A DNA stretch of 43,897 nt from Acidobacteriaceae bacterium (GTDB taxonomy: Bacteria; Acidobacteriota; Terriglobia; Terriglobales; Acidobacteriaceae): assembly GCA_030041515.1 (NCBI GenBank), contig JASHNS010000104.1, positions 1-43,897 on the forward strand, written 5' to 3'. A program made the translations under genes and the position numbers. Positions 1-43,897 of the stretch are shown here, piece by piece (position 1 is the stretch's first letter; every line of letters begins with the position of its first letter). Under the pieces are notes generated by a model. It was given only the letters and a program-made list of their open reading frames with translations. It was not told the origin of the DNA and made no database searches.

Positions 1-94
1 AATCACCTGATGAATAATGTCCTGTTTTATCAAGGTTTTCTCCCGTCGCGCGGTTTCCCCTCGTCGAGTTTGATGCTAGAAAGCTTTTCCGGCA

Positions 95-124
95 TTGTCA
101 ACGCGGCAGACCCTCCCGTAAGAT
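95..124 (+). promoter_or_regulatory. Candidate sigma-70 promoter for dcd
   Basis: A TTGTCA hexamer at 95-100 and a TAAGAT hexamer at 119-124 are separated by 18 nt. This is a reasonable -35/-10 pair, and it would give a leader of roughly 95 nt before dcd. Nothing else is evident between the window edge and dcd. Read by eye only. Confidence 0.4.
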
Positions 125-226
125 TCCATTCGATACCGGAAAACTTCTCCAGGGCGCCGGCGCGGGTTGCGGCCTTCGCTCCTCCGTCGTCTGAACCGGG
201 TCAGATCCACAGCTACCGGGAGCCTC

Positions 227-778
227 ATGTCGATTAAGTGCGATCGCTGGATTCGCGAGCATGCCCTCAGGGGGATGATCGAGCCTTTCAGCGAAAAGCA
301 GGTCCGCGAAGGGGTTGTTTCCTACGGCCTCTCCTCTTACGGGTACGATCTCCGCGTCTCCGACGAGTTTCGCATCTTTACCAACGTAAACGGGGCCATC
401 GTGGACCCGAAAAAGTTCGACGACAAATCCTTCGTCGAAATGCACGCCGAATCCGTGCTGATTCCGCCCAATAGCTTCGCGCTTGCCAGATCGGTGGAGT
501 ATTTCCGCATCCCGCGGAATGTCCTGACCATCTGCGTCGGCAAATCGACCTATGCCCGCTGCGGAATCATCGTCAACGTGACGCCTTTCGAGCCTGAGTG
601 GGAGGGGTTTGTCACCCTGGAGATCTCCAACACCACGCCGCTTCCGGCTCGCGTCTATGCCAACGAAGGCCTGTGTCAGATTCTTTTTTTTCAGTCGGAC
701 GAAGCCTGCGAGATCAGCTATGCTGATCGCAAAGGCAAGTACCAGAAGCAGCAGGGAATTGTCCTCCCAAAACTGTGA
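227..778 (+). CDS. dcd: dCTP deaminase
   Basis: A 183-residue protein that deaminates dCTP to dUTP, which feeds dTMP synthesis in the cytosol. The family signature GKSTYAR lies at residues 105-111; its Ser107 and Arg111 match the active-site Ser and Arg of the family. The catalytic Glu is Glu132 in the segment [11 protein letters not shown]. The length is close to the usual 185-195 residues. I chose the ATG that begins MSIKCDRW, which is the typical family N-terminus and has a GGGAG sequence just upstream; a longer in-frame start 60 nt earlier adds unrelated sequence. From sequence alone it cannot be told whether the enzyme is mono- or bifunctional (with dUTPase activity). The stop codon overlaps the start of the downstream regulator gene, so the two are probably translated from one message. 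Confidence 0.95.
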
Positions 779-1443
779 AAGCCATGGACGACGCGGGCAC
801 AAAACGGCCGATTCGAGTGGGCTTATTCAACTTTGAGCCCCTGCGCATCGCCGGCATCTCAGAGATATTCGCGACCCGGGAATCCTTCCGGGCCGCGACC
901 GTGCAGCTTCCGGGGCTCCTGCACGAGCCCGAGTTCGACCTGCTGCTCATCGCCCTCAGTGACGTCCCGCTCACTTGTGAGTTGCTCTCCAGCCTCAAGT
1001 CCCGCCAGCCATGGCTGCGCGCCATCGTCATGGGCGGCCCTCTCAGCGACGAAGCGGTCATCGCCCTGATTTCCGCCGGCGCCAAGGGCTGGCTGGAAGA
1101 CACCTCCGCTCCGGAGCAGATCCTTCAGGCCCTTCAGGTTGTCTTTCGCGGATCGATCTGGGCGCCTCGCAGGGTTCTCTCCAGCTTCGTCGACCGGGCC
1201 CTTGGAGGCAAGCCGGTCCCGCCCGAGAGCCGCCGCGCCCATTTCACGGAACGCGAACGGGATGTTCTCAGCCAGCTGGTATTGGCTCGCTCCAATCGCG
1301 AGATTGCCCAGGCTCTGAGCCTGCGGGAGCAGACGGTGAAATCCTATATCGCCCGGATGATGCGAAAGGTGGGCGTCGACAACCGTATCGCACTCTCGCT
1401 GCGGGCCGCCGACAAAAAATCGGGCTTCCGGGAAGACCTGTAG
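775..1443 (+). CDS. LuxR/NarL-type regulator with a degenerate receiver domain
   Basis: A 222-residue protein with the layout of a NarL-type response regulator: an N-terminal receiver-like fold (about residues 12-125) and a C-terminal LuxR helix-turn-helix (about 156-212, with [11 protein letters not shown] and SNREIAQAL followed by [12 protein letters not shown]). The receiver residues needed for phosphorylation are missing by eye alignment. The acidic pair after strand 1 is Asn19-Phe20, the phosphoacceptor Asp position is Ala60, the Thr/Ser of strand 4 is Gly87, and the conserved Lys of strand 5 is Glu108. It is therefore probably a DNA-binding protein not controlled by phosphorylation. The GTG start shares bases with the dcd stop (GTGA), which suggests translational coupling; an ATG three codons later is an alternative. 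The DNA-binding domain call is strong; target genes are unknown. Confidence 0.88.
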
Positions 1444-1589
1444 CGACATCCTTTTGATGACGCGGTCGTTGCCGAGAGGGAACTCTGGCCGGCCAGCGAG
1501 ACAGTCGCGGGCCGGAGCGGCCAATGCAGCAGATTCGCACCGCCGCACGCGTGACGGAGCGTTGTCTGGCGGGCGAACGTGCTGAACTA

Positions 1590-1604
1590 AACAGAATATC
1601 TGTT
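1590..1604. promoter_or_regulatory. 15-nt perfect palindrome in a convergent gap
   Basis: The sequence AACAGA-ATA-TCTGTT is a perfect inverted repeat with a 3-nt centre. It lies between the 3' ends of the regulator gene and the histidine kinase gene, and is richer in A and T than its surroundings. It could be a protein-binding site or part of a transcription end. A second small hairpin, GGCGG-AATC-CCGCC at 1626-1639, sits just beyond the kinase stop codon. Neither has a U tract, so terminator function is uncertain. Confidence 0.3.
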
Positions 1605-1649
1605 ATCGGACGTACAAGATGTCGCGGCGGAATCCCGCCAAGCCGTGGC

Positions 1650-2837
1650 TCATTCCGCCGGCGCGGGTAGCCACACCGAGAATACGGTCCCACTCCGGCC
1701 AGACCCCTGGCAGCTCCTCACGCGAATCGCCCCGCCATGCCTCCCGAGAATCTCCCGGCTGACCCAGAGCCCTAAGCCTGTTCCCTTTGCACCTTTGGTC
1801 GTAAAGAAAGGCTCGAAGAGACTCGGCCTGATCCTGGGGTCCATTCCGCATCCATTGTCCGCCACGGTAACGCGGACTCCGGCGGCAGCGTTGCGCCAGT
1901 TGCGCTGGCTGCGCGCTCGGAGCAGGATCACCCCATCCCGGTCGCTTGCGTCGAAGGCGTTGCCGAGGAGATTGGCGAACACCTGGCGGAGTTCCAGGCC
2001 AAAGTTCAGGCCTCCCACTGCATCGCCGCATTCCACCGTGAATCGGATCCCTGCGTGACGCAGGCGCGCCTCGTAGATGGCCGCCGTCGATTCAATGATT
2101 CTGGCCAGGGACTCCCTCGCGCTGCTCGGCGCCTGCCGGTTGAAACGAAGCGTGTGCGTCACGATGTGAGAAACGCGTGCGAGCTCCTCCTGCGCGGTAC
2201 GCGTGTAGGTGCGCACCGTCTCGTCCGTCGTGGTGGCCGCGATCAGGTAAAGCAGATTCACGACGGACTCGAGAGGGTTGTTGATCTCGTGCGAGATGGA
2301 AGCTGCCAGGCGGCCGACGACGGCCAGCTTTTCACTCCGAATCAGCGCCTCCTCGGCGCGATTGCGTGCTTCCTGTGCCATTTTCAAATCCGTAACGTCC
2401 CGCGTCAGCCCATCGAAACGGAGGGGTGTGCCGTCCGCGGCGTAGGCAGTGCGACCAACAGCGCGTATCCACTTCAGCTCCCCACCCTCTGAGACCGTTC
2501 GATATTCCACGTCATAGGTCGTGTGGTTCTCGATCGAGGCGGCGATGGCCCGGCGCGTTCGCTCGCGGTCATCCGGATGCAGCCTGCTATAAAACAGATC
2601 GATGTCCACGTCGGCGTCTGCCGGAAGCCAGAAGTGCTCCTTCACGCGCCGGTCCCAGGCAAGTTTGCCAAAGGGCAGGTTACAGAACCAATATCCGACG
2701 TTGGCCGCTTCGGTAGCGAACTCGAAGCGATCGCGCTCTTCCCGCAACTGGCGTTCGGTCTCGGTTTCCCTGAACGGCAAAGGGAGATTCCCGCCAGTCC
2801 TCTTCTCGCCGGTCTTCGCCGCTGACCCGATGGACAT
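1650..2837 (-). CDS. PAS-domain sensor histidine kinase
   Basis: A 395-residue kinase without visible membrane segments, so probably cytosolic. The order is a short N-terminal region, a PAS domain of the PAS_3 type (about 40-150, containing RLHPDDRER), a HisKA dimerisation domain with the phosphoacceptor in SISHEINNPL (His183), and an HATPase_c domain with N box NLLGNAFDAS (about 288-297), G1 box ADNGCGMDP (326-334), F box FEPFFTTK and G2 box GTGLGLW (352-358). All catalytic boxes are intact. The chosen ATG has AGGAG four bases upstream; in-frame codons further up would add arginine-rich low-complexity sequence. No partner with an intact receiver is adjacent: the convergent regulator lacks the phosphoacceptor Asp. 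The true partner is probably encoded elsewhere. Confidence 0.92.
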   Translation of the reverse strand: MSIGSAAKTGEKRTGGNLPLPFRETETERQLREERDRFEFATEAANVGYWFCNLPFGKLAWDRRVKEHFWLPADADVDIDLFYSRLHPDDRERTRRAIAASIENHTTYDVEYRTVSEGGELKWIRAVGRTAYAADGTPLRFDGLTRDVTDLKMAQEARNRAEEALIRSEKLAVVGRLAASISHEINNPLESVVNLLYLIAATTTDETVRTYTRTAQEELARVSHIVTHTLRFNRQAPSSARESLARIIESTAAIYEARLRHAGIRFTVECGDAVGGLNFGLELRQVFANLLGNAFDASDRDGVILLRARSQRNWRNAAAGVRVTVADNGCGMDPRIRPSLFEPFFTTKGAKGTGLGLWVSREILGRHGGAIRVRSCQGSGRSGTVFSVWLPAPAE

Positions 2838-2940
2838 CGCGCTCCTGTGCCTGCGGGGTGAGCCTGGAACGGACGATGTCCCCCGCGTCATGCCTCTGGT
2901 GAACTCCAGCGTTAGATGCAGCAAATCGCCCCGCCGTCGG

Positions 2941-2957
2941 GTACACAAAGAATGTAC
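2941..2957. promoter_or_regulatory. Inverted repeat in the divergent kinase/peptidase gap
   Basis: GTACA and TGTAC form a 5-bp inverted repeat around a 7-nt centre, in the 221-nt gap between the divergent starts of the histidine kinase and the S53 peptidase. The position fits an operator shared by both promoters, but short repeats of this kind arise by chance. Confidence 0.2.
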
Positions 2958-3058
2958 GTCACCCCGCCATCGCACGCCGTGCCGTGAGCGCGGAAGCGCG
3001 CTAGCATGGTCTCTCACCCGGTTTGCTGACTGCACTCCAAACCGGCGGAGGTAAAGCT

Positions 3059-4624
3059 ATGACTTCCCCCACTCCCGGAAGGATTGCCCTTCCGCACTCG
3101 GAACGTAACGCCCCAGCCGGTTGCCAGCACCTCGGCGCGACGGATCCCCAACAGACTCTCACGGTCTCGATCATCGTGCGCCGGAAGAACCCACTCGATC
3201 TTCAGGCCCTCGGCGGGCGCATCCTCTCGCGCGAGGAGTTCGACCGGCGCTACGCCGCCGACCCCGCTGATTTTGAGTCTCTCCGTCAATTCGCGCATGT
3301 GTATGGGCTCGCAGTGGACGAGCAGGCGTCCAGCCTGGCTCGCCGAACCCTGGTGCTGCGCGGCACTGCCCAGGCGCTGCAGCGGGCTTTCGGCGTGGAA
3401 TTACACAACTACGCCCCCTCCGGATCCGCCGCAGCGGCCACCACTCCATTCCACAGCTTCACTGGGCAGGTGTCGCTGCCGGAATCCTGCGCCGGGATCG
3501 TGCAGGCGGTGCTGGGCCTGGATGCGAGGCCCATCGCCCGTGCCCACTTTCGCTATCGTCGCAACCTGAAGCGAGACCCCAATGCGGCCTCCGCCGGAGC
3601 TCAACCGGTCCCCTTCAATCCGCCGCAGGTCGCCGAACTGTACGACTATCCCACCGGGGTGAACGGCAGCGGCCAAACCATCGGCCTTGTCGAACTCGGT
3701 GGCGGCTACAACGCGAGCGACCTGGAAACCTATTTCCAGGGTCTGGGCCTGACGCCGCCCACGGTGGTCGCCGTCTCCGTCGACGGTGGAACGAATTCGC
3801 CCGGCAATCCGAACGGCGCGGACGGCGAAGTGGCTCTTGATCTGGAAGTGGCTGGTGCGATCGCTCCCGGCGCGCGGTTTGCCGTCTACTTCGCGCCCAA
3901 TACGGATCAGGGCTTTGTGGACGCCATCACGACGGCCATTCATGACACAGCGAACAATCCTTCTGTGCTCTCCATCAGCTGGGGCGGCCCTGAATCGAGT
4001 TGGGCGCAGACTTCCATCACGGCTCTCGATGACGCCTGCCAGTCCGCCGCAGCGCTCGGTGTCACCATCACGGTGGCCGCCGGCGACAGCGGCTCTTCCG
4101 ACGGCGTGACAGACGGTCAAAACCACGTCGACTTCCCTGCCTCCAGTCCCCATGTGCTGGGCTGCGGCGGCACCAGCCTCATCGGGACCGGGACCAGGAT
4201 CGACTCGGAAACCGTTTGGAACGATGGCTCCCAGGGCGGCGCCACGGGCGGTGGCTACAGCACCGTCTTTCCTCTGCCCTCGTGGCAATCCGGCAAGGTC
4301 AGCGGCAGCTTCCGCGGAGTGCCCGATGTGGCGGGCGATGCCGATCCGGATAGCGGCTACAACATCCTCGTCGATGGCCAGCAGGAAGTGGTCGGCGGCA
4401 CCAGCGCCGTCGCCCCCCTGTGGGCGGCCCTGATTGCCCTGATCAACCAGCAGCGTGGCAAACCCTGCGGATTCGTGAATGCGACCCTGTACGGCGACCC
4501 GCAGGATTTTCACGACATCACCGAAGGCAGCAATGGAGCGTATTCGGCAGGGCCAGGCTGGGACCCCTGTACCGGCCTCGGGTCTCCGGATGGCAGCGAA
4601 ATCTCTTCGGCTTTGGGAGGGTGA
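3059..4624 (+). CDS. S53 family (sedolisin/kumamolisin-like) serine-carboxyl peptidase
   Basis: A 521-residue proenzyme. The N-terminal pro-kumamolisin activation domain covers about residues 30-155. The peptidase domain covers about 185-520 and carries the S53 catalytic set: Glu257 and Asp261 in DGEVALDLE, the oxyanion Asp343 in AAGDSGSSDG, and the nucleophile Ser449 in GGTSAVAPLWAAL. The C-terminal DITEG...GWDPCTGLGSP region matches the calcium-binding end of the family. These enzymes are typically secreted and active at acidic pH, and cleave their own prodomain. I see no classical signal peptide, which is also true of some kumamolisins, so the export route is unclear. The ATG has GGAGGT seven bases upstream, which decides it over an earlier in-frame start. 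The gene is divergent from the histidine kinase and is followed by a strong hairpin. Confidence 0.95.
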   Translation: MTSPTPGRIALPHSERNAPAGCQHLGATDPQQTLTVSIIVRRKNPLDLQALGGRILSREEFDRRYAADPADFESLRQFAHVYGLAVDEQASSLARRTLVLRGTAQALQRAFGVELHNYAPSGSAAAATTPFHSFTGQVSLPESCAGIVQAVLGLDARPIARAHFRYRRNLKRDPNAASAGAQPVPFNPPQVAELYDYPTGVNGSGQTIGLVELGGGYNASDLETYFQGLGLTPPTVVAVSVDGGTNSPGNPNGADGEVALDLEVAGAIAPGARFAVYFAPNTDQGFVDAITTAIHDTANNPSVLSISWGGPESSWAQTSITALDDACQSAAALGVTITVAAGDSGSSDGVTDGQNHVDFPASSPHVLGCGGTSLIGTGTRIDSETVWNDGSQGGATGGGYSTVFPLPSWQSGKVSGSFRGVPDVAGDADPDSGYNILVDGQQEVVGGTSAVAPLWAALIALINQQRGKPCGFVNATLYGDPQDFHDITEGSNGAYSAGPGWDPCTGLGSPDGSEISSALGG

Positions 4625-4655
4625 GGCCGCCATCCGCCGCCTGGCGGCAGAAACA

Positions 4656-4681
4656 GCGACGCCGCCCGAAGGCGGCGTCGC
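4656..4681. terminator. Hairpin with a perfect 11-bp stem between convergent genes
   Basis: GCGACGCCGCC and GGCGGCGTCGC pair perfectly around a CGAA loop. It lies 32 nt after the peptidase stop and 22 nt beyond the stop of the convergent small gene, so it could end transcripts from both sides. Neither strand has a true U tract next to it (the minus strand has only GCTGTTTC), so it may act as a 3' end stabiliser rather than a classical intrinsic terminator. Confidence 0.65.
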
Positions 4682-4702
4682 AGGAACCCACTGGGCTTTC
4701 GA

Positions 4703-4930
4703 TCAGAGCGTCGACTCGATCTCGAAGCCCCACGCTTCCAGCAGCGACTCGGGAATGTACTTCGAGTTGCGATTCCGGCGCGCCCACTCGCGCAACCGCG
4801 TGGAGCGGACATATTGGTCCGGAGTCAGTTTGAATTCCTTGACGACCTGTTCGAAAGAAGTGACGGTAGGCACAACCGGACCGATGGGCTCCGGCTTGCC
4901 CCAGTTAGGATTGCCACGACGTTTTGCCAT
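4703..4930 (-). CDS. Small basic protein of unknown function
   Basis: A 75-residue protein beginning MAKRRGNPNWGKPEP and ending GFEIESTL. I do not recognise a named domain. The N-terminus is basic and glycine/proline-rich; the rest looks helical and charged (for example SFEQVVKEFKLTPDQYV and LREWARRNRNSKYIPESLL). No signal peptide or membrane segment is visible. The C-terminal half could be a small nucleic-acid-binding or structural unit, but that is a guess. Support that it is real: good codon use, a consensus-like promoter on the same strand about 95 nt upstream, and a hairpin after the stop. The ATG has AAGGGG about 11 nt upstream, a rather long spacing; a longer in-frame start adds unlikely sequence. 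I recall similar short proteins in acidobacterial genomes but cannot check this. Confidence 0.75.
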   Translation of the reverse strand: MAKRRGNPNWGKPEPIGPVVPTVTSFEQVVKEFKLTPDQYVRSTRLREWARRNRNSKYIPESLLEAWGFEIESTL

Positions 4931-5022
4931 CTTGAGATGTATCCCCTTGAAAAGAAAGTGACGTCCAAAGATCCCGGCGGCCCCGTGCTCCCTGTGCCAC
5001 CTGGCAGTCACAAACCTTTATG

Positions 5023-5051
5023 ATTCTAAGGAATTTTTCTATGAAAATCAA
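5023..5051 (-). promoter_or_regulatory. Strong sigma-70-like promoter for the small basic protein
   Basis: On the minus strand TTGATT (5046-5051) and TAGAAT (5023-5028) are separated by exactly 17 nt, in a locally A/T-rich patch that stands out from the GC-rich surroundings. Transcription would begin near 5016, giving a leader of about 86 nt. Confidence 0.6.
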
Positions 5052-5166
5052 GAGAAAAACGGCAGCTTCTGAGGAAAACCGGCCAGCCTAACCTTTCCTT
5101 TATCAGGAAGATACCCCCTCCCCCGCAGAACTGTTACCTCGGTGCCGCGCGGCGGCGCGACGCCGG

Positions 5167-5172
5167 TACACT
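5167..5172 (+). promoter_or_regulatory. Candidate -10 box (TACACT) for the DoxX gene
   Basis: TACACT lies 19 nt before the TTG start of the DoxX gene and leaves room for a short leader containing GGAGAGG. No good -35 is visible. The same hexamer precedes three other genes in the window. Confidence 0.35.
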
Positions 5173-5191
5173 GGCCCTGCGGAGAGGTGTT

Positions 5192-5602
5192 TTGATCGTA
5201 CGGATTGAGAAACTGCGACCTTTCGTCGCCCTGTGTGCGCGCCTGGTTCTGGGTTCCATCATGCTGCTGCACGGCTGGGCTAAGGTGGTCCATCCGGGCT
5301 CCCTCCACGGCTTTGCCCTGTTCGTAGCGCACCTTGGAATGCCAGGATGGTTGGGCTATGTCGCCGCATTCACCGAGCTGCTCGGCGGAGCGGCGTTAAT
5401 TCTGGGCCTCTTCACGCCGATCGCCGCAGCCGGCATTGCAATCGACATGGCGGTGGCGATTCTTCGTGTGCACCTGCATCACGGCCTCACCGGCCCAGGC
5501 GGCTTTGAGTTCCCTCTCAGCCTCTTGGCTCTCGCCCTCATCCTTCTCGCCGACGGGCCTGGATGGCTGGCCATCGACCGGATTGTCTTCCGAGCAGGCT
5601 AA
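5192..5602 (+). CDS. DoxX family membrane protein
   Basis: A 136-residue protein with about four hydrophobic segments (roughly 10-28, 48-72, 75-93 and 104-124), the usual layout of the DoxX family (PF07681). The N-terminal LRPFVALCARLVLGSIMLLHGWAKV and the central AAFTELLGGAALILGLFTPIAA are typical. The family is found with redox and thiol systems in several bacteria, but no precise function can be given here. The start is TTG, chosen because GGAGAGG lies a few bases upstream and the family N-terminus begins there. It stands alone between a divergent small gene and a convergent exported thioredoxin-like gene, with which it shares a hairpin. Confidence 0.88.
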   Translation: MIVRIEKLRPFVALCARLVLGSIMLLHGWAKVVHPGSLHGFALFVAHLGMPGWLGYVAAFTELLGGAALILGLFTPIAAAGIAIDMAVAILRVHLHHGLTGPGGFEFPLSLLALALILLADGPGWLAIDRIVFRAG

Positions 5603-5624
5603 AGGGCCGCCCCAAAGCGGCCCT
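5603..5624. terminator. Hairpin terminator shared by convergent genes
   Basis: AGGGCCGC and GCGGCCCT form a perfect 8-bp stem with a CCCAAA loop, starting immediately after the DoxX stop codon. It is 26 nt beyond the stop of the convergent thioredoxin-like gene. There is no U tract on the plus strand. Confidence 0.55.
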
Positions 5625-5649
5625 GCACCGAAAGGCAACTTCGAGCTGC

Positions 5650-6618
5650 TTACTGCGAGGCTTTGTCCCGGGCAAACTGCCACTCGATGATTCTCTTCAG
5701 CTGTTCGTACGGGACTTCCAGCATGGGGACGCCTCGTCCGTCGATAAAGAGTGTCGGCGTCTCGTTGACATTCAGGTCCTGTCCAAGCTGCATCGACGAC
5801 TGCACGCTCGCTTTCGCCGCCGGTGAATCCGCGCACGCCCCGATCTTGTCCGGATCCTGGCCCACGGACGTGGCGGCGTTGCGCAGAGCCTGGACACCGT
5901 CCGGGCCTTCCAGCTCCGCCTGCGCTGCAAATACGGCATCGGCGTATTTGAAAAACGCTGCGTTGCCGGCCTGCTGGTCAACACAGGACGCATAGGCCGC
6001 CGCTTTGAACGCCATGGGGTGAATGCTCACCAGCGGAAACATCTCGAAGACGTAGTGCGCCTGCGGAAAATCCGCAAGCAGTTTCTGCACCAGCGGCTGA
6101 GCATCCTTGCAGTGCGGGCACTCGAAATCCGCAAACTCTACCAGTTCGAACTGCTTGCCGGGTGCCCCGAGCCATGGACCGTCCGCCCGCTGCTGGATCG
6201 TCCTGTAATTGGCCTCGAAGGGATGGGGCCCAAAGTCGATTACGGTATCGCCGGTGATGGCGTGGTGCCCATCGGGCGTCACGAAGAAGCTCATGCCTCC
6301 GGTGCGCGGATTCGGCTTCTCGCCTACCAGCACCGTGACCTTGCTCAGTCCCGGCGCCCGGGACTTCTCGATACTGAACACTTCCCATACCCGGTTGGGA
6401 TCGTAGCCCCAGGAAGCGTGCAGGAACGCATCGACTTCCGCTTTGGTAGGGGAAGCAGCCGTGAAGTTTGAAGCGGGCGCAGGCGGAAAGGTCGGTCCCG
6501 CCTGCGTGGCGGGTGTCGGTGCGGCCGGAGCAGCCGGTTGTGTCTGGGCGCCCGCGGGCAGGCACGCAGCTGTTAAAACAAGCGCAAGCCCTGCGCAGGA
6601 CAGAAAACGTTTGTGCAT
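5650..6618 (-). CDS. Exported DsbA-like thioredoxin-fold protein
   Basis: A 322-residue protein with a signal peptide (MHKRFLSCAG to PAGAQ, cleavage near residue 24), a proline/alanine linker to about 50, an N-terminal domain of about 55-135, and a C-terminal DsbA-like thioredoxin fold (about 150-320). The redox motif is Cys167-Pro-His-Cys170, identical to the CPHC of DsbA, and the cis-proline loop is NETPTLF (Thr287-Pro288). It probably forms or rearranges disulfides in the periplasm. The N-terminal domain may serve dimerisation, as in DsbC/DsbG, but this is inference. The ATG has AGAGGA just upstream. It starts 21 nt after the nadE stop on the same strand, so the two may share a transcript, with no obvious functional link. 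Confidence 0.9.
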   Translation of the reverse strand: MHKRFLSCAGLALVLTAACLPAGAQTQPAAPAAPTPATQAGPTFPPAPASNFTAASPTKAEVDAFLHASWGYDPNRVWEVFSIEKSRAPGLSKVTVLVGEKPNPRTGGMSFFVTPDGHHAITGDTVIDFGPHPFEANYRTIQQRADGPWLGAPGKQFELVEFADFECPHCKDAQPLVQKLLADFPQAHYVFEMFPLVSIHPMAFKAAAYASCVDQQAGNAAFFKYADAVFAAQAELEGPDGVQALRNAATSVGQDPDKIGACADSPAAKASVQSSMQLGQDLNVNETPTLFIDGRGVPMLEVPYEQLKRIIEWQFARDKASQ

Positions 6619-6639
6619 TCCATTCCTCTCTGGGGTTTC

Positions 6640-8286
6640 TTAAACCTGTACTTTCACTGCAATCGGGAAGCGCCGGCCCATTCCGAAGGCCTTGGGCGTG
6701 ACCTTCAGCACGGGCGCAGCCTGCTGGCGCTTGTACTCGCTGCGCTCCACCATCTGGACCACGCGGTGCACCATGGCGCAGTCCAGGTTCCGGGCAGCCG
6801 CAATCTCCTCCGGCGTCTCGTACCGCTCCACGTAGGCCTCCAGAATCGGGTCCAGCACTTCGTACGGCGGCAGAGTGTCTGTATCTTTTTGGCCGGGCCG
6901 CAACTCCGCCGATGGAGGTTTTTCCAGGATGCTTCTGGGGATCACTTCCCTTTGGGCATTGACGACGCGGCACAGGTCGTAGACCCGCGTCTTCAGAACG
7001 TCCCCAATCACCGCCAGAGCACCGACCATATCGCCATACAGGGTACAGTACCCGGTGGACATCTCGCTCTTGTTGCCAGTGGTGAGGACAAGCGCGCTGA
7101 ACTTGTTCGCGCAGGCCATCAGCAGCACGCCGCGAATGCGCGACTGGATATTTTCCTCCGTAATGTCCGGCTTCATGCCCGCGAATATCCCCGCCAGGCC
7201 ATGCCGGAACGCGCCAAAGATCTCGTCGATTCGAATGATCTCGTACCGAATTCCGAGGTTCTCTGCCAGCTTGCGGCTGTCGTCGATCGATCCCTGCGAC
7301 GAATAGGGGCTCGGCATGCCGAGGGTGGTGACGTTCTCGCGGCCCAGTGCGCGTACGGCGATCGCCGCCACCAGAGCCGAGTCGATGCCCCCGCTCAGCC
7401 CGACCACCGCTTTGCGGAACCCGCATTTGTGTACGTAATCCCGCGTGCCCAGGGTGAGCGCCTCGAGCATGGCCACGTTGACGTCCTCGTTCTCGGTCCG
7501 GCAGTCCCCCGTCCCCGCCTCGAGATCGGCAAAGATCAGATCCTCCTGGAAGCTGCTCGCCTGGGCAATGACCTGGCCATCCGGCCCGATTACGAGGCTC
7601 GATCCGTCGAAGACCAGGCTGTCGTTCCCGCCGACCTGGTTCACCATCGCCACCGGCACACGGTGGCGCAGCGCAATGGCCGCCAGCATCTCGCGCCGCA
7701 ACGGGTGCTTATCCCGCCACCAGGGAGATGCCGAAATGTTCAGGATCAGCCCCGCTCCCTGCTTCATCAGCTCTTCCACGGGGTCGACCTGGTAGAGCCG
7801 ATTCTCCCAGAAGCTTTTGTCGTTCCAGGCGTCCTCGCAAATGGTGAGCGCGGCGCGGGTGCCGTCCAGCTCAAGGATGCGCTGTTTCGCCGCCGGGACA
7901 AAGTATCGCTGCTCGTCGAATACGTCGTAGAACGGCAGCAGCATCTTGGACTGCATGAACTCCACCTGGCCGGCGCGCAGCAGCGCCGCCGTGTTCATGA
8001 CGTGTTTCCCCGAGCCCTGGGGTGCCGGGGTCACGTAGCCGGCGATGACCGCGATCCCGTCTTCCGCGGTTGCGCCTGCGATCTCCTCAATCGCCTCGCC
8101 ACAGCGCCGCACAAAGTCCGGCTTCTCGAGAAGGTCCGCTGGGGGGTACCCGCAGATGGCCAGTTCAGGAAAAAGCACGAGTGCTGCGCCGCCCTGGCGG
8201 GCGCGCCCGGTATACTCCAGAATTTTGGCGGTATTGCCCCGGAAATCCCCGACGGTGGGGTTGATCTGGGCCAGAGCGATCTTCAC
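6640..8286 (-). CDS. nadE: Glutamine-dependent NAD+ synthetase
   Basis: A 548-residue two-domain enzyme that makes NAD+ from nicotinic acid adenine dinucleotide, ATP and glutamine. The N-terminal nitrilase-type glutaminase (about 1-260) has the triad Glu41 (FPELAICGYPP), Lys114 (QSKMLLP) and Cys150 (TICEDAWN). The C-terminal synthetase (about 275-548) has the PP-loop LSGGIDS at 297-303. The length is standard for the bacterial glutaminase-containing form. The start is GTG, and MKIALAQINP is the expected N-terminus. No Shine-Dalgarno sequence precedes it; instead a TACACT box ends 6 nt before the GTG, suggesting a leaderless message. The exported DsbA-like gene follows after 21 nt. Confidence 0.97.
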   Translation of the reverse strand: MKIALAQINPTVGDFRGNTAKILEYTGRARQGGAALVLFPELAICGYPPADLLEKPDFVRRCGEAIEEIAGATAEDGIAVIAGYVTPAPQGSGKHVMNTAALLRAGQVEFMQSKMLLPFYDVFDEQRYFVPAAKQRILELDGTRAALTICEDAWNDKSFWENRLYQVDPVEELMKQGAGLILNISASPWWRDKHPLRREMLAAIALRHRVPVAMVNQVGGNDSLVFDGSSLVIGPDGQVIAQASSFQEDLIFADLEAGTGDCRTENEDVNVAMLEALTLGTRDYVHKCGFRKAVVGLSGGIDSALVAAIAVRALGRENVTTLGMPSPYSSQGSIDDSRKLAENLGIRYEIIRIDEIFGAFRHGLAGIFAGMKPDITEENIQSRIRGVLLMACANKFSALVLTTGNKSEMSTGYCTLYGDMVGALAVIGDVLKTRVYDLCRVVNAQREVIPRSILEKPPSAELRPGQKDTDTLPPYEVLDPILEAYVERYETPEEIAAARNLDCAMVHRVVQMVERSEYKRQQAAPVLKVTPKAFGMGRRFPIAVKVQV

Positions 8287-8292
8287 GGTTTT

Positions 8293-8298
8293 AGTGTA
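8293..8298 (-). promoter_or_regulatory. -10-like box for an apparently leaderless nadE
   Basis: TACACT on the minus strand is followed by six bases and then the nadE GTG, so transcription would begin at or next to the start codon. No ribosome-binding site is present. A -35 element is not obvious. Confidence 0.4.
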
Positions 8299-8309
8299 AC
8301 AATCTGCGG

Positions 8310-9116
8310 CTACAGCGCCGGTACCGGAACAATATCGAGACTGAGGAACTGCTGCAGCACCTCATCGTTCGAGCGCTTCATCTCTTCCATCGTACCGAAG
8401 AACTGCGCGCGGCCTTCGTGCAGAAAGAGCACCCTGTCCGCAAGCCGCTCAGCGAAACGCACATCGTGCGTGACGACAATGCTGGTGAGGTGCAATTGGC
8501 GCTGGAGCTTCTGGATCAGGTCCCCCAGCAGCCGCGCAATCAGCGGATCGACCATCGTCGTCGGCTCGTCGTAAAGAATCGCCTGCGGCTCGGCCGCCAA
8601 AGCGCGGGCGATAGCCACCGAACGCTTCATCCCCGTCGACAGGTCCGAGGGCAGCAGCTCGGCCATATCCGCGACGCTCACCATCTCCAGCAGCCCGCGC
8701 ACGATCTGGATGATCTGGTCTTCGGTCAGGCCGCCGCGCTCGCGCAGCGGGAACGCCACGTTCTCCGCGACCGTGAGCGAATCGAAGAGCGCGCCGTTCT
8801 GAAAGACCATGGTCACCTTCCGGCGCACCGCCTGCATTTGCTCCTCATTGAAGGGCGTGATGTCCTCGCCGTCGACGAAGATTCGCCCTGCGTCCGGCTT
8901 GAGAAATCCCATGATGTGTTGCAGCGAGACGGACTTGCCCACTCCCGAGCGCCCCAGAATACACATCGTCTCTCCGGGCATCACCTCGAAGCTGATGTCC
9001 CGAAGAACGTGCAGGCTGCCGAAGGACTTTGACACGTGGTCGAAGGCAATGTACGGCTTCCGCTCGCCGGTGGCGGTTTCGACGACCTCAATTGGAATGT
9101 CCGGGGGGCTGACCAC
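8310..9116 (-). CDS. MlaF/Ttg2A-like ABC transporter ATP-binding protein
   Basis: A 268-residue ABC ATPase resembling the MlaF/Ttg2A/Mkl group, which energises lipid or solvent transport across the cell envelope. Walker A is GRSGVGKS (55-62), the Q-loop is VFQNGALFDSLTV, the signature is LSTGMKRSVAIARAL (159-173), Walker B is AILYDEPTTMVDP (179-191), and the switch His is in VVTHD. The signature reads LSTGM in place of the usual LSGGM/LSGGQ. The start is GTG with only a weak GAGA upstream. Members of this group normally sit beside an MlaE-type permease and an MCE-domain protein, but neither is adjacent here. It follows the secreted DUF4097-like gene by about 50 nt and precedes nadE by 23 nt. 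Confidence 0.9.
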   Translation of the reverse strand: MVSPPDIPIEVVETATGERKPYIAFDHVSKSFGSLHVLRDISFEVMPGETMCILGRSGVGKSVSLQHIMGFLKPDAGRIFVDGEDITPFNEEQMQAVRRKVTMVFQNGALFDSLTVAENVAFPLRERGGLTEDQIIQIVRGLLEMVSVADMAELLPSDLSTGMKRSVAIARALAAEPQAILYDEPTTMVDPLIARLLGDLIQKLQRQLHLTSIVVTHDVRFAERLADRVLFLHEGRAQFFGTMEEMKRSNDEVLQQFLSLDIVPVPAL

Positions 9117-9169
9117 CGCGTCTCTCGTGTCCTCGCCTCAGTTCAGCTTATCGTGTTCTGGTCATGCTG

Positions 9170-9799
9170 CTAATCCGAAGCGGCCCCCTGCGGCGCGCCG
9201 AGCAGATCGATCTCGCCGGTGGCGACGTGAGCGTACAGGTGGTATTCGCCTTTCGGGTTCTGATGCGTAAACTCCCGGAAGAATCCCCCTTTGTCGGCGC
9301 CGAAGGCTGATGCTTTCACCTCGCCAATATCCACGGACGCGTCCACGCTCTGGTAATTCCAGCCGTGCGACGAGGTGATGGTCACCTGGCCGGCATAGAG
9401 ATCCACGTCCTTGTTGCCCTCCAGGTTCTGCATGGTGACCTGGCCGGCGCCCATCGTCACCTGGACGCTGGTTCTGTGCGGGATCCCGATGCGCACCTCG
9501 ACGCCGCCGTGATGGCTTTCGCCGCCCTCGATGGCCAGCGTTTCCCTTCCGCCATCCCCGGTCAGCTTCAGCCGCACCCCCTGCATGTCTTCCGGATGGT
9601 CGGAGGTGCATGTCACGCGAATCGTCAGGCGGTCTGTGCCTACAATCGTCAGCCCCGAGGGCCGGGAATCGATCCTGAGCGCGGTGTCGGCGTGCATCGG
9701 GGCCTGCAGGGTCTGCCCACAGGCTACCTCGGTTTGTGCAAATCCTGTCATGGTGCAGGCGAGGAATGCCGCGCCTGCGGCGGCATAGAGCGTCTTCAT
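9170..9799 (-). CDS. Secreted beta-strand-rich protein, DUF4097-like
   Basis: A 209-residue protein with a signal peptide (MKTLYAAAGAAFLACTMTGFAQ, cleavage near residue 22). The mature part alternates short hydrophobic and polar stretches with repeated turns (GAGQVTMQNLEG, LYAGQVTITSS, DIGEVKASAFG), the pattern of the beta-helical DUF4097/adhesin-like family of envelope proteins. Its function is unknown. Two cysteines (27 and 64) could form a disulfide. The ATG has AAGGGTAAGG immediately upstream. A near-perfect palindrome lies 28-48 nt before the start and may regulate it. It could be co-transcribed with the downstream ABC ATPase. Confidence 0.75.
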   Translation of the reverse strand: MKTLYAAAGAAFLACTMTGFAQTEVACGQTLQAPMHADTALRIDSRPSGLTIVGTDRLTIRVTCTSDHPEDMQGVRLKLTGDGGRETLAIEGGESHHGGVEVRIGIPHRTSVQVTMGAGQVTMQNLEGNKDVDLYAGQVTITSSHGWNYQSVDASVDIGEVKASAFGADKGGFFREFTHQNPKGEYHLYAHVATGEIDLLGAPQGAASD

Positions 9800-9826
9800 A
9801 CCTTACCCTTACGCGCTCACCGGATC

Positions 9827-9847
9827 GGTTGTTCCGTCGGAACGACC
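9827..9847. promoter_or_regulatory. 21-nt palindrome upstream of the secreted DUF4097-like gene
   Basis: GGTTGTTCCG, a central T, and CGGAACGACC form a palindrome in which nine of ten arm positions are complementary; the tenth is a T/G pair. It ends 28 nt before the ATG of the secreted protein, within the 115-nt gap to mobA. The position fits an operator for that gene; as RNA it could instead be a hairpin at the end of the mobA transcript, though without a U tract. Confidence 0.4.
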
Positions 9848-9914
9848 CAGAATCCGGCAGCTGACTGCCCCGGACCAGCAACGACCTGCAGGCGCGACCC
9901 GCCGCTCTGTCGCT

Positions 9915-10562
9915 TCATACGCCAATCCCTGCCTTGTGTGTCCTGATCCTCGCCCACTCCTCCGGCGTGTTCGCGTTCAGGAACCAGTCCCGCAAGGGTG
10001 GCTCAGGCGGCCACACGCCCGCTGGCAGCGCTGCTGCCACCGACTCCACCTGAAACACATCCACCCGCTCTCCCACAGCCGTCGCCGCTTCCGTCACGGC
10101 AGTCATCATCTTCAGATGTCCACCCGTGATCGCCGCCCCCAATCCTTCGAGCAGCCGCCGGCTGTACACGGCGCACAGCGGCTGCGGCAGGCCGTCTGCT
10201 GCTGGAATCGTCGCCACCGCTTCGCTCGTCTCCGCCCGCTTCATCATCCAGCGCAGGAAGTTCGCGGGAACCAGCGGCATGTCGACGGCCAGGAAGAGGC
10301 TCAGAGGAGCAGGGGCCGCGGCGAGTCCGGCTTCGATCCCCGCTACCGGACCGCACTCAGGAAAGTTGTCCGGAATCACCTCGGCGAACCGCGCCAGTTG
10401 CGGCGCCGCCTCTGGCCGAGCGCCGCAAATCCTCGCGTCCAGTCCCAGCGCTCGCAGTTTCTCCACCGCCAGCGCCGCCAGCGGACGCCCATCCAGATCC
10501 AGCAGAGCCTTGTCGCGCCCCATGCGCGTGCTCTGCCCTCCCGCCAGCACGAATCCATTCAC
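9915..10562 (-). CDS. mobA: Molybdenum cofactor guanylyltransferase
   Basis: A 215-residue nucleotidyltransferase that attaches GMP to molybdopterin to form the bis-MGD type cofactor. The nucleotide-binding signature LAGGQSTRMGRDKALL is at residues 6-21, GPVAGIEAGL at 71-80, and the metal-binding Asp is in AVDMPLV (Asp94). NANTPEEW near the end is also typical. The related CTP-using MocA is an alternative, but the motifs and length favour MobA. The GTG start overlaps the stop of the preceding PH-like gene by four bases (GTGA), so it is the last gene of an operon with that gene and the APC permease. No other molybdenum cofactor genes are nearby. Confidence 0.9.
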   Translation of the reverse strand: MNGFVLAGGQSTRMGRDKALLDLDGRPLAALAVEKLRALGLDARICGARPEAAPQLARFAEVIPDNFPECGPVAGIEAGLAAAPAPLSLFLAVDMPLVPANFLRWMMKRAETSEAVATIPAADGLPQPLCAVYSRRLLEGLGAAITGGHLKMMTAVTEAATAVGERVDVFQVESVAAALPAGVWPPEPPLRDWFLNANTPEEWARIRTHKAGIGV

Positions 10563-10918
10563 GGCAAGCCCGCCGCTCCCCGCACCATCTCCACCGCCGC
10601 CTGCGGGTCCGCCACTTCCACAATCAGCTCGTTATACCGTTCGTCACGCAGCTCAATCACCACAGTTTTCTCCGGATCGTGCACATCCCAGAAAACCTTC
10701 TGCCCATGTTGATAAAACGTCCCGGCCGTGATCACGCCCGGAATCTGCGTCCCGGGCATGCGAAAGCCATGCCACCAGCCCCGCGCGACCTCGGGATCGG
10801 CGCGAATCCCCGCGATGTGCTGCAGAGGAATCTCCAGCGTGCTCTTCAGCGCGAAGATCTTGTCCGCGCCCTCGACATGCAGGACCAGCTTCCCTTCCGA
10901 TACCGACAAATCGACCAC
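10559..10918 (-). CDS. Small PH-like conserved hypothetical protein
   Basis: A 119-residue soluble protein beginning with the sequence VDLSVSEGKLVLHVEGADK. It alternates beta-type segments and ends in a helix (PQAAVEMVRGAAG), like a bacterial pleckstrin-homology fold. The block ADPEVARGWWHGFRMPGT followed by IPGVITAGTF and VFWDVHDPEKTVVIEL matches a widespread conserved family that I remember only as uncharacterised. There is no signal peptide or membrane segment. The start is GTG with AGGAGG at good spacing. It lies nine bases after the APC permease and overlaps mobA by four, so it is firmly in that operon. A role next to the permease is possible but unsupported. Confidence 0.8.
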   Translation of the reverse strand: MVDLSVSEGKLVLHVEGADKIFALKSTLEIPLQHIAGIRADPEVARGWWHGFRMPGTQIPGVITAGTFYQHGQKVFWDVHDPEKTVVIELRDERYNELIVEVADPQAAVEMVRGAAGLP

Positions 10919-10927
10919 GACCCCCTC

Positions 10928-12352
10928 CTACTCGTTGAGACGCCACGGCCACTCGCGGCGCATGCGTGCCCTTGCAAAATACAGCGCGCTGCCCACGGCG
11001 CCGACGATCAGCGCCAGCCAGCACTCATGCCGCGCCTGCGGACGCGACACCAGGATAAACAAAAACCCCGCCAGCGCCAGCAGCGGCGGCAGCGGATACA
11101 ACCAGATCCGGAACGGACGCGTCATCTCCGGCCGCTTCACCCGCAGCACCATCACGCCCACCTGCTGCAGCAGATACTGCAGCACAATCCGGATGACCAC
11201 CAGCGCCGCAATCACCTCTGCCAGCCGGAAAAAGCAGAACACCATGGCCACGCCGCCCATGGCCACCAGCGCCACGTCGGGAAAATGCCGCTTCGGGTGC
11301 AGATGGGCGAAGACCCGGAAGAAATTTCCATCGAGTGCAGCCGCATACGGCACGCGCGAATAGCCCATCAGCAGCGCAAAGACCGAAGAGAACGCCGTCC
11401 ACATGATCAGACACGCGATGGCGACACCGGCTTTCGGTCCCAGCGTCTGCGCCACCATATCGGCCACGGCCGTGCTTCGCATCGCGTGCGCGGGAATCAC
11501 TCCCAGCACGCTGATGTTCATCGCAAGGTAGAGCGCCGCGACCACCGCAATCGAAATCAGCACCGCCCGCGGGATGGTCCGTCCCGGCTCGCGAACTTCT
11601 CCGCCCAGGAAGCAGACGTTGTAGTAGCCCCAGTAGTCGTACGTTGCGATCAGCGTCGCCGATCCGAGGCCGGTGAAGAATCCCGGAGTGAACCCAAACG
11701 CGTGCGGCGGAATGCGTAACAGTACCGGATGCAAATGCGTGAACCCGGCGAAGAGCACGATGCCCATGGCCGCCATCACGCCGGCCCACAGCACCCATGC
11801 CACCCGCAGAATCGCCCGCATATCCTGGTACAGCATGCCGATGATGAGCACGCAGGTTCCAGCCGCGAGCAGGCTCGTCCAGTGGATGCCCGCTGCCCAC
11901 GCTGCAAAGACCGGGTGCTGCAGCCCTGGGAACAGGAACGAGGCAAAGTCGGCGAAGCCAATGCACCCGGATGCCATCGAGAGCGGCGCGCTGAAGATGA
12001 GCTGAAAGATGAACAAAAACGAGATCCAGCGCCCAGCGCCCTCGCGCCCGTAAATCTCGCGCAGGAACGCATACGATCCGCCGGCCTCCGGCATGGCCGC
12101 GCCCAGTTCCGCCCATACCAGTCCGTCGCAACAGGCGATGAACGCGCCCACGAGCCATCCCAGCAGCGCCTGGGAGCCGCCCATCGCCGCCACAATCAGC
12201 GGCAGCGTGATGAACGGGCCGACGCCGATCATATACATCATGTTTAGCGTGACGGCACTGGGCAGCCCGATGCGCCGTTCGAGCTGCGGCACACCGTTGC
12301 GGCCCCCTGGCGCAGAATCCGGCGTTACGGTCATCGCAGGCTCTTCTGCCAT
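10928..12352 (-). CDS. APC family amino acid permease
   Basis: A 474-residue integral membrane protein with about twelve hydrophobic segments, typical of the amino acid-polyamine-organocation family. The first segment has the family pattern VTLNMMYMIGVGPFITLPLIV, followed by WAELGAAMPEAGGSYAFLREIYG, which is very characteristic of APC transporters. It probably imports an amino acid or related compound by secondary transport; the substrate cannot be read from the sequence. The ATG has AAGGCAGG upstream; a second ATG six codons later is possible. It is the first gene of an operon with the PH-like gene and mobA, and is divergent from the PIG-L gene with 88 nt between starts. Confidence 0.9.
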   Translation of the reverse strand: MAEEPAMTVTPDSAPGGRNGVPQLERRIGLPSAVTLNMMYMIGVGPFITLPLIVAAMGGSQALLGWLVGAFIACCDGLVWAELGAAMPEAGGSYAFLREIYGREGAGRWISFLFIFQLIFSAPLSMASGCIGFADFASFLFPGLQHPVFAAWAAGIHWTSLLAAGTCVLIIGMLYQDMRAILRVAWVLWAGVMAAMGIVLFAGFTHLHPVLLRIPPHAFGFTPGFFTGLGSATLIATYDYWGYYNVCFLGGEVREPGRTIPRAVLISIAVVAALYLAMNISVLGVIPAHAMRSTAVADMVAQTLGPKAGVAIACLIMWTAFSSVFALLMGYSRVPYAAALDGNFFRVFAHLHPKRHFPDVALVAMGGVAMVFCFFRLAEVIAALVVIRIVLQYLLQQVGVMVLRVKRPEMTRPFRIWLYPLPPLLALAGFLFILVSRPQARHECWLALIVGAVGSALYFARARMRREWPWRLNE

Positions 12353-12406
12353 GCCTGCCTTTGTATCAGAACGCGCTGGGTGCTTCGTCCGAGCATCGCC
12401 TCACGA

Positions 12407-12412
12407 TACACT
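12407..12412 (+). promoter_or_regulatory. Candidate -10 box (TACACT) for the PIG-L gene
   Basis: TACACT lies 28 nt before the PIG-L ATG in the short divergent gap with the APC permease. The implied leader is about 20 nt and contains no clear ribosome-binding site. Confidence 0.3.
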
Positions 12413-12440
12413 GTCCCTTCACGCTGTCCCTGCGCCGCCG

Positions 12441-15254
12441 ATGCGTCTCCAAAACTGCTTTTCCCATCGTGGATTCCGCCCCGCCGCCGGCCTCGCGCTC
12501 AGCGGCCTGCTCGCGCTCGCCGCCTCCGCACAGGTCGTGCCCTGGCGCACAAAAATCGCGGCTTCGCCCGACGCCCATACCCTCCCGCAGGACCGCGGCG
12601 CCGACGGCCTCGCCCAAACCCTGCGCAAGCTCGACACCTGGGGCAGCCTGCTCTTCATCGTCGCGCATCCTGACGACGAGGACGGCGGCATGCTCGCGTA
12701 TGAATCGCGCGGGCACGGCGTGCGTACCGCCATGGTTACGCTGAACCGCGGCGAAGGCGGCCAGGATGCCATGTCCGGCGCCAGCGACGATGCACTCGGC
12801 CTGATCCGCACCAACGAGCTGCTGAAGGCCGACGAATACTCCGGCACCGAGCAGTACTTCTCATCGGTCGTGGACTACGGCTTTTCAAAGACCCTGGAGG
12901 AAGCCCACGAGAAGTGGGGACGCCAGCGCGTGCTGTGCGACGTCATCCGCATCGTCCGCGAGGATCGGCCGCTGGTTCTTGCCTCCACATTCACCGGCAA
13001 CATCACTGACGGGCACGGCCAGCACCAGGCGTCCGGCGAAGCCAATCAGGATGCGTATCTTGAGGCAGGCAATCCCGCCGTCTGCCCGGACCAGATCGCG
13101 CAGGGGCTGCGTCCATGGACGCCGCTCAAGGTTTTCGCCCGCCAACCGTTTTTCCGTCCCTCGAACCAGGGCATCTTCGACTACGCCACAAACAAGTGGT
13201 CTCCGGTGCGCTTCTACGATTACGTAACGAAGCAATGGGTGGATCACTATCCTGCCCTGACGCTGCGCATCCCCGAGGGTACATGGGATCCGGCCCTCGG
13301 CGAGAGCTATATCCAGATCTCCCGCACCGGCTGGGGTATGCAGAAGTCGCAAAACGGCGGCGGAACCATCCCGTTACCCGGGCCGGCGTTCGTCAGCTAT
13401 CACCTCTACGGCTCGCGCGTTCCGGTTACGAAGCCCACGGAGGATTCGTTCTTCGACGGCATCGATACCTCGCTGCCCGGCATGGCCTCCCTCGTCCACT
13501 CCGGCGATCCCGGCTTCCTCGTGGCGGGGCTGAAGGCGATCCAGGCCCATGTCACGGCGGCGCAGTCCGGCTATCAGCCCACCCATCCTGAGCGCATCGC
13601 TCCGGAACTCGCCCTCGGCTACCAGGCTACGCAGCAGCTCCTTACCCGGATTGCCTCCAGCTCCCTCACTGCGGCCGACAAGGACAATCTCGACCACGAG
13701 CTCAACATCAAGCTCGCCCAGTTCAATACGGCTCTTGCTGAAGCTCTCGGTCTCCAGGTCGACGCCCTGCTGAGCACAGGCGAGGAGTCCCGGTTTGGCC
13801 CCAATGACACGCCGACAACGGTCACGCCCGGATCGGAGATTCAGGTGCGCGTCCGGGTTACGGCGGCGGATTCCGATCCAGACTCAAGCCCTGTCCAGCT
13901 CGCGCGCGTCTGGCTGGCCAATCCGAATGGCGATCACTGGGCGTTTAGCCACATCTCCGGCACGGATTCCGCCAACCCCGCACCCGTCTCCACGGACGTT
14001 CTCTTTCGTGCCACTGTTCCGTCCAGCGCGCAGCTCACCCGCCCGTATTTCACGCGCCCCAACATTGAGCAGCCGTACTACAACGTTGCCGACCCACGTT
14101 GGCAAGGTCTCCCGTTTGCGCCGTACCCACTGGCCGGCTGGGCGGAGTTCCTCTATCGCGGCGTGCCCATCCGCATCGGCCAGGTGGTGCAGACCCTTCA
14201 CTTCGTTCACGGAATCGGCGGTGTTTATCAGCCGCTCGCTGTGGTGCCGCGCATCTCGGTCAATCTTCCAGGGTCAGCCGGCGTCATTCCTGTCGGCCAG
14301 TCGGCCGTTCAATTCGCGGTGACCGTCAGCAACCGGGACCAGGCGCAGGCGGAAGGCACAGTCCACCTCGATCTGCCTTCCGGATGGGCGGCGGACCCGG
14401 CTTCGGCTGCGTTCCATCTCGCGCCGGGCTCGAGCCAGAACCTTGCTTTCACCCTCCACCCCGGCCCGCTCGCCAGCCGGAGCTATCAGGTCCGCGCCAG
14501 CGCCACGACAAACGGCCAGCACTTTACAGAAGGCTTTACCACGGTCGGCTATCCTGGCCTGCGCCCCTACTACCTCTATGCGCCCGCGGACTATACGTTT
14601 CGCGGGGTCGATGTGAAGCTGCCGCCGCATCTGAGCATTGCCTACATCATGGGCACGGGCGATACCGTCCCGCAGGACCTTGCCCAAATCGGTCTTCACC
14701 CGCAGCTCCTCACCCCGGCGCAGGCCGCTCAATCCAATCTCTCCTCATACGACGCGATCGTCATCGGAATCCGCGCCTACACGTCCGGTAACGGGATCGG
14801 TGCGGTCACTCCGCGTCTGCTCGATTATGTCCGCAATGGCGGCACGCTGATTGTCCAGTACCAGAGTGACGACTTCCCCGCCCCGTATCCGCTCTCTCTG
14901 GGCGACAATCCGGAGAAGGTTGTGGTGGAAACCGACCCCGTCGTCCTGCTCCAGCCGGAGAATCCGCTGCTCACCTGGCCCAACCGGATCACCTCCGCCG
15001 ACTTCAACGGCTGGATCGAGGAGCGCGGCCATTCGTTTCTGGCCTCCTGGTCGCCCCAGTACACCGCCCTCACCGAGACGCACGACCCAGGCCAGGATCC
15101 GCAAAAGGGCGGCCTGATTTACGCCCGCTGCGGGAAAGGCATTTGGATCTACGCCGCCTATGCTCTTTACCGTCAGCTTCCTCAGGCGGTTCCGGGTGCC
15201 TACCGCATTTTCGCCAACCTCATCTCCGCGGGCAGGAATCCGCATTTCCGATAG
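12441..15254 (+). CDS. Large secreted PIG-L family deacetylase
   Basis: A 937-residue exported protein. A signal peptide covers about residues 1-31 (basic start, then LALSGLLALAASAQ). The N-terminal PIG-L (LmbE-like) metal-dependent deacetylase domain, about 65-330, has the zinc motif AHPDDED (His76, Asp78, Asp79) with LNRGEGGQD after it and the distal DGHGQH (His192, His195). A middle beta-sandwich region (about 600-700, LPSGWAADPASAAFHLAPGSSQNLAFTL) resembles the NEW3 type domain. The C-terminal part (about 740-935, YDAIVIGIRAY, GGTLIVQYQ, GKGIWIYAAYALYRQLP) resembles a ThuA/glutamine-amidotransferase-like fold. It probably deacetylates an N-acetylated sugar or conjugate in the periplasm; the substrate is unknown. 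No Shine-Dalgarno sequence precedes the ATG, which was chosen because the signal peptide starts there. It is divergent from the APC permease. Confidence 0.87.
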   Translation: MRLQNCFSHRGFRPAAGLALSGLLALAASAQVVPWRTKIAASPDAHTLPQDRGADGLAQTLRKLDTWGSLLFIVAHPDDEDGGMLAYESRGHGVRTAMVTLNRGEGGQDAMSGASDDALGLIRTNELLKADEYSGTEQYFSSVVDYGFSKTLEEAHEKWGRQRVLCDVIRIVREDRPLVLASTFTGNITDGHGQHQASGEANQDAYLEAGNPAVCPDQIAQGLRPWTPLKVFARQPFFRPSNQGIFDYATNKWSPVRFYDYVTKQWVDHYPALTLRIPEGTWDPALGESYIQISRTGWGMQKSQNGGGTIPLPGPAFVSYHLYGSRVPVTKPTEDSFFDGIDTSLPGMASLVHSGDPGFLVAGLKAIQAHVTAAQSGYQPTHPERIAPELALGYQATQQLLTRIASSSLTAADKDNLDHELNIKLAQFNTALAEALGLQVDALLSTGEESRFGPNDTPTTVTPGSEIQVRVRVTAADSDPDSSPVQLARVWLANPNGDHWAFSHISGTDSANPAPVSTDVLFRATVPSSAQLTRPYFTRPNIEQPYYNVADPRWQGLPFAPYPLAGWAEFLYRGVPIRIGQVVQTLHFVHGIGGVYQPLAVVPRISVNLPGSAGVIPVGQSAVQFAVTVSNRDQAQAEGTVHLDLPSGWAADPASAAFHLAPGSSQNLAFTLHPGPLASRSYQVRASATTNGQHFTEGFTTVGYPGLRPYYLYAPADYTFRGVDVKLPPHLSIAYIMGTGDTVPQDLAQIGLHPQLLTPAQAAQSNLSSYDAIVIGIRAYTSGNGIGAVTPRLLDYVRNGGTLIVQYQSDDFPAPYPLSLGDNPEKVVVETDPVVLLQPENPLLTWPNRITSADFNGWIEERGHSFLASWSPQYTALTETHDPGQDPQKGGLIYARCGKGIWIYAAYALYRQLPQAVPGAYRIFANLISAGRNPHFR

Positions 15255-15496
15255 ATTCACATCCTGTAATCCCTTGAACTTTCAATAGCTTCCGCACAAC
15301 TCCCCGCGCGCGTCCCGTCTCGGTTTTCCCCGAACATTCATCGTCCGTTCTCTGCCCATTCACAATCGCCTGCGACGATGCCCCTGGGCAGTTGTGGCTC
15401 GGTTCGGAAGCGCATCGCGCAGTCCGCTGTTTCTTTCGTGCCCACCGCAAACCCCGGCTTTCCCCCTTTCACGCATTTCCCAATTTGAGAGGCTCA

Positions 15497-17314
15497 ATGA
15501 CCCATCGAAGCAAGGCGCTTGCCACCCTGGTGCTGACTCTGTCTGTTACCGCCGGTTATGCGCAGAGCGCGGCCGGCTCCGCTGATACTGCCCCCCAGAC
15601 GCATCCTCACCACAAACGTCATGTCGAAAAACGGGGACCCTCGGTCGAAGACCAGATCCAGGCCCTCCAGAACCAGATGCAGCAGCAGGCCGGAGAGATC
15701 GAGAACCTGAAGCAGCAACTCTCCGACCGCGACGCCCAGCTGCAGCAGGCGCAGCAGGCGGCTCAGCAAGCCCAGCAAGCCGCCCAGCAGGCGCAGAGCG
15801 CGGCCAACCAGGAGCAGCAGACGGTGACCGCCAATACCACTGCCGTCTCCAACCTGCAGAGCTCTGTGGATGATCTCAAGTCCTCCACCAGCGCGGCGGT
15901 GGTGGAAGTGCGGAAGCAGACCGAAGAAGTGAAAAAGGCCGTTGAGAATCCCGATGCCCTCCACTACAAGGGCATCACCCTCTCGCCGGCCGGCAGCTTC
16001 CTGGCGGCCGAGACCGTGTGGCGCAGCAACGCCACCGGTGACGGTCTCAACACCCACTTCACCGCCATTCCGCTCGAATATTCCGGCGAAGGACAGCTGA
16101 CTGAGTTTCACGCGACGGGGCGCCAGTCGCGCCTGGCCCTCAAAGCCGACGGCAAACTCGACAACGTCGACATGACGGGCTACTACGAGACGGACTTCCT
16201 GAGCGCTGGCGTCACGTCCAATAACAACCAGTCCAACAGCTACACGCTGCGCATGCGTCAGCTTTGGGCGCGTGCTGCATTCAACAGCGGCTGGAACATC
16301 AGCGGGGGGCAGATGTGGTCCCTGGCCACCGAAACCACGCACGGTCTCGATAACGGTACGGAGATTCTGCCGGGCACCATCGACCCACAGTACGAAGCCG
16401 GCTTTGTCTGGACACGTCAGTATGGCTTCCGCGTCGCGAAGGACTTTGGCAACAGGTTCTGGATCGGAGCTTCGGCCGAGAACCCGCAGGCTCTCCCCGG
16501 CGGCAGCAACCCGGCGGATGAAACGATCGGCGCAGCCGGCGATACCGGTGGGCTCCTCAATAACCAGGCCAATTACACGTTCAACCGCGCGCCCGACCTG
16601 ATCGCGAAGATTGCGGCAGAGCCTGGCTGGGGGCACTGGGAACTCTTCGGGATTTCCCGCTTCTTCTATAACCGGATCTACCCCAATGCGACCGCGACGC
16701 CTGCCAGTTCCGCAGGCGCCTATAACGACACGGTGACCGGCGGTGGCATCGGCGGCGGATTCCGCGTGCCCTTTGCCTCGAAGAAAATCAGCCTTGGCCT
16801 CAAGGGTCTCTACGGCGACGGTGTCGGCCGCTACGGAAGCTCGACGATCGCCGATATCACCTTCCGCAAGGACGGCACGATCTCGCCGCTGCACACCTGG
16901 TCGGCTCTCAGCACCGTCGAGCTCTTCCCCACCAATCGCTGGTACATCTACCTGAACTATGGCGGCGACTACGTGGGCCGCGACCTTCAGGATGGAGGTA
17001 CCGACGGCTACGGCCTGTACACCGCAAATATGTCGGGCTGCGATACGGAAGCGCTCCCGTCGTCATCGGGCGGCGAGTACGCGCCCGGAGGCACGGGAAC
17101 CTGCAGCGGGAACACCAAGGACGTTCAGGAGTTCACCGCCGGCTACTGGTACAACTTCTACAAAGGCCCCAAAGGCATGTTCCGCTACGGGCTCCAATAC
17201 AGCTGGTTCGATCGCAATCTCTGGTCCGGCAGCGGTGGCCCGCTCAACCCCAATGGCGGCGCCTATGGCAAGGACAATATGGTCTTTACCTCCATGCGTT
17301 ATTACCTCCCTTAG
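15497..17314 (+). CDS. Outer-membrane porin-like protein with N-terminal coiled coil
   Basis: A 605-residue protein. The signal peptide is about residues 1-22 (LATLVLTLSVTAGYAQS). A histidine-rich linker (THPHHKRH) is followed by a long coiled coil, about 48-150, with a glutamine/alanine-rich core of repeated QQAQQAA units. Then comes a beta-barrel region (about 155-605) with alternating aromatic strands that ends in YYLP; the final aromatic pair is near, but not at, the C-terminus. The pattern fits a porin that uses a periplasmic coiled coil to trimerise or reach the cell wall. The ATG has GAGAGG six bases upstream. A 242-nt gap without recognisable genes precedes it and a strong terminator follows, so it is a single-gene unit. 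The substrate is unknown. Confidence 0.82.
   Translation: MTHRSKALATLVLTLSVTAGYAQSAAGSADTAPQTHPHHKRHVEKRGPSVEDQIQALQNQMQQQAGEIENLKQQLSDRDAQLQQAQQAAQQAQQAAQQAQSAANQEQQTVTANTTAVSNLQSSVDDLKSSTSAAVVEVRKQTEEVKKAVENPDALHYKGITLSPAGSFLAAETVWRSNATGDGLNTHFTAIPLEYSGEGQLTEFHATGRQSRLALKADGKLDNVDMTGYYETDFLSAGVTSNNNQSNSYTLRMRQLWARAAFNSGWNISGGQMWSLATETTHGLDNGTEILPGTIDPQYEAGFVWTRQYGFRVAKDFGNRFWIGASAENPQALPGGSNPADETIGAAGDTGGLLNNQANYTFNRAPDLIAKIAAEPGWGHWELFGISRFFYNRIYPNATATPASSAGAYNDTVTGGGIGGGFRVPFASKKISLGLKGLYGDGVGRYGSSTIADITFRKDGTISPLHTWSALSTVELFPTNRWYIYLNYGGDYVGRDLQDGGTDGYGLYTANMSGCDTEALPSSSGGEYAPGGTGTCSGNTKDVQEFTAGYWYNFYKGPKGMFRYGLQYSWFDRNLWSGSGGPLNPNGGAYGKDNMVFTSMRYYLP
15721..15815 (+). repeat. Imperfect CAG-rich repeat inside the porin gene
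   Basis: A run of CAG, CAA and GCN codons encodes the QQAQQAAQQAQ stretch of the coiled coil. The unit CAGGCG/CAAGCC recurs imperfectly. Such tracts can gain or lose units, which would change coiled-coil length in steps. Confidence 0.6.
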
Positions 17315-17334
17315 TTTGCTTCCTGAAACAAAAC

Positions 17335-17362
17335 GGACCCGCCTCGGCGGGTCCTCTTTTTT
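17335..17362 (+). terminator. Rho-independent terminator after the porin gene
   Basis: GGACCCGC and GCGGGTCC form a perfect 8-bp stem with a CTCG loop (one further pair is possible), followed by TCTTTTTT. It begins 20 nt after the porin stop and is the best intrinsic terminator in the window. The convergent gene on the other strand ends 22 nt further on. Confidence 0.9.
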
Positions 17363-17384
17363 GCCCAAAACAGGGTCGGACAAC

Positions 17385-18326
17385 TTAGTAGAACGATCCC
17401 CCGCGGCCCGCTTGAGAGAGAAATGCAGAGGGCGGCGCGCCTGGCTTGTCCTTGCCCCAGGTCCAGTACATTCCCACGTAGGCGTAGTTCTCGGTTTGCC
17501 CGGCAACCGAGTGACCGTACGCGAAGAGGAACTGGTGGTTCGGATTGCGTTTGAAATGGTAGACGCCCCCCAGATCGATCAGCGTGGATGCCTGCGTTTG
17601 CGGCGCGGCGAAGCCTTCCTTGCCGTGGGCGAAAACTTCGCCGCCGACCTCCATTCGGTCGCCCCACGTGTACTTCAGCAGGAATCCGCCATAGGGAAAA
17701 TCGCGGTACTGCACCTGCGGGACGACCGTCTCGCCCGCGCCCCCATCCAGCAGCCAGGGGCCGAAGTTCTTCTGCAGCCACAGCGGAAGACGGTACCACA
17801 CCTTGCCCACGCCCAGGCCTTTCGCATAGCTGCCGGTGGGCATTTCAAACATGGTGAACGTGCCGGCCCGGGGGATATACTTCGTCTCTTTGAGATACGC
17901 GATTTTCGCTCCCAGCTCCATGTCGGTCAGCCCGAAGTACGTGCCACCCACTCCGCCGGGAAAGTAAGCCGGATTATTCGACGGTGCGACCACGCCCCAC
18001 GGCAGGATGGCGTGGAGTTGTACACGCGGCACAGCACCCCAGTTGAACTCGAAAGCCGGTCCCTGAGAATCCATCTCGACCGGCGTCCCGTCGGCCGAGC
18101 CGAAAATGTAGAACTCGTAGTGATGCAGATCGACCGGGACCGGATCATCGGTCTGATACGGCGGTCCCTGCGCCCGGAGGCACGGCGCAATCAGCGCCAG
18201 AAGCAGGAACACGAGCAGGCGGGCGGCTGGGATGCCGGCAATTCTCACGCGACAGGCTGAGCGTTCGTGCGGCACGCTGAGGAACTCCGCTGGGGACCGT
18301 GATCCCCTGTGTCGAAGTTCGAGCAT
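17385..18326 (-). CDS. Outer-membrane transporter-like protein (PF13557-like)
   Basis: A 313-residue exported protein. A hydrophobic signal segment (IAGIPAARLLVFLLLALIAP, ending CLRAQ near residue 53) follows an unusually long N-terminal stretch. The mature part begins GPPYQTDDPVPVDLHHYEFYIFG and continues with beta-strand-rich sequence (FEFNWGAVPRVQLHAILPWG), the pattern I associate with the meta-pathway phenol degradation-like outer membrane family, a broad porin-like group. The function is unknown. The ATG has AGGA eight bases upstream. A GTG at 18248 would give a more normal signal peptide but lacks a ribosome-binding site, so the true start is uncertain. Confidence 0.72.
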   Translation of the reverse strand: MLELRHRGSRSPAEFLSVPHERSACRVRIAGIPAARLLVFLLLALIAPCLRAQGPPYQTDDPVPVDLHHYEFYIFGSADGTPVEMDSQGPAFEFNWGAVPRVQLHAILPWGVVAPSNNPAYFPGGVGGTYFGLTDMELGAKIAYLKETKYIPRAGTFTMFEMPTGSYAKGLGVGKVWYRLPLWLQKNFGPWLLDGGAGETVVPQVQYRDFPYGGFLLKYTWGDRMEVGGEVFAHGKEGFAAPQTQASTLIDLGGVYHFKRNPNHQFLFAYGHSVAGQTENYAYVGMYWTWGKDKPGAPPSAFLSQAGRGGSFY

Positions 18327-18393
18327 GGCACGGTCCTGGTCCCGCGTCTACCATGATCGACTTTCAAAGCGCCTAAGGTCGGGCGGAAGGTCT

Positions 18394-21210
18394 TCAGCCG
18401 ACTGGCTGTTCTTCGGCGACCGGTCCATGCGTTACCGCGCTCGGTTTCACGGGTGGTTCCGGAGCATCGCCGATCCGCTCTAAGAAGTGGCAGTCGACCG
18501 TGCTCTGCGGCTCTTCCGCCTTCTGTCCCTTGCGCGGCCGCCGTTTCGGCATCATCTCTTTATTGTTCGGGCAGACGAGGTAGAGGCCGCCATCCATCAC
18601 GCGCTCCACGACATACGGCGATCCGCACTGCGGACACTTCTGCGCCACCGGTTTCAGATTCGAGGTGAAGTCGCACTTCGGATAGCGCGTGCATCCCCAG
18701 AAGACATTGCCGGTGCGCGCCTTGCGCTCGGCGATGTCGCCCTCACCGCACTTCGGGCACTTCAGCCCTTCGATCAGGTTCTGCTTGATGTACTTGCATT
18801 TCGGATAGCCCGAGCAGGAGACGAATTCGCCGTAGCTGCCCGTCCTCAGCACCAGTTGCTTGCCGCATTTCGGACAGGTCTCGTCCAGCGGCACAGCAGG
18901 CTTCGACTGCTGTTTCTGGCTTAGCCGCCGGATCGTCCGGCACGGCGGATCTGCGTTGTAATCCGGGCACGCCATGTATGCGCCGAACGGCCCGCGCCGC
19001 AGCACCATCACTTTGCCGCAGTTCTCGCAGTATTCTTCCGCCGGACCATTTTCCCCGTCGGCGGCCTGCAGGTCCGGTTTCGACGTGTGGTGCTCTTTGG
19101 TAAAACCGCAGCTCACCTGCTCCACGGTCACCTTGCGGCCGGCGCTCAGCGCCTTTTCAATCCCGGGCGTCAGCTCAGTCTTGTTCTTCACTTCGGCGAC
19201 GGTGGTTTGCTCCTCGCCTTCCGTGGTTTTCACGAGCATCGGATACTTCAGCTTGCCCTCGATCTTCGCAATGACTTTCTTAGGCTCCTTCTTCCACGCC
19301 GTTGCTGAAACAGCCACCGGCTTTTCCTTTGCATAGGCGCTGCAGGCGTAAAACGAGCCGAACTTGCCCCACTTGAGCACCAGCGGCGAGCCACACAGAT
19401 CGCACTTCTCGTCTGTGGGCTTTTCCCACCGCTTCACGTTTTCCATGTGCTTCTCGGCGCGCTTCAGTTCCTCTTCAAAGTGGTCGTAGAACCCCTTCAG
19501 CAGATCCGTCCACTTCTCTCTGCCTTGCTCAATCTCGTCCAGTTCTTCTTCGAGCTTCGCCGTGTATTGCGTGTCGAAGATATAAGGGAAGTTCGCGACC
19601 AGCAGCTCCGTCACGACCGTTCCAATCTCCGTCGGATAAAACCTTCCCCCCTTGCCGGTCGGCGGAATCTTCGTGACGTACTCGCGATCCTGAATCGTCG
19701 TGATAATGGACGCGTACGTCGACGGCCTGCCAATCCCCTGTTCCTCCAGCTCCTTCACCAGCGACGCTTCGTTGTAGCGCGGCGGCGGCTCGGTAAAGTG
19801 CTGCTCCGGAATCGTCCGCATCAGACGCAGGCCATCGCCATCGTTCAGCGCCGGCAGCGCATGTTTCAGATCCTCGTCGTCGTCGGCCGAATCCGAGGCC
19901 TCGTGATACACGCGCAGAAATCCATCGAACTTCAGCACCGATCCGCTGGCGCGGAAGTCGTAGCGCCGGTCTGCCTTCGCTTCAATGTTGATCGTCGTCT
20001 GGTCGTACACCGCAGGAACCATCTGCGAGGCGACGAACCGCTGCCAGATCAGCTTGTACAGCCGGTACTGCTCGTCGCTGAGGTAGCGGCGAATCTCGTC
20101 CGGGTGCAACTCGGGATTGGTCGGACGAATCGCCTCGTGCGCATCCTGCGCGTCGTTCTTCGAGCGATACGCGTTCGGCTGCTCCGGCAGGTACTGGCTG
20201 CCCAGCTTCTGCCCGATGTATCCGCGCACCGCCGTAATGGCGTCCGGCGAAACGCGCGTCGAATCGGTACGCATGTAGGTGATCAAACCCACCGTGCCTT
20301 CCGATCCAAGGTCCACGCCTTCGTAGAGCCGCTGCGCGACGCCCATCGTTCGCCGCACGTTGAATCCGAGCTGCCGCGAGGCATCCTGCTGCAGCTTGCT
20401 GGTGGTAAAGGGAGGCGTCGCACTCCGCCGGCGCTCTTTGCGCTCCACCTGGCGGACGCTCCACTGCGCCTTGCCCAGGGCGGCCACGATCGCCTCGGCC
20501 GTTTTACCATCGCCCACGGAAGGCGCGCTCACCGTCGCCACCTCTGCCTTCGTCCCATCGATCGCGATCAGACGCGCCGTAAACTCCGCGCCTTCCGGCA
20601 CCGGCGTCAGCGCCGCGTCAATCGTCCAGTACTCCACGGCCTTGAACTGCTGAATCTCGCGCTCCCGCTCCACAATCAGCCGCACCGCGACCGTCTGCAC
20701 GCGCCCCGCGGAAAGCCCGCGCCGCACCTTGTCCCACAGCAGCGGCGAAATCTTATAGCCCACGATGCGGTCCAGCACCCGCCGCGTCTGCTGCGCGTCC
20801 ACCAGGTTCTCGTCGACGTTGCGGGCCTGGTCGAAGGCCTGGACCACCGCCTTCTTTGTGATCTCATTAAAGGTCACGCGATGGATGCGGCTCTTATCTT
20901 TGACCGCCGGGAGCAGCTGCATCGCCAGATGCGCCGCGATCGCCTCGCCTTCGCGGTCCGGGTCAGGCGCAAGATACACGGCATTCGCGCCTGCCGCCAT
21001 CTTCCGCAGCTTCGCGACGACCTTTTCCTTGTCCGGCGTGACGATCAGCGTAGGCTTGAACGTCCGTTGCTTCAGCTCCACGCCGATATCCCGCTTCGGC
21101 AGGTCCATGATGTGGCCGAACGAAGCTTCGACCTGGTAATTGTTGCCCAGATATTTGTTGATCGTCTTTGCCTTGGCGGGCGACTCGACGATAACCAGCG
21201 ATTTGCTCAT
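18394..21210 (-). CDS. topA: DNA topoisomerase I
   Basis: A 938-residue type IA topoisomerase that relaxes negative supercoils. The N-terminal Toprim domain has Glu9 (VESPAKAK) and the metal-binding DPDREGE at 83-89. The catalytic tyrosine is Tyr312 in GLITYMRTDSTR. The C-terminal third has five cysteine-rich topo zinc-ribbon units (starting CDLCGSP, CENCGKV, CPKCGKQ, CPKCGEG and CPQCGSP); the first and last appear to have only three cysteines, so they may not hold zinc. A basic and acidic tail follows. The ATG has AAGGGA seven bases upstream. It follows dprA on the same strand, a pairing common in bacteria, after a 206-nt gap that probably holds its own promoter. Confidence 0.97.
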   Translation of the reverse strand: MSKSLVIVESPAKAKTINKYLGNNYQVEASFGHIMDLPKRDIGVELKQRTFKPTLIVTPDKEKVVAKLRKMAAGANAVYLAPDPDREGEAIAAHLAMQLLPAVKDKSRIHRVTFNEITKKAVVQAFDQARNVDENLVDAQQTRRVLDRIVGYKISPLLWDKVRRGLSAGRVQTVAVRLIVEREREIQQFKAVEYWTIDAALTPVPEGAEFTARLIAIDGTKAEVATVSAPSVGDGKTAEAIVAALGKAQWSVRQVERKERRRSATPPFTTSKLQQDASRQLGFNVRRTMGVAQRLYEGVDLGSEGTVGLITYMRTDSTRVSPDAITAVRGYIGQKLGSQYLPEQPNAYRSKNDAQDAHEAIRPTNPELHPDEIRRYLSDEQYRLYKLIWQRFVASQMVPAVYDQTTINIEAKADRRYDFRASGSVLKFDGFLRVYHEASDSADDDEDLKHALPALNDGDGLRLMRTIPEQHFTEPPPRYNEASLVKELEEQGIGRPSTYASIITTIQDREYVTKIPPTGKGGRFYPTEIGTVVTELLVANFPYIFDTQYTAKLEEELDEIEQGREKWTDLLKGFYDHFEEELKRAEKHMENVKRWEKPTDEKCDLCGSPLVLKWGKFGSFYACSAYAKEKPVAVSATAWKKEPKKVIAKIEGKLKYPMLVKTTEGEEQTTVAEVKNKTELTPGIEKALSAGRKVTVEQVSCGFTKEHHTSKPDLQAADGENGPAEEYCENCGKVMVLRRGPFGAYMACPDYNADPPCRTIRRLSQKQQSKPAVPLDETCPKCGKQLVLRTGSYGEFVSCSGYPKCKYIKQNLIEGLKCPKCGEGDIAERKARTGNVFWGCTRYPKCDFTSNLKPVAQKCPQCGSPYVVERVMDGGLYLVCPNNKEMMPKRRPRKGQKAEEPQSTVDCHFLERIGDAPEPPVKPSAVTHGPVAEEQPVG

Positions 21211-21416
21211 CTTGTCCCTTTACTTCCCACGCCGTGCTTCGTGGCTCTCCACAAGCCGGCCTTCCCAGTCCTTCGCGTACAGCCTTGCGGCTTCATCTCT
21301 TCCCTGCTCGCGTTGTCGTGACCGTTCTTTCCGGAAGCTACCACGACCTGCCGTCCGGAATCCACAAACGGGCATTGCAGCCGACTTTCAGCTGGCGACG
21401 GCTACAGCCGGGAAAC

Positions 21417-22592
21417 TCAGAAACTTTTGACGTAATTCTTGCCCGGAAGTTGTCGAATCCGGCCTGCCAGTTCCAGCTCGAACAGCGCCGTGAACACCTC
21501 GGAGGAACTCATCTCCGGCTCCAGCTTCTCGAGGATTTCTTCCATCTGCAGCGCTTCGTCCCGGCGCAGAACGCTCAGAACCTGGGCCTGCTCCGCAGCA
21601 AGTGCGGGGTCAACCGGGGATTCCTCGAATAACGATGCCTCAGCAGCTGCCGGGGATGCAAATTCCCAGCTCCGCTCCAGCTCCATGCGGATGTGCGAAG
21701 GCAGATCCTCCCACACATCTTCCCAGCACGCCACGAGTTTTGCACCCTGCTTAATCAGCAGGTTAGGACCCCAGGCGTTCCTGGTCGTTACGTTCCCCGG
21801 AACGGCGAAGACATCGCGGTTCTGCTCGAGCGCGCACCGCGCGGTCACCCGCGTTCCGCTGTACTCGCCTGCTTCCACAACCAGCACGCCGATGCTCATT
21901 CCGCTCAGGATCCGGTTCCGCTTCGGGAAATTCTGCGGCGCCGGAAAAGTGCCGAGCGGAAGCTCCGACAGGATCACTCCCCCGCCCGCCACAATCTGCT
22001 CGGCCAGAGATTTGTTCTCCTTTGGATAGATCACGTCGACGCCGGTGCCCCAGACCGCAATTGTAGGCCGCCTGGCCGCAAGCGCGCCCTTGTGCGCGGC
22101 TGTGTCGACTCCGCGAGCCATGCCACTGACCACCATCAGGCCTCGCATGGCCAGCTCCCGCGCGAGCATCTCTGCCATTCCCGTCCCGTAAGGCGTCGGA
22201 TGCCGGGTTCCCACGACGGCCAGAGAGGGCCGCGGGAGCAGCGCCGCATCCCCGCGAATCCACAACAGGGCCGGCGGATCGTAAATCTCTCTGAGCCGCT
22301 GCGGATACGCTTCATCGCGATACGTCAGCACGGATGCGCCTGTCGCCGTCAGCTTTTCCAGCTCCTGGTCCGCAGAGTGCGCTGCCTCGCCCGAGCTGAT
22401 GAATTGCGCCGCCTGCGCCGGCAGCTCCAGCCCTTCCAACTCCGTCAGCGGCAGGTGCACAACATTCGCAGCGCTGCGGCACCGCTCCACGGCGCGCAGG
22501 ATCCGCCTTGGCCCAAGGCCCGGCGTCATGGCCAGCGCCAGCCACGCATGCCTCTCGTCTGAGCAAACGCTCTGTCCCGCCGCCGCACTCAC
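21417..22592 (-). CDS. dprA: DNA-processing protein DprA
   Basis: A 391-residue protein that loads RecA on incoming single-stranded DNA during natural transformation. A short N-terminal helical region (WLALAMTPGLGPRRI) precedes the extended Rossmann fold with VVGTRHPTPYG (126-136), SGMARGVDTAAHKGAL (156-171) and the signature PLGTFPAPQNFPKRNRILSGMS (212-233). A C-terminal winged helix (about 325-391) ends in IRQLPGKNYVKSF. All signatures are intact. The start is GTG with no convincing ribosome-binding site, but no better in-frame start lies upstream and the N-terminus fits the family. It is divergent from mqnA across 205 nt, and topA lies downstream. Other competence genes are not in the window. 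Confidence 0.95.
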   Translation of the reverse strand: MSAAAGQSVCSDERHAWLALAMTPGLGPRRILRAVERCRSAANVVHLPLTELEGLELPAQAAQFISSGEAAHSADQELEKLTATGASVLTYRDEAYPQRLREIYDPPALLWIRGDAALLPRPSLAVVGTRHPTPYGTGMAEMLARELAMRGLMVVSGMARGVDTAAHKGALAARRPTIAVWGTGVDVIYPKENKSLAEQIVAGGGVILSELPLGTFPAPQNFPKRNRILSGMSIGVLVVEAGEYSGTRVTARCALEQNRDVFAVPGNVTTRNAWGPNLLIKQGAKLVACWEDVWEDLPSHIRMELERSWEFASPAAAEASLFEESPVDPALAAEQAQVLSVLRRDEALQMEEILEKLEPEMSSSEVFTALFELELAGRIRQLPGKNYVKSF

Positions 22593-22642
22593 CCCAGCAC
22601 TCAGATCGCGCCTCCCATGCGAACTCTGCTCGGGAGCTGAGA

Positions 22643-22695
22643 TCTCTCATCCTGAGCGAGCCGCGCAGCGGCGAGCCGAAGAACCTGCATTTCCG
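22643..22695. repeat. Interspersed repeat-like element in the dprA-mqnA gap
   Basis: The stretch begins CTCATCCTGAGCGAGCCG, contains a second GCGAGCCG and continues GAAGAACCTGCATTTCCG. From memory it belongs to the short CATCCTGAGCGAAGC...GAAGAATC type elements scattered between genes in many acidobacterial and other genomes. Only this one copy is in the window. Origin and role are unknown. Confidence 0.5.
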
Positions 22696-22786
22696 CCCAC
22701 CCCTCGCACTGCTCTCATCACACCCACCCCATTCATCCCCGTCAAGACATTCCGCGGCTCGGCACGTTACCGAAGCCACCCTCGTT

Positions 22787-22792
22787 TACACT
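22787..22792 (+). promoter_or_regulatory. -10-like box for an apparently leaderless mqnA
   Basis: TACACT is followed by five bases and then the GTG start of mqnA. There is no ribosome-binding site. The arrangement mirrors nadE. A -35 element is not obvious. Confidence 0.4.
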
Positions 22793-22797
22793 GTCCA

Positions 22798-23664
22798 GTG
22801 CCGCAGCCTCTTCGCCTTTCCGCCATTCGGTTCCTCAATCCCGCACCCCTGATGTGGAGTTTCGAGCACGAGCCCTCCCGCTCCGTGCTCGCCGCCCACT
22901 ATTCAATCCGGGAAGATACTCCCGCCGAGTGCGCGGCACGCCTCGCTTCCGGCGCGGCTGATATTGGGCTGATCCCCGTAGCGGCTCACAGCTCGGCTCT
23001 GGCCGTCATTCCCGGTTGCGCCATTGCCTCGCGGGATTACGTTCGCTCGCTCCTCCTGGTGGTTCGGCATCCCGATGGTGTCCAGGGAGTTCGGAGCGTC
23101 GCCCTCGACACCGCGTCCCGGACCACGGCGGCCTACACGCGCATTCTCTTCTCGCGTTTCTGGCGCACGCAGCCCGCATTCTTTCCGCACCCCCCTCACC
23201 TGGACGCGATGCTGGCGCAGGCCGACGCCGCATTGCTGATTGGAGACCAGGCCCTGCTTGCGCTCGAAGACCGGGCTGCTCGTGAACGGCGGACGGGCCA
23301 GCGACTTACCTACCTGGATCTCGCGCACGAGTGGCGCGCACTCACGGGCACGGTCTGGGTGTCGGCCTTCTGGTCCGTCCGGCCCGAATCCATCGCCGGC
23401 TCCGGACGGACGCCGGCTCAGGTCGTGGACGACTTTCAGCGCTCGCGCGACGAGGGCCTCGCGCACATCCACGCCCTCGCCGATGAGTGGGCGGGCCGGA
23501 TTCCGATCCGGCGTGAGACTATCCGAACGTACCTATCAGAGAACATCTGGTACCATCTCGACGAAGCATGCCTCGCCGGGCTCGAACTCTTCTATCGCTA
23601 CGCTGTGGAATGCGGAGTTCTCACGTCCGCGCCCAGCATCCGCTTTCTCGCCGGGAATCTGTAA
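22798..23664 (+). CDS. mqnA: Chorismate dehydratase of the futalosine menaquinone pathway
   Basis: A 288-residue periplasmic-binding-protein-like enzyme (MqnA/MqnD family) that converts chorismate to 3-(1-carboxyvinyloxy)benzoate, the first step of the futalosine route to menaquinone. Family features are the N-terminal LRLSAIRFLNPAPLMWSF, the segment ASGAADIGLIPVAAHS, the RSLLLVVRHP strand, and the C-terminal YLSENIWYHLDEACLAGLELFYRYA. MqnA is favoured over its homologue MqnD by these motifs. The GTG was chosen because the family N-terminus begins a few residues later; in-frame sequence further upstream is low-complexity and runs through the intergenic region. It implies that the organism makes menaquinone without the classical men pathway. 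It is divergent from dprA; a DedA-like gene follows after 40 nt. Confidence 0.9.
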   Translation: MPQPLRLSAIRFLNPAPLMWSFEHEPSRSVLAAHYSIREDTPAECAARLASGAADIGLIPVAAHSSALAVIPGCAIASRDYVRSLLLVVRHPDGVQGVRSVALDTASRTTAAYTRILFSRFWRTQPAFFPHPPHLDAMLAQADAALLIGDQALLALEDRAARERRTGQRLTYLDLAHEWRALTGTVWVSAFWSVRPESIAGSGRTPAQVVDDFQRSRDEGLAHIHALADEWAGRIPIRRETIRTYLSENIWYHLDEACLAGLELFYRYAVECGVLTSAPSIRFLAGNL

Positions 23665-23704
23665 ATCGCAGACCGCAACCCTTGTTTTTCGCGTCCAATC
23701 ACCC

Positions 23705-24352
23705 GTGTACCTTGCCGCCAAGCAAAAGCGACTGATTCCCGGCTGGATCCTCCACTTCGGCGCCTTCGGGGTCTTTGCCGTTTCGTTCGTGGACGCCTCG
23801 CCCATCCCGCTCCCGATTCCGGGCAGCACCGACGTGCTCATCCTCATTCTGGGCGCGCAGGGCGAGTGGCCCTGGCTGCTGGCCCTCGCCGGAGTTGCCG
23901 GAAGCGTGCTGGGCGGCTACGTGACCTGGGCTACCGGCAAAAAGGGCGGCGAGGCCATGCTGAACCACACCATGCAGAAACGGCAGCGCTGGCGCGAACG
24001 CATTGCGCGCTGGATGAAGGGGCATGGTATCCGGACGGTGGTGATTGCTACCCTTCTGCCGCCGCCGATTCCACTGCTGCCTTTTCTGCTGGCCGCCGGG
24101 GCGCTGGGAGTCACGCGGCGGCAACTCCTTCTGGCTCTCGCTCTGGGCCGCTCCATCCGCTACGGCGCAGAGGCGGCCCTTTCCGTGGTCTACGGCCACC
24201 AGATTCTGCACCTGTGGCGCCACTACCTCTCCGGCTGGTCCAACATCATCATCTACTGCTTCATCGGGATCGTCGTGGCCAGCGTGCTTTTCGGCATCTG
24301 GAAGTACCGGAGGAGCCGGCATCAGCGCCAGACGGCGCCCAATGCCGCATGA
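23705..24352 (+). CDS. DedA/VTT family membrane protein
   Basis: A 215-residue membrane protein with about five hydrophobic segments. FVDASPIPLPIPGSTDVLILILGAQG, GSVLGGYVTWATGKKGG and LLPPPIPLLPFLLAAGALGVTRRQLL match the DedA/VTT (SNARE-associated) fold with its two re-entrant proline-rich loops. Family members act in envelope homeostasis, in some cases as lipid flippases. The canonical acidic residue of the first loop is represented by Asp in FVDASPIP. The start is GTG without a ribosome-binding site; TCCAAT lies five bases before it, so it may be leaderless, or the real start may differ slightly. It follows mqnA by 40 nt and converges on the GH78-like gene 14 nt away. Confidence 0.82.
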   Translation: MYLAAKQKRLIPGWILHFGAFGVFAVSFVDASPIPLPIPGSTDVLILILGAQGEWPWLLALAGVAGSVLGGYVTWATGKKGGEAMLNHTMQKRQRWRERIARWMKGHGIRTVVIATLLPPPIPLLPFLLAAGALGVTRRQLLLALALGRSIRYGAEAALSVVYGHQILHLWRHYLSGWSNIIIYCFIGIVVASVLFGIWKYRRSRHQRQTAPNAA

Positions 24353-24366
24353 TTTTCCTGGGTTCC

Positions 24367-26028
24367 TCAGATCACGCCGCTCCTCAGGAAATACGCCGGG
24401 GTACCGCTCCATCCGTGGCAAAAACTGTTGATGTGGACGTCGCCGTACGGCGAAAATCGTGAGTCCTTCGGGTCGAAGACCTCCCAGAAAGTGTCGGCGC
24501 CGTCGTTGACCATCGCGCCCCAGTAATCTTCCATCAGCTTGCGCGCGGCATCGCGCTGCCCGCAGAGCGCCAGCGCCTCCAGCATGGTGTGGTGGAGGTA
24601 GGGAGTCCCCGGCGGAACGCTGGATGGATCGCGCATCGCTCTCTGGAGGGCCATCGCCGCTTCCTGCCCTGCAACGACCCCGGCCAGTACCATCCACGCC
24701 TGCGATGCCCACGAGACCTGGCGTTCGGGCCCGCTGACGAAGACACCCCGCTGCGCGTCGTAGAAGGTCGACTTCGCTGCCGCGGTCATCGTTGCGATCT
24801 GTTTCCCGTACTCCGCCACGCTCCGTGCGTCTCCCAGCCTTTGCGCCAGCTCCCGGCCCCGGCGATAGCAGTAGAGCAGGACCCCATGCATCGAAGCGCC
24901 TTTTTCCAGCGCCTGTTGCCAGTCGATGAAGACCCAGACCTTCTCGGGAATCACCACGATTCCCTGCTCGTTCACGTTACGGCCGACAAGTTCCAGTTGG
25001 CGCTGCGCGACCGGCCAGAGTTCCCGGCCGGTGACAAGATCACCGCTGGCCCGGACGTAATCCGCGAGCATCGCCACGTACAGAGCCGCATAGTCCAGAC
25101 ACACGTCGCCGGATGCCCGGGGCGCCGGCTTTTCGAAGACGTTGGCGTGGAGCATGCCATCCTGGCGCGGATACGCGGCGAGCAGATAGAGGCATCGCCG
25201 CGCCAGCGCGTAATTGCGAAAGGTCGCGTAATTGGCGAGCGCCTGCACGCGCATGTCTCCAATCCAGAGGCGCTGATCGCGCTTGACGCCGTCCTCGAAG
25301 ACCGTCTGCATGCAGTCGTACAGCGTTTTCAGGCTCACCGCATCGATACGCCGCAGGTTCTCTGGTACGGTGGACGGCAGCGCAGCCGGCCTTCCCGTAG
25401 CCGAGCTGACGCCATGCGCCGTGAACTGGCTGAAACGTGCTGCGTAGTTTGGCGAGGTGGCGATCACCTCCACCCTGACGTAGCGGAAGGCATAGCGGCG
25501 CGGCATGCGTACTCGCTGCGGCAGGAAGTCGATGGTGATGATCTCCTCCGGCAGCCAGGCCTCGCTCAGGTTGCCACGATAGGGATGGAGCATCTCCGCG
25601 ACGGTGCCGGGAACCTCGCCGAAGGTCAGTTTCAATCGCGCCGGAGCATCGACGCTGTGCCCCACGCCTTCGAGCAGGAACGATAGATACCCCGCGCGAT
25701 GCCCACCAAAGTCGAGGGCGAAGCTTTCGCCCGCGTTGAAGACCCTTGCGCGCAGCGCTTCTGCCGGGGCCTCGGTCTCCATCCGCCAGCGCAGGTACAC
25801 GTTCGGGTCGGCGACGGGCCGCACCAGCCGCAAGGCCGGCTCATTCACTCCGCTGAGGGTGGGCTTCAGCGCTTCGGCTTGAGCCACCCACGCGGCGGAC
25901 TGCTCAGGAGTGGGCGTCCATGCTCCCGCCTGGCTCTGTTGCGCTTCGGCTCGCACGGCTGCTGGAGCCGTTGCGCTCATGCCCATCAGAAGGCCTGCAT
26001 CCCGAATAAAGTCTCTGCGCGAAAACAC
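24367..26028 (-). CDS. Tat-exported GH78-like (alpha-L-rhamnosidase-like) glycosidase
   Basis: A 553-residue protein. The start carries a twin-arginine signal, FSRRDFIRDAG followed by a hydrophobic alanine-rich segment (to about residue 27). A beta-sandwich region (about 55-215) is followed by an (alpha/alpha)6-type helical domain (about 230-553). EDGVKRDQRLWIGDMRVQAL corresponds to the GH78 acid-rich block that holds the catalytic general acid. DTFWEVFDPKDSRF and CHGWSGTPAYFLR near the end are also typical. It may release rhamnose or a related sugar outside the cytoplasm, but assignment to GH78 is by motif only. The GTG start has GGGAGGGGG just upstream, which decides it over a longer frame. 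Its upstream gap of 91 nt separates it from a divergent secreted-protein gene. Confidence 0.78.
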   Translation of the reverse strand: MFSRRDFIRDAGLLMGMSATAPAAVRAEAQQSQAGAWTPTPEQSAAWVAQAEALKPTLSGVNEPALRLVRPVADPNVYLRWRMETEAPAEALRARVFNAGESFALDFGGHRAGYLSFLLEGVGHSVDAPARLKLTFGEVPGTVAEMLHPYRGNLSEAWLPEEIITIDFLPQRVRMPRRYAFRYVRVEVIATSPNYAARFSQFTAHGVSSATGRPAALPSTVPENLRRIDAVSLKTLYDCMQTVFEDGVKRDQRLWIGDMRVQALANYATFRNYALARRCLYLLAAYPRQDGMLHANVFEKPAPRASGDVCLDYAALYVAMLADYVRASGDLVTGRELWPVAQRQLELVGRNVNEQGIVVIPEKVWVFIDWQQALEKGASMHGVLLYCYRRGRELAQRLGDARSVAEYGKQIATMTAAAKSTFYDAQRGVFVSGPERQVSWASQAWMVLAGVVAGQEAAMALQRAMRDPSSVPPGTPYLHHTMLEALALCGQRDAARKLMEDYWGAMVNDGADTFWEVFDPKDSRFSPYGDVHINSFCHGWSGTPAYFLRSGVI

Positions 26029-26119
26029 GATTGCCCCCTCCCGCGTTTCGGGTACCAGAATAATCGCGATCCCGTTGCGCCGCCGCGCTGTTCGCGACAC
26101 GATGGAAACCCAGCGTAGG

Positions 26120-27343
26120 ATGAGACGGTATTCCTTCGGCCTGTTTATGCGCACGCCCTTTCTGCTCGCGCTCGTCGTTCTGCTTCCGGTCCCATGCTTT
26201 GCCGGGGAGCACCCGCCCGGGAACCGTGCTGTCACGGTCGCGGAACTGGAACAATATGTGGCCGATCACCAGGGCGACTGGGACAAGCGGCTCGCGCGCG
26301 AAATCGCAGCCATGAAACTGACCGAACGGCTGAGCGATGGCGAGGAGACTACCCTGGAGAAGCGGCTGCCGGGCAAACAATCGCGGCTGGCGTTGCTGGC
26401 TATTGCCGACGAGTCGGCTTTCCTCGACCCTCCGCCTTCGGAGATGCCGAACCGGCCGCCGCCGAGCAGCGCCGAGCAGGCGGATTTGATCCGGAAGACG
26501 GTGGCGTACGCGAACCAGGCCATGCGCCGTTTGCCGAATTTTTTCGCTACCCGAACCACGGTCTGGTTTGTGGGGACCCCTGCGGTGGTTTTGCCGGCTC
26601 TCCACAAAGCTCTGTTTCAGGCAAACGTCCGGCCTCCGAAGAGCGATGACCGGCTGGCAACCACCGGAACCACCCGGGCCGCCGTGTTCTACCGCAATGG
26701 GCAGGAGGGATACATGAATGTCGCGGACGAAAAAGAGGAATGCAACCACCAGATCGGGTCGAATGCCTGGGGAGAATTCGGTGAGGTGCTGGGCCGCGTG
26801 AGCGAAGCGATCACCCACGGCACCGTCACCTGGAGCCACTGGGAACAGGGTGCAGACGGACCCCTGGCTACCTTTGCGTATCAGGCAAACCTGACGTACA
26901 GGTTTCCGTCGTTTTGTCCGGACCAAACGCAGATCCCGCCAGTGCAGGTTCACACCCACGGCGAGATTGCAGTGGATCCGGCGGATGGCGCGGTGCTGCG
27001 CCTGACCGAGATGTGGCGCTTCACCGTTGTTGCGCCCGGAGGGCTCAAACCGTTCAGCCAGGAGCAGGACACTGCGGTCGAGTACGCGCCGCAGGAGCTG
27101 GGAGGGCGCAGGTATCTGTGCCCGCAGCGGAGCACATCGCTCACCTTGTATCCCTACCTCCCTCCCGTGGGCGGAATCCTCGGCGCCCTCTACTCTTCGC
27201 CGGAAATGGATCTGAAGAGCCGGTTTGGTCTTCCCAGGGAACCCACCGTCGAGAACATCAACGACATCCTCTTCACGAATTACCACCTGTTCCAGGCCAC
27301 GGTGCGAATCCTCTCGAACGCCGGGGGCCCGGGACCTCGGTGA
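26120..27343 (+). CDS. Secreted protein of unknown function
   Basis: A 407-residue protein with a signal peptide (MRTPFLLALVVLLPVPCFAGE within the first 31 residues). The N-terminal third has VTVAELEQYVADHQGDWDKRLAREIAAMKLTERLS and ADESAFLDPPPSEMPNRPPP, then YANQAMRRLPNFFATRTT. I recall this combination from a large family of secreted proteins in Acidobacteriaceae, often several copies per genome, with no known function. The C-terminal part is beta-rich and contains a few cysteines (residues 230, 284 and 357 approximately). No catalytic motif is recognised. Start codons at 26102, 26120 and 26147 are all in frame and none has a convincing ribosome-binding site; 26120 is a compromise. It is divergent from the GH78-like gene. 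Confidence 0.72.
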   Translation: MRRYSFGLFMRTPFLLALVVLLPVPCFAGEHPPGNRAVTVAELEQYVADHQGDWDKRLAREIAAMKLTERLSDGEETTLEKRLPGKQSRLALLAIADESAFLDPPPSEMPNRPPPSSAEQADLIRKTVAYANQAMRRLPNFFATRTTVWFVGTPAVVLPALHKALFQANVRPPKSDDRLATTGTTRAAVFYRNGQEGYMNVADEKEECNHQIGSNAWGEFGEVLGRVSEAITHGTVTWSHWEQGADGPLATFAYQANLTYRFPSFCPDQTQIPPVQVHTHGEIAVDPADGAVLRLTEMWRFTVVAPGGLKPFSQEQDTAVEYAPQELGGRRYLCPQRSTSLTLYPYLPPVGGILGALYSSPEMDLKSRFGLPREPTVENINDILFTNYHLFQATVRILSNAGGPGPR

Positions 27344-27422
27344 GGGAATGATCCCGGAGGTGAGACGTGAGGTTTTGTTGAGCGGGCAGATTGCTCGCTG
27401 CAACCTTCACCTCTCGGCCCTG

Positions 27423-27428
27423 TAGTCT
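27423..27428 (+). promoter_or_regulatory. -10-like box for a possibly leaderless thrC
   Basis: TAGTCT is followed by six bases and the ATG of thrC, and no ribosome-binding site is present. The match to the -10 consensus is weak (first, second and last base), so this is a suggestion that rests on the same spacing as at nadE, mqnA and rimO. Confidence 0.25.
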
Positions 27429-27434
27429 GTTGCC

Positions 27435-28646
27435 ATGCCGAAGATCGATCACCTGGAATGCTCCCGCTGCCATCAGCGTGTCTCCGCGGAAACGCCGCAG
27501 ACGGTTTGCCCCGCATGCGCCGGATCGCTGTACGTCCGCTACAGCGCAGCCGATCTGCAGCGCGCAAAGAAACCCGGTCCCGATGCCCCGCCCACCCTCT
27601 GGCGCTACGCCGACGTTTTGCCCGCCGCGGATCCCGTGACGCTGGGCGAGGGCTGGACGCCGCTTCTGCCGAGCCGGCGGCACGCTGGGCTGCTGATCAA
27701 AGAGGAGGCAAACAATCCAACGGGAAGCTTTAAAGCTCGCGGCATGTCGCTGGCGATGACGATGGCGCGCCACTATGGATTGAACAAGCTCGCGGCGCCC
27801 TCCGCGGGCAACGCAGCCAGCGCGCTGGCCGCGTATGCTGCCGCGGCCGGAATCGAAGCGCATCTCTTTATGCCGCGCGACGTGCCGATGGCGAATTATC
27901 TGGAAGGCGTGGCGTATGGCGCCCACGTGACGCTGGTGGATGGGCTCATTTCCGATTGCGGACGGCTGGTCGCCGAGGGCGCGAAAACGCAGGGATGGTT
28001 TGACGTCTCCACGCTGAAGGAGCCGTTTCGCGTCGAAGGCAAGAAGACGATGGGCTACGAGCTGGCGGAACAGCTGGGGTGGACGTATCCCGACGCGGTT
28101 TTCTATCCCACCGGGGGCGGCGTGGGACTCATCGGGATGTGGAAGGCCTTTGAGGAAATGGAGCAGATGGGATGGGTGAGCGGACGGCGCCCGAAGATGA
28201 TCGCTGTGCAGGCATCGGGCTGTGCGCCGGTGGCGCGGGCATGGAAGGAAGGCGCATCGTCGTCGAAGATCTTCGAGAACGCGGCGACGTTTGCTGCCGG
28301 GTTGCGCGTCCCGAAGCCATACGGCGATTCGATCATCCTGGAGATCGTACGGGAGTCGGGCGGGACGGTCGTCGACTTGCCGGACCAGCAGATCCTCGCA
28401 TCGCTGCTCGACTGGGCGCGGCACGAAGGGCTGCTTCTTTGTCCGGAAGGCGCGACGGCGACAGCGGCATACGGCCAGCTGCTTGCCAACGGATTCCTGA
28501 AGGCAAGCGATCGCGTGGTGCTTTTCAATACCGGATCGGGCCTGAAATATATCGATGCGATTGCCGAAGCGATGCACCTGAGCCGGCCGGGCATGAAGAA
28601 ATACCCGGAACGGACAGCCGTGGGAGGGATCATCACGCCCCAGTAA
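27435..28646 (+). CDS. thrC: Threonine synthase
   Basis: A 403-residue PLP enzyme that converts O-phosphohomoserine to threonine. An N-terminal zinc-ribbon-like part has Cys9, Cys12, Cys25 and Cys28. The PLP lysine is Lys100 in NNPTGSFKARG, the substrate/phosphate-binding segment is PSAGNAASALAAYAA, and the PLP-phosphate glycine loop is PTGGGVGLIGMWKA. The N-terminal zinc ribbon and length match the plant/archaeal-like class of threonine synthases. No other threonine genes (hom, thrB) are adjacent. The ATG lacks a ribosome-binding site. It converges with ribE, whose stop is 38 nt away, with no obvious terminator between. Confidence 0.93.
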   Translation: MPKIDHLECSRCHQRVSAETPQTVCPACAGSLYVRYSAADLQRAKKPGPDAPPTLWRYADVLPAADPVTLGEGWTPLLPSRRHAGLLIKEEANNPTGSFKARGMSLAMTMARHYGLNKLAAPSAGNAASALAAYAAAAGIEAHLFMPRDVPMANYLEGVAYGAHVTLVDGLISDCGRLVAEGAKTQGWFDVSTLKEPFRVEGKKTMGYELAEQLGWTYPDAVFYPTGGGVGLIGMWKAFEEMEQMGWVSGRRPKMIAVQASGCAPVARAWKEGASSSKIFENAATFAAGLRVPKPYGDSIILEIVRESGGTVVDLPDQQILASLLDWARHEGLLLCPEGATATAAYGQLLANGFLKASDRVVLFNTGSGLKYIDAIAEAMHLSRPGMKKYPERTAVGGIITPQ

Positions 28647-28684
28647 CCGCTCGTTGTTGCCGGCCGCTGGCTGGCGACATCTTT

Positions 28685-29344
28685 TTAGTATCCGTTAGCG
28701 ACGAGATCTTCAAGTGATAGTTCAAAGTCGGAGGTGCGCGCTCCGGCTCGTTCCACGGCCAGCTTCACCATCACATCGGCTTCGACATTCACCAGATCGC
28801 CGGCTTTGAGAACATGCAGGTTGGTCACGTTGCGCGTATGCGGAAGAATTGCGACGCTGACGATCTGCCCATCCCAGGCCGCTATCGTCAGGCTGATGCC
28901 TTCAATGGCGATGGATCCTTTCTCCACCATGAACGAGCGCGTATTCTCCGGAACGCGGATGCGCAGCCACCAGTCGGTCAGCAAGGGGTCGGCGTCCGGG
29001 TGGATGGGCTCGAGCGAGACAAATTCGCCGCAGCCATCCACATGCCCCTGGACGATGTGCCCGCCGAGCGGAGCGCCTGCCGGAGTAGGCAGTTCCAGAT
29101 TGACGAGTGAGCCAGTACGGATGCGCCCCAGCGAGGTGCGCACCAGGGTTTCGGCCGCCAGATCGGCGAAGACGAGCGGCGGGGTGATCTCCAGAGCCGT
29201 GAGGCATGTTCCGCTGACGGCGAAGCTGTCGCCGAGATGCAGGCGTTCCGCCAGCCCAGGCGCGGAGACGGCAATGCGCGTGGTGCCGGAGCGAGTTTCC
29301 AGGTGGGCGACGGTTCCGGTGGTTTCGATAATGCCGGTAAACAT
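28685..29344 (-). CDS. ribE: Riboflavin synthase alpha chain
   Basis: A 219-residue enzyme that dismutates two molecules of 6,7-dimethyl-8-ribityllumazine to riboflavin. It starts MFTGIIETTG, the hallmark of the family, and contains two lumazine-binding beta-barrel repeats (about 1-95 and 96-200). The second repeat has GHIVQGHVDGCGEF and KGSIAIEGISLTI, the first FAVSGTCLTALEI. The length is normal. The ATG follows the ribD stop by seven bases on the same strand, with AGAAG upstream, so it is co-translated with ribD in the operon ftsY-ribD-ribE. ribA/B and ribH are not in the window. No FMN riboswitch is evident. Confidence 0.96.
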   Translation of the reverse strand: MFTGIIETTGTVAHLETRSGTTRIAVSAPGLAERLHLGDSFAVSGTCLTALEITPPLVFADLAAETLVRTSLGRIRTGSLVNLELPTPAGAPLGGHIVQGHVDGCGEFVSLEPIHPDADPLLTDWWLRIRVPENTRSFMVEKGSIAIEGISLTIAAWDGQIVSVAILPHTRNVTNLHVLKAGDLVNVEADVMVKLAVERAGARTSDFELSLEDLVANGY

Positions 29345-29351
29345 GGCGCTT

Positions 29352-30524
29352 CTATGCCCAGGGGTCGCGGAGCCAGGTTTCCACGCGCACATCGGCTCCG
29401 AAAGTTTCCACGACCGGTTGAGACGAACTGTGTGGGACAGCGATGGACTCCTGCAGCAGTGGCACACCGGCTGTGCCCAGGAACATCGGTGCGTAGAAAA
29501 GAGTCACCATGTCGACATGCCCGCCGGTCAGCGCGGATCCGTTGAGCTGAGACCCAGCTTCCATCATGACATTGAGCACGTTGAGTTCGCCGAGCTTGCG
29601 GAAGACCTGCTGGAGAGAGACGCCGCCGCGTCGGCCCGGATCGCCCCAGCGCTGTGCAGCGGTGTCTGGATGTGCTTCTTCGGCATCGACACGTTCGACG
29701 CGCACGCCCATGGCTTCCAGCCCGCGCTGCCGCTCGGTCGGAGCGACAGTACAGAAGACGAGCACGTCCTCCTGCACGGTGCGCACGAGCTTGGCATCCA
29801 TGGGCAGACGCAGCCCGGAATCCAGCACCACCCGCAGAAGCGGACGGCGGCGCTTCAGCCCGGAACGATCCGTCAACAGCGGATCGTCTTGCAGCACCGT
29901 GTTGATGCCGGTCATGACCGCATCGACACCGTGGCGCATGCGATGCACCTCAGCGCGCGACTCCTCGCCGGTGAGATAAACAGGCGAACCGCGGGGCGCC
30001 GTGCCGGGCGCCGGCGCAATGCGGCCATCCAGCGACGCGGCGGCCTTGAGATTCACAAAGGGAACACCGGTGCGGATGTGGCGCGCGAAACCGTCATTGA
30101 GCCGGCGCGCATCCTGTTGCAGAACTCCGGTGTCCACTTCGATCCCTGCCTTGCGGAGCTGCTCCAGTCCTTTGCCATTCACGGCCGGGTTGGGATCCTC
30201 GGTCGCCACCACCACTCTCGCAACGCCGGCTTCGATCAGCGCCCGCGTACACGGTCCCGTCCGGCCGGCGGTGCAGCACGGCTCAAGGGTTAGGTAAGCA
30301 GTCGCGTTGCGCGCATTGCGGCCTGCCTCTTTGAGCGCACAAACTTCGGCGTGATCCAGCCAGTCGTAGGCATGAAAGCCCTTGCCGACGAGAGCGCCGT
30401 CCTTAACGATCACGCAGCCGACCCGTGGGTTGGGCGAGGCAATGCCCACCGAGCGCTTGGCCAGGGCCAGAGCTTCCTCCATCCACTCTTCGTGCGAAAA
30501 ACCACCCTTTGCCTGCCTGAGCAC
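29352..30524 (-). CDS. ribD: Bifunctional pyrimidine deaminase/reductase RibD
   Basis: A 390-residue enzyme for the second and third steps of riboflavin synthesis. The N-terminal zinc deaminase (about 10-145) has His58-Ala-Glu60 and the cysteines of EPCCTAGRTGPCT (Cys83, Cys92). The C-terminal reductase (about 150-390) has the segment VNLKAAASLDGRIAPA, then GVDAVMTGINTVLQDDPLLT and NVMMEAGSQLNGSAL. I chose GTG because AAGGGG lies at correct spacing; a TTG two codons earlier leaves no room for it. It begins 21 nt after the ftsY stop and is followed by ribE after seven bases. An insertion-like segment rich in Asp/Arg (about residues 275-300, AHPDTAAQRWGDPGRRGG) lies before the final strands. 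Confidence 0.95.
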   Translation of the reverse strand: MLRQAKGGFSHEEWMEEALALAKRSVGIASPNPRVGCVIVKDGALVGKGFHAYDWLDHAEVCALKEAGRNARNATAYLTLEPCCTAGRTGPCTRALIEAGVARVVVATEDPNPAVNGKGLEQLRKAGIEVDTGVLQQDARRLNDGFARHIRTGVPFVNLKAAASLDGRIAPAPGTAPRGSPVYLTGEESRAEVHRMRHGVDAVMTGINTVLQDDPLLTDRSGLKRRRPLLRVVLDSGLRLPMDAKLVRTVQEDVLVFCTVAPTERQRGLEAMGVRVERVDAEEAHPDTAAQRWGDPGRRGGVSLQQVFRKLGELNVLNVMMEAGSQLNGSALTGGHVDMVTLFYAPMFLGTAGVPLLQESIAVPHSSSQPVVETFGADVRVETWLRDPWA

Positions 30525-30545
30525 CCTCAACCCCTTGTGACGCTG

Positions 30546-31508
30546 TTATGCCTCCAGCAGCGAGCGGGCAAATGCCTCGCTGTCGAAGGGAAGCAGATCG
30601 TTCAAACCCTCGCCGATGCCGGCGAAGCGAACCGGCAGCTGCATCTCCCGCGCGATGGCAACGGCTATGCCGCCCTTTGCGGTTCCATCGAGTTTCGTGA
30701 GCACGATGCCGGTGACCCCGGCCGACTCCGTGAACAGCCGCGCCTGCTGCAGGCCGTTCTGCCCGGTGGTCGCATCCAGCACCAGCAGCACCTCATGGGG
30801 CGCATCGGGAATGATGCGCTGCGCCGTGCGCCGCATCTTGTCCAGCTCGGCCATCAGGCCGGTCTTCGTGTGCAGGCGTCCGGCGGTGTCGACGATGACG
30901 ACGTCGGTCTGGCGCGTCTTCGCCGCCTGGAGCGCATCGAAGAGGACCGCGGATGGATCGCCACCCTGTTTGGTGCGGATCATCTCCACGCCGCTGCGCT
31001 GCCCCCACACCTCGAGTTGTTCGATGGCGGCCGCGCGAAAAGTATCGGCGGCGCAGAGCAGAGCCGTCTTGCCGCGCGCGCGGTACCAGGCGGCCAGCTT
31101 GCCGCTGGTGGTGGTCTTGCCCGTTCCGTTCACGCCGACCATCATGATCACTTCCGGAGGCGCGCTCACCACAACCGGTTTGCGCGTGTTCTGATCCAGG
31201 ATTGCCCGGATCTGGTCCTTCAGCAATTCCCTCAGTTCCGCGCCATCGCGAATCTGCTGCCGCTTCGCATGCTCCCGCAGATTCGCGGTAATCTCCGTGG
31301 CTGTCGCCACGCCCAGGTCCGACGCGATCAGCGTCATCTCCAGTTCTTCCAGCGCCGTCTCGTCGATGGCACGCGCCATGGCCAGCACGTTATCCAGGTG
31401 CTCGCCGAGATTGTCGCGGGTTCTGGATACCGCCTTACGCATCCTGTCCAGGATGCTCAGGCTCTGCGGATCCTCTTCATTCAGGCTGCCAAACAACGTC
31501 TGGATCAT
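30546..31508 (-). CDS. ftsY: Signal recognition particle receptor FtsY
   Basis: A 320-residue SRP GTPase that docks ribosome-SRP complexes at the membrane. The four-helix N domain covers about residues 15-100. The G domain has G1 GVNGTGKTT (125-133), DTFRAAA (155-161), DTAGR (207-211) and TKLDGTAKGG near residue 275. The acidic N-terminal A domain of enteric FtsY is absent, as in many other phyla. The ATG has only a weak AGGGAAG about eleven bases upstream. A TAAACT box at 31542-31547 could be its -10. It heads the operon with ribD and ribE. The SRP RNA gene is also in this window, about 11 kb away. Confidence 0.96.
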   Translation of the reverse strand: MIQTLFGSLNEEDPQSLSILDRMRKAVSRTRDNLGEHLDNVLAMARAIDETALEELEMTLIASDLGVATATEITANLREHAKRQQIRDGAELRELLKDQIRAILDQNTRKPVVVSAPPEVIMMVGVNGTGKTTTSGKLAAWYRARGKTALLCAADTFRAAAIEQLEVWGQRSGVEMIRTKQGGDPSAVLFDALQAAKTRQTDVVIVDTAGRLHTKTGLMAELDKMRRTAQRIIPDAPHEVLLVLDATTGQNGLQQARLFTESAGVTGIVLTKLDGTAKGGIAVAIAREMQLPVRFAGIGEGLNDLLPFDSEAFARSLLEA

Positions 31509-31541
31509 GAAAACGGCTTCCCTGCCTCACTTCTCTTTTGC

Positions 31542-31547
31542 AGTTTA
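31542..31547 (-). promoter_or_regulatory. Candidate -10 box (TAAACT) for ftsY
   Basis: TAAACT on the minus strand lies in the 69-nt gap between the HD-domain gene and ftsY, 33 nt before the ftsY ATG. No strong -35 is seen. If real, ftsY-ribD-ribE has its own promoter. Confidence 0.3.
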
Positions 31548-31577
31548 TCGGATGAGGCTGCGGGCTCCTGTTCCGGA

Positions 31578-32630
31578 TCAGGCTGTCTCGACCATGGGCC
31601 GCCGCATACGGAACGATGCCGGAACGCGCATCGGCTTCACTTCCACGGCGCCGCTGCGCACCAGGATCGTGAGCGCGCTCACCACGGCCGGATCGTATCG
31701 TGTGCCGGCCAGCCGCTTCATGATGTCGAGCACGTATTCCGAATTCATCGCCGCCTGATACGGCCGCGGCGTGGTCATCGCGTCAAAGGAGTCCGCCACC
31801 GCGATGATCCTGGCCATCAGCGGGATCTCGTCCCCCTTCAGGCCGTAGGGATAGCCCATTCCGTCCAGAGATTCGTGATGCAGTTCGACGCCGGGGATCA
31901 GATCGTGCAGAAATTCGATCGGCCGCAGAATCGCCGCCCCCTTCACCGTGTGCGCTTTGATGATCTCGAACTCGTCGGGCGAAAGCGGGCCCTCCTTCGT
32001 GATGAGATAGTCCTCGATGCCCAGGGTACCGATGTCGTGCAGCATCGCGGCCAGGCGGACCTTCTCCACCTGCTTTTCATCCAGCCCCAGCTTTTCCGCG
32101 ATGGCCGCTGAGTACTGAGAAACGCGCTCCGAATGCCCGCGCAGATAGGTCGCGCGCTCGTCCACTGCCTTGGCCATCATGCGGATCAGTTCCGCCAGTG
32201 CCTGGTAATTGCGCCGCGCTTCGTCCTGCTTTTCCAGCCACCCTTCCTGCAGCGTGCGGACTGCGCCCTGCCAGGTGCGGATGACCTCGAGGAAGAGCTT
32301 GTCGGAAGTTTCGCGAACCAGTTCCTCGCCGACCTTCGGCGATCCCGCTCCGATGACATTCACCAGCTTCCGGACTCGGCTTTCAAACCGGCCGCTCCAG
32401 ATAAACGCCAGCAGAATGCTTCCGCCCAGGCCGGCTGCGGCTCCGGCTGCAACGATCGCGGCACGCGACGTTGTGGCTCCCGCTGTGAACCAGATGGCAA
32501 GCAGAGTGAGCGCAAGAACCACAAGGAGAGCGAGCGTCAGCCGTACAAACACACGACGGCGAATGCGTGGAACCGCAGCCACGTCCCCGTAAGGAGACGG
32601 TCGAACTGCGCGCCGGGGGGATTCCTCCAT
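31578..32630 (-). CDS. Membrane-anchored HD-GYP-like phosphohydrolase
   Basis: A 350-residue protein with two hydrophobic segments (about 30-49 and 58-77), a linker with helical character, and an HD domain (about 150-320). Metal ligands visible are His165 (RGHSERV), His198-Asp199 (LHDIG), His227 (AHTVKG), His251-His252 (HHESLDGMGYP) and Asp280 (VADSFDAMTT). The GYP motif is present at 259-261 and RPY follows, so it resembles HD-GYP cyclic-di-GMP phosphodiesterases. However, the usual HDIGK reads HDIGT (Thr202), where the lysine is conserved in active enzymes. Activity is therefore uncertain. The ATG has AGGAG about eleven bases upstream. A 289-nt gap before it, adjoining the gpsA 3' end, contains no gene I can support. 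Confidence 0.85.
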   Translation of the reverse strand: MEESPRRAVRPSPYGDVAAVPRIRRRVFVRLTLALLVVLALTLLAIWFTAGATTSRAAIVAAGAAAGLGGSILLAFIWSGRFESRVRKLVNVIGAGSPKVGEELVRETSDKLFLEVIRTWQGAVRTLQEGWLEKQDEARRNYQALAELIRMMAKAVDERATYLRGHSERVSQYSAAIAEKLGLDEKQVEKVRLAAMLHDIGTLGIEDYLITKEGPLSPDEFEIIKAHTVKGAAILRPIEFLHDLIPGVELHHESLDGMGYPYGLKGDEIPLMARIIAVADSFDAMTTPRPYQAAMNSEYVLDIMKRLAGTRYDPAVVSALTILVRSGAVEVKPMRVPASFRMRRPMVETA

Positions 32631-32919
32631 GCCTCTACTTTCTCCTGCTGCGCGATGGTGTTACGGGCGCTTTCACAGCCAGTTTACGGTCAGGGCCTGG
32701 CATATTCGTCACCCAAACGTGGTAGCAGTTACTTCCGATTGGGGGAAAACTTCGGGGTACACCGAGGTACCACAAACAGGTGGAAGCAGATGGAAGCAGG
32801 TTGCTGCTTTTGAGTCCCTCTTCCGATTCGGATGGCGCTGCAACGGAGCAGGCAAGGGCCTCCGGCATGCGGCCGGCTCCTGCAGAGATCAGCGGCGGAT
32901 GGATGGGCTTGAATCCCTG

Positions 32920-33927
32920 CTACTCGTCCCGGCCAGGGCGCAGCATCAGCTCCTCGATGGCTCGTTCCGGCGCTTTGCCATGGATGAGGATCGCCTCCAT
33001 CTGCTCGGCGATGGGCATTTCCACATGATGTTTGCGCGCCAGACCCAGCGCCGCGGACGTTGTCCGCACGCCTTCGGCTACCTGGCCACCCAGTCCGGCG
33101 AGCACTTCCCGCAGGCGCAGGCCCCGCCCAAGGCCCATACCCACCGTCCGGTTGCGCGAAAGTGATCCTGTGCAGGTCAGCACCAGATCGCCGACGCCGG
33201 ACAGCCCCGCGAGCGTCTCGCGCCGGCCACCACAGGCGACCGCGAGTCGGGTCATCTCCGCGATGCCCCGGGTAATCAGCGCGGCATTCGTGTTCAGGCC
33301 CAGTTCCAGCCCGGCGACAATGCCGGCGGCGATGGCAATGACGTTCTTGAGTGAGCCGCCCAGTTCCACGCCGACGACATCGTCATTGGTGTAGAGACGC
33401 AGGGATTTGCTGGAGAATTCGCGCTGCACCTGTGCGGCCAGATCGGCGTCCTGCGACGCAATGGTGATGGCGGTGGGGGCGCCTGCCGCGACCTCCTGCG
33501 CGAACGAGGGGCCACTGAGCGCGCCGAAAGGTAACGTGAGCCCGTGCTCGGCAAGAACCTGCGCGATGACCTGGCTCATGCGCAGGCTGGTCTCGTCCTC
33601 AATGCCCTTGGTGGCGCTCACCAGCGCCTGTCCGGGCCGCAGATGAGCAGCAAACCCGCGCACGGAGGAGCGAGTGAACTGCGACGGCGTAACGAGCACG
33701 ACTAATTCGGCGTCGCGCAGCGCCTCGGCCGGATCGTGCGTGGGAACAATCGCATCGGGCAGGCGGAATCCCGGCAGAAACGCGCTGTTTTCGCGCGTGG
33801 TGCGCATGGTTTCCGCCACTGGCTTCTCGAAGGACCACAGCGCGATCGCGTGTCCTCCGCGCCGCGCCAGGCTGATCGCAAGCGCTGTTCCCCACGCTCC
33901 GCTGCCCATCACCGCGATGCGTGTCAT
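32920..33927 (-). CDS. gpsA: Glycerol-3-phosphate dehydrogenase [NAD(P)+]
   Basis: A 335-residue enzyme that reduces dihydroxyacetone phosphate to glycerol-3-phosphate for phospholipid synthesis. The N-terminal Rossmann motif is MGSGAWGTALA (7-17). SATKGIEDET, GALSGPSFAQEV and the catalytic lysine region GVELGGSLKNVIAIAAGI follow, with GLSGVGDLVLTCTGSLSRNR in the C-terminal domain. All match GpsA. The ATG overlaps the plsY stop (ATGA), so translation is coupled; the product of gpsA is the acceptor for the PlsY reaction, making this a functional two-gene unit. Confidence 0.97.
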   Translation of the reverse strand: MTRIAVMGSGAWGTALAISLARRGGHAIALWSFEKPVAETMRTTRENSAFLPGFRLPDAIVPTHDPAEALRDAELVVLVTPSQFTRSSVRGFAAHLRPGQALVSATKGIEDETSLRMSQVIAQVLAEHGLTLPFGALSGPSFAQEVAAGAPTAITIASQDADLAAQVQREFSSKSLRLYTNDDVVGVELGGSLKNVIAIAAGIVAGLELGLNTNAALITRGIAEMTRLAVACGGRRETLAGLSGVGDLVLTCTGSLSRNRTVGMGLGRGLRLREVLAGLGGQVAEGVRTTSAALGLARKHHVEMPIAEQMEAILIHGKAPERAIEELMLRPGRDE

Positions 33928-34592
33928 AGGCTGGTGGTCCCTGTTGGTTTCACTCGGTTGCCGCCGAAACGGTACTCGCTGCCGCTGAGGAGCCTCGCAA
34001 TGTTCTGGTGGTGTTTGACGATCAGGGTAAGCGGGGCCAGAAAGAGCACCGCCGTGACCCAGGACGTGCGCTCAATCCTCAATGCGTCCGGCAGCAGCAG
34101 GGCAAACGCTGGAAATGCCGCGGCCGAGAGAATCGAACCCAGAGAAACGTAGCGGAAGATTGCGAATACGATGATGAAGACGCCCAGCGCGGCCAGCGCG
34201 GCCCACGGCGCGAGAGCCAGGAAGACACCGAAGGCGGTGGCCACCCCTTTGCCGCCCCTGAAGCCGAGCCAGACGGTGTAGACGTGGCCGAGGATGGCGC
34301 AAAGCGCGGCAAGCGCGACGACGTTGGCGCGCGGATCTGGCGGGAAGCCGGTTCGCCCCATCACGAATCCGCACAGAATGACGGCAAAAAAGCCCTTCAG
34401 AACATCCAGTACGAAGGTGAGCGCGCCCAGGCCTTTGGAGCCGGAGCGAATCACATTGGTCGCTCCTATGTTGCCGCTTCCCTTCTCGCGAATGTCTTCA
34501 TTGCGGACGAGCCGCACCAGCAGATAGCCGAACGGAATGGAACCCAGCAGATAGCCTGCGCATGCGGCCAGCACATAAGAAATCAGGGACAT
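33924..34592 (-). CDS. plsY: Acyl-phosphate:glycerol-3-phosphate acyltransferase
   Basis: A 222-residue membrane enzyme that acylates glycerol-3-phosphate at position 1 using acyl-phosphate. Five or more hydrophobic segments are visible. The three conserved loops are present: GSGNIGATNVIRSGSKGLG (about 38-56), LGFRGGKGVATAFG (about 109-122) and KHHQNIARLLSGSE near the C-terminus. The ATG is the one that starts the first membrane segment (MSLISYVLAACAGYLLGSIPFGYLL). A TAGACT box at 34603-34608 would put the transcript start only about four bases before it; a GTG nine codons earlier is the alternative. It is coupled to gpsA. Confidence 0.96.
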   Translation of the reverse strand: MSLISYVLAACAGYLLGSIPFGYLLVRLVRNEDIREKGSGNIGATNVIRSGSKGLGALTFVLDVLKGFFAVILCGFVMGRTGFPPDPRANVVALAALCAILGHVYTVWLGFRGGKGVATAFGVFLALAPWAALAALGVFIIVFAIFRYVSLGSILSAAAFPAFALLLPDALRIERTSWVTAVLFLAPLTLIVKHHQNIARLLSGSEYRFGGNRVKPTGTTSL

Positions 34593-34667
34593 TGCGCTTA
34601 CGAGTCTATCAGTTGGCACTCCGCGCCGCGGATGTTCTGGCCGCGATCTGTTCGCTCCTGATTCCTG

Positions 34668-36941
34668 TCACTGCACAGGGTGCGCCGTGCCGTTGGCGAT
34701 GGATTGCTGAATCATGCGTTCGATCTCAGGGTCGATGCTTCGCTCCTGCATTCTTTCCTGCGATTGCGCCAGCCGCCTTTGCATTTCGGCCATGCGCGCC
34801 TGCAGGTCGCGCGAGTTCCAGCGCGCCTGATCCTCCTGCATGCGCTTTTCTGCTTCGGCTATCCGTTGCTGCGCCTCCGCCATCCTGGCCTGCATCTGTG
34901 CCTGGGATTGTGCGTTCCACTGGGCCTGCTCTTTTTGTAGGGTCGCTTCCACCTGGGCGAGGTCCGCCTGCAGCTGGGCCTGCTTCTGCGGAGAGAGCCA
35001 TTGCTGAACCGATTTCATGCTGTCCTGGATCTGCTTCTGCATTTGCGCCATGCGCTCGGGACTGAACTGCGCCTGCGCAGCCTTCATCTCCGCCTGGTAT
35101 TGAGCCATGGACTGTACCCACTGCTGTTTGGAGTCGATCTGCGCTTTGGCCATCGCCGCCTGGGCCTGGGCCATCACCTCCGATACATTCGGAACGTCGA
35201 CCGTAAATTGCTGTTGCCCCATGACCGCGCCAATGGCCTGGATCATGCCTTCAATCCGGCCTACCGCTACCGGATCGGTGACGACGTACGATTTGCCGCC
35301 GCGGCTAAACCACAGGAACGGTCCGTTCGCCATGCGGTGCGCACGCTCTATATCGGCACGGCGGCTGGCGCTCAGGCTGCTGGGCAGATTCGCATCGCTC
35401 CACGTGCCGCTGGCGACCGCCCAGGCATTCCCATCCGTGGACGCGTGGTAATCGAAGTCACTGTTGGTCGATCCGTCGTGGTGCGTGGTGAGGATGGTCG
35501 TTCCCGAAGTGCGAGGCGATTGCCCGGTGCCGCTGTCCAGGGCATCCCCCTTTCCAGGCCGGAGCGGCGGAAGTGGAGGCAGCGGCGTTTGCGGAGCGCG
35601 GGCAGAAACCGTGGTCTGTTGCAAAACGGTAGTCTGTCGTTGTGTTGGGACTGGGATGGGTGCGGGCGCTGCCGCCGGCGGCGCCGGCGTGGGCGGCGCC
35701 TGTTGCATGGGCCCCGAGACCTGGTCTGCGTTCGGCGCCTGTCCTGGAAATGCCTGGCCGGTGCGCGGGGCCGCAGTCGGGGCTTGCGCAGGCCCGGCGC
35801 TGGACGGTGCCGCCTGGCCCGGTTGCTCTGGCGCCTGGGTGGGACCTGGGTTTGCAGGTACGGCCTGGGCCGCCGCGGCGGGAACGCGAATAAGAACGAC
35901 TGCCGCAAACAGGGCCACCGGAATCAGCAGCAGCGCGGCAAGCGCGCGACGGCGTCCTTCCGCAAAGGCGCTGCGGAAGCGGGACTCATTCAGCAGCGAG
36001 TCGATGCGGCGCGAAAGATTCCCTGAGCTGGCCATCGCGACGCCAGGCAGCCGTCGCCGCGGCATTGCGGCAAATTCAAGCACAACCTGCGCATATTCTG
36101 AGCCGCTCCGCGCAGCTTCCATGCCGGCGCGGTCGCTTATCGTCTCGCCCAGTTGCGCGAGCGTGCGCCGCAGATACCAGCCCAGCGGACTAAACCAGAA
36201 CGCCGCTGTGTAAAGCCCGGCCAGCAACTGCAGCCAGAAATCCATTTGCCGCACATGTGAGCGCTCATGCGCCAACACCATGCGCAGACGGTCGCGGTCC
36301 CATTGTGCGTAGTCAGCCGGCAGGACCACCCCCGCGCCGACGGTTACCGGCGATGCAATTCTGTTGCTGGTGCGGACGCTGCCCACCGGCGCGATCAGCG
36401 GAGAGACCGGCGCGGCGGTTGCCCACAGGCGTAGCGCCGCCGCGAGGCCGGCGAGCAGCCGGAGGAGCAGCGCAGCCGCCATAACAAGATAAAGCCAAAT
36501 GACTGCCTGGGCGATCGACGGCCAGGTGAATCTGCGTGCGGAAGCCGCCGGAGAAGCCGCCGGGATGGCAGGCGCGCCGACGGTCACCAGCGCGTCATCC
36601 CCCGGCGGGAGCGATTCGGCGGATGCGTCCACTGACCATGCGGTACCCGGCGAAGCCAACGTGGTTCGGGTGGCACGCTGCGCTGTCAGGGCGGGCACGG
36701 CGGATCGAGCCGGAATGCTTTCGCTCGTCGCGATCGGCACCGCCCATGCCATCCTGGCGCGCAAGCCGGCCAGCAGAGGCCAATGGATCAGCAGAGGCAT
36801 GGCGATGGACGCGGCCAGCACCAGGGTCCATGCCGCTTTGCGGGCCGGGACGTGCTTCACCCGGAGCAGGCTGAGGCCCGCTCCCACAACCGCAGCGAAG
36901 AGCAATCCCCGCAGCGCCGATTCGATAATCAGGGCCGTCAT
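34668..36941 (-). CDS. M56 family (BlaR1-like) membrane metallopeptidase with coiled-coil tail
   Basis: A 757-residue protein. The N-terminal membrane part (about 1-350) has four or more hydrophobic segments and the zinc motif His225-Glu226-Arg-Ser-His229 with a downstream LGETISDRAG (Glu266), as in BlaR1/MecR1 sensor peptidases. After the last membrane segment (about 332-352) comes a long proline/alanine/glutamine-rich linker (about 355-470). Next is a conserved region (about 480-590, with GPFLWFSRGGKSYVVTDP) and a methionine/glutamine-rich coiled coil (about 590-740). There is no penicillin-binding domain, so the signal sensed is not a beta-lactam in the BlaR1 manner. The ATG has AAGGAG eight bases upstream and overlaps the blaI stop. 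In the known system the peptidase triggers loss of the BlaI repressor; that is presumed here. Confidence 0.9.
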   Translation of the reverse strand: MTALIIESALRGLLFAAVVGAGLSLLRVKHVPARKAAWTLVLAASIAMPLLIHWPLLAGLRARMAWAVPIATSESIPARSAVPALTAQRATRTTLASPGTAWSVDASAESLPPGDDALVTVGAPAIPAASPAASARRFTWPSIAQAVIWLYLVMAAALLLRLLAGLAAALRLWATAAPVSPLIAPVGSVRTSNRIASPVTVGAGVVLPADYAQWDRDRLRMVLAHERSHVRQMDFWLQLLAGLYTAAFWFSPLGWYLRRTLAQLGETISDRAGMEAARSGSEYAQVVLEFAAMPRRRLPGVAMASSGNLSRRIDSLLNESRFRSAFAEGRRRALAALLLIPVALFAAVVLIRVPAAAAQAVPANPGPTQAPEQPGQAAPSSAGPAQAPTAAPRTGQAFPGQAPNADQVSGPMQQAPPTPAPPAAAPAPIPVPTQRQTTVLQQTTVSARAPQTPLPPLPPLRPGKGDALDSGTGQSPRTSGTTILTTHHDGSTNSDFDYHASTDGNAWAVASGTWSDANLPSSLSASRRADIERAHRMANGPFLWFSRGGKSYVVTDPVAVGRIEGMIQAIGAVMGQQQFTVDVPNVSEVMAQAQAAMAKAQIDSKQQWVQSMAQYQAEMKAAQAQFSPERMAQMQKQIQDSMKSVQQWLSPQKQAQLQADLAQVEATLQKEQAQWNAQSQAQMQARMAEAQQRIAEAEKRMQEDQARWNSRDLQARMAEMQRRLAQSQERMQERSIDPEIERMIQQSIANGTAHPVQ

Positions 36942-37345
36942 GCTTTGTCTCCTTCCTGCTTTTTCGCCGCGGCGATGCGGCGTGCCAGGCGCTCGAGTTC
37001 GGCGCGGCTCACCACTTTCGAGTCCACCATGCCGACCAGCAGATCCTCCACGGAACCCGCGCAGAACCAGTCCACAATGCGCTGCACCGCGCGCCCGGCG
37101 ACCCGCTGGCGCGATTCCGACGGACGGTAGATAAAGGTGCGGTTGTCGAGCGAGTGCTCGAGGTACCCCTTCTCTTCCAGCCGCCGCAGAACCGTGCGGA
37201 TGGTCGAGTCTTTCAGGGGGCGGTCGAGCTCTTCGCGCACCTGGTCCGCGCTGGCATCGGCTCTGCGCCAGACAATGCCAAGAACTTCGCGCTCGAGTTC
37301 GCCAAGTTCCGCCGGATCGTGATGAGGCTGACTGTTACGCGCCAT
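36938..37345 (-). CDS. BlaI/MecI/CopY family transcriptional repressor
   Basis: A 135-residue winged-helix repressor. The N-terminal DNA-binding domain (about 13-78) has LGELEREVLGIVWRRADASADQVREEL followed by KDSTIRTVLRRLEEKGYLEHS and the wing NRTFIYRPSES. The C-terminal helical dimerisation region (about 80-130) includes FCAGSVEDLLVGMVDSKVVSRAELERL, the usual BlaI ending. The stop overlaps the start of the M56 gene (ATGA), so the pair is one transcription unit. A perfect palindrome begins one base before its ATG and lies over the expected promoter, which argues for self-repression. No ribosome-binding site is visible, so the message may have a very short leader. The regulated genes beyond this pair are unknown. 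Confidence 0.94.
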   Translation of the reverse strand: MARNSQPHHDPAELGELEREVLGIVWRRADASADQVREELDRPLKDSTIRTVLRRLEEKGYLEHSLDNRTFIYRPSESRQRVAGRAVQRIVDWFCAGSVEDLLVGMVDSKVVSRAELERLARRIAAAKKQEGDKA

Positions 37346-37346
37346 A

Positions 37347-37365
37347 GTGTTACCAACGGTAACAC
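37347..37365. promoter_or_regulatory. Palindromic operator of the blaI-M56 operon
   Basis: GTGTTACC-AAC-GGTAACAC is a perfect 19-nt palindrome with 8-bp arms, one base upstream of the blaI ATG. With the -35 at 37381-37386, the expected -10 position falls inside it. It resembles in size and placement the operators of BlaI/MecI repressors, although the TTAC/GTAA core differs from the TACA/TGTA of the staphylococcal sites. I see no second copy in this window. Confidence 0.75.
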
Positions 37366-37380
37366 ATAAGACGGGACGGC

Positions 37381-37386
37381 TGTCAA
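37381..37386 (-). promoter_or_regulatory. Consensus -35 element (TTGACA) of the blaI promoter
   Basis: A perfect TTGACA on the minus strand; with a 17-nt spacer the -10 would be GTTACC (37358-37363), a poor hexamer that lies within the palindromic operator. Confidence 0.55.
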
Positions 37387-37509
37387 GAAACTGGGCGGAA
37401 AACTTTAGCCGGACTCAGGATTGCCGCCGGCTGTTGCGGAACCGGCAGGCGCAGGCGCGCGTAGGATCGATTGCACCCCCCCACCATCCGGAATGGAGGC
37501 TCTGCCGCT

Positions 37510-37788
37510 ATGCGGGAACCAATCCTGAGGGTATTCCTGGTTTTCGATGGCTTGCTCTTTCTCGCCGCCGTCTACCCCATCGCAACTTCTCTGTGGAATC
37601 CGGCGAAGGCCGGCGAAATTATGATGCTCAGCCTCTACTGTGCGCTTGGCGTCTTCCTGCTGCTCGCCGTGCACACACCCTCAGAGCATCGCAGCCTGAT
37701 TGCTTTTGCCGGATGGGGCAACATCGCGCATGGATGTGTGATGGCCCTGATGGCGATCAAAATGACCGCGCGGACCGCGGAGAGCTGA
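37510..37788 (+). CDS. Small membrane protein (DUF6632-like), first part of a split gene
   Basis: A 92-residue product beginning with the sequence REPILRVFLVFDGLLFLAAV after its Met, with three hydrophobic segments (about 6-24, 38-54 and 63-83) and MLSLYCALGVFLLLAVHTPSEHRSLIAF in the middle, which I associate with the DUF6632 family of about 130 residues. The function is unknown. GGAGG lies about eleven bases before the ATG. The reading frame ends TARTAES, then the next segment with the expected character (GELMGAALACLVVGVPLLVLLPRK) continues in the -1 frame. The family length and C-terminal hydrophobic segment suggest that the ancestral gene ran through, so this is either a frameshift mutation, a sequence error, or a coupled pair. 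Confidence 0.7.
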   Translation: MREPILRVFLVFDGLLFLAAVYPIATSLWNPAKAGEIMMLSLYCALGVFLLLAVHTPSEHRSLIAFAGWGNIAHGCVMALMAIKMTARTAES

Positions 37789-37910
37789 TGGGCGCAGCGC
37801 TGGCTTGTCTGGTGGTCGGCGTGCCCCTGCTCGTTCTGCTGCCGCGGAAGGTTTCCGGGGCCGGAGCAGCCATGGGGTCCGGCATGTCATCGCATGCGCA
37901 CGCCAGGTGA
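37788..37910 (+). pseudogene. Out-of-frame C-terminal part of the DUF6632-like gene
   Basis: Forty codons beginning MGAALACLVVGVPLLVLLPR and ending in a glycine/histidine-rich tail. Its ATG shares the final A of the upstream stop (TGATG), in the -1 frame. It has one hydrophobic segment, which would be the last membrane segment of the family. No -1 slippery heptamer of the X-XXY-YYZ form is present near the junction. I consider a frameshifted gene most likely; translational coupling to a separate 40-residue peptide is the alternative. Confidence 0.5.
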
Positions 37911-37925
37911 CTCTGCACTGCGCGC

Positions 37926-39170
37926 CTACATCAGCCGTCGCCGCACCATGTCCAGCGCCTGTTGGCTGGCATAGAAGCGAATTCCGTTGCGGTCGCTCGG
38001 GAACCGCTTTTCGACGACTTCGGTGCCGTCGGCATCGCTCACGGCGATGTAGACGAGACCGACGGGCTTCTCGTCCGAGCCGCCGCCGGGGCCCGCAATA
38101 CCGGTCACGCCCAGACCCACCGTGGCGCCGCAGCGTTCGCGAATCCCCTCGGCCAGCGCTTCCGCCACTTCCCTGCTGACGGCGCCGTGTTTTGCAATCA
38201 GGAGCCCATCCACGCCGGCCAGCTCCGTTTTCAGGCGATTGCTGTAGACCACCGCCCCACCGACGAACGACCGCGAGCTGCCGCTGACGCCGGTCAGGCG
38301 TTCGGCGACCATACCGCCGGTGCAGCTCTCCGCGACGGCCAGCGTGGCCCCCCGCATTTCCAGGTAATAAAGGATGATCTGCTCCAGGGTTTCCCCCTGC
38401 GAGGAGTAGATGAAATCGTCCAGCTCCTCCTCGATCTTTCCGGCCAGATCGTCGACACGCGATTGCGCCAGCTCAGGCATCTGCTTGGTGCATTGCAGCC
38501 GGAGCTCGATGTCGCCCAGGTGCGCGAGGATCGTCGTTTCCACGTCCTTATACTGCGTGTAAATGGGTGCAATGCGGGCATCCGCGGCCGATTCCCCGAT
38601 CATCGCTGCCTTGAGCACCCGCGTGGCCATGTGGCGTTTCGGCAGAATCTCCTGGAGGCGTGGCAGGCACTCCGCCTCGAACATCGCCTTCATCTCGTGC
38701 GGGGGACCGGGCAGCAGCATCGCCAGCTTGCGGTGCGCGCCGACGACCGTGTCCAGCCACTGTCCCGGAGCGGAGCCATTGGCGTTGGGCAGGATGGCAG
38801 CGCCCTCAATTACGTCGGCCTGCTTCTCGTTGTTGCGGGTCATCGTAACGCGCCGCGATGCCGCGCGCGTGTACAGATGCGCGATGATGTCCGGATCGCG
38901 CTTCAGCGGCACACCCAGCGCCGCAGCTGTCGCTTCGCGGGTCAGATCGTCTTCCGTGGGGCCCAGCCCGCCTGTGATCGCGACAATATCTACGCGGCTG
39001 AGGGCGTGGCGAATAGCGTCCGTAAGATGCTTCAGCCGGTCCCCTGCAATTGTCTTAAACGCGACCGTCACGCCCAGTTGATTCAGTTTTTCGGTGAGAT
39101 AAAGAGAATTGGTGTCCTGGCGGTAAGGCGTGAGCATCTCTGAGCCAACCGCAATAATCTCCGCGTTCAT
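37926..39170 (-). CDS. cinA: CinA-like protein (MoCF domain plus NMN deamidase domain)
   Basis: A 414-residue protein. The N-terminal COG1058/MoCF-like domain (about 1-170) has IAVGSEMLTPYRQDTNSLYL and TGGLGPTEDDLTREATA. The C-terminal PncC domain (about 255-414) has AVAESCTGGMVAERLTGVSGSSRSFVGG and GVTGIAGPGGGSDEKPVGLVY, the signatures of nicotinamide mononucleotide deamidase. It recycles NMN to nicotinate mononucleotide, in keeping with nadE in the window. A competence role is known in some bacteria. The ATG has GAGGGG five bases upstream; an earlier in-frame start adds arginine-rich sequence. It is the last gene of the rimO-yacG-pgpA-NHL-cinA run. Confidence 0.93.
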   Translation of the reverse strand: MNAEIIAVGSEMLTPYRQDTNSLYLTEKLNQLGVTVAFKTIAGDRLKHLTDAIRHALSRVDIVAITGGLGPTEDDLTREATAAALGVPLKRDPDIIAHLYTRAASRRVTMTRNNEKQADVIEGAAILPNANGSAPGQWLDTVVGAHRKLAMLLPGPPHEMKAMFEAECLPRLQEILPKRHMATRVLKAAMIGESAADARIAPIYTQYKDVETTILAHLGDIELRLQCTKQMPELAQSRVDDLAGKIEEELDDFIYSSQGETLEQIILYYLEMRGATLAVAESCTGGMVAERLTGVSGSSRSFVGGAVVYSNRLKTELAGVDGLLIAKHGAVSREVAEALAEGIRERCGATVGLGVTGIAGPGGGSDEKPVGLVYIAVSDADGTEVVEKRFPSDRNGIRFYASQQALDMVRRRLM

Positions 39171-39183
39171 CCGTCCCCTCGAT

Positions 39184-39198
39184 CGGCGGAGTCCGCCG
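39184..39198. other. 15-nt palindrome between the NHL gene and cinA
   Basis: CGGCGGA-G-TCCGCCG is a perfect inverted repeat in the 41-nt gap before cinA, 13 nt or more upstream of its ATG and next to its ribosome-binding site. As RNA it could fold into a short hairpin and tune cinA translation, but it is short and GC-rich enough to arise by chance. Confidence 0.3.
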
Positions 39199-39211
39199 GC
39201 TGCGGTCGTTT

Positions 39212-40291
39212 TCAGGCCAGCCGCCAACCTTCGATGCCCAGCGGCAAATGATAGAGCGAAGTGCTGGTGGCGAGCAGAGCACCTCCCCCCGGCACAAAAT
39301 TGAACCCGACCAGCCCCGTGCCTGCAACTGCCAGTGAAGCTTCTCCCTGGGGCGTGATCGCTGCCACTCCACGGCGTCCGCGCAGCGACGCCGCCACGTA
39401 CACGTTGCCCGCCACGTCGACGGCCAGTCCCAGCGGCCGTCCCAGCCCCCGGTGCAACACGCCGATGCTCCCCTCGCGGTCGATGGCGTAAAGCGCGTCG
39501 TAGCTGGATGTCGTCGGACCGGTAACGTACAGAGTGCCGTCCGGGCCAAAGGCCAGATGATACGCGGCCACGCTGGGCTCCAGCGTGGCAAAGACGAAAA
39601 TCTGCCGGTCGGGTGCGATCTTAAAAATCGTGCCGCTGCGGTCGCCAACGTACAGGTTCTGGTCCGGATCGAAAGCCAGCCCCGTAGCGATGCCCATGCC
39701 TTCGGCATAGACCGTTGCCGCTCCCGCTGGAGTGACGCGGTAAACCTTGCCTTCGTGCCGGGAGGAGACGTACACGTTCTCCTCAAAGTCCGTCGCGAGG
39801 CCCGTAGCGTTCATGATTCCGCGAAGAAAGGGCCGCATTTCCCCATCCCGCTCGATGCGGAAGACCGAAACCGGCGTCTCCTGGCCGCGTTGTCCGGAAA
39901 ACGTGACGTAGATGTTGCCGGAGGAATCCATGACGGGATTTCCCACCGCGTGAATGCCGGTCGCCAGCAGGCTCGCCACCTGCAACTCCACGGCGTTGCT
40001 CTGGGCTCCATTCTGCAGGACGCGGACTCGGCCGCTCTCCGCTTCATCGGGCACGCGCAGCACCAGGCGCTCGGCGCGGCTGAGCAGAACCGGCGCGGCC
40101 AGATCACCGAGCATGGCGACAGGTCGCCACCACTCCACGCCCCCCCATTGCCGGGACTGGTCTCGGGCCGCGGCCACACCGCCGAGGTTCGCGCCCCGCA
40201 ACTCGACGTCTCCTCCGGGCAGCGCCGCTGCCGGAGACACCGCGTCAATCCGCGGACCTGTGGCCGGCTCGGATTTGAGAATGCGCACCAT
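39212..40291 (-). CDS. IPT/TIG plus NHL-repeat beta-propeller protein
   Basis: A 359-residue protein. The N-terminal part (about 13-105, IDAVSPAAALPGGDVELRGANL) looks like an IPT/TIG immunoglobulin-like domain. The rest (about 108-350) is a beta-propeller of six or so NHL-like repeats, with recurring GNIYVTFSG, ENVYVSSRH, QNLYVGDRS, GTLYVTGPT and GNVYVAASL strands each preceded by GLA or LAF. No signal peptide or membrane segment is visible, which is unusual for IPT/NHL proteins that often are exported. A binding or scaffold role, or a lactonase-like activity, is possible; no catalytic residues can be named. No ribosome-binding site is seen before the ATG. It lies 26 nt after pgpA and 41 nt before cinA. 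Confidence 0.78.
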   Translation of the reverse strand: MVRILKSEPATGPRIDAVSPAAALPGGDVELRGANLGGVAAARDQSRQWGGVEWWRPVAMLGDLAAPVLLSRAERLVLRVPDEAESGRVRVLQNGAQSNAVELQVASLLATGIHAVGNPVMDSSGNIYVTFSGQRGQETPVSVFRIERDGEMRPFLRGIMNATGLATDFEENVYVSSRHEGKVYRVTPAGAATVYAEGMGIATGLAFDPDQNLYVGDRSGTIFKIAPDRQIFVFATLEPSVAAYHLAFGPDGTLYVTGPTTSSYDALYAIDREGSIGVLHRGLGRPLGLAVDVAGNVYVAASLRGRRGVAAITPQGEASLAVAGTGLVGFNFVPGGGALLATSTSLYHLPLGIEGWRLA

Positions 40292-40317
40292 AGAAAAAGC
40301 AATCGCCCGTAGTCAGC

Positions 40318-40851
40318 TTATCCCCAGCGTTGTACCAGCAGCATGACGATCAGCGCGTAAGCCCCGGCTGCCAGATCGTCCAGCATAATTCCTGTCCCGC
40401 CATGCAGCTTCTCCAGTTGCCGCGCCGGCCATGGCTTCACAATATCGAAGACCCGGAAGAAGATGAAAGCGGCCAGAGCATAACGCCAGTCCACAGGAGC
40501 CACGGAGAGCGCCAGCCACTGGCCTGCGACTTCGTCGATCACCACGAATCCGGGATCCGTGCGGCCGGATTCGCGTTCCACGCGCGTGGCCGCCGGAATC
40601 CCGATCAGCGTGATCGCGGCCGCGCCCGCAAGCGTGACGGCCATGGCATGGGCGCCCGCAACATGCCCCGCGCGCAGACCGAAATACCAGATGGCTGCCG
40701 CCGCCAGCGATCCCCACGTGCCCGGACCAGGCCGCAGCAGGCCCGTCCCGAAAAACGTCGCCAGCAGCCACGCCCAGCGAGTCTTCATTGCTGCGGCGCG
40801 CGGCGCGGACGCTCCGGAAGAGCCTTCGGCCGCCGCCGAATTACTGGTCAT
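40318..40851 (-). CDS. pgpA: Phosphatidylglycerophosphatase A
   Basis: A 177-residue membrane protein that removes the phosphate of phosphatidylglycerophosphate in phosphatidylglycerol synthesis. Family motifs are GTGLLRPGPGTWGSLAA (about 35-51), FVVIDEVAGQWLAL, FRVFDIVKPWPARQLEKLHGG and GIMLDDLAAGAYA. About four hydrophobic segments are visible. The ATG has AGGGG seven bases upstream and lies eleven bases inside the yacG coding sequence, so the two are coupled. With plsY and gpsA, this is the third phospholipid gene of the window, but in a separate transcript. Confidence 0.95.
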   Translation of the reverse strand: MTSNSAAAEGSSGASAPRAAAMKTRWAWLLATFFGTGLLRPGPGTWGSLAAAAIWYFGLRAGHVAGAHAMAVTLAGAAAITLIGIPAATRVERESGRTDPGFVVIDEVAGQWLALSVAPVDWRYALAAFIFFRVFDIVKPWPARQLEKLHGGTGIMLDDLAAGAYALIVMLLVQRWG

Positions 40852-41059
40852 CGTCGTTCCCCTGCCCCTGGATGCTTTCCGCCAGGCCTTCCAGCACCTC
40901 AGGGTCGACGATCGGCGAAGAGATACGATAGGCGCCGCTGGCCCACTTGCCCAGATCGATGGAGCGGCAACGATCGCTGCAGAACGGGAAATTTTCGTCC
41001 TTCTCCGTGACGACGCTGCGGCAGGTAGGACAACGCAGAATCTTTTGCTTTCGGCTCAT
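40841..41059 (-). CDS. yacG: Small zinc-binding protein YacG (DNA gyrase inhibitor family)
   Basis: A 72-residue protein with the YacG zinc ribbon: Cys10-Pro-Thr-Cys13 and Phe-Cys27-Ser-Asp-Arg-Cys31, followed by SIDLGKWASGAYRI, which is diagnostic. The E. coli protein binds GyrB and inhibits DNA gyrase. The tail is acidic and glutamine-rich. The ATG overlaps the rimO stop by four bases (ATGA) and the 3' end overlaps the start of pgpA by eleven, so it is embedded in the operon. Confidence 0.93.
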   Translation of the reverse strand: MSRKQKILRCPTCRSVVTEKDENFPFCSDRCRSIDLGKWASGAYRISSPIVDPEVLEGLAESIQGQGNDDDQ

Positions 41060-42669
41060 CGTTCCGCTCCCGCCAGTTCCGCCTCAGATGCCGGCGCAAC
41101 GCTGGACGCGTCGACGACGCGGACGACCAGATCGTAATCATGCGCTTCGGTCACTTCGCAGCGGTAGAAGCGGCCGGGCGTCAGCGATTCAAACGGTCCG
41201 AAATCGTTGAGGTAGACGGTTCCGTCGATTTCGGGCGCGTGCAACTGGGTACGGCCCTCCCACAGCAGCGGCGTCTCTTCCGATTCGCCCTCGATCAGCA
41301 CATCGAACCGCTGTCCGATCAGGGCGCGCTTCGCCTGCCGGCTCAGGCCCTTCTGCAGTTTCATCAGAGCGCGACGGCGCTGCTCGATCACCCGCTTCGG
41401 CACCCTGTTGCTGAGTCCGAATGACTTTGAGCCTTCTTCGTCGGAATAGGCGAAGACGCCCAGCCAGTCGAAGCGCGCTTCCGCGACGAAGTCGCAGAGC
41501 GCCTCGAAGTCCGCGTCCGTCTCGCCCGGAAAGCCCACAATGAACGATGTGCGCAGGGCGATGCCGGGCACCGCGGCGCGGACCTTTTGGAGCATCTTCA
41601 GGAAAATCTCTGCGCTGCCGCCGCGCTTCATCGCCTTCAGCACCGGCCCCGATGCGTGCTGCAGCGGCACGTCGAGGTATTTGCAGATGTTGTCGTGGCG
41701 CGCGATGGTTTCCAGCAGTTTGCCGGTGATGCGGTTCGGATACGCATAAAGGAAGCGCAGCCAGATCAGGCCATCGATGCGTGCCAGACGGTCGAGCAGG
41801 GTGGCGAGTCCGTCCTTCAGTCCAAGATCTTCGCCGTAGCAGGTCGTGTCCTGGCCGATCAGCGTGATTTCCCGCACGCCTTCGGCCACCAGCGCCTCGG
41901 CCTCGGCGACGACTGACTCGAAACGGCGCGAACGGAACTTGCCGCGCAGGTTCGGAATGACGCAGAAGCTGCAGGGATGATCGCAGCCCTCTGCGATCTT
42001 AATGTAAGCGGACGCCGATTTCGTCGCGCGCAGCCGCGGGGTAGTGTGGTCGTAGAGGTACTGCGGCAGCGCGGCTGTCGCACCGTCCCAGGTTGCGCGC
42101 GAAAACCTTCCCTGCTCCTCGCGCCGGTCGCCTTCCGCGCGGAAGCTGGCCGCTTCGGGCGCGCTCTTGTGCGTCCCCGCCAGCGACTCACTTCCCTGCC
42201 GCACTTCCGCCGATGAGCTGTTGCGGAGGATCGTGAACGGAGATGTGGCAGCATCGGAAAATCCAGGCTCCAGACCGGCCGCGATGAGGATCTGCTCCAG
42301 TTCCCCGGTGCCGACGACCGCATCGACCTCAGGGATGTTCTTCCGGATCTCATCGCGATAGCGCTCGACCAGGCATCCGGCGACGATCAGTTTCTTCGCC
42401 GTTCCGGCAGTTTTGTGCTGCGCCATCTCGAGGATCGCGTCCACGCTCTCCTGCTTGGCCTTATCGATAAAGGAACAGGTATTCACCACCAGGATCTCCG
42501 CCGAGGACGCGTCCGGCGTCATCTCCGCGCCGGCGCGGTCGAGGAGGCCCATCATCACTTCGCTGTCGACGAGATTCTTGGGGCATCCCAGCGAGACAAA
42601 CCCCACGCGCGGGCGAGCCTGGCTCTCCTTCCTCGGTGGGGGACTGATAAGCTCATCAGTTTTGCTCAC
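41056..42669 (-). CDS. rimO: Ribosomal protein S12 methylthiotransferase RimO
   Basis: A 537-residue radical-SAM enzyme that methylthiolates an aspartate of ribosomal protein S12. The N-terminal UPF0004 domain starts VGFVSLGCPKNLVDSE and has the three cluster cysteines Cys29, Cys65 and Cys99. The radical-SAM motif is Cys229-Asp-His-Pro-Cys233-Ser-Phe-Cys236. A TRAM domain ends the protein. SLGCPKNLVDSE and the TRAM end favour RimO over MiaB. At 537 residues it is about 90 longer than usual (about 440), mostly through a hydrophilic segment at residues 140-205 between the two domains. The GTG start has no ribosome-binding site but a TAAAAT box six bases upstream, so it looks leaderless. It heads the operon down to cinA. 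Confidence 0.95.
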   Translation of the reverse strand: MSKTDELISPPPRKESQARPRVGFVSLGCPKNLVDSEVMMGLLDRAGAEMTPDASSAEILVVNTCSFIDKAKQESVDAILEMAQHKTAGTAKKLIVAGCLVERYRDEIRKNIPEVDAVVGTGELEQILIAAGLEPGFSDAATSPFTILRNSSSAEVRQGSESLAGTHKSAPEAASFRAEGDRREEQGRFSRATWDGATAALPQYLYDHTTPRLRATKSASAYIKIAEGCDHPCSFCVIPNLRGKFRSRRFESVVAEAEALVAEGVREITLIGQDTTCYGEDLGLKDGLATLLDRLARIDGLIWLRFLYAYPNRITGKLLETIARHDNICKYLDVPLQHASGPVLKAMKRGGSAEIFLKMLQKVRAAVPGIALRTSFIVGFPGETDADFEALCDFVAEARFDWLGVFAYSDEEGSKSFGLSNRVPKRVIEQRRRALMKLQKGLSRQAKRALIGQRFDVLIEGESEETPLLWEGRTQLHAPEIDGTVYLNDFGPFESLTPGRFYRCEVTEAHDYDLVVRVVDASSVAPASEAELAGAER

Positions 42670-42675
42670 ATCTTC

Positions 42676-42681
42676 ATTTTA
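42676..42681 (-). promoter_or_regulatory. -10-like box for an apparently leaderless rimO
   Basis: TAAAAT on the minus strand, five of six bases of the -10 consensus, is followed by six bases and the GTG of rimO. There is no good -35 at 17 nt. The rimO promoter would be about 60 nt from the SRP RNA promoter on the other strand. Confidence 0.5.
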
Positions 42682-42732
42682 CCGGGAGGACACCCTGGCG
42701 CTGCTGCCGCGCGCGGCCCTCGTCTCCAATGC

Positions 42733-42738
42733 TAGAAT
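42733..42738 (+). promoter_or_regulatory. -10 box (TAGAAT) of the SRP RNA gene
   Basis: TAGAAT ends about six bases before the deduced 5' end of the SRP RNA, the expected distance. The -35 region is GC-rich and without a consensus match. Confidence 0.5.
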
Positions 42739-42743
42739 CACCT

Positions 42744-42846
42744 GTGTGCCGGGTCCTGCGCGACGCAATCCCGCCAAACCCGCCAGGTCCGGAAGGAAGC
42801 AACGGTAACGGGCCAGTGCGTGCGCAGCAGGTCACCCGGTGCACTG
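42744..42846 (+). ncRNA. ffs: Small signal recognition particle RNA (4.5S type)
   Basis: The conserved domain IV core is plain: CAGGTCCGGAAGGAAGCA, with the GGAA loop and the asymmetric internal loop, around 42784-42801. The flanking arms pair: GTGCCGGGTCCTGCGC at the 5' side with GCGCAGCAGGTCACCCGGTGCAC at the 3' side in split form, with small bulges. The length of about 100 nt matches the short bacterial SRP RNA without an Alu domain. A run of five T follows at 42850-42854 and may end transcription. The ends are estimated from the pairing. Its receptor gene ftsY is in the same window. Confidence 0.93.
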
Positions 42847-42972
42847 AACTTTTTCTCCTCGCGTTCTCCACCTGCTCGGCCGATCCACCCGAAAGCTGCT
42901 CCTGAACTCTGTTCCCTATCCCCTATCCCCTGCCTTTCTGCGACAATACCCTTTGCATCCAGGAGAGCCTGA

Positions 42973-43897
42973 GTGACCTTGTCCGTCCGTTCGCGTGTGC
43001 CTGTTCGAGCCAAAATCAGCGCCCTTGGAACCTATACGCCGCCGCGCCTGCTGACCAACGCCGACCTGGAAAAAATGGTCGAGACTTCCGACGAGTGGAT
43101 TCTCACCCGCGTCGGCATTCGCGAGCGCCACATTGTCGAGCCCGGCCAGGCCACCAGCCATATGGCGGTCGAAGCGGCGAAACGCTGTCTCGCCTCCCGC
43201 GCTATGGCCGCGTCGGAAGTTGAGGCGATCATTGTCGCCACCGTCACGCCGGACATGTTCTTTCCCGCCACCGCCTGCCTCGTGCAGGATCGCATCGGAG
43301 CCAAAGGCGCATGGGGGTTCGATCTCTCCGGCGCGTGTTCGGGATTCGTCTACGCCCTCCAGGTAGGCTGCAAGCTCGTCGAAAGTGGCGCGCACACGAA
43401 AGTGCTGGTGATCGGCTCGGACACGATGTCGTCGATCATCGACTACACCGATCGTGCAACCTGCGTGCTCTTCGGCGATGGCGCCGGCGCGGTGCTGATT
43501 GAGCCGGCGCAGGAAGGCGAGCTGGGCATGATCGATTACCACCATGAGATCGACGGCTCCGGAGGATGCTCGCTCTGCATGCCCGGCGGAGGCAGCCTCC
43601 ATCCCTCGTCGCGCGAGACCGTCGAAAAGAAAATGCACTACGTGCATCAGGACGGACAGGCGGTTTATAAATTCGCTGTTCGCAAGATGGTCGAAGCGGC
43701 CGAGACGCTCCTTCAGCGCAATGGCCTGACTGCCGCAGACCTGGCCTGCTTTGTCCCGCACCAGGCCAACCGCCGCATCATCACGGCCAGCGCGGAACGG
43801 CTGGGCCTGCGCGACGATCAGGTCATCATCAATATCGACCGCTTCGGCAACACCACGGCGGCAACCATTCCTCTGGCCACGGAAACGGCGATCCAGG
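42973..43897 (+). CDS. fabH: Beta-ketoacyl-ACP synthase III, 3' end outside window
   Basis: Three hundred and eight codons are present of a protein that usually has about 330. It starts fatty acid synthesis by condensing acetyl-CoA with malonyl-ACP. The catalytic triad is Cys122 ([13 protein letters not shown]), His263 ([11 protein letters not shown]) and Asn293 ([11 protein letters not shown]). [20 protein letters not shown] at the N-terminus is also typical. The GTG start has AGGAG seven bases upstream, which decides it. Upstream is a 126-nt gap after the SRP RNA containing a short CCCTATC tandem run. The reading frame is open to the last base of the window. Confidence 0.95.

Follow-up and report, generated by a model that had tools for sequence, protein, structure and literature searches.

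A BlaR1-like M56 receptor with a non-penicillin outer module, probably a reusable envelope sensor

The stretch of DNA analyzed here (the window), 43,897 nucleotides from a soil bacterium of the Acidobacteriaceae, encodes a receptor in which the engine of BlaR1 is combined with a different, portable and unnamed outer part that carries a defined motif and stands behind a conserved operator. BlaR1, known for beta-lactams, is the standard example of signaling in which a repressor is cut by its own receptor. In the window, the known component is the M56/BlaI engine; the outer part, which consists of a small head, a helical arm and a closing strand, has no name and no description in the literature searched, and it probably serves as a reusable envelope sensor. 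We consider it reasonably probable that the whole forms a self-regulating proteolytic receptor of the BlaR1/BlaI type in which a replaced, non-penicillin module reports an envelope signal. This reading is founded on sequence, conservation and gene order, specifically on the pairing of BlaI with M56, the intact zinc site, the conserved operator and the portability of the module. Relatives in named species (Silvibacterium bohemicum, Lysobacter spongiae) make non-antibiotic signals of M56/BlaI switches testable, and the head-arm module offers a new domain family for annotation.

The M56 peptidase and its BlaI repressor

The receptor gene (34668..36941; all features lie on the reverse strand unless stated otherwise) is an open, complete reading frame of 757 codons. 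A preliminary description of the DNA had called its product a BlaR1-like M56 membrane peptidase, and this assignment holds: Pfam family PF05569 (Peptidase_M56) matches residues 135–314 (36000..36539) with an E-value of 5e-15 and 55.9 bits against a gathering cut-off of 31, the HERSH zinc motif at residues 225–229 (36255..36269) is intact and aligned with HEYAH of BlaR1, and a BlaI gene is adjacent. The gluzincin site (HExxH ... E ... D) of the BlaR1/MecR1 receptors is present in the 757-residue protein, with HExxH, an aspartate at +9, a glutamate at +41 and E-xxx-D common to both. In an alignment of the window M56 with 18 relatives, H225, E226, H229, D234, E266 and D270 are invariant; since these 19 rows were chosen for an HExxH ahead of the head motif, the telling residues are D234, E266 and D270. 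A profile of the same rows aligned the HExxH, the D, the E...D and a tyrosine with S. aureus BlaR1 (E 1.5e-11). The NCBIfam model blaR1_generic reached 34 bits, over residues 189–349 only, and stayed below its 400-bit cut-off. When the AlphaFold2 (AF2) model of the full protein was compared with the PDB by Foldseek, three of 72 matches had an E-value of at most 0.001, all of them BlaR1 (best 8exs_A, E 3.8e-5), with whole-chain TM-scores of just 0.19–0.27. Loss of the HERSH motif in homologues had been named as grounds for abandoning the proposal; we found an HExxH in every M56-sized module frame, the frames that lack it being short stand-alone genes or fragments.

The protein contains four hydrophobic helices, the last of which spans residues 333–351. 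Because five lysine or arginine residues precede this helix and one follows it, the C-terminal ~400 residues are predicted to lie outside the cell and not in the cytoplasm, a location that the preliminary description had regarded as incompatible with its view. An outside domain behind the last membrane helix and an adjacent BlaI/MecI repressor are likewise found in BlaR1/MecR1. Unlike there, however, the outside domain of the window protein is not penicillin-binding: As had been claimed for this outer region, searches of the 757-residue protein against Pfam and NCBIfam yielded no penicillin-binding domain at E-values up to 1.

The repressor gene (36938..37345) encodes a BlaI/MecI-type protein of 135 amino acids and its stop overlaps the M56 start by 4 bp (ATGA). 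PF03965 matches the repressor with an E-value of 2.2e-28 and 99.3 bits against a gathering cut-off of 22.6, and the protein also matches MecI and BlaI structures. Outside staphylococci, M56–BlaI pairs are represented by mycobacterial BlaR/BlaI (Rv1845c/Rv1846c). We counted 34 distinct loci in which M56 and module share one frame, and in 32 of them a BlaI frame adjoins M56 in the same orientation; the other two are L081, which is cut by a contig end, and L173, which lacks BlaI. These 34 come from 43 scanned loci, all found via the module, so that the count applies to module-bearing M56 genes. Not among them are five stand-alone loci, L065 with its split frame (BlaI is present there), L069 at a contig end, and one member from each of the duplicate pairs L080/L177 and L075/L088. 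In L070, BlaI and M56 share one open frame that contains unread bases. The counterpart of the Asn-Phe cut site of MecI/BlaI is Gly-Met or Gly-Leu, so that the window repressor, unlike MecI/BlaI, would be cut at Gly-Met/Leu; the phenylalanine is termed almost invariant in a passage of PMC9834060. Co-variation between the receptor loop and the cut site of BlaI was not supported by eye, as the loop keeps its methionine while BlaI varies between methionine and leucine.

Operator, regulon and neighboring genes

One base before the ATG of blaI lies the palindrome GTGTTAC-N5-GTAACAC (37347..37365, no strand assigned), a putative BlaI operator whose position at the start of the repressor gene is shared with the BlaR1/MecR1–BlaI/MecI systems of Staphylococcus and Bacillus licheniformis. 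The palindrome was found in 17/17 Acidobacteriaceae loci (12 exact, four with one mismatch and one with two), and its arms average 97% majority in these loci versus 52% for the stretch 21–60 bases upstream. A further GTAAC at blaI codons 3–4 (37334..37338) is kept in all 17 although residue 3 varies between arginine and serine, which suggests a third operator half-site inside blaI. Among distant BlaI-M56 loci, in a comparison from which L002, L003, L033, L088, L091 and L095 had been removed as duplicates, a related sequence is present at the blaI start in L012, L013 and L017, and no palindrome of such form in L082.

Identification of the BlaI regulon from the operator motif had been recommended beforehand, and it led back to the starting point: The detectable regulon appears to be the blaI-M56 operon itself, because the window's own genome contains a single exact copy of GTGTTACN5GTAACAC, before blaI, and degenerate sites fall below the control. 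With up to two mismatches, the full palindrome gave three sites versus eight in the reversed control, and the shorter pattern GTTACCNNNGGTAAC gave 52 versus 164; a wide BlaI regulon was not found. At the level of exact sites, no resistance gene was found with the operator in this genome, a point of difference from BlaR1/MecR1, while degenerate targets may exist. The search for the exact palindrome covered 13 genomes, nine of them from the window's genus: An exact copy occurs at blaI in all seven same-genus genomes that have the system, and none occurs in G001 and G003, which are without it. G002 has a second exact palindrome ~80 bp upstream of a MacB-like permease. The other exact copy of the shorter pattern, which follows a gene named by eye as rpsT-like (L034), was taken for chance. 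A promoter scan of 31400–37600 returned no sigma-70-like promoter.

Downstream of the receptor gene follow plsY (33924..34619) and gpsA (32920..33927), which overlap. As the 75 bp between the M56 stop and the plsY ATG contain no terminator-like site, transcription may read through from M56 into plsY. All eight same-genus loci whose flanks are long enough (L062–L068, L073) share the order cinA-blaI-M56-plsY-gpsA-HD-GYP. Elsewhere in the family, three genera have cinA near plsY-gpsA with no blaI-M56 match between them, and the two of these genera that were inspected have a 2'-5' RNA ligase-like gene (by eye) between cinA and plsY-gpsA; in G003, this position is taken by a histidine kinase, ahead of which lies an ORF that by eye resembles a response regulator. 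Beyond the genus, M56 loci have other neighbors, with no plsY within the examined flank. We therefore read the placement of blaI-M56 beside plsY as a likely single insertion and see in it no proof of lipid control. The idea that the system serves to control phospholipid synthesis is weakened, the link to plsY being seen inside the genus alone.

The head-arm module and its distribution

The outer region starts with the Pro/Ala/Gln linker that had been described for it (residues 353–480, 35502..35885): It consists of 23% proline, 20% alanine and 12.5% glutamine, and it is disordered in the AF2 model with a pLDDT mostly below 50. The head (residues 481–577, 35211..35501), which we delimited by profile, alignment and AF2 model, is predicted to fold into a helix flanked by two hairpins. 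The second of these, GPFLWFSRGGKSYVVTDP (residues 540–557, 35271..35324), carries FLWFxxxGKSYxVxDP and corresponds to the segment for which conservation had been proposed; indeed, W, G, K, S, Y, D and P of GPFLWF..VVTDP are invariant in 20 aligned ectodomains. Helices then span residues 557–750 in the model, including the Gln/Met-rich arm of ~165 residues (586–750, 34692..35186), and are followed by the last strand at residues 753–755 (34677..34685). There, the glycine of a GxA is invariant and the alanine nearly so in the same 20 rows. The ectodomain model built from these rows has a mean pLDDT of 73, with ~80 in the first half of the head, 90–95 in its second half and 91–96 at the C-terminal end. 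DSSP assigns a strand only where it has a partner, and no other strand of the model lies beyond the head; we therefore predict that the closing strand pairs with it, in which case the helical arm would fold back.

The preliminary description had seen in the arm a Gln/Met-rich coiled coil. Its composition (24% glutamine, 8.5% methionine) and, in the AF2 model, its helicity are borne out, but heptads are absent from the window copy: With alanine excluded, the hydrophobic periodicity exceeds that of 1000/1000 shuffles at a best period of 3.74; with alanine counted, there is none (p 0.75, shuffles), and the power at a period of exactly 3.5 is below the shuffle mean. The coiled coil is thus only partly supported: This copy is an amphipathic helix without heptads, and a heptad coiled coil is unsupported in it. 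Repeats of the type LGx[QEMR][QEM], with two to seven copies each, occur in 16 of 18 aligned relatives and are absent from the window copy, and in five relatives (L005, L007, L010, L077, L080) the power at 3.5 is at least four times the shuffle mean, a ratio given without a p-value. Metal binding by the Met-rich arm is not favored, since many relatives carry LGxQQ-type repeats instead.

Across five close pairs, dN/dS amounts to 0.10–0.26 for the head and 0.10–0.20 for the coil, and to 0.45–0.63 for the outer loop at residues 63–139. Between the window and its nearest relative it is ~0.42 for the head and 0.29 for the coil, at high synonymous divergence. These values derive from a simple custom count in which synonymous divergence is high, reaching 0.73 of sites for one of the pairs. 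They point to a module under constraint, of which the window copy would be a diverging one.

Residues 481–757 of the window protein matched no Pfam or NCBIfam family at an E-value of 0.01, and the weak matches were of the coil type (DnaK-like, E 0.23; SMC-like, E 0.78). In 23 module proteins, for which 25 of 32 NCBIfam matches were available, M56 was found in 15, and the other main recurrent families among the matches listed were M48/HtpX, BlaR1/MecR1 and SMC-type coils; the location of a match within the protein is known for the window protein alone. None of the 244 Foldseek matches of the ectodomain in the PDB had an E-value of at most 0.001; in the Foldseek searches of ectodomain and full model, NlpE appeared at an insignificant E of 0.88 to 2.2, and the best Z in VIA, 6.6, fell on helices, a kind of match that this tool terms common. 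A tblastn search of plasmids with residues 480–757 gave no match at E 1e-3. Moreover, no description of the head-arm module was found among the matches listed from the open-licence literature, which agrees with the earlier judgment that this BlaI-paired receptor with a non-penicillin part is an uncharacterized system.

For the distribution analysis we used a profile of 21 rows that comprised the head and the first helix of the module. It detected the module in at least 14 of 396 genomes of the window's phylum (at least 16 matches) and in at least seven of 349 genomes of the phylum of a Lysobacter genome, G448 (at least seven matches), these being lower bounds with up to 13 and 15 scored candidates per genome, respectively. 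The system is therefore not core in its phylum. An M56-type HExxH is present in the frames of all seven matches in the Lysobacter phylum and of nine of the 16 in the window's phylum, the ninth of which (L087) has TPRs in addition. Another six of the 16 are short and carry no M56, among them L113, which is without a long arm; the remaining match, L115, resembles DUF4412 and was counted as doubtful. A scan of named genomes yielded 21 loci, whose hosts are Acidobacteriaceae and Acidobacterium MAGs, Silvibacterium bohemicum, Lysobacter aestuarii, L. spongiae, a Janthinobacterium MAG and a Bryobacteraceae MAG.

A tree built from 53 M56 cores, 35 of which were counted as module-bearing, required four switches in the presence of the module, and a single clade of module-bearing cores was rejected (AU p 0.0004) in a test that was run once the tree had been seen, with labels fixed by the module beforehand. 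One core counted as module-bearing, L008, stands outside the A4/A5 rows, as a break in its frame on the draft contig separates the linker from the module. The rejected monophyly and the four changes mean that the module was repeatedly gained, lost or exchanged across separate M56 lineages; the head-arm unit is portable.

Mechanism and alternative readings

In the mechanism that we propose, BlaI would bind the palindrome at the blaI start and keep blaI-M56 low; in the window's genus it would perhaps also hold plsY-gpsA low via read-through. According to the predicted topology, the M56 protein spans the inner membrane and its zinc site faces the cytoplasm, and the flexible linker would hold the predicted small β/α head and the long helical arm in the periplasm. 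For the subsequent steps, we infer that head or arm meets the signal, most likely an envelope change or an envelope protein or polymer, that the signal passes through the membrane helices, and that the zinc site then cuts BlaI, whereby the operon would open. Signal peptidase may finally cut at an AxA/Q past the last helix, whereby the module would be released and the receptor reset, in the manner of BlaR1. For BlaR1, passages of a cryo-EM study describe direct BlaI cleavage, autocleavage, a sensor motion coupled to the protease, and shedding by signal peptidase at Gly331/Gln332 (PMC9834060).

The nature of the signal is approached through module proteins that stand alone. By eye, these start with signal-peptide-like or lipobox sequences, which supports an outside location of the fused module as well. 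In two species of one genus (L084, L086), the hydrophobic start of the module protein ends in LAAC, a lipobox by eye, and the gene is followed 8 bases past its stop by an OmpR-type response regulator and then by a HAMP/HisKA/HATPase kinase; a third species of this genus (L085) has a module-like gene without such neighbors. In L178, hrcA-grpE-dnaK follows ~170 bp downstream of the module gene in the same orientation, and L083 has two module genes in tandem. A BlaI match is absent within 11–17 kb at these five loci. NlpE, CpxP and Spy are lipoprotein or periplasmic accessory sensors of two-component systems; the arrangement in L084 and L086, with a lipoprotein-like module gene directly before regulator and kinase, resembles them, whereas the module, unlike these proteins, has no family match. 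Because stand-alone copies adjoin a kinase pair in two species and a heat-shock operon in one, the state of the envelope is favored as the signal, on a small number of cases; these neighborhoods lend indirect support to the envelope-stress or cell-wall contact signal that the preliminary description had thought plausible. Tentatively, we go one step further: The head-arm-closing-strand unit could be an undescribed envelope-sensing domain that, in at least two phyla, was repeatedly joined to two unrelated signaling machines, to M56/BlaI by fusion and to histidine kinases as a lipoprotein partner, with signal-peptidase shedding as the reset. If true, one ligand-reading part would be reused across signaling types.

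The segment comprising the last membrane helix and the AxA/Q site (residues 333–360, 35862..35945) is signal-peptidase-like, and its possible cleavage site followed by glutamine is shared with BlaR1. This admits a reading in which the module is not a sensor but the product: The last helix would act as an internal signal peptide, and a cut at AxA/Q would release head and arm to the periplasm. RRR, a hydrophobic run and [AV]xA/Q indeed follow one another in 8/8 same-genus rows, exported-type forms of the module do stand alone, and SpsB cuts BlaR1 at the equivalent place according to a passage of PMC9834060, which, however, reads this cut as turnover and not as delivery. Furthermore, an Ala-rich stretch gives AxA by chance, glutamine follows the last helix as G/Q in just three of 11 rows from outside the genus, and BlaI pairing and operator point to a switch, so that we judge this reading to be unlikely. 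We likewise see little probability in a mechanical or contact sensor, in which the arm would extend to peptidoglycan or the outer membrane and the protease would be activated by stretch or by lost contact. A long helical arm on a Pro-rich tether would suit such a device, as would the stretch behind the head, which up to the C-terminus ranges from 136 to 224 residues among relatives while head and closing strand are kept; yet the predicted pairing of the closing strand with the head suggests a folded-back arm and not an anchored rod, and no wall-binding Pfam family was matched in the window protein.

It is very improbable that BlaI responds to a signal from inside the cell as CopY does, with M56 merely tuning the response and the outer module being no sensor. 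CopY_TcrY (TIGR02698) is the best NCBIfam match of the repressor, but its 61 bits are far under the cut-off of 121.95, on which ground CopY-like copper control was rejected; the cysteine cluster of CopY is absent from the window repressor (P0002), which has one cysteine, and the head is conserved and portable. An ordinary beta-lactam sensor, which the BlaR1-type peptidase and BlaI might suggest, can practically be dismissed and was rejected in view of the missing penicillin-binding domain (Pfam and NCBIfam, E up to 1) and of the genome's lack of a second exact operator. The proteolytic receptor for an envelope signal remains our preferred reading. Points that weigh against it are the low TM-scores to BlaR1, the lack of a significant structural match for the ectodomain, the divergence of the window copy, the small share of genomes in its phylum with the module, the negative promoter scan, the palindrome's absence in this form from distant loci such as L082, the restriction of the plsY-gpsA link to the genus, and Gly-Met or Gly-Leu at the cut site of BlaI. 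The same genome encodes a second M56 (G000:C6, L001), which, as in the window, adjoins a BlaI-like gene; its C-terminus is TonB C-terminal-like by eye, and it lies far from the window M56 in the tree.

A possible further half-site and a second operator copy

Beyond the operator, the palindrome that lies one base before the start codon of the repressor gene blaI, the half-site sequence GTAAC recurs within blaI codons 3–4 (37334–37338), where it is kept in all 17 loci compared, i.e., the window and 16 relatives. Judged from its sequence and conservation, this element may possibly represent a third half-site that would accommodate a second BlaI dimer. A second exact copy of the operator is found in a relative's genome, G002 (L164:2622-2640), with a gene for a MacB-like permease, named by eye, beginning approximately 80 bp downstream. 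MacB-like permeases are common in this phylum. At two further loci, L074 and L078, M56 is followed by a permease similar to that of G002, likewise named by eye.

Module relatives and their gene neighborhoods

In two species, a lipoprotein-like form of the module, the C-terminal unit of the M56 protein that is predicted to be exported, is encoded at L084:7531-8268 and L086:7097-7834, and in both cases the genes directly after it encode a response regulator of the OmpR type and a histidine kinase with a HAMP domain. Another stand-alone module gene (L178:4958-5557) is succeeded on the same strand, after approximately 170 bp, by hrcA-grpE-dnaK. A single frame at L087:7647-11033, adjoined by BlaI, contains TPRs along with an M56-type motif and matches the module weakly. 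The DUF4412-like protein at L115 contains a hairpin like that of the module (E = 8e-5), a resemblance that likely reflects chance or convergence.

Neighboring genes and the second M56

Between blaI and cinA, the plus strand encodes a small DUF6632 membrane protein (37471–37788; E = 3e-8). G003, a genome of the same genus, lacks blaI-M56; there, the position beside plsY-gpsA, upstream of plsY, is taken by a histidine kinase gene together with an ORF resembling a response regulator (L160). The sole other M56 match in the window's own genome is located on contig C6 (L001:946-2307); a BlaI-like gene adjoins it, and the encoded protein has, by eye, a TonB-like C-terminus.
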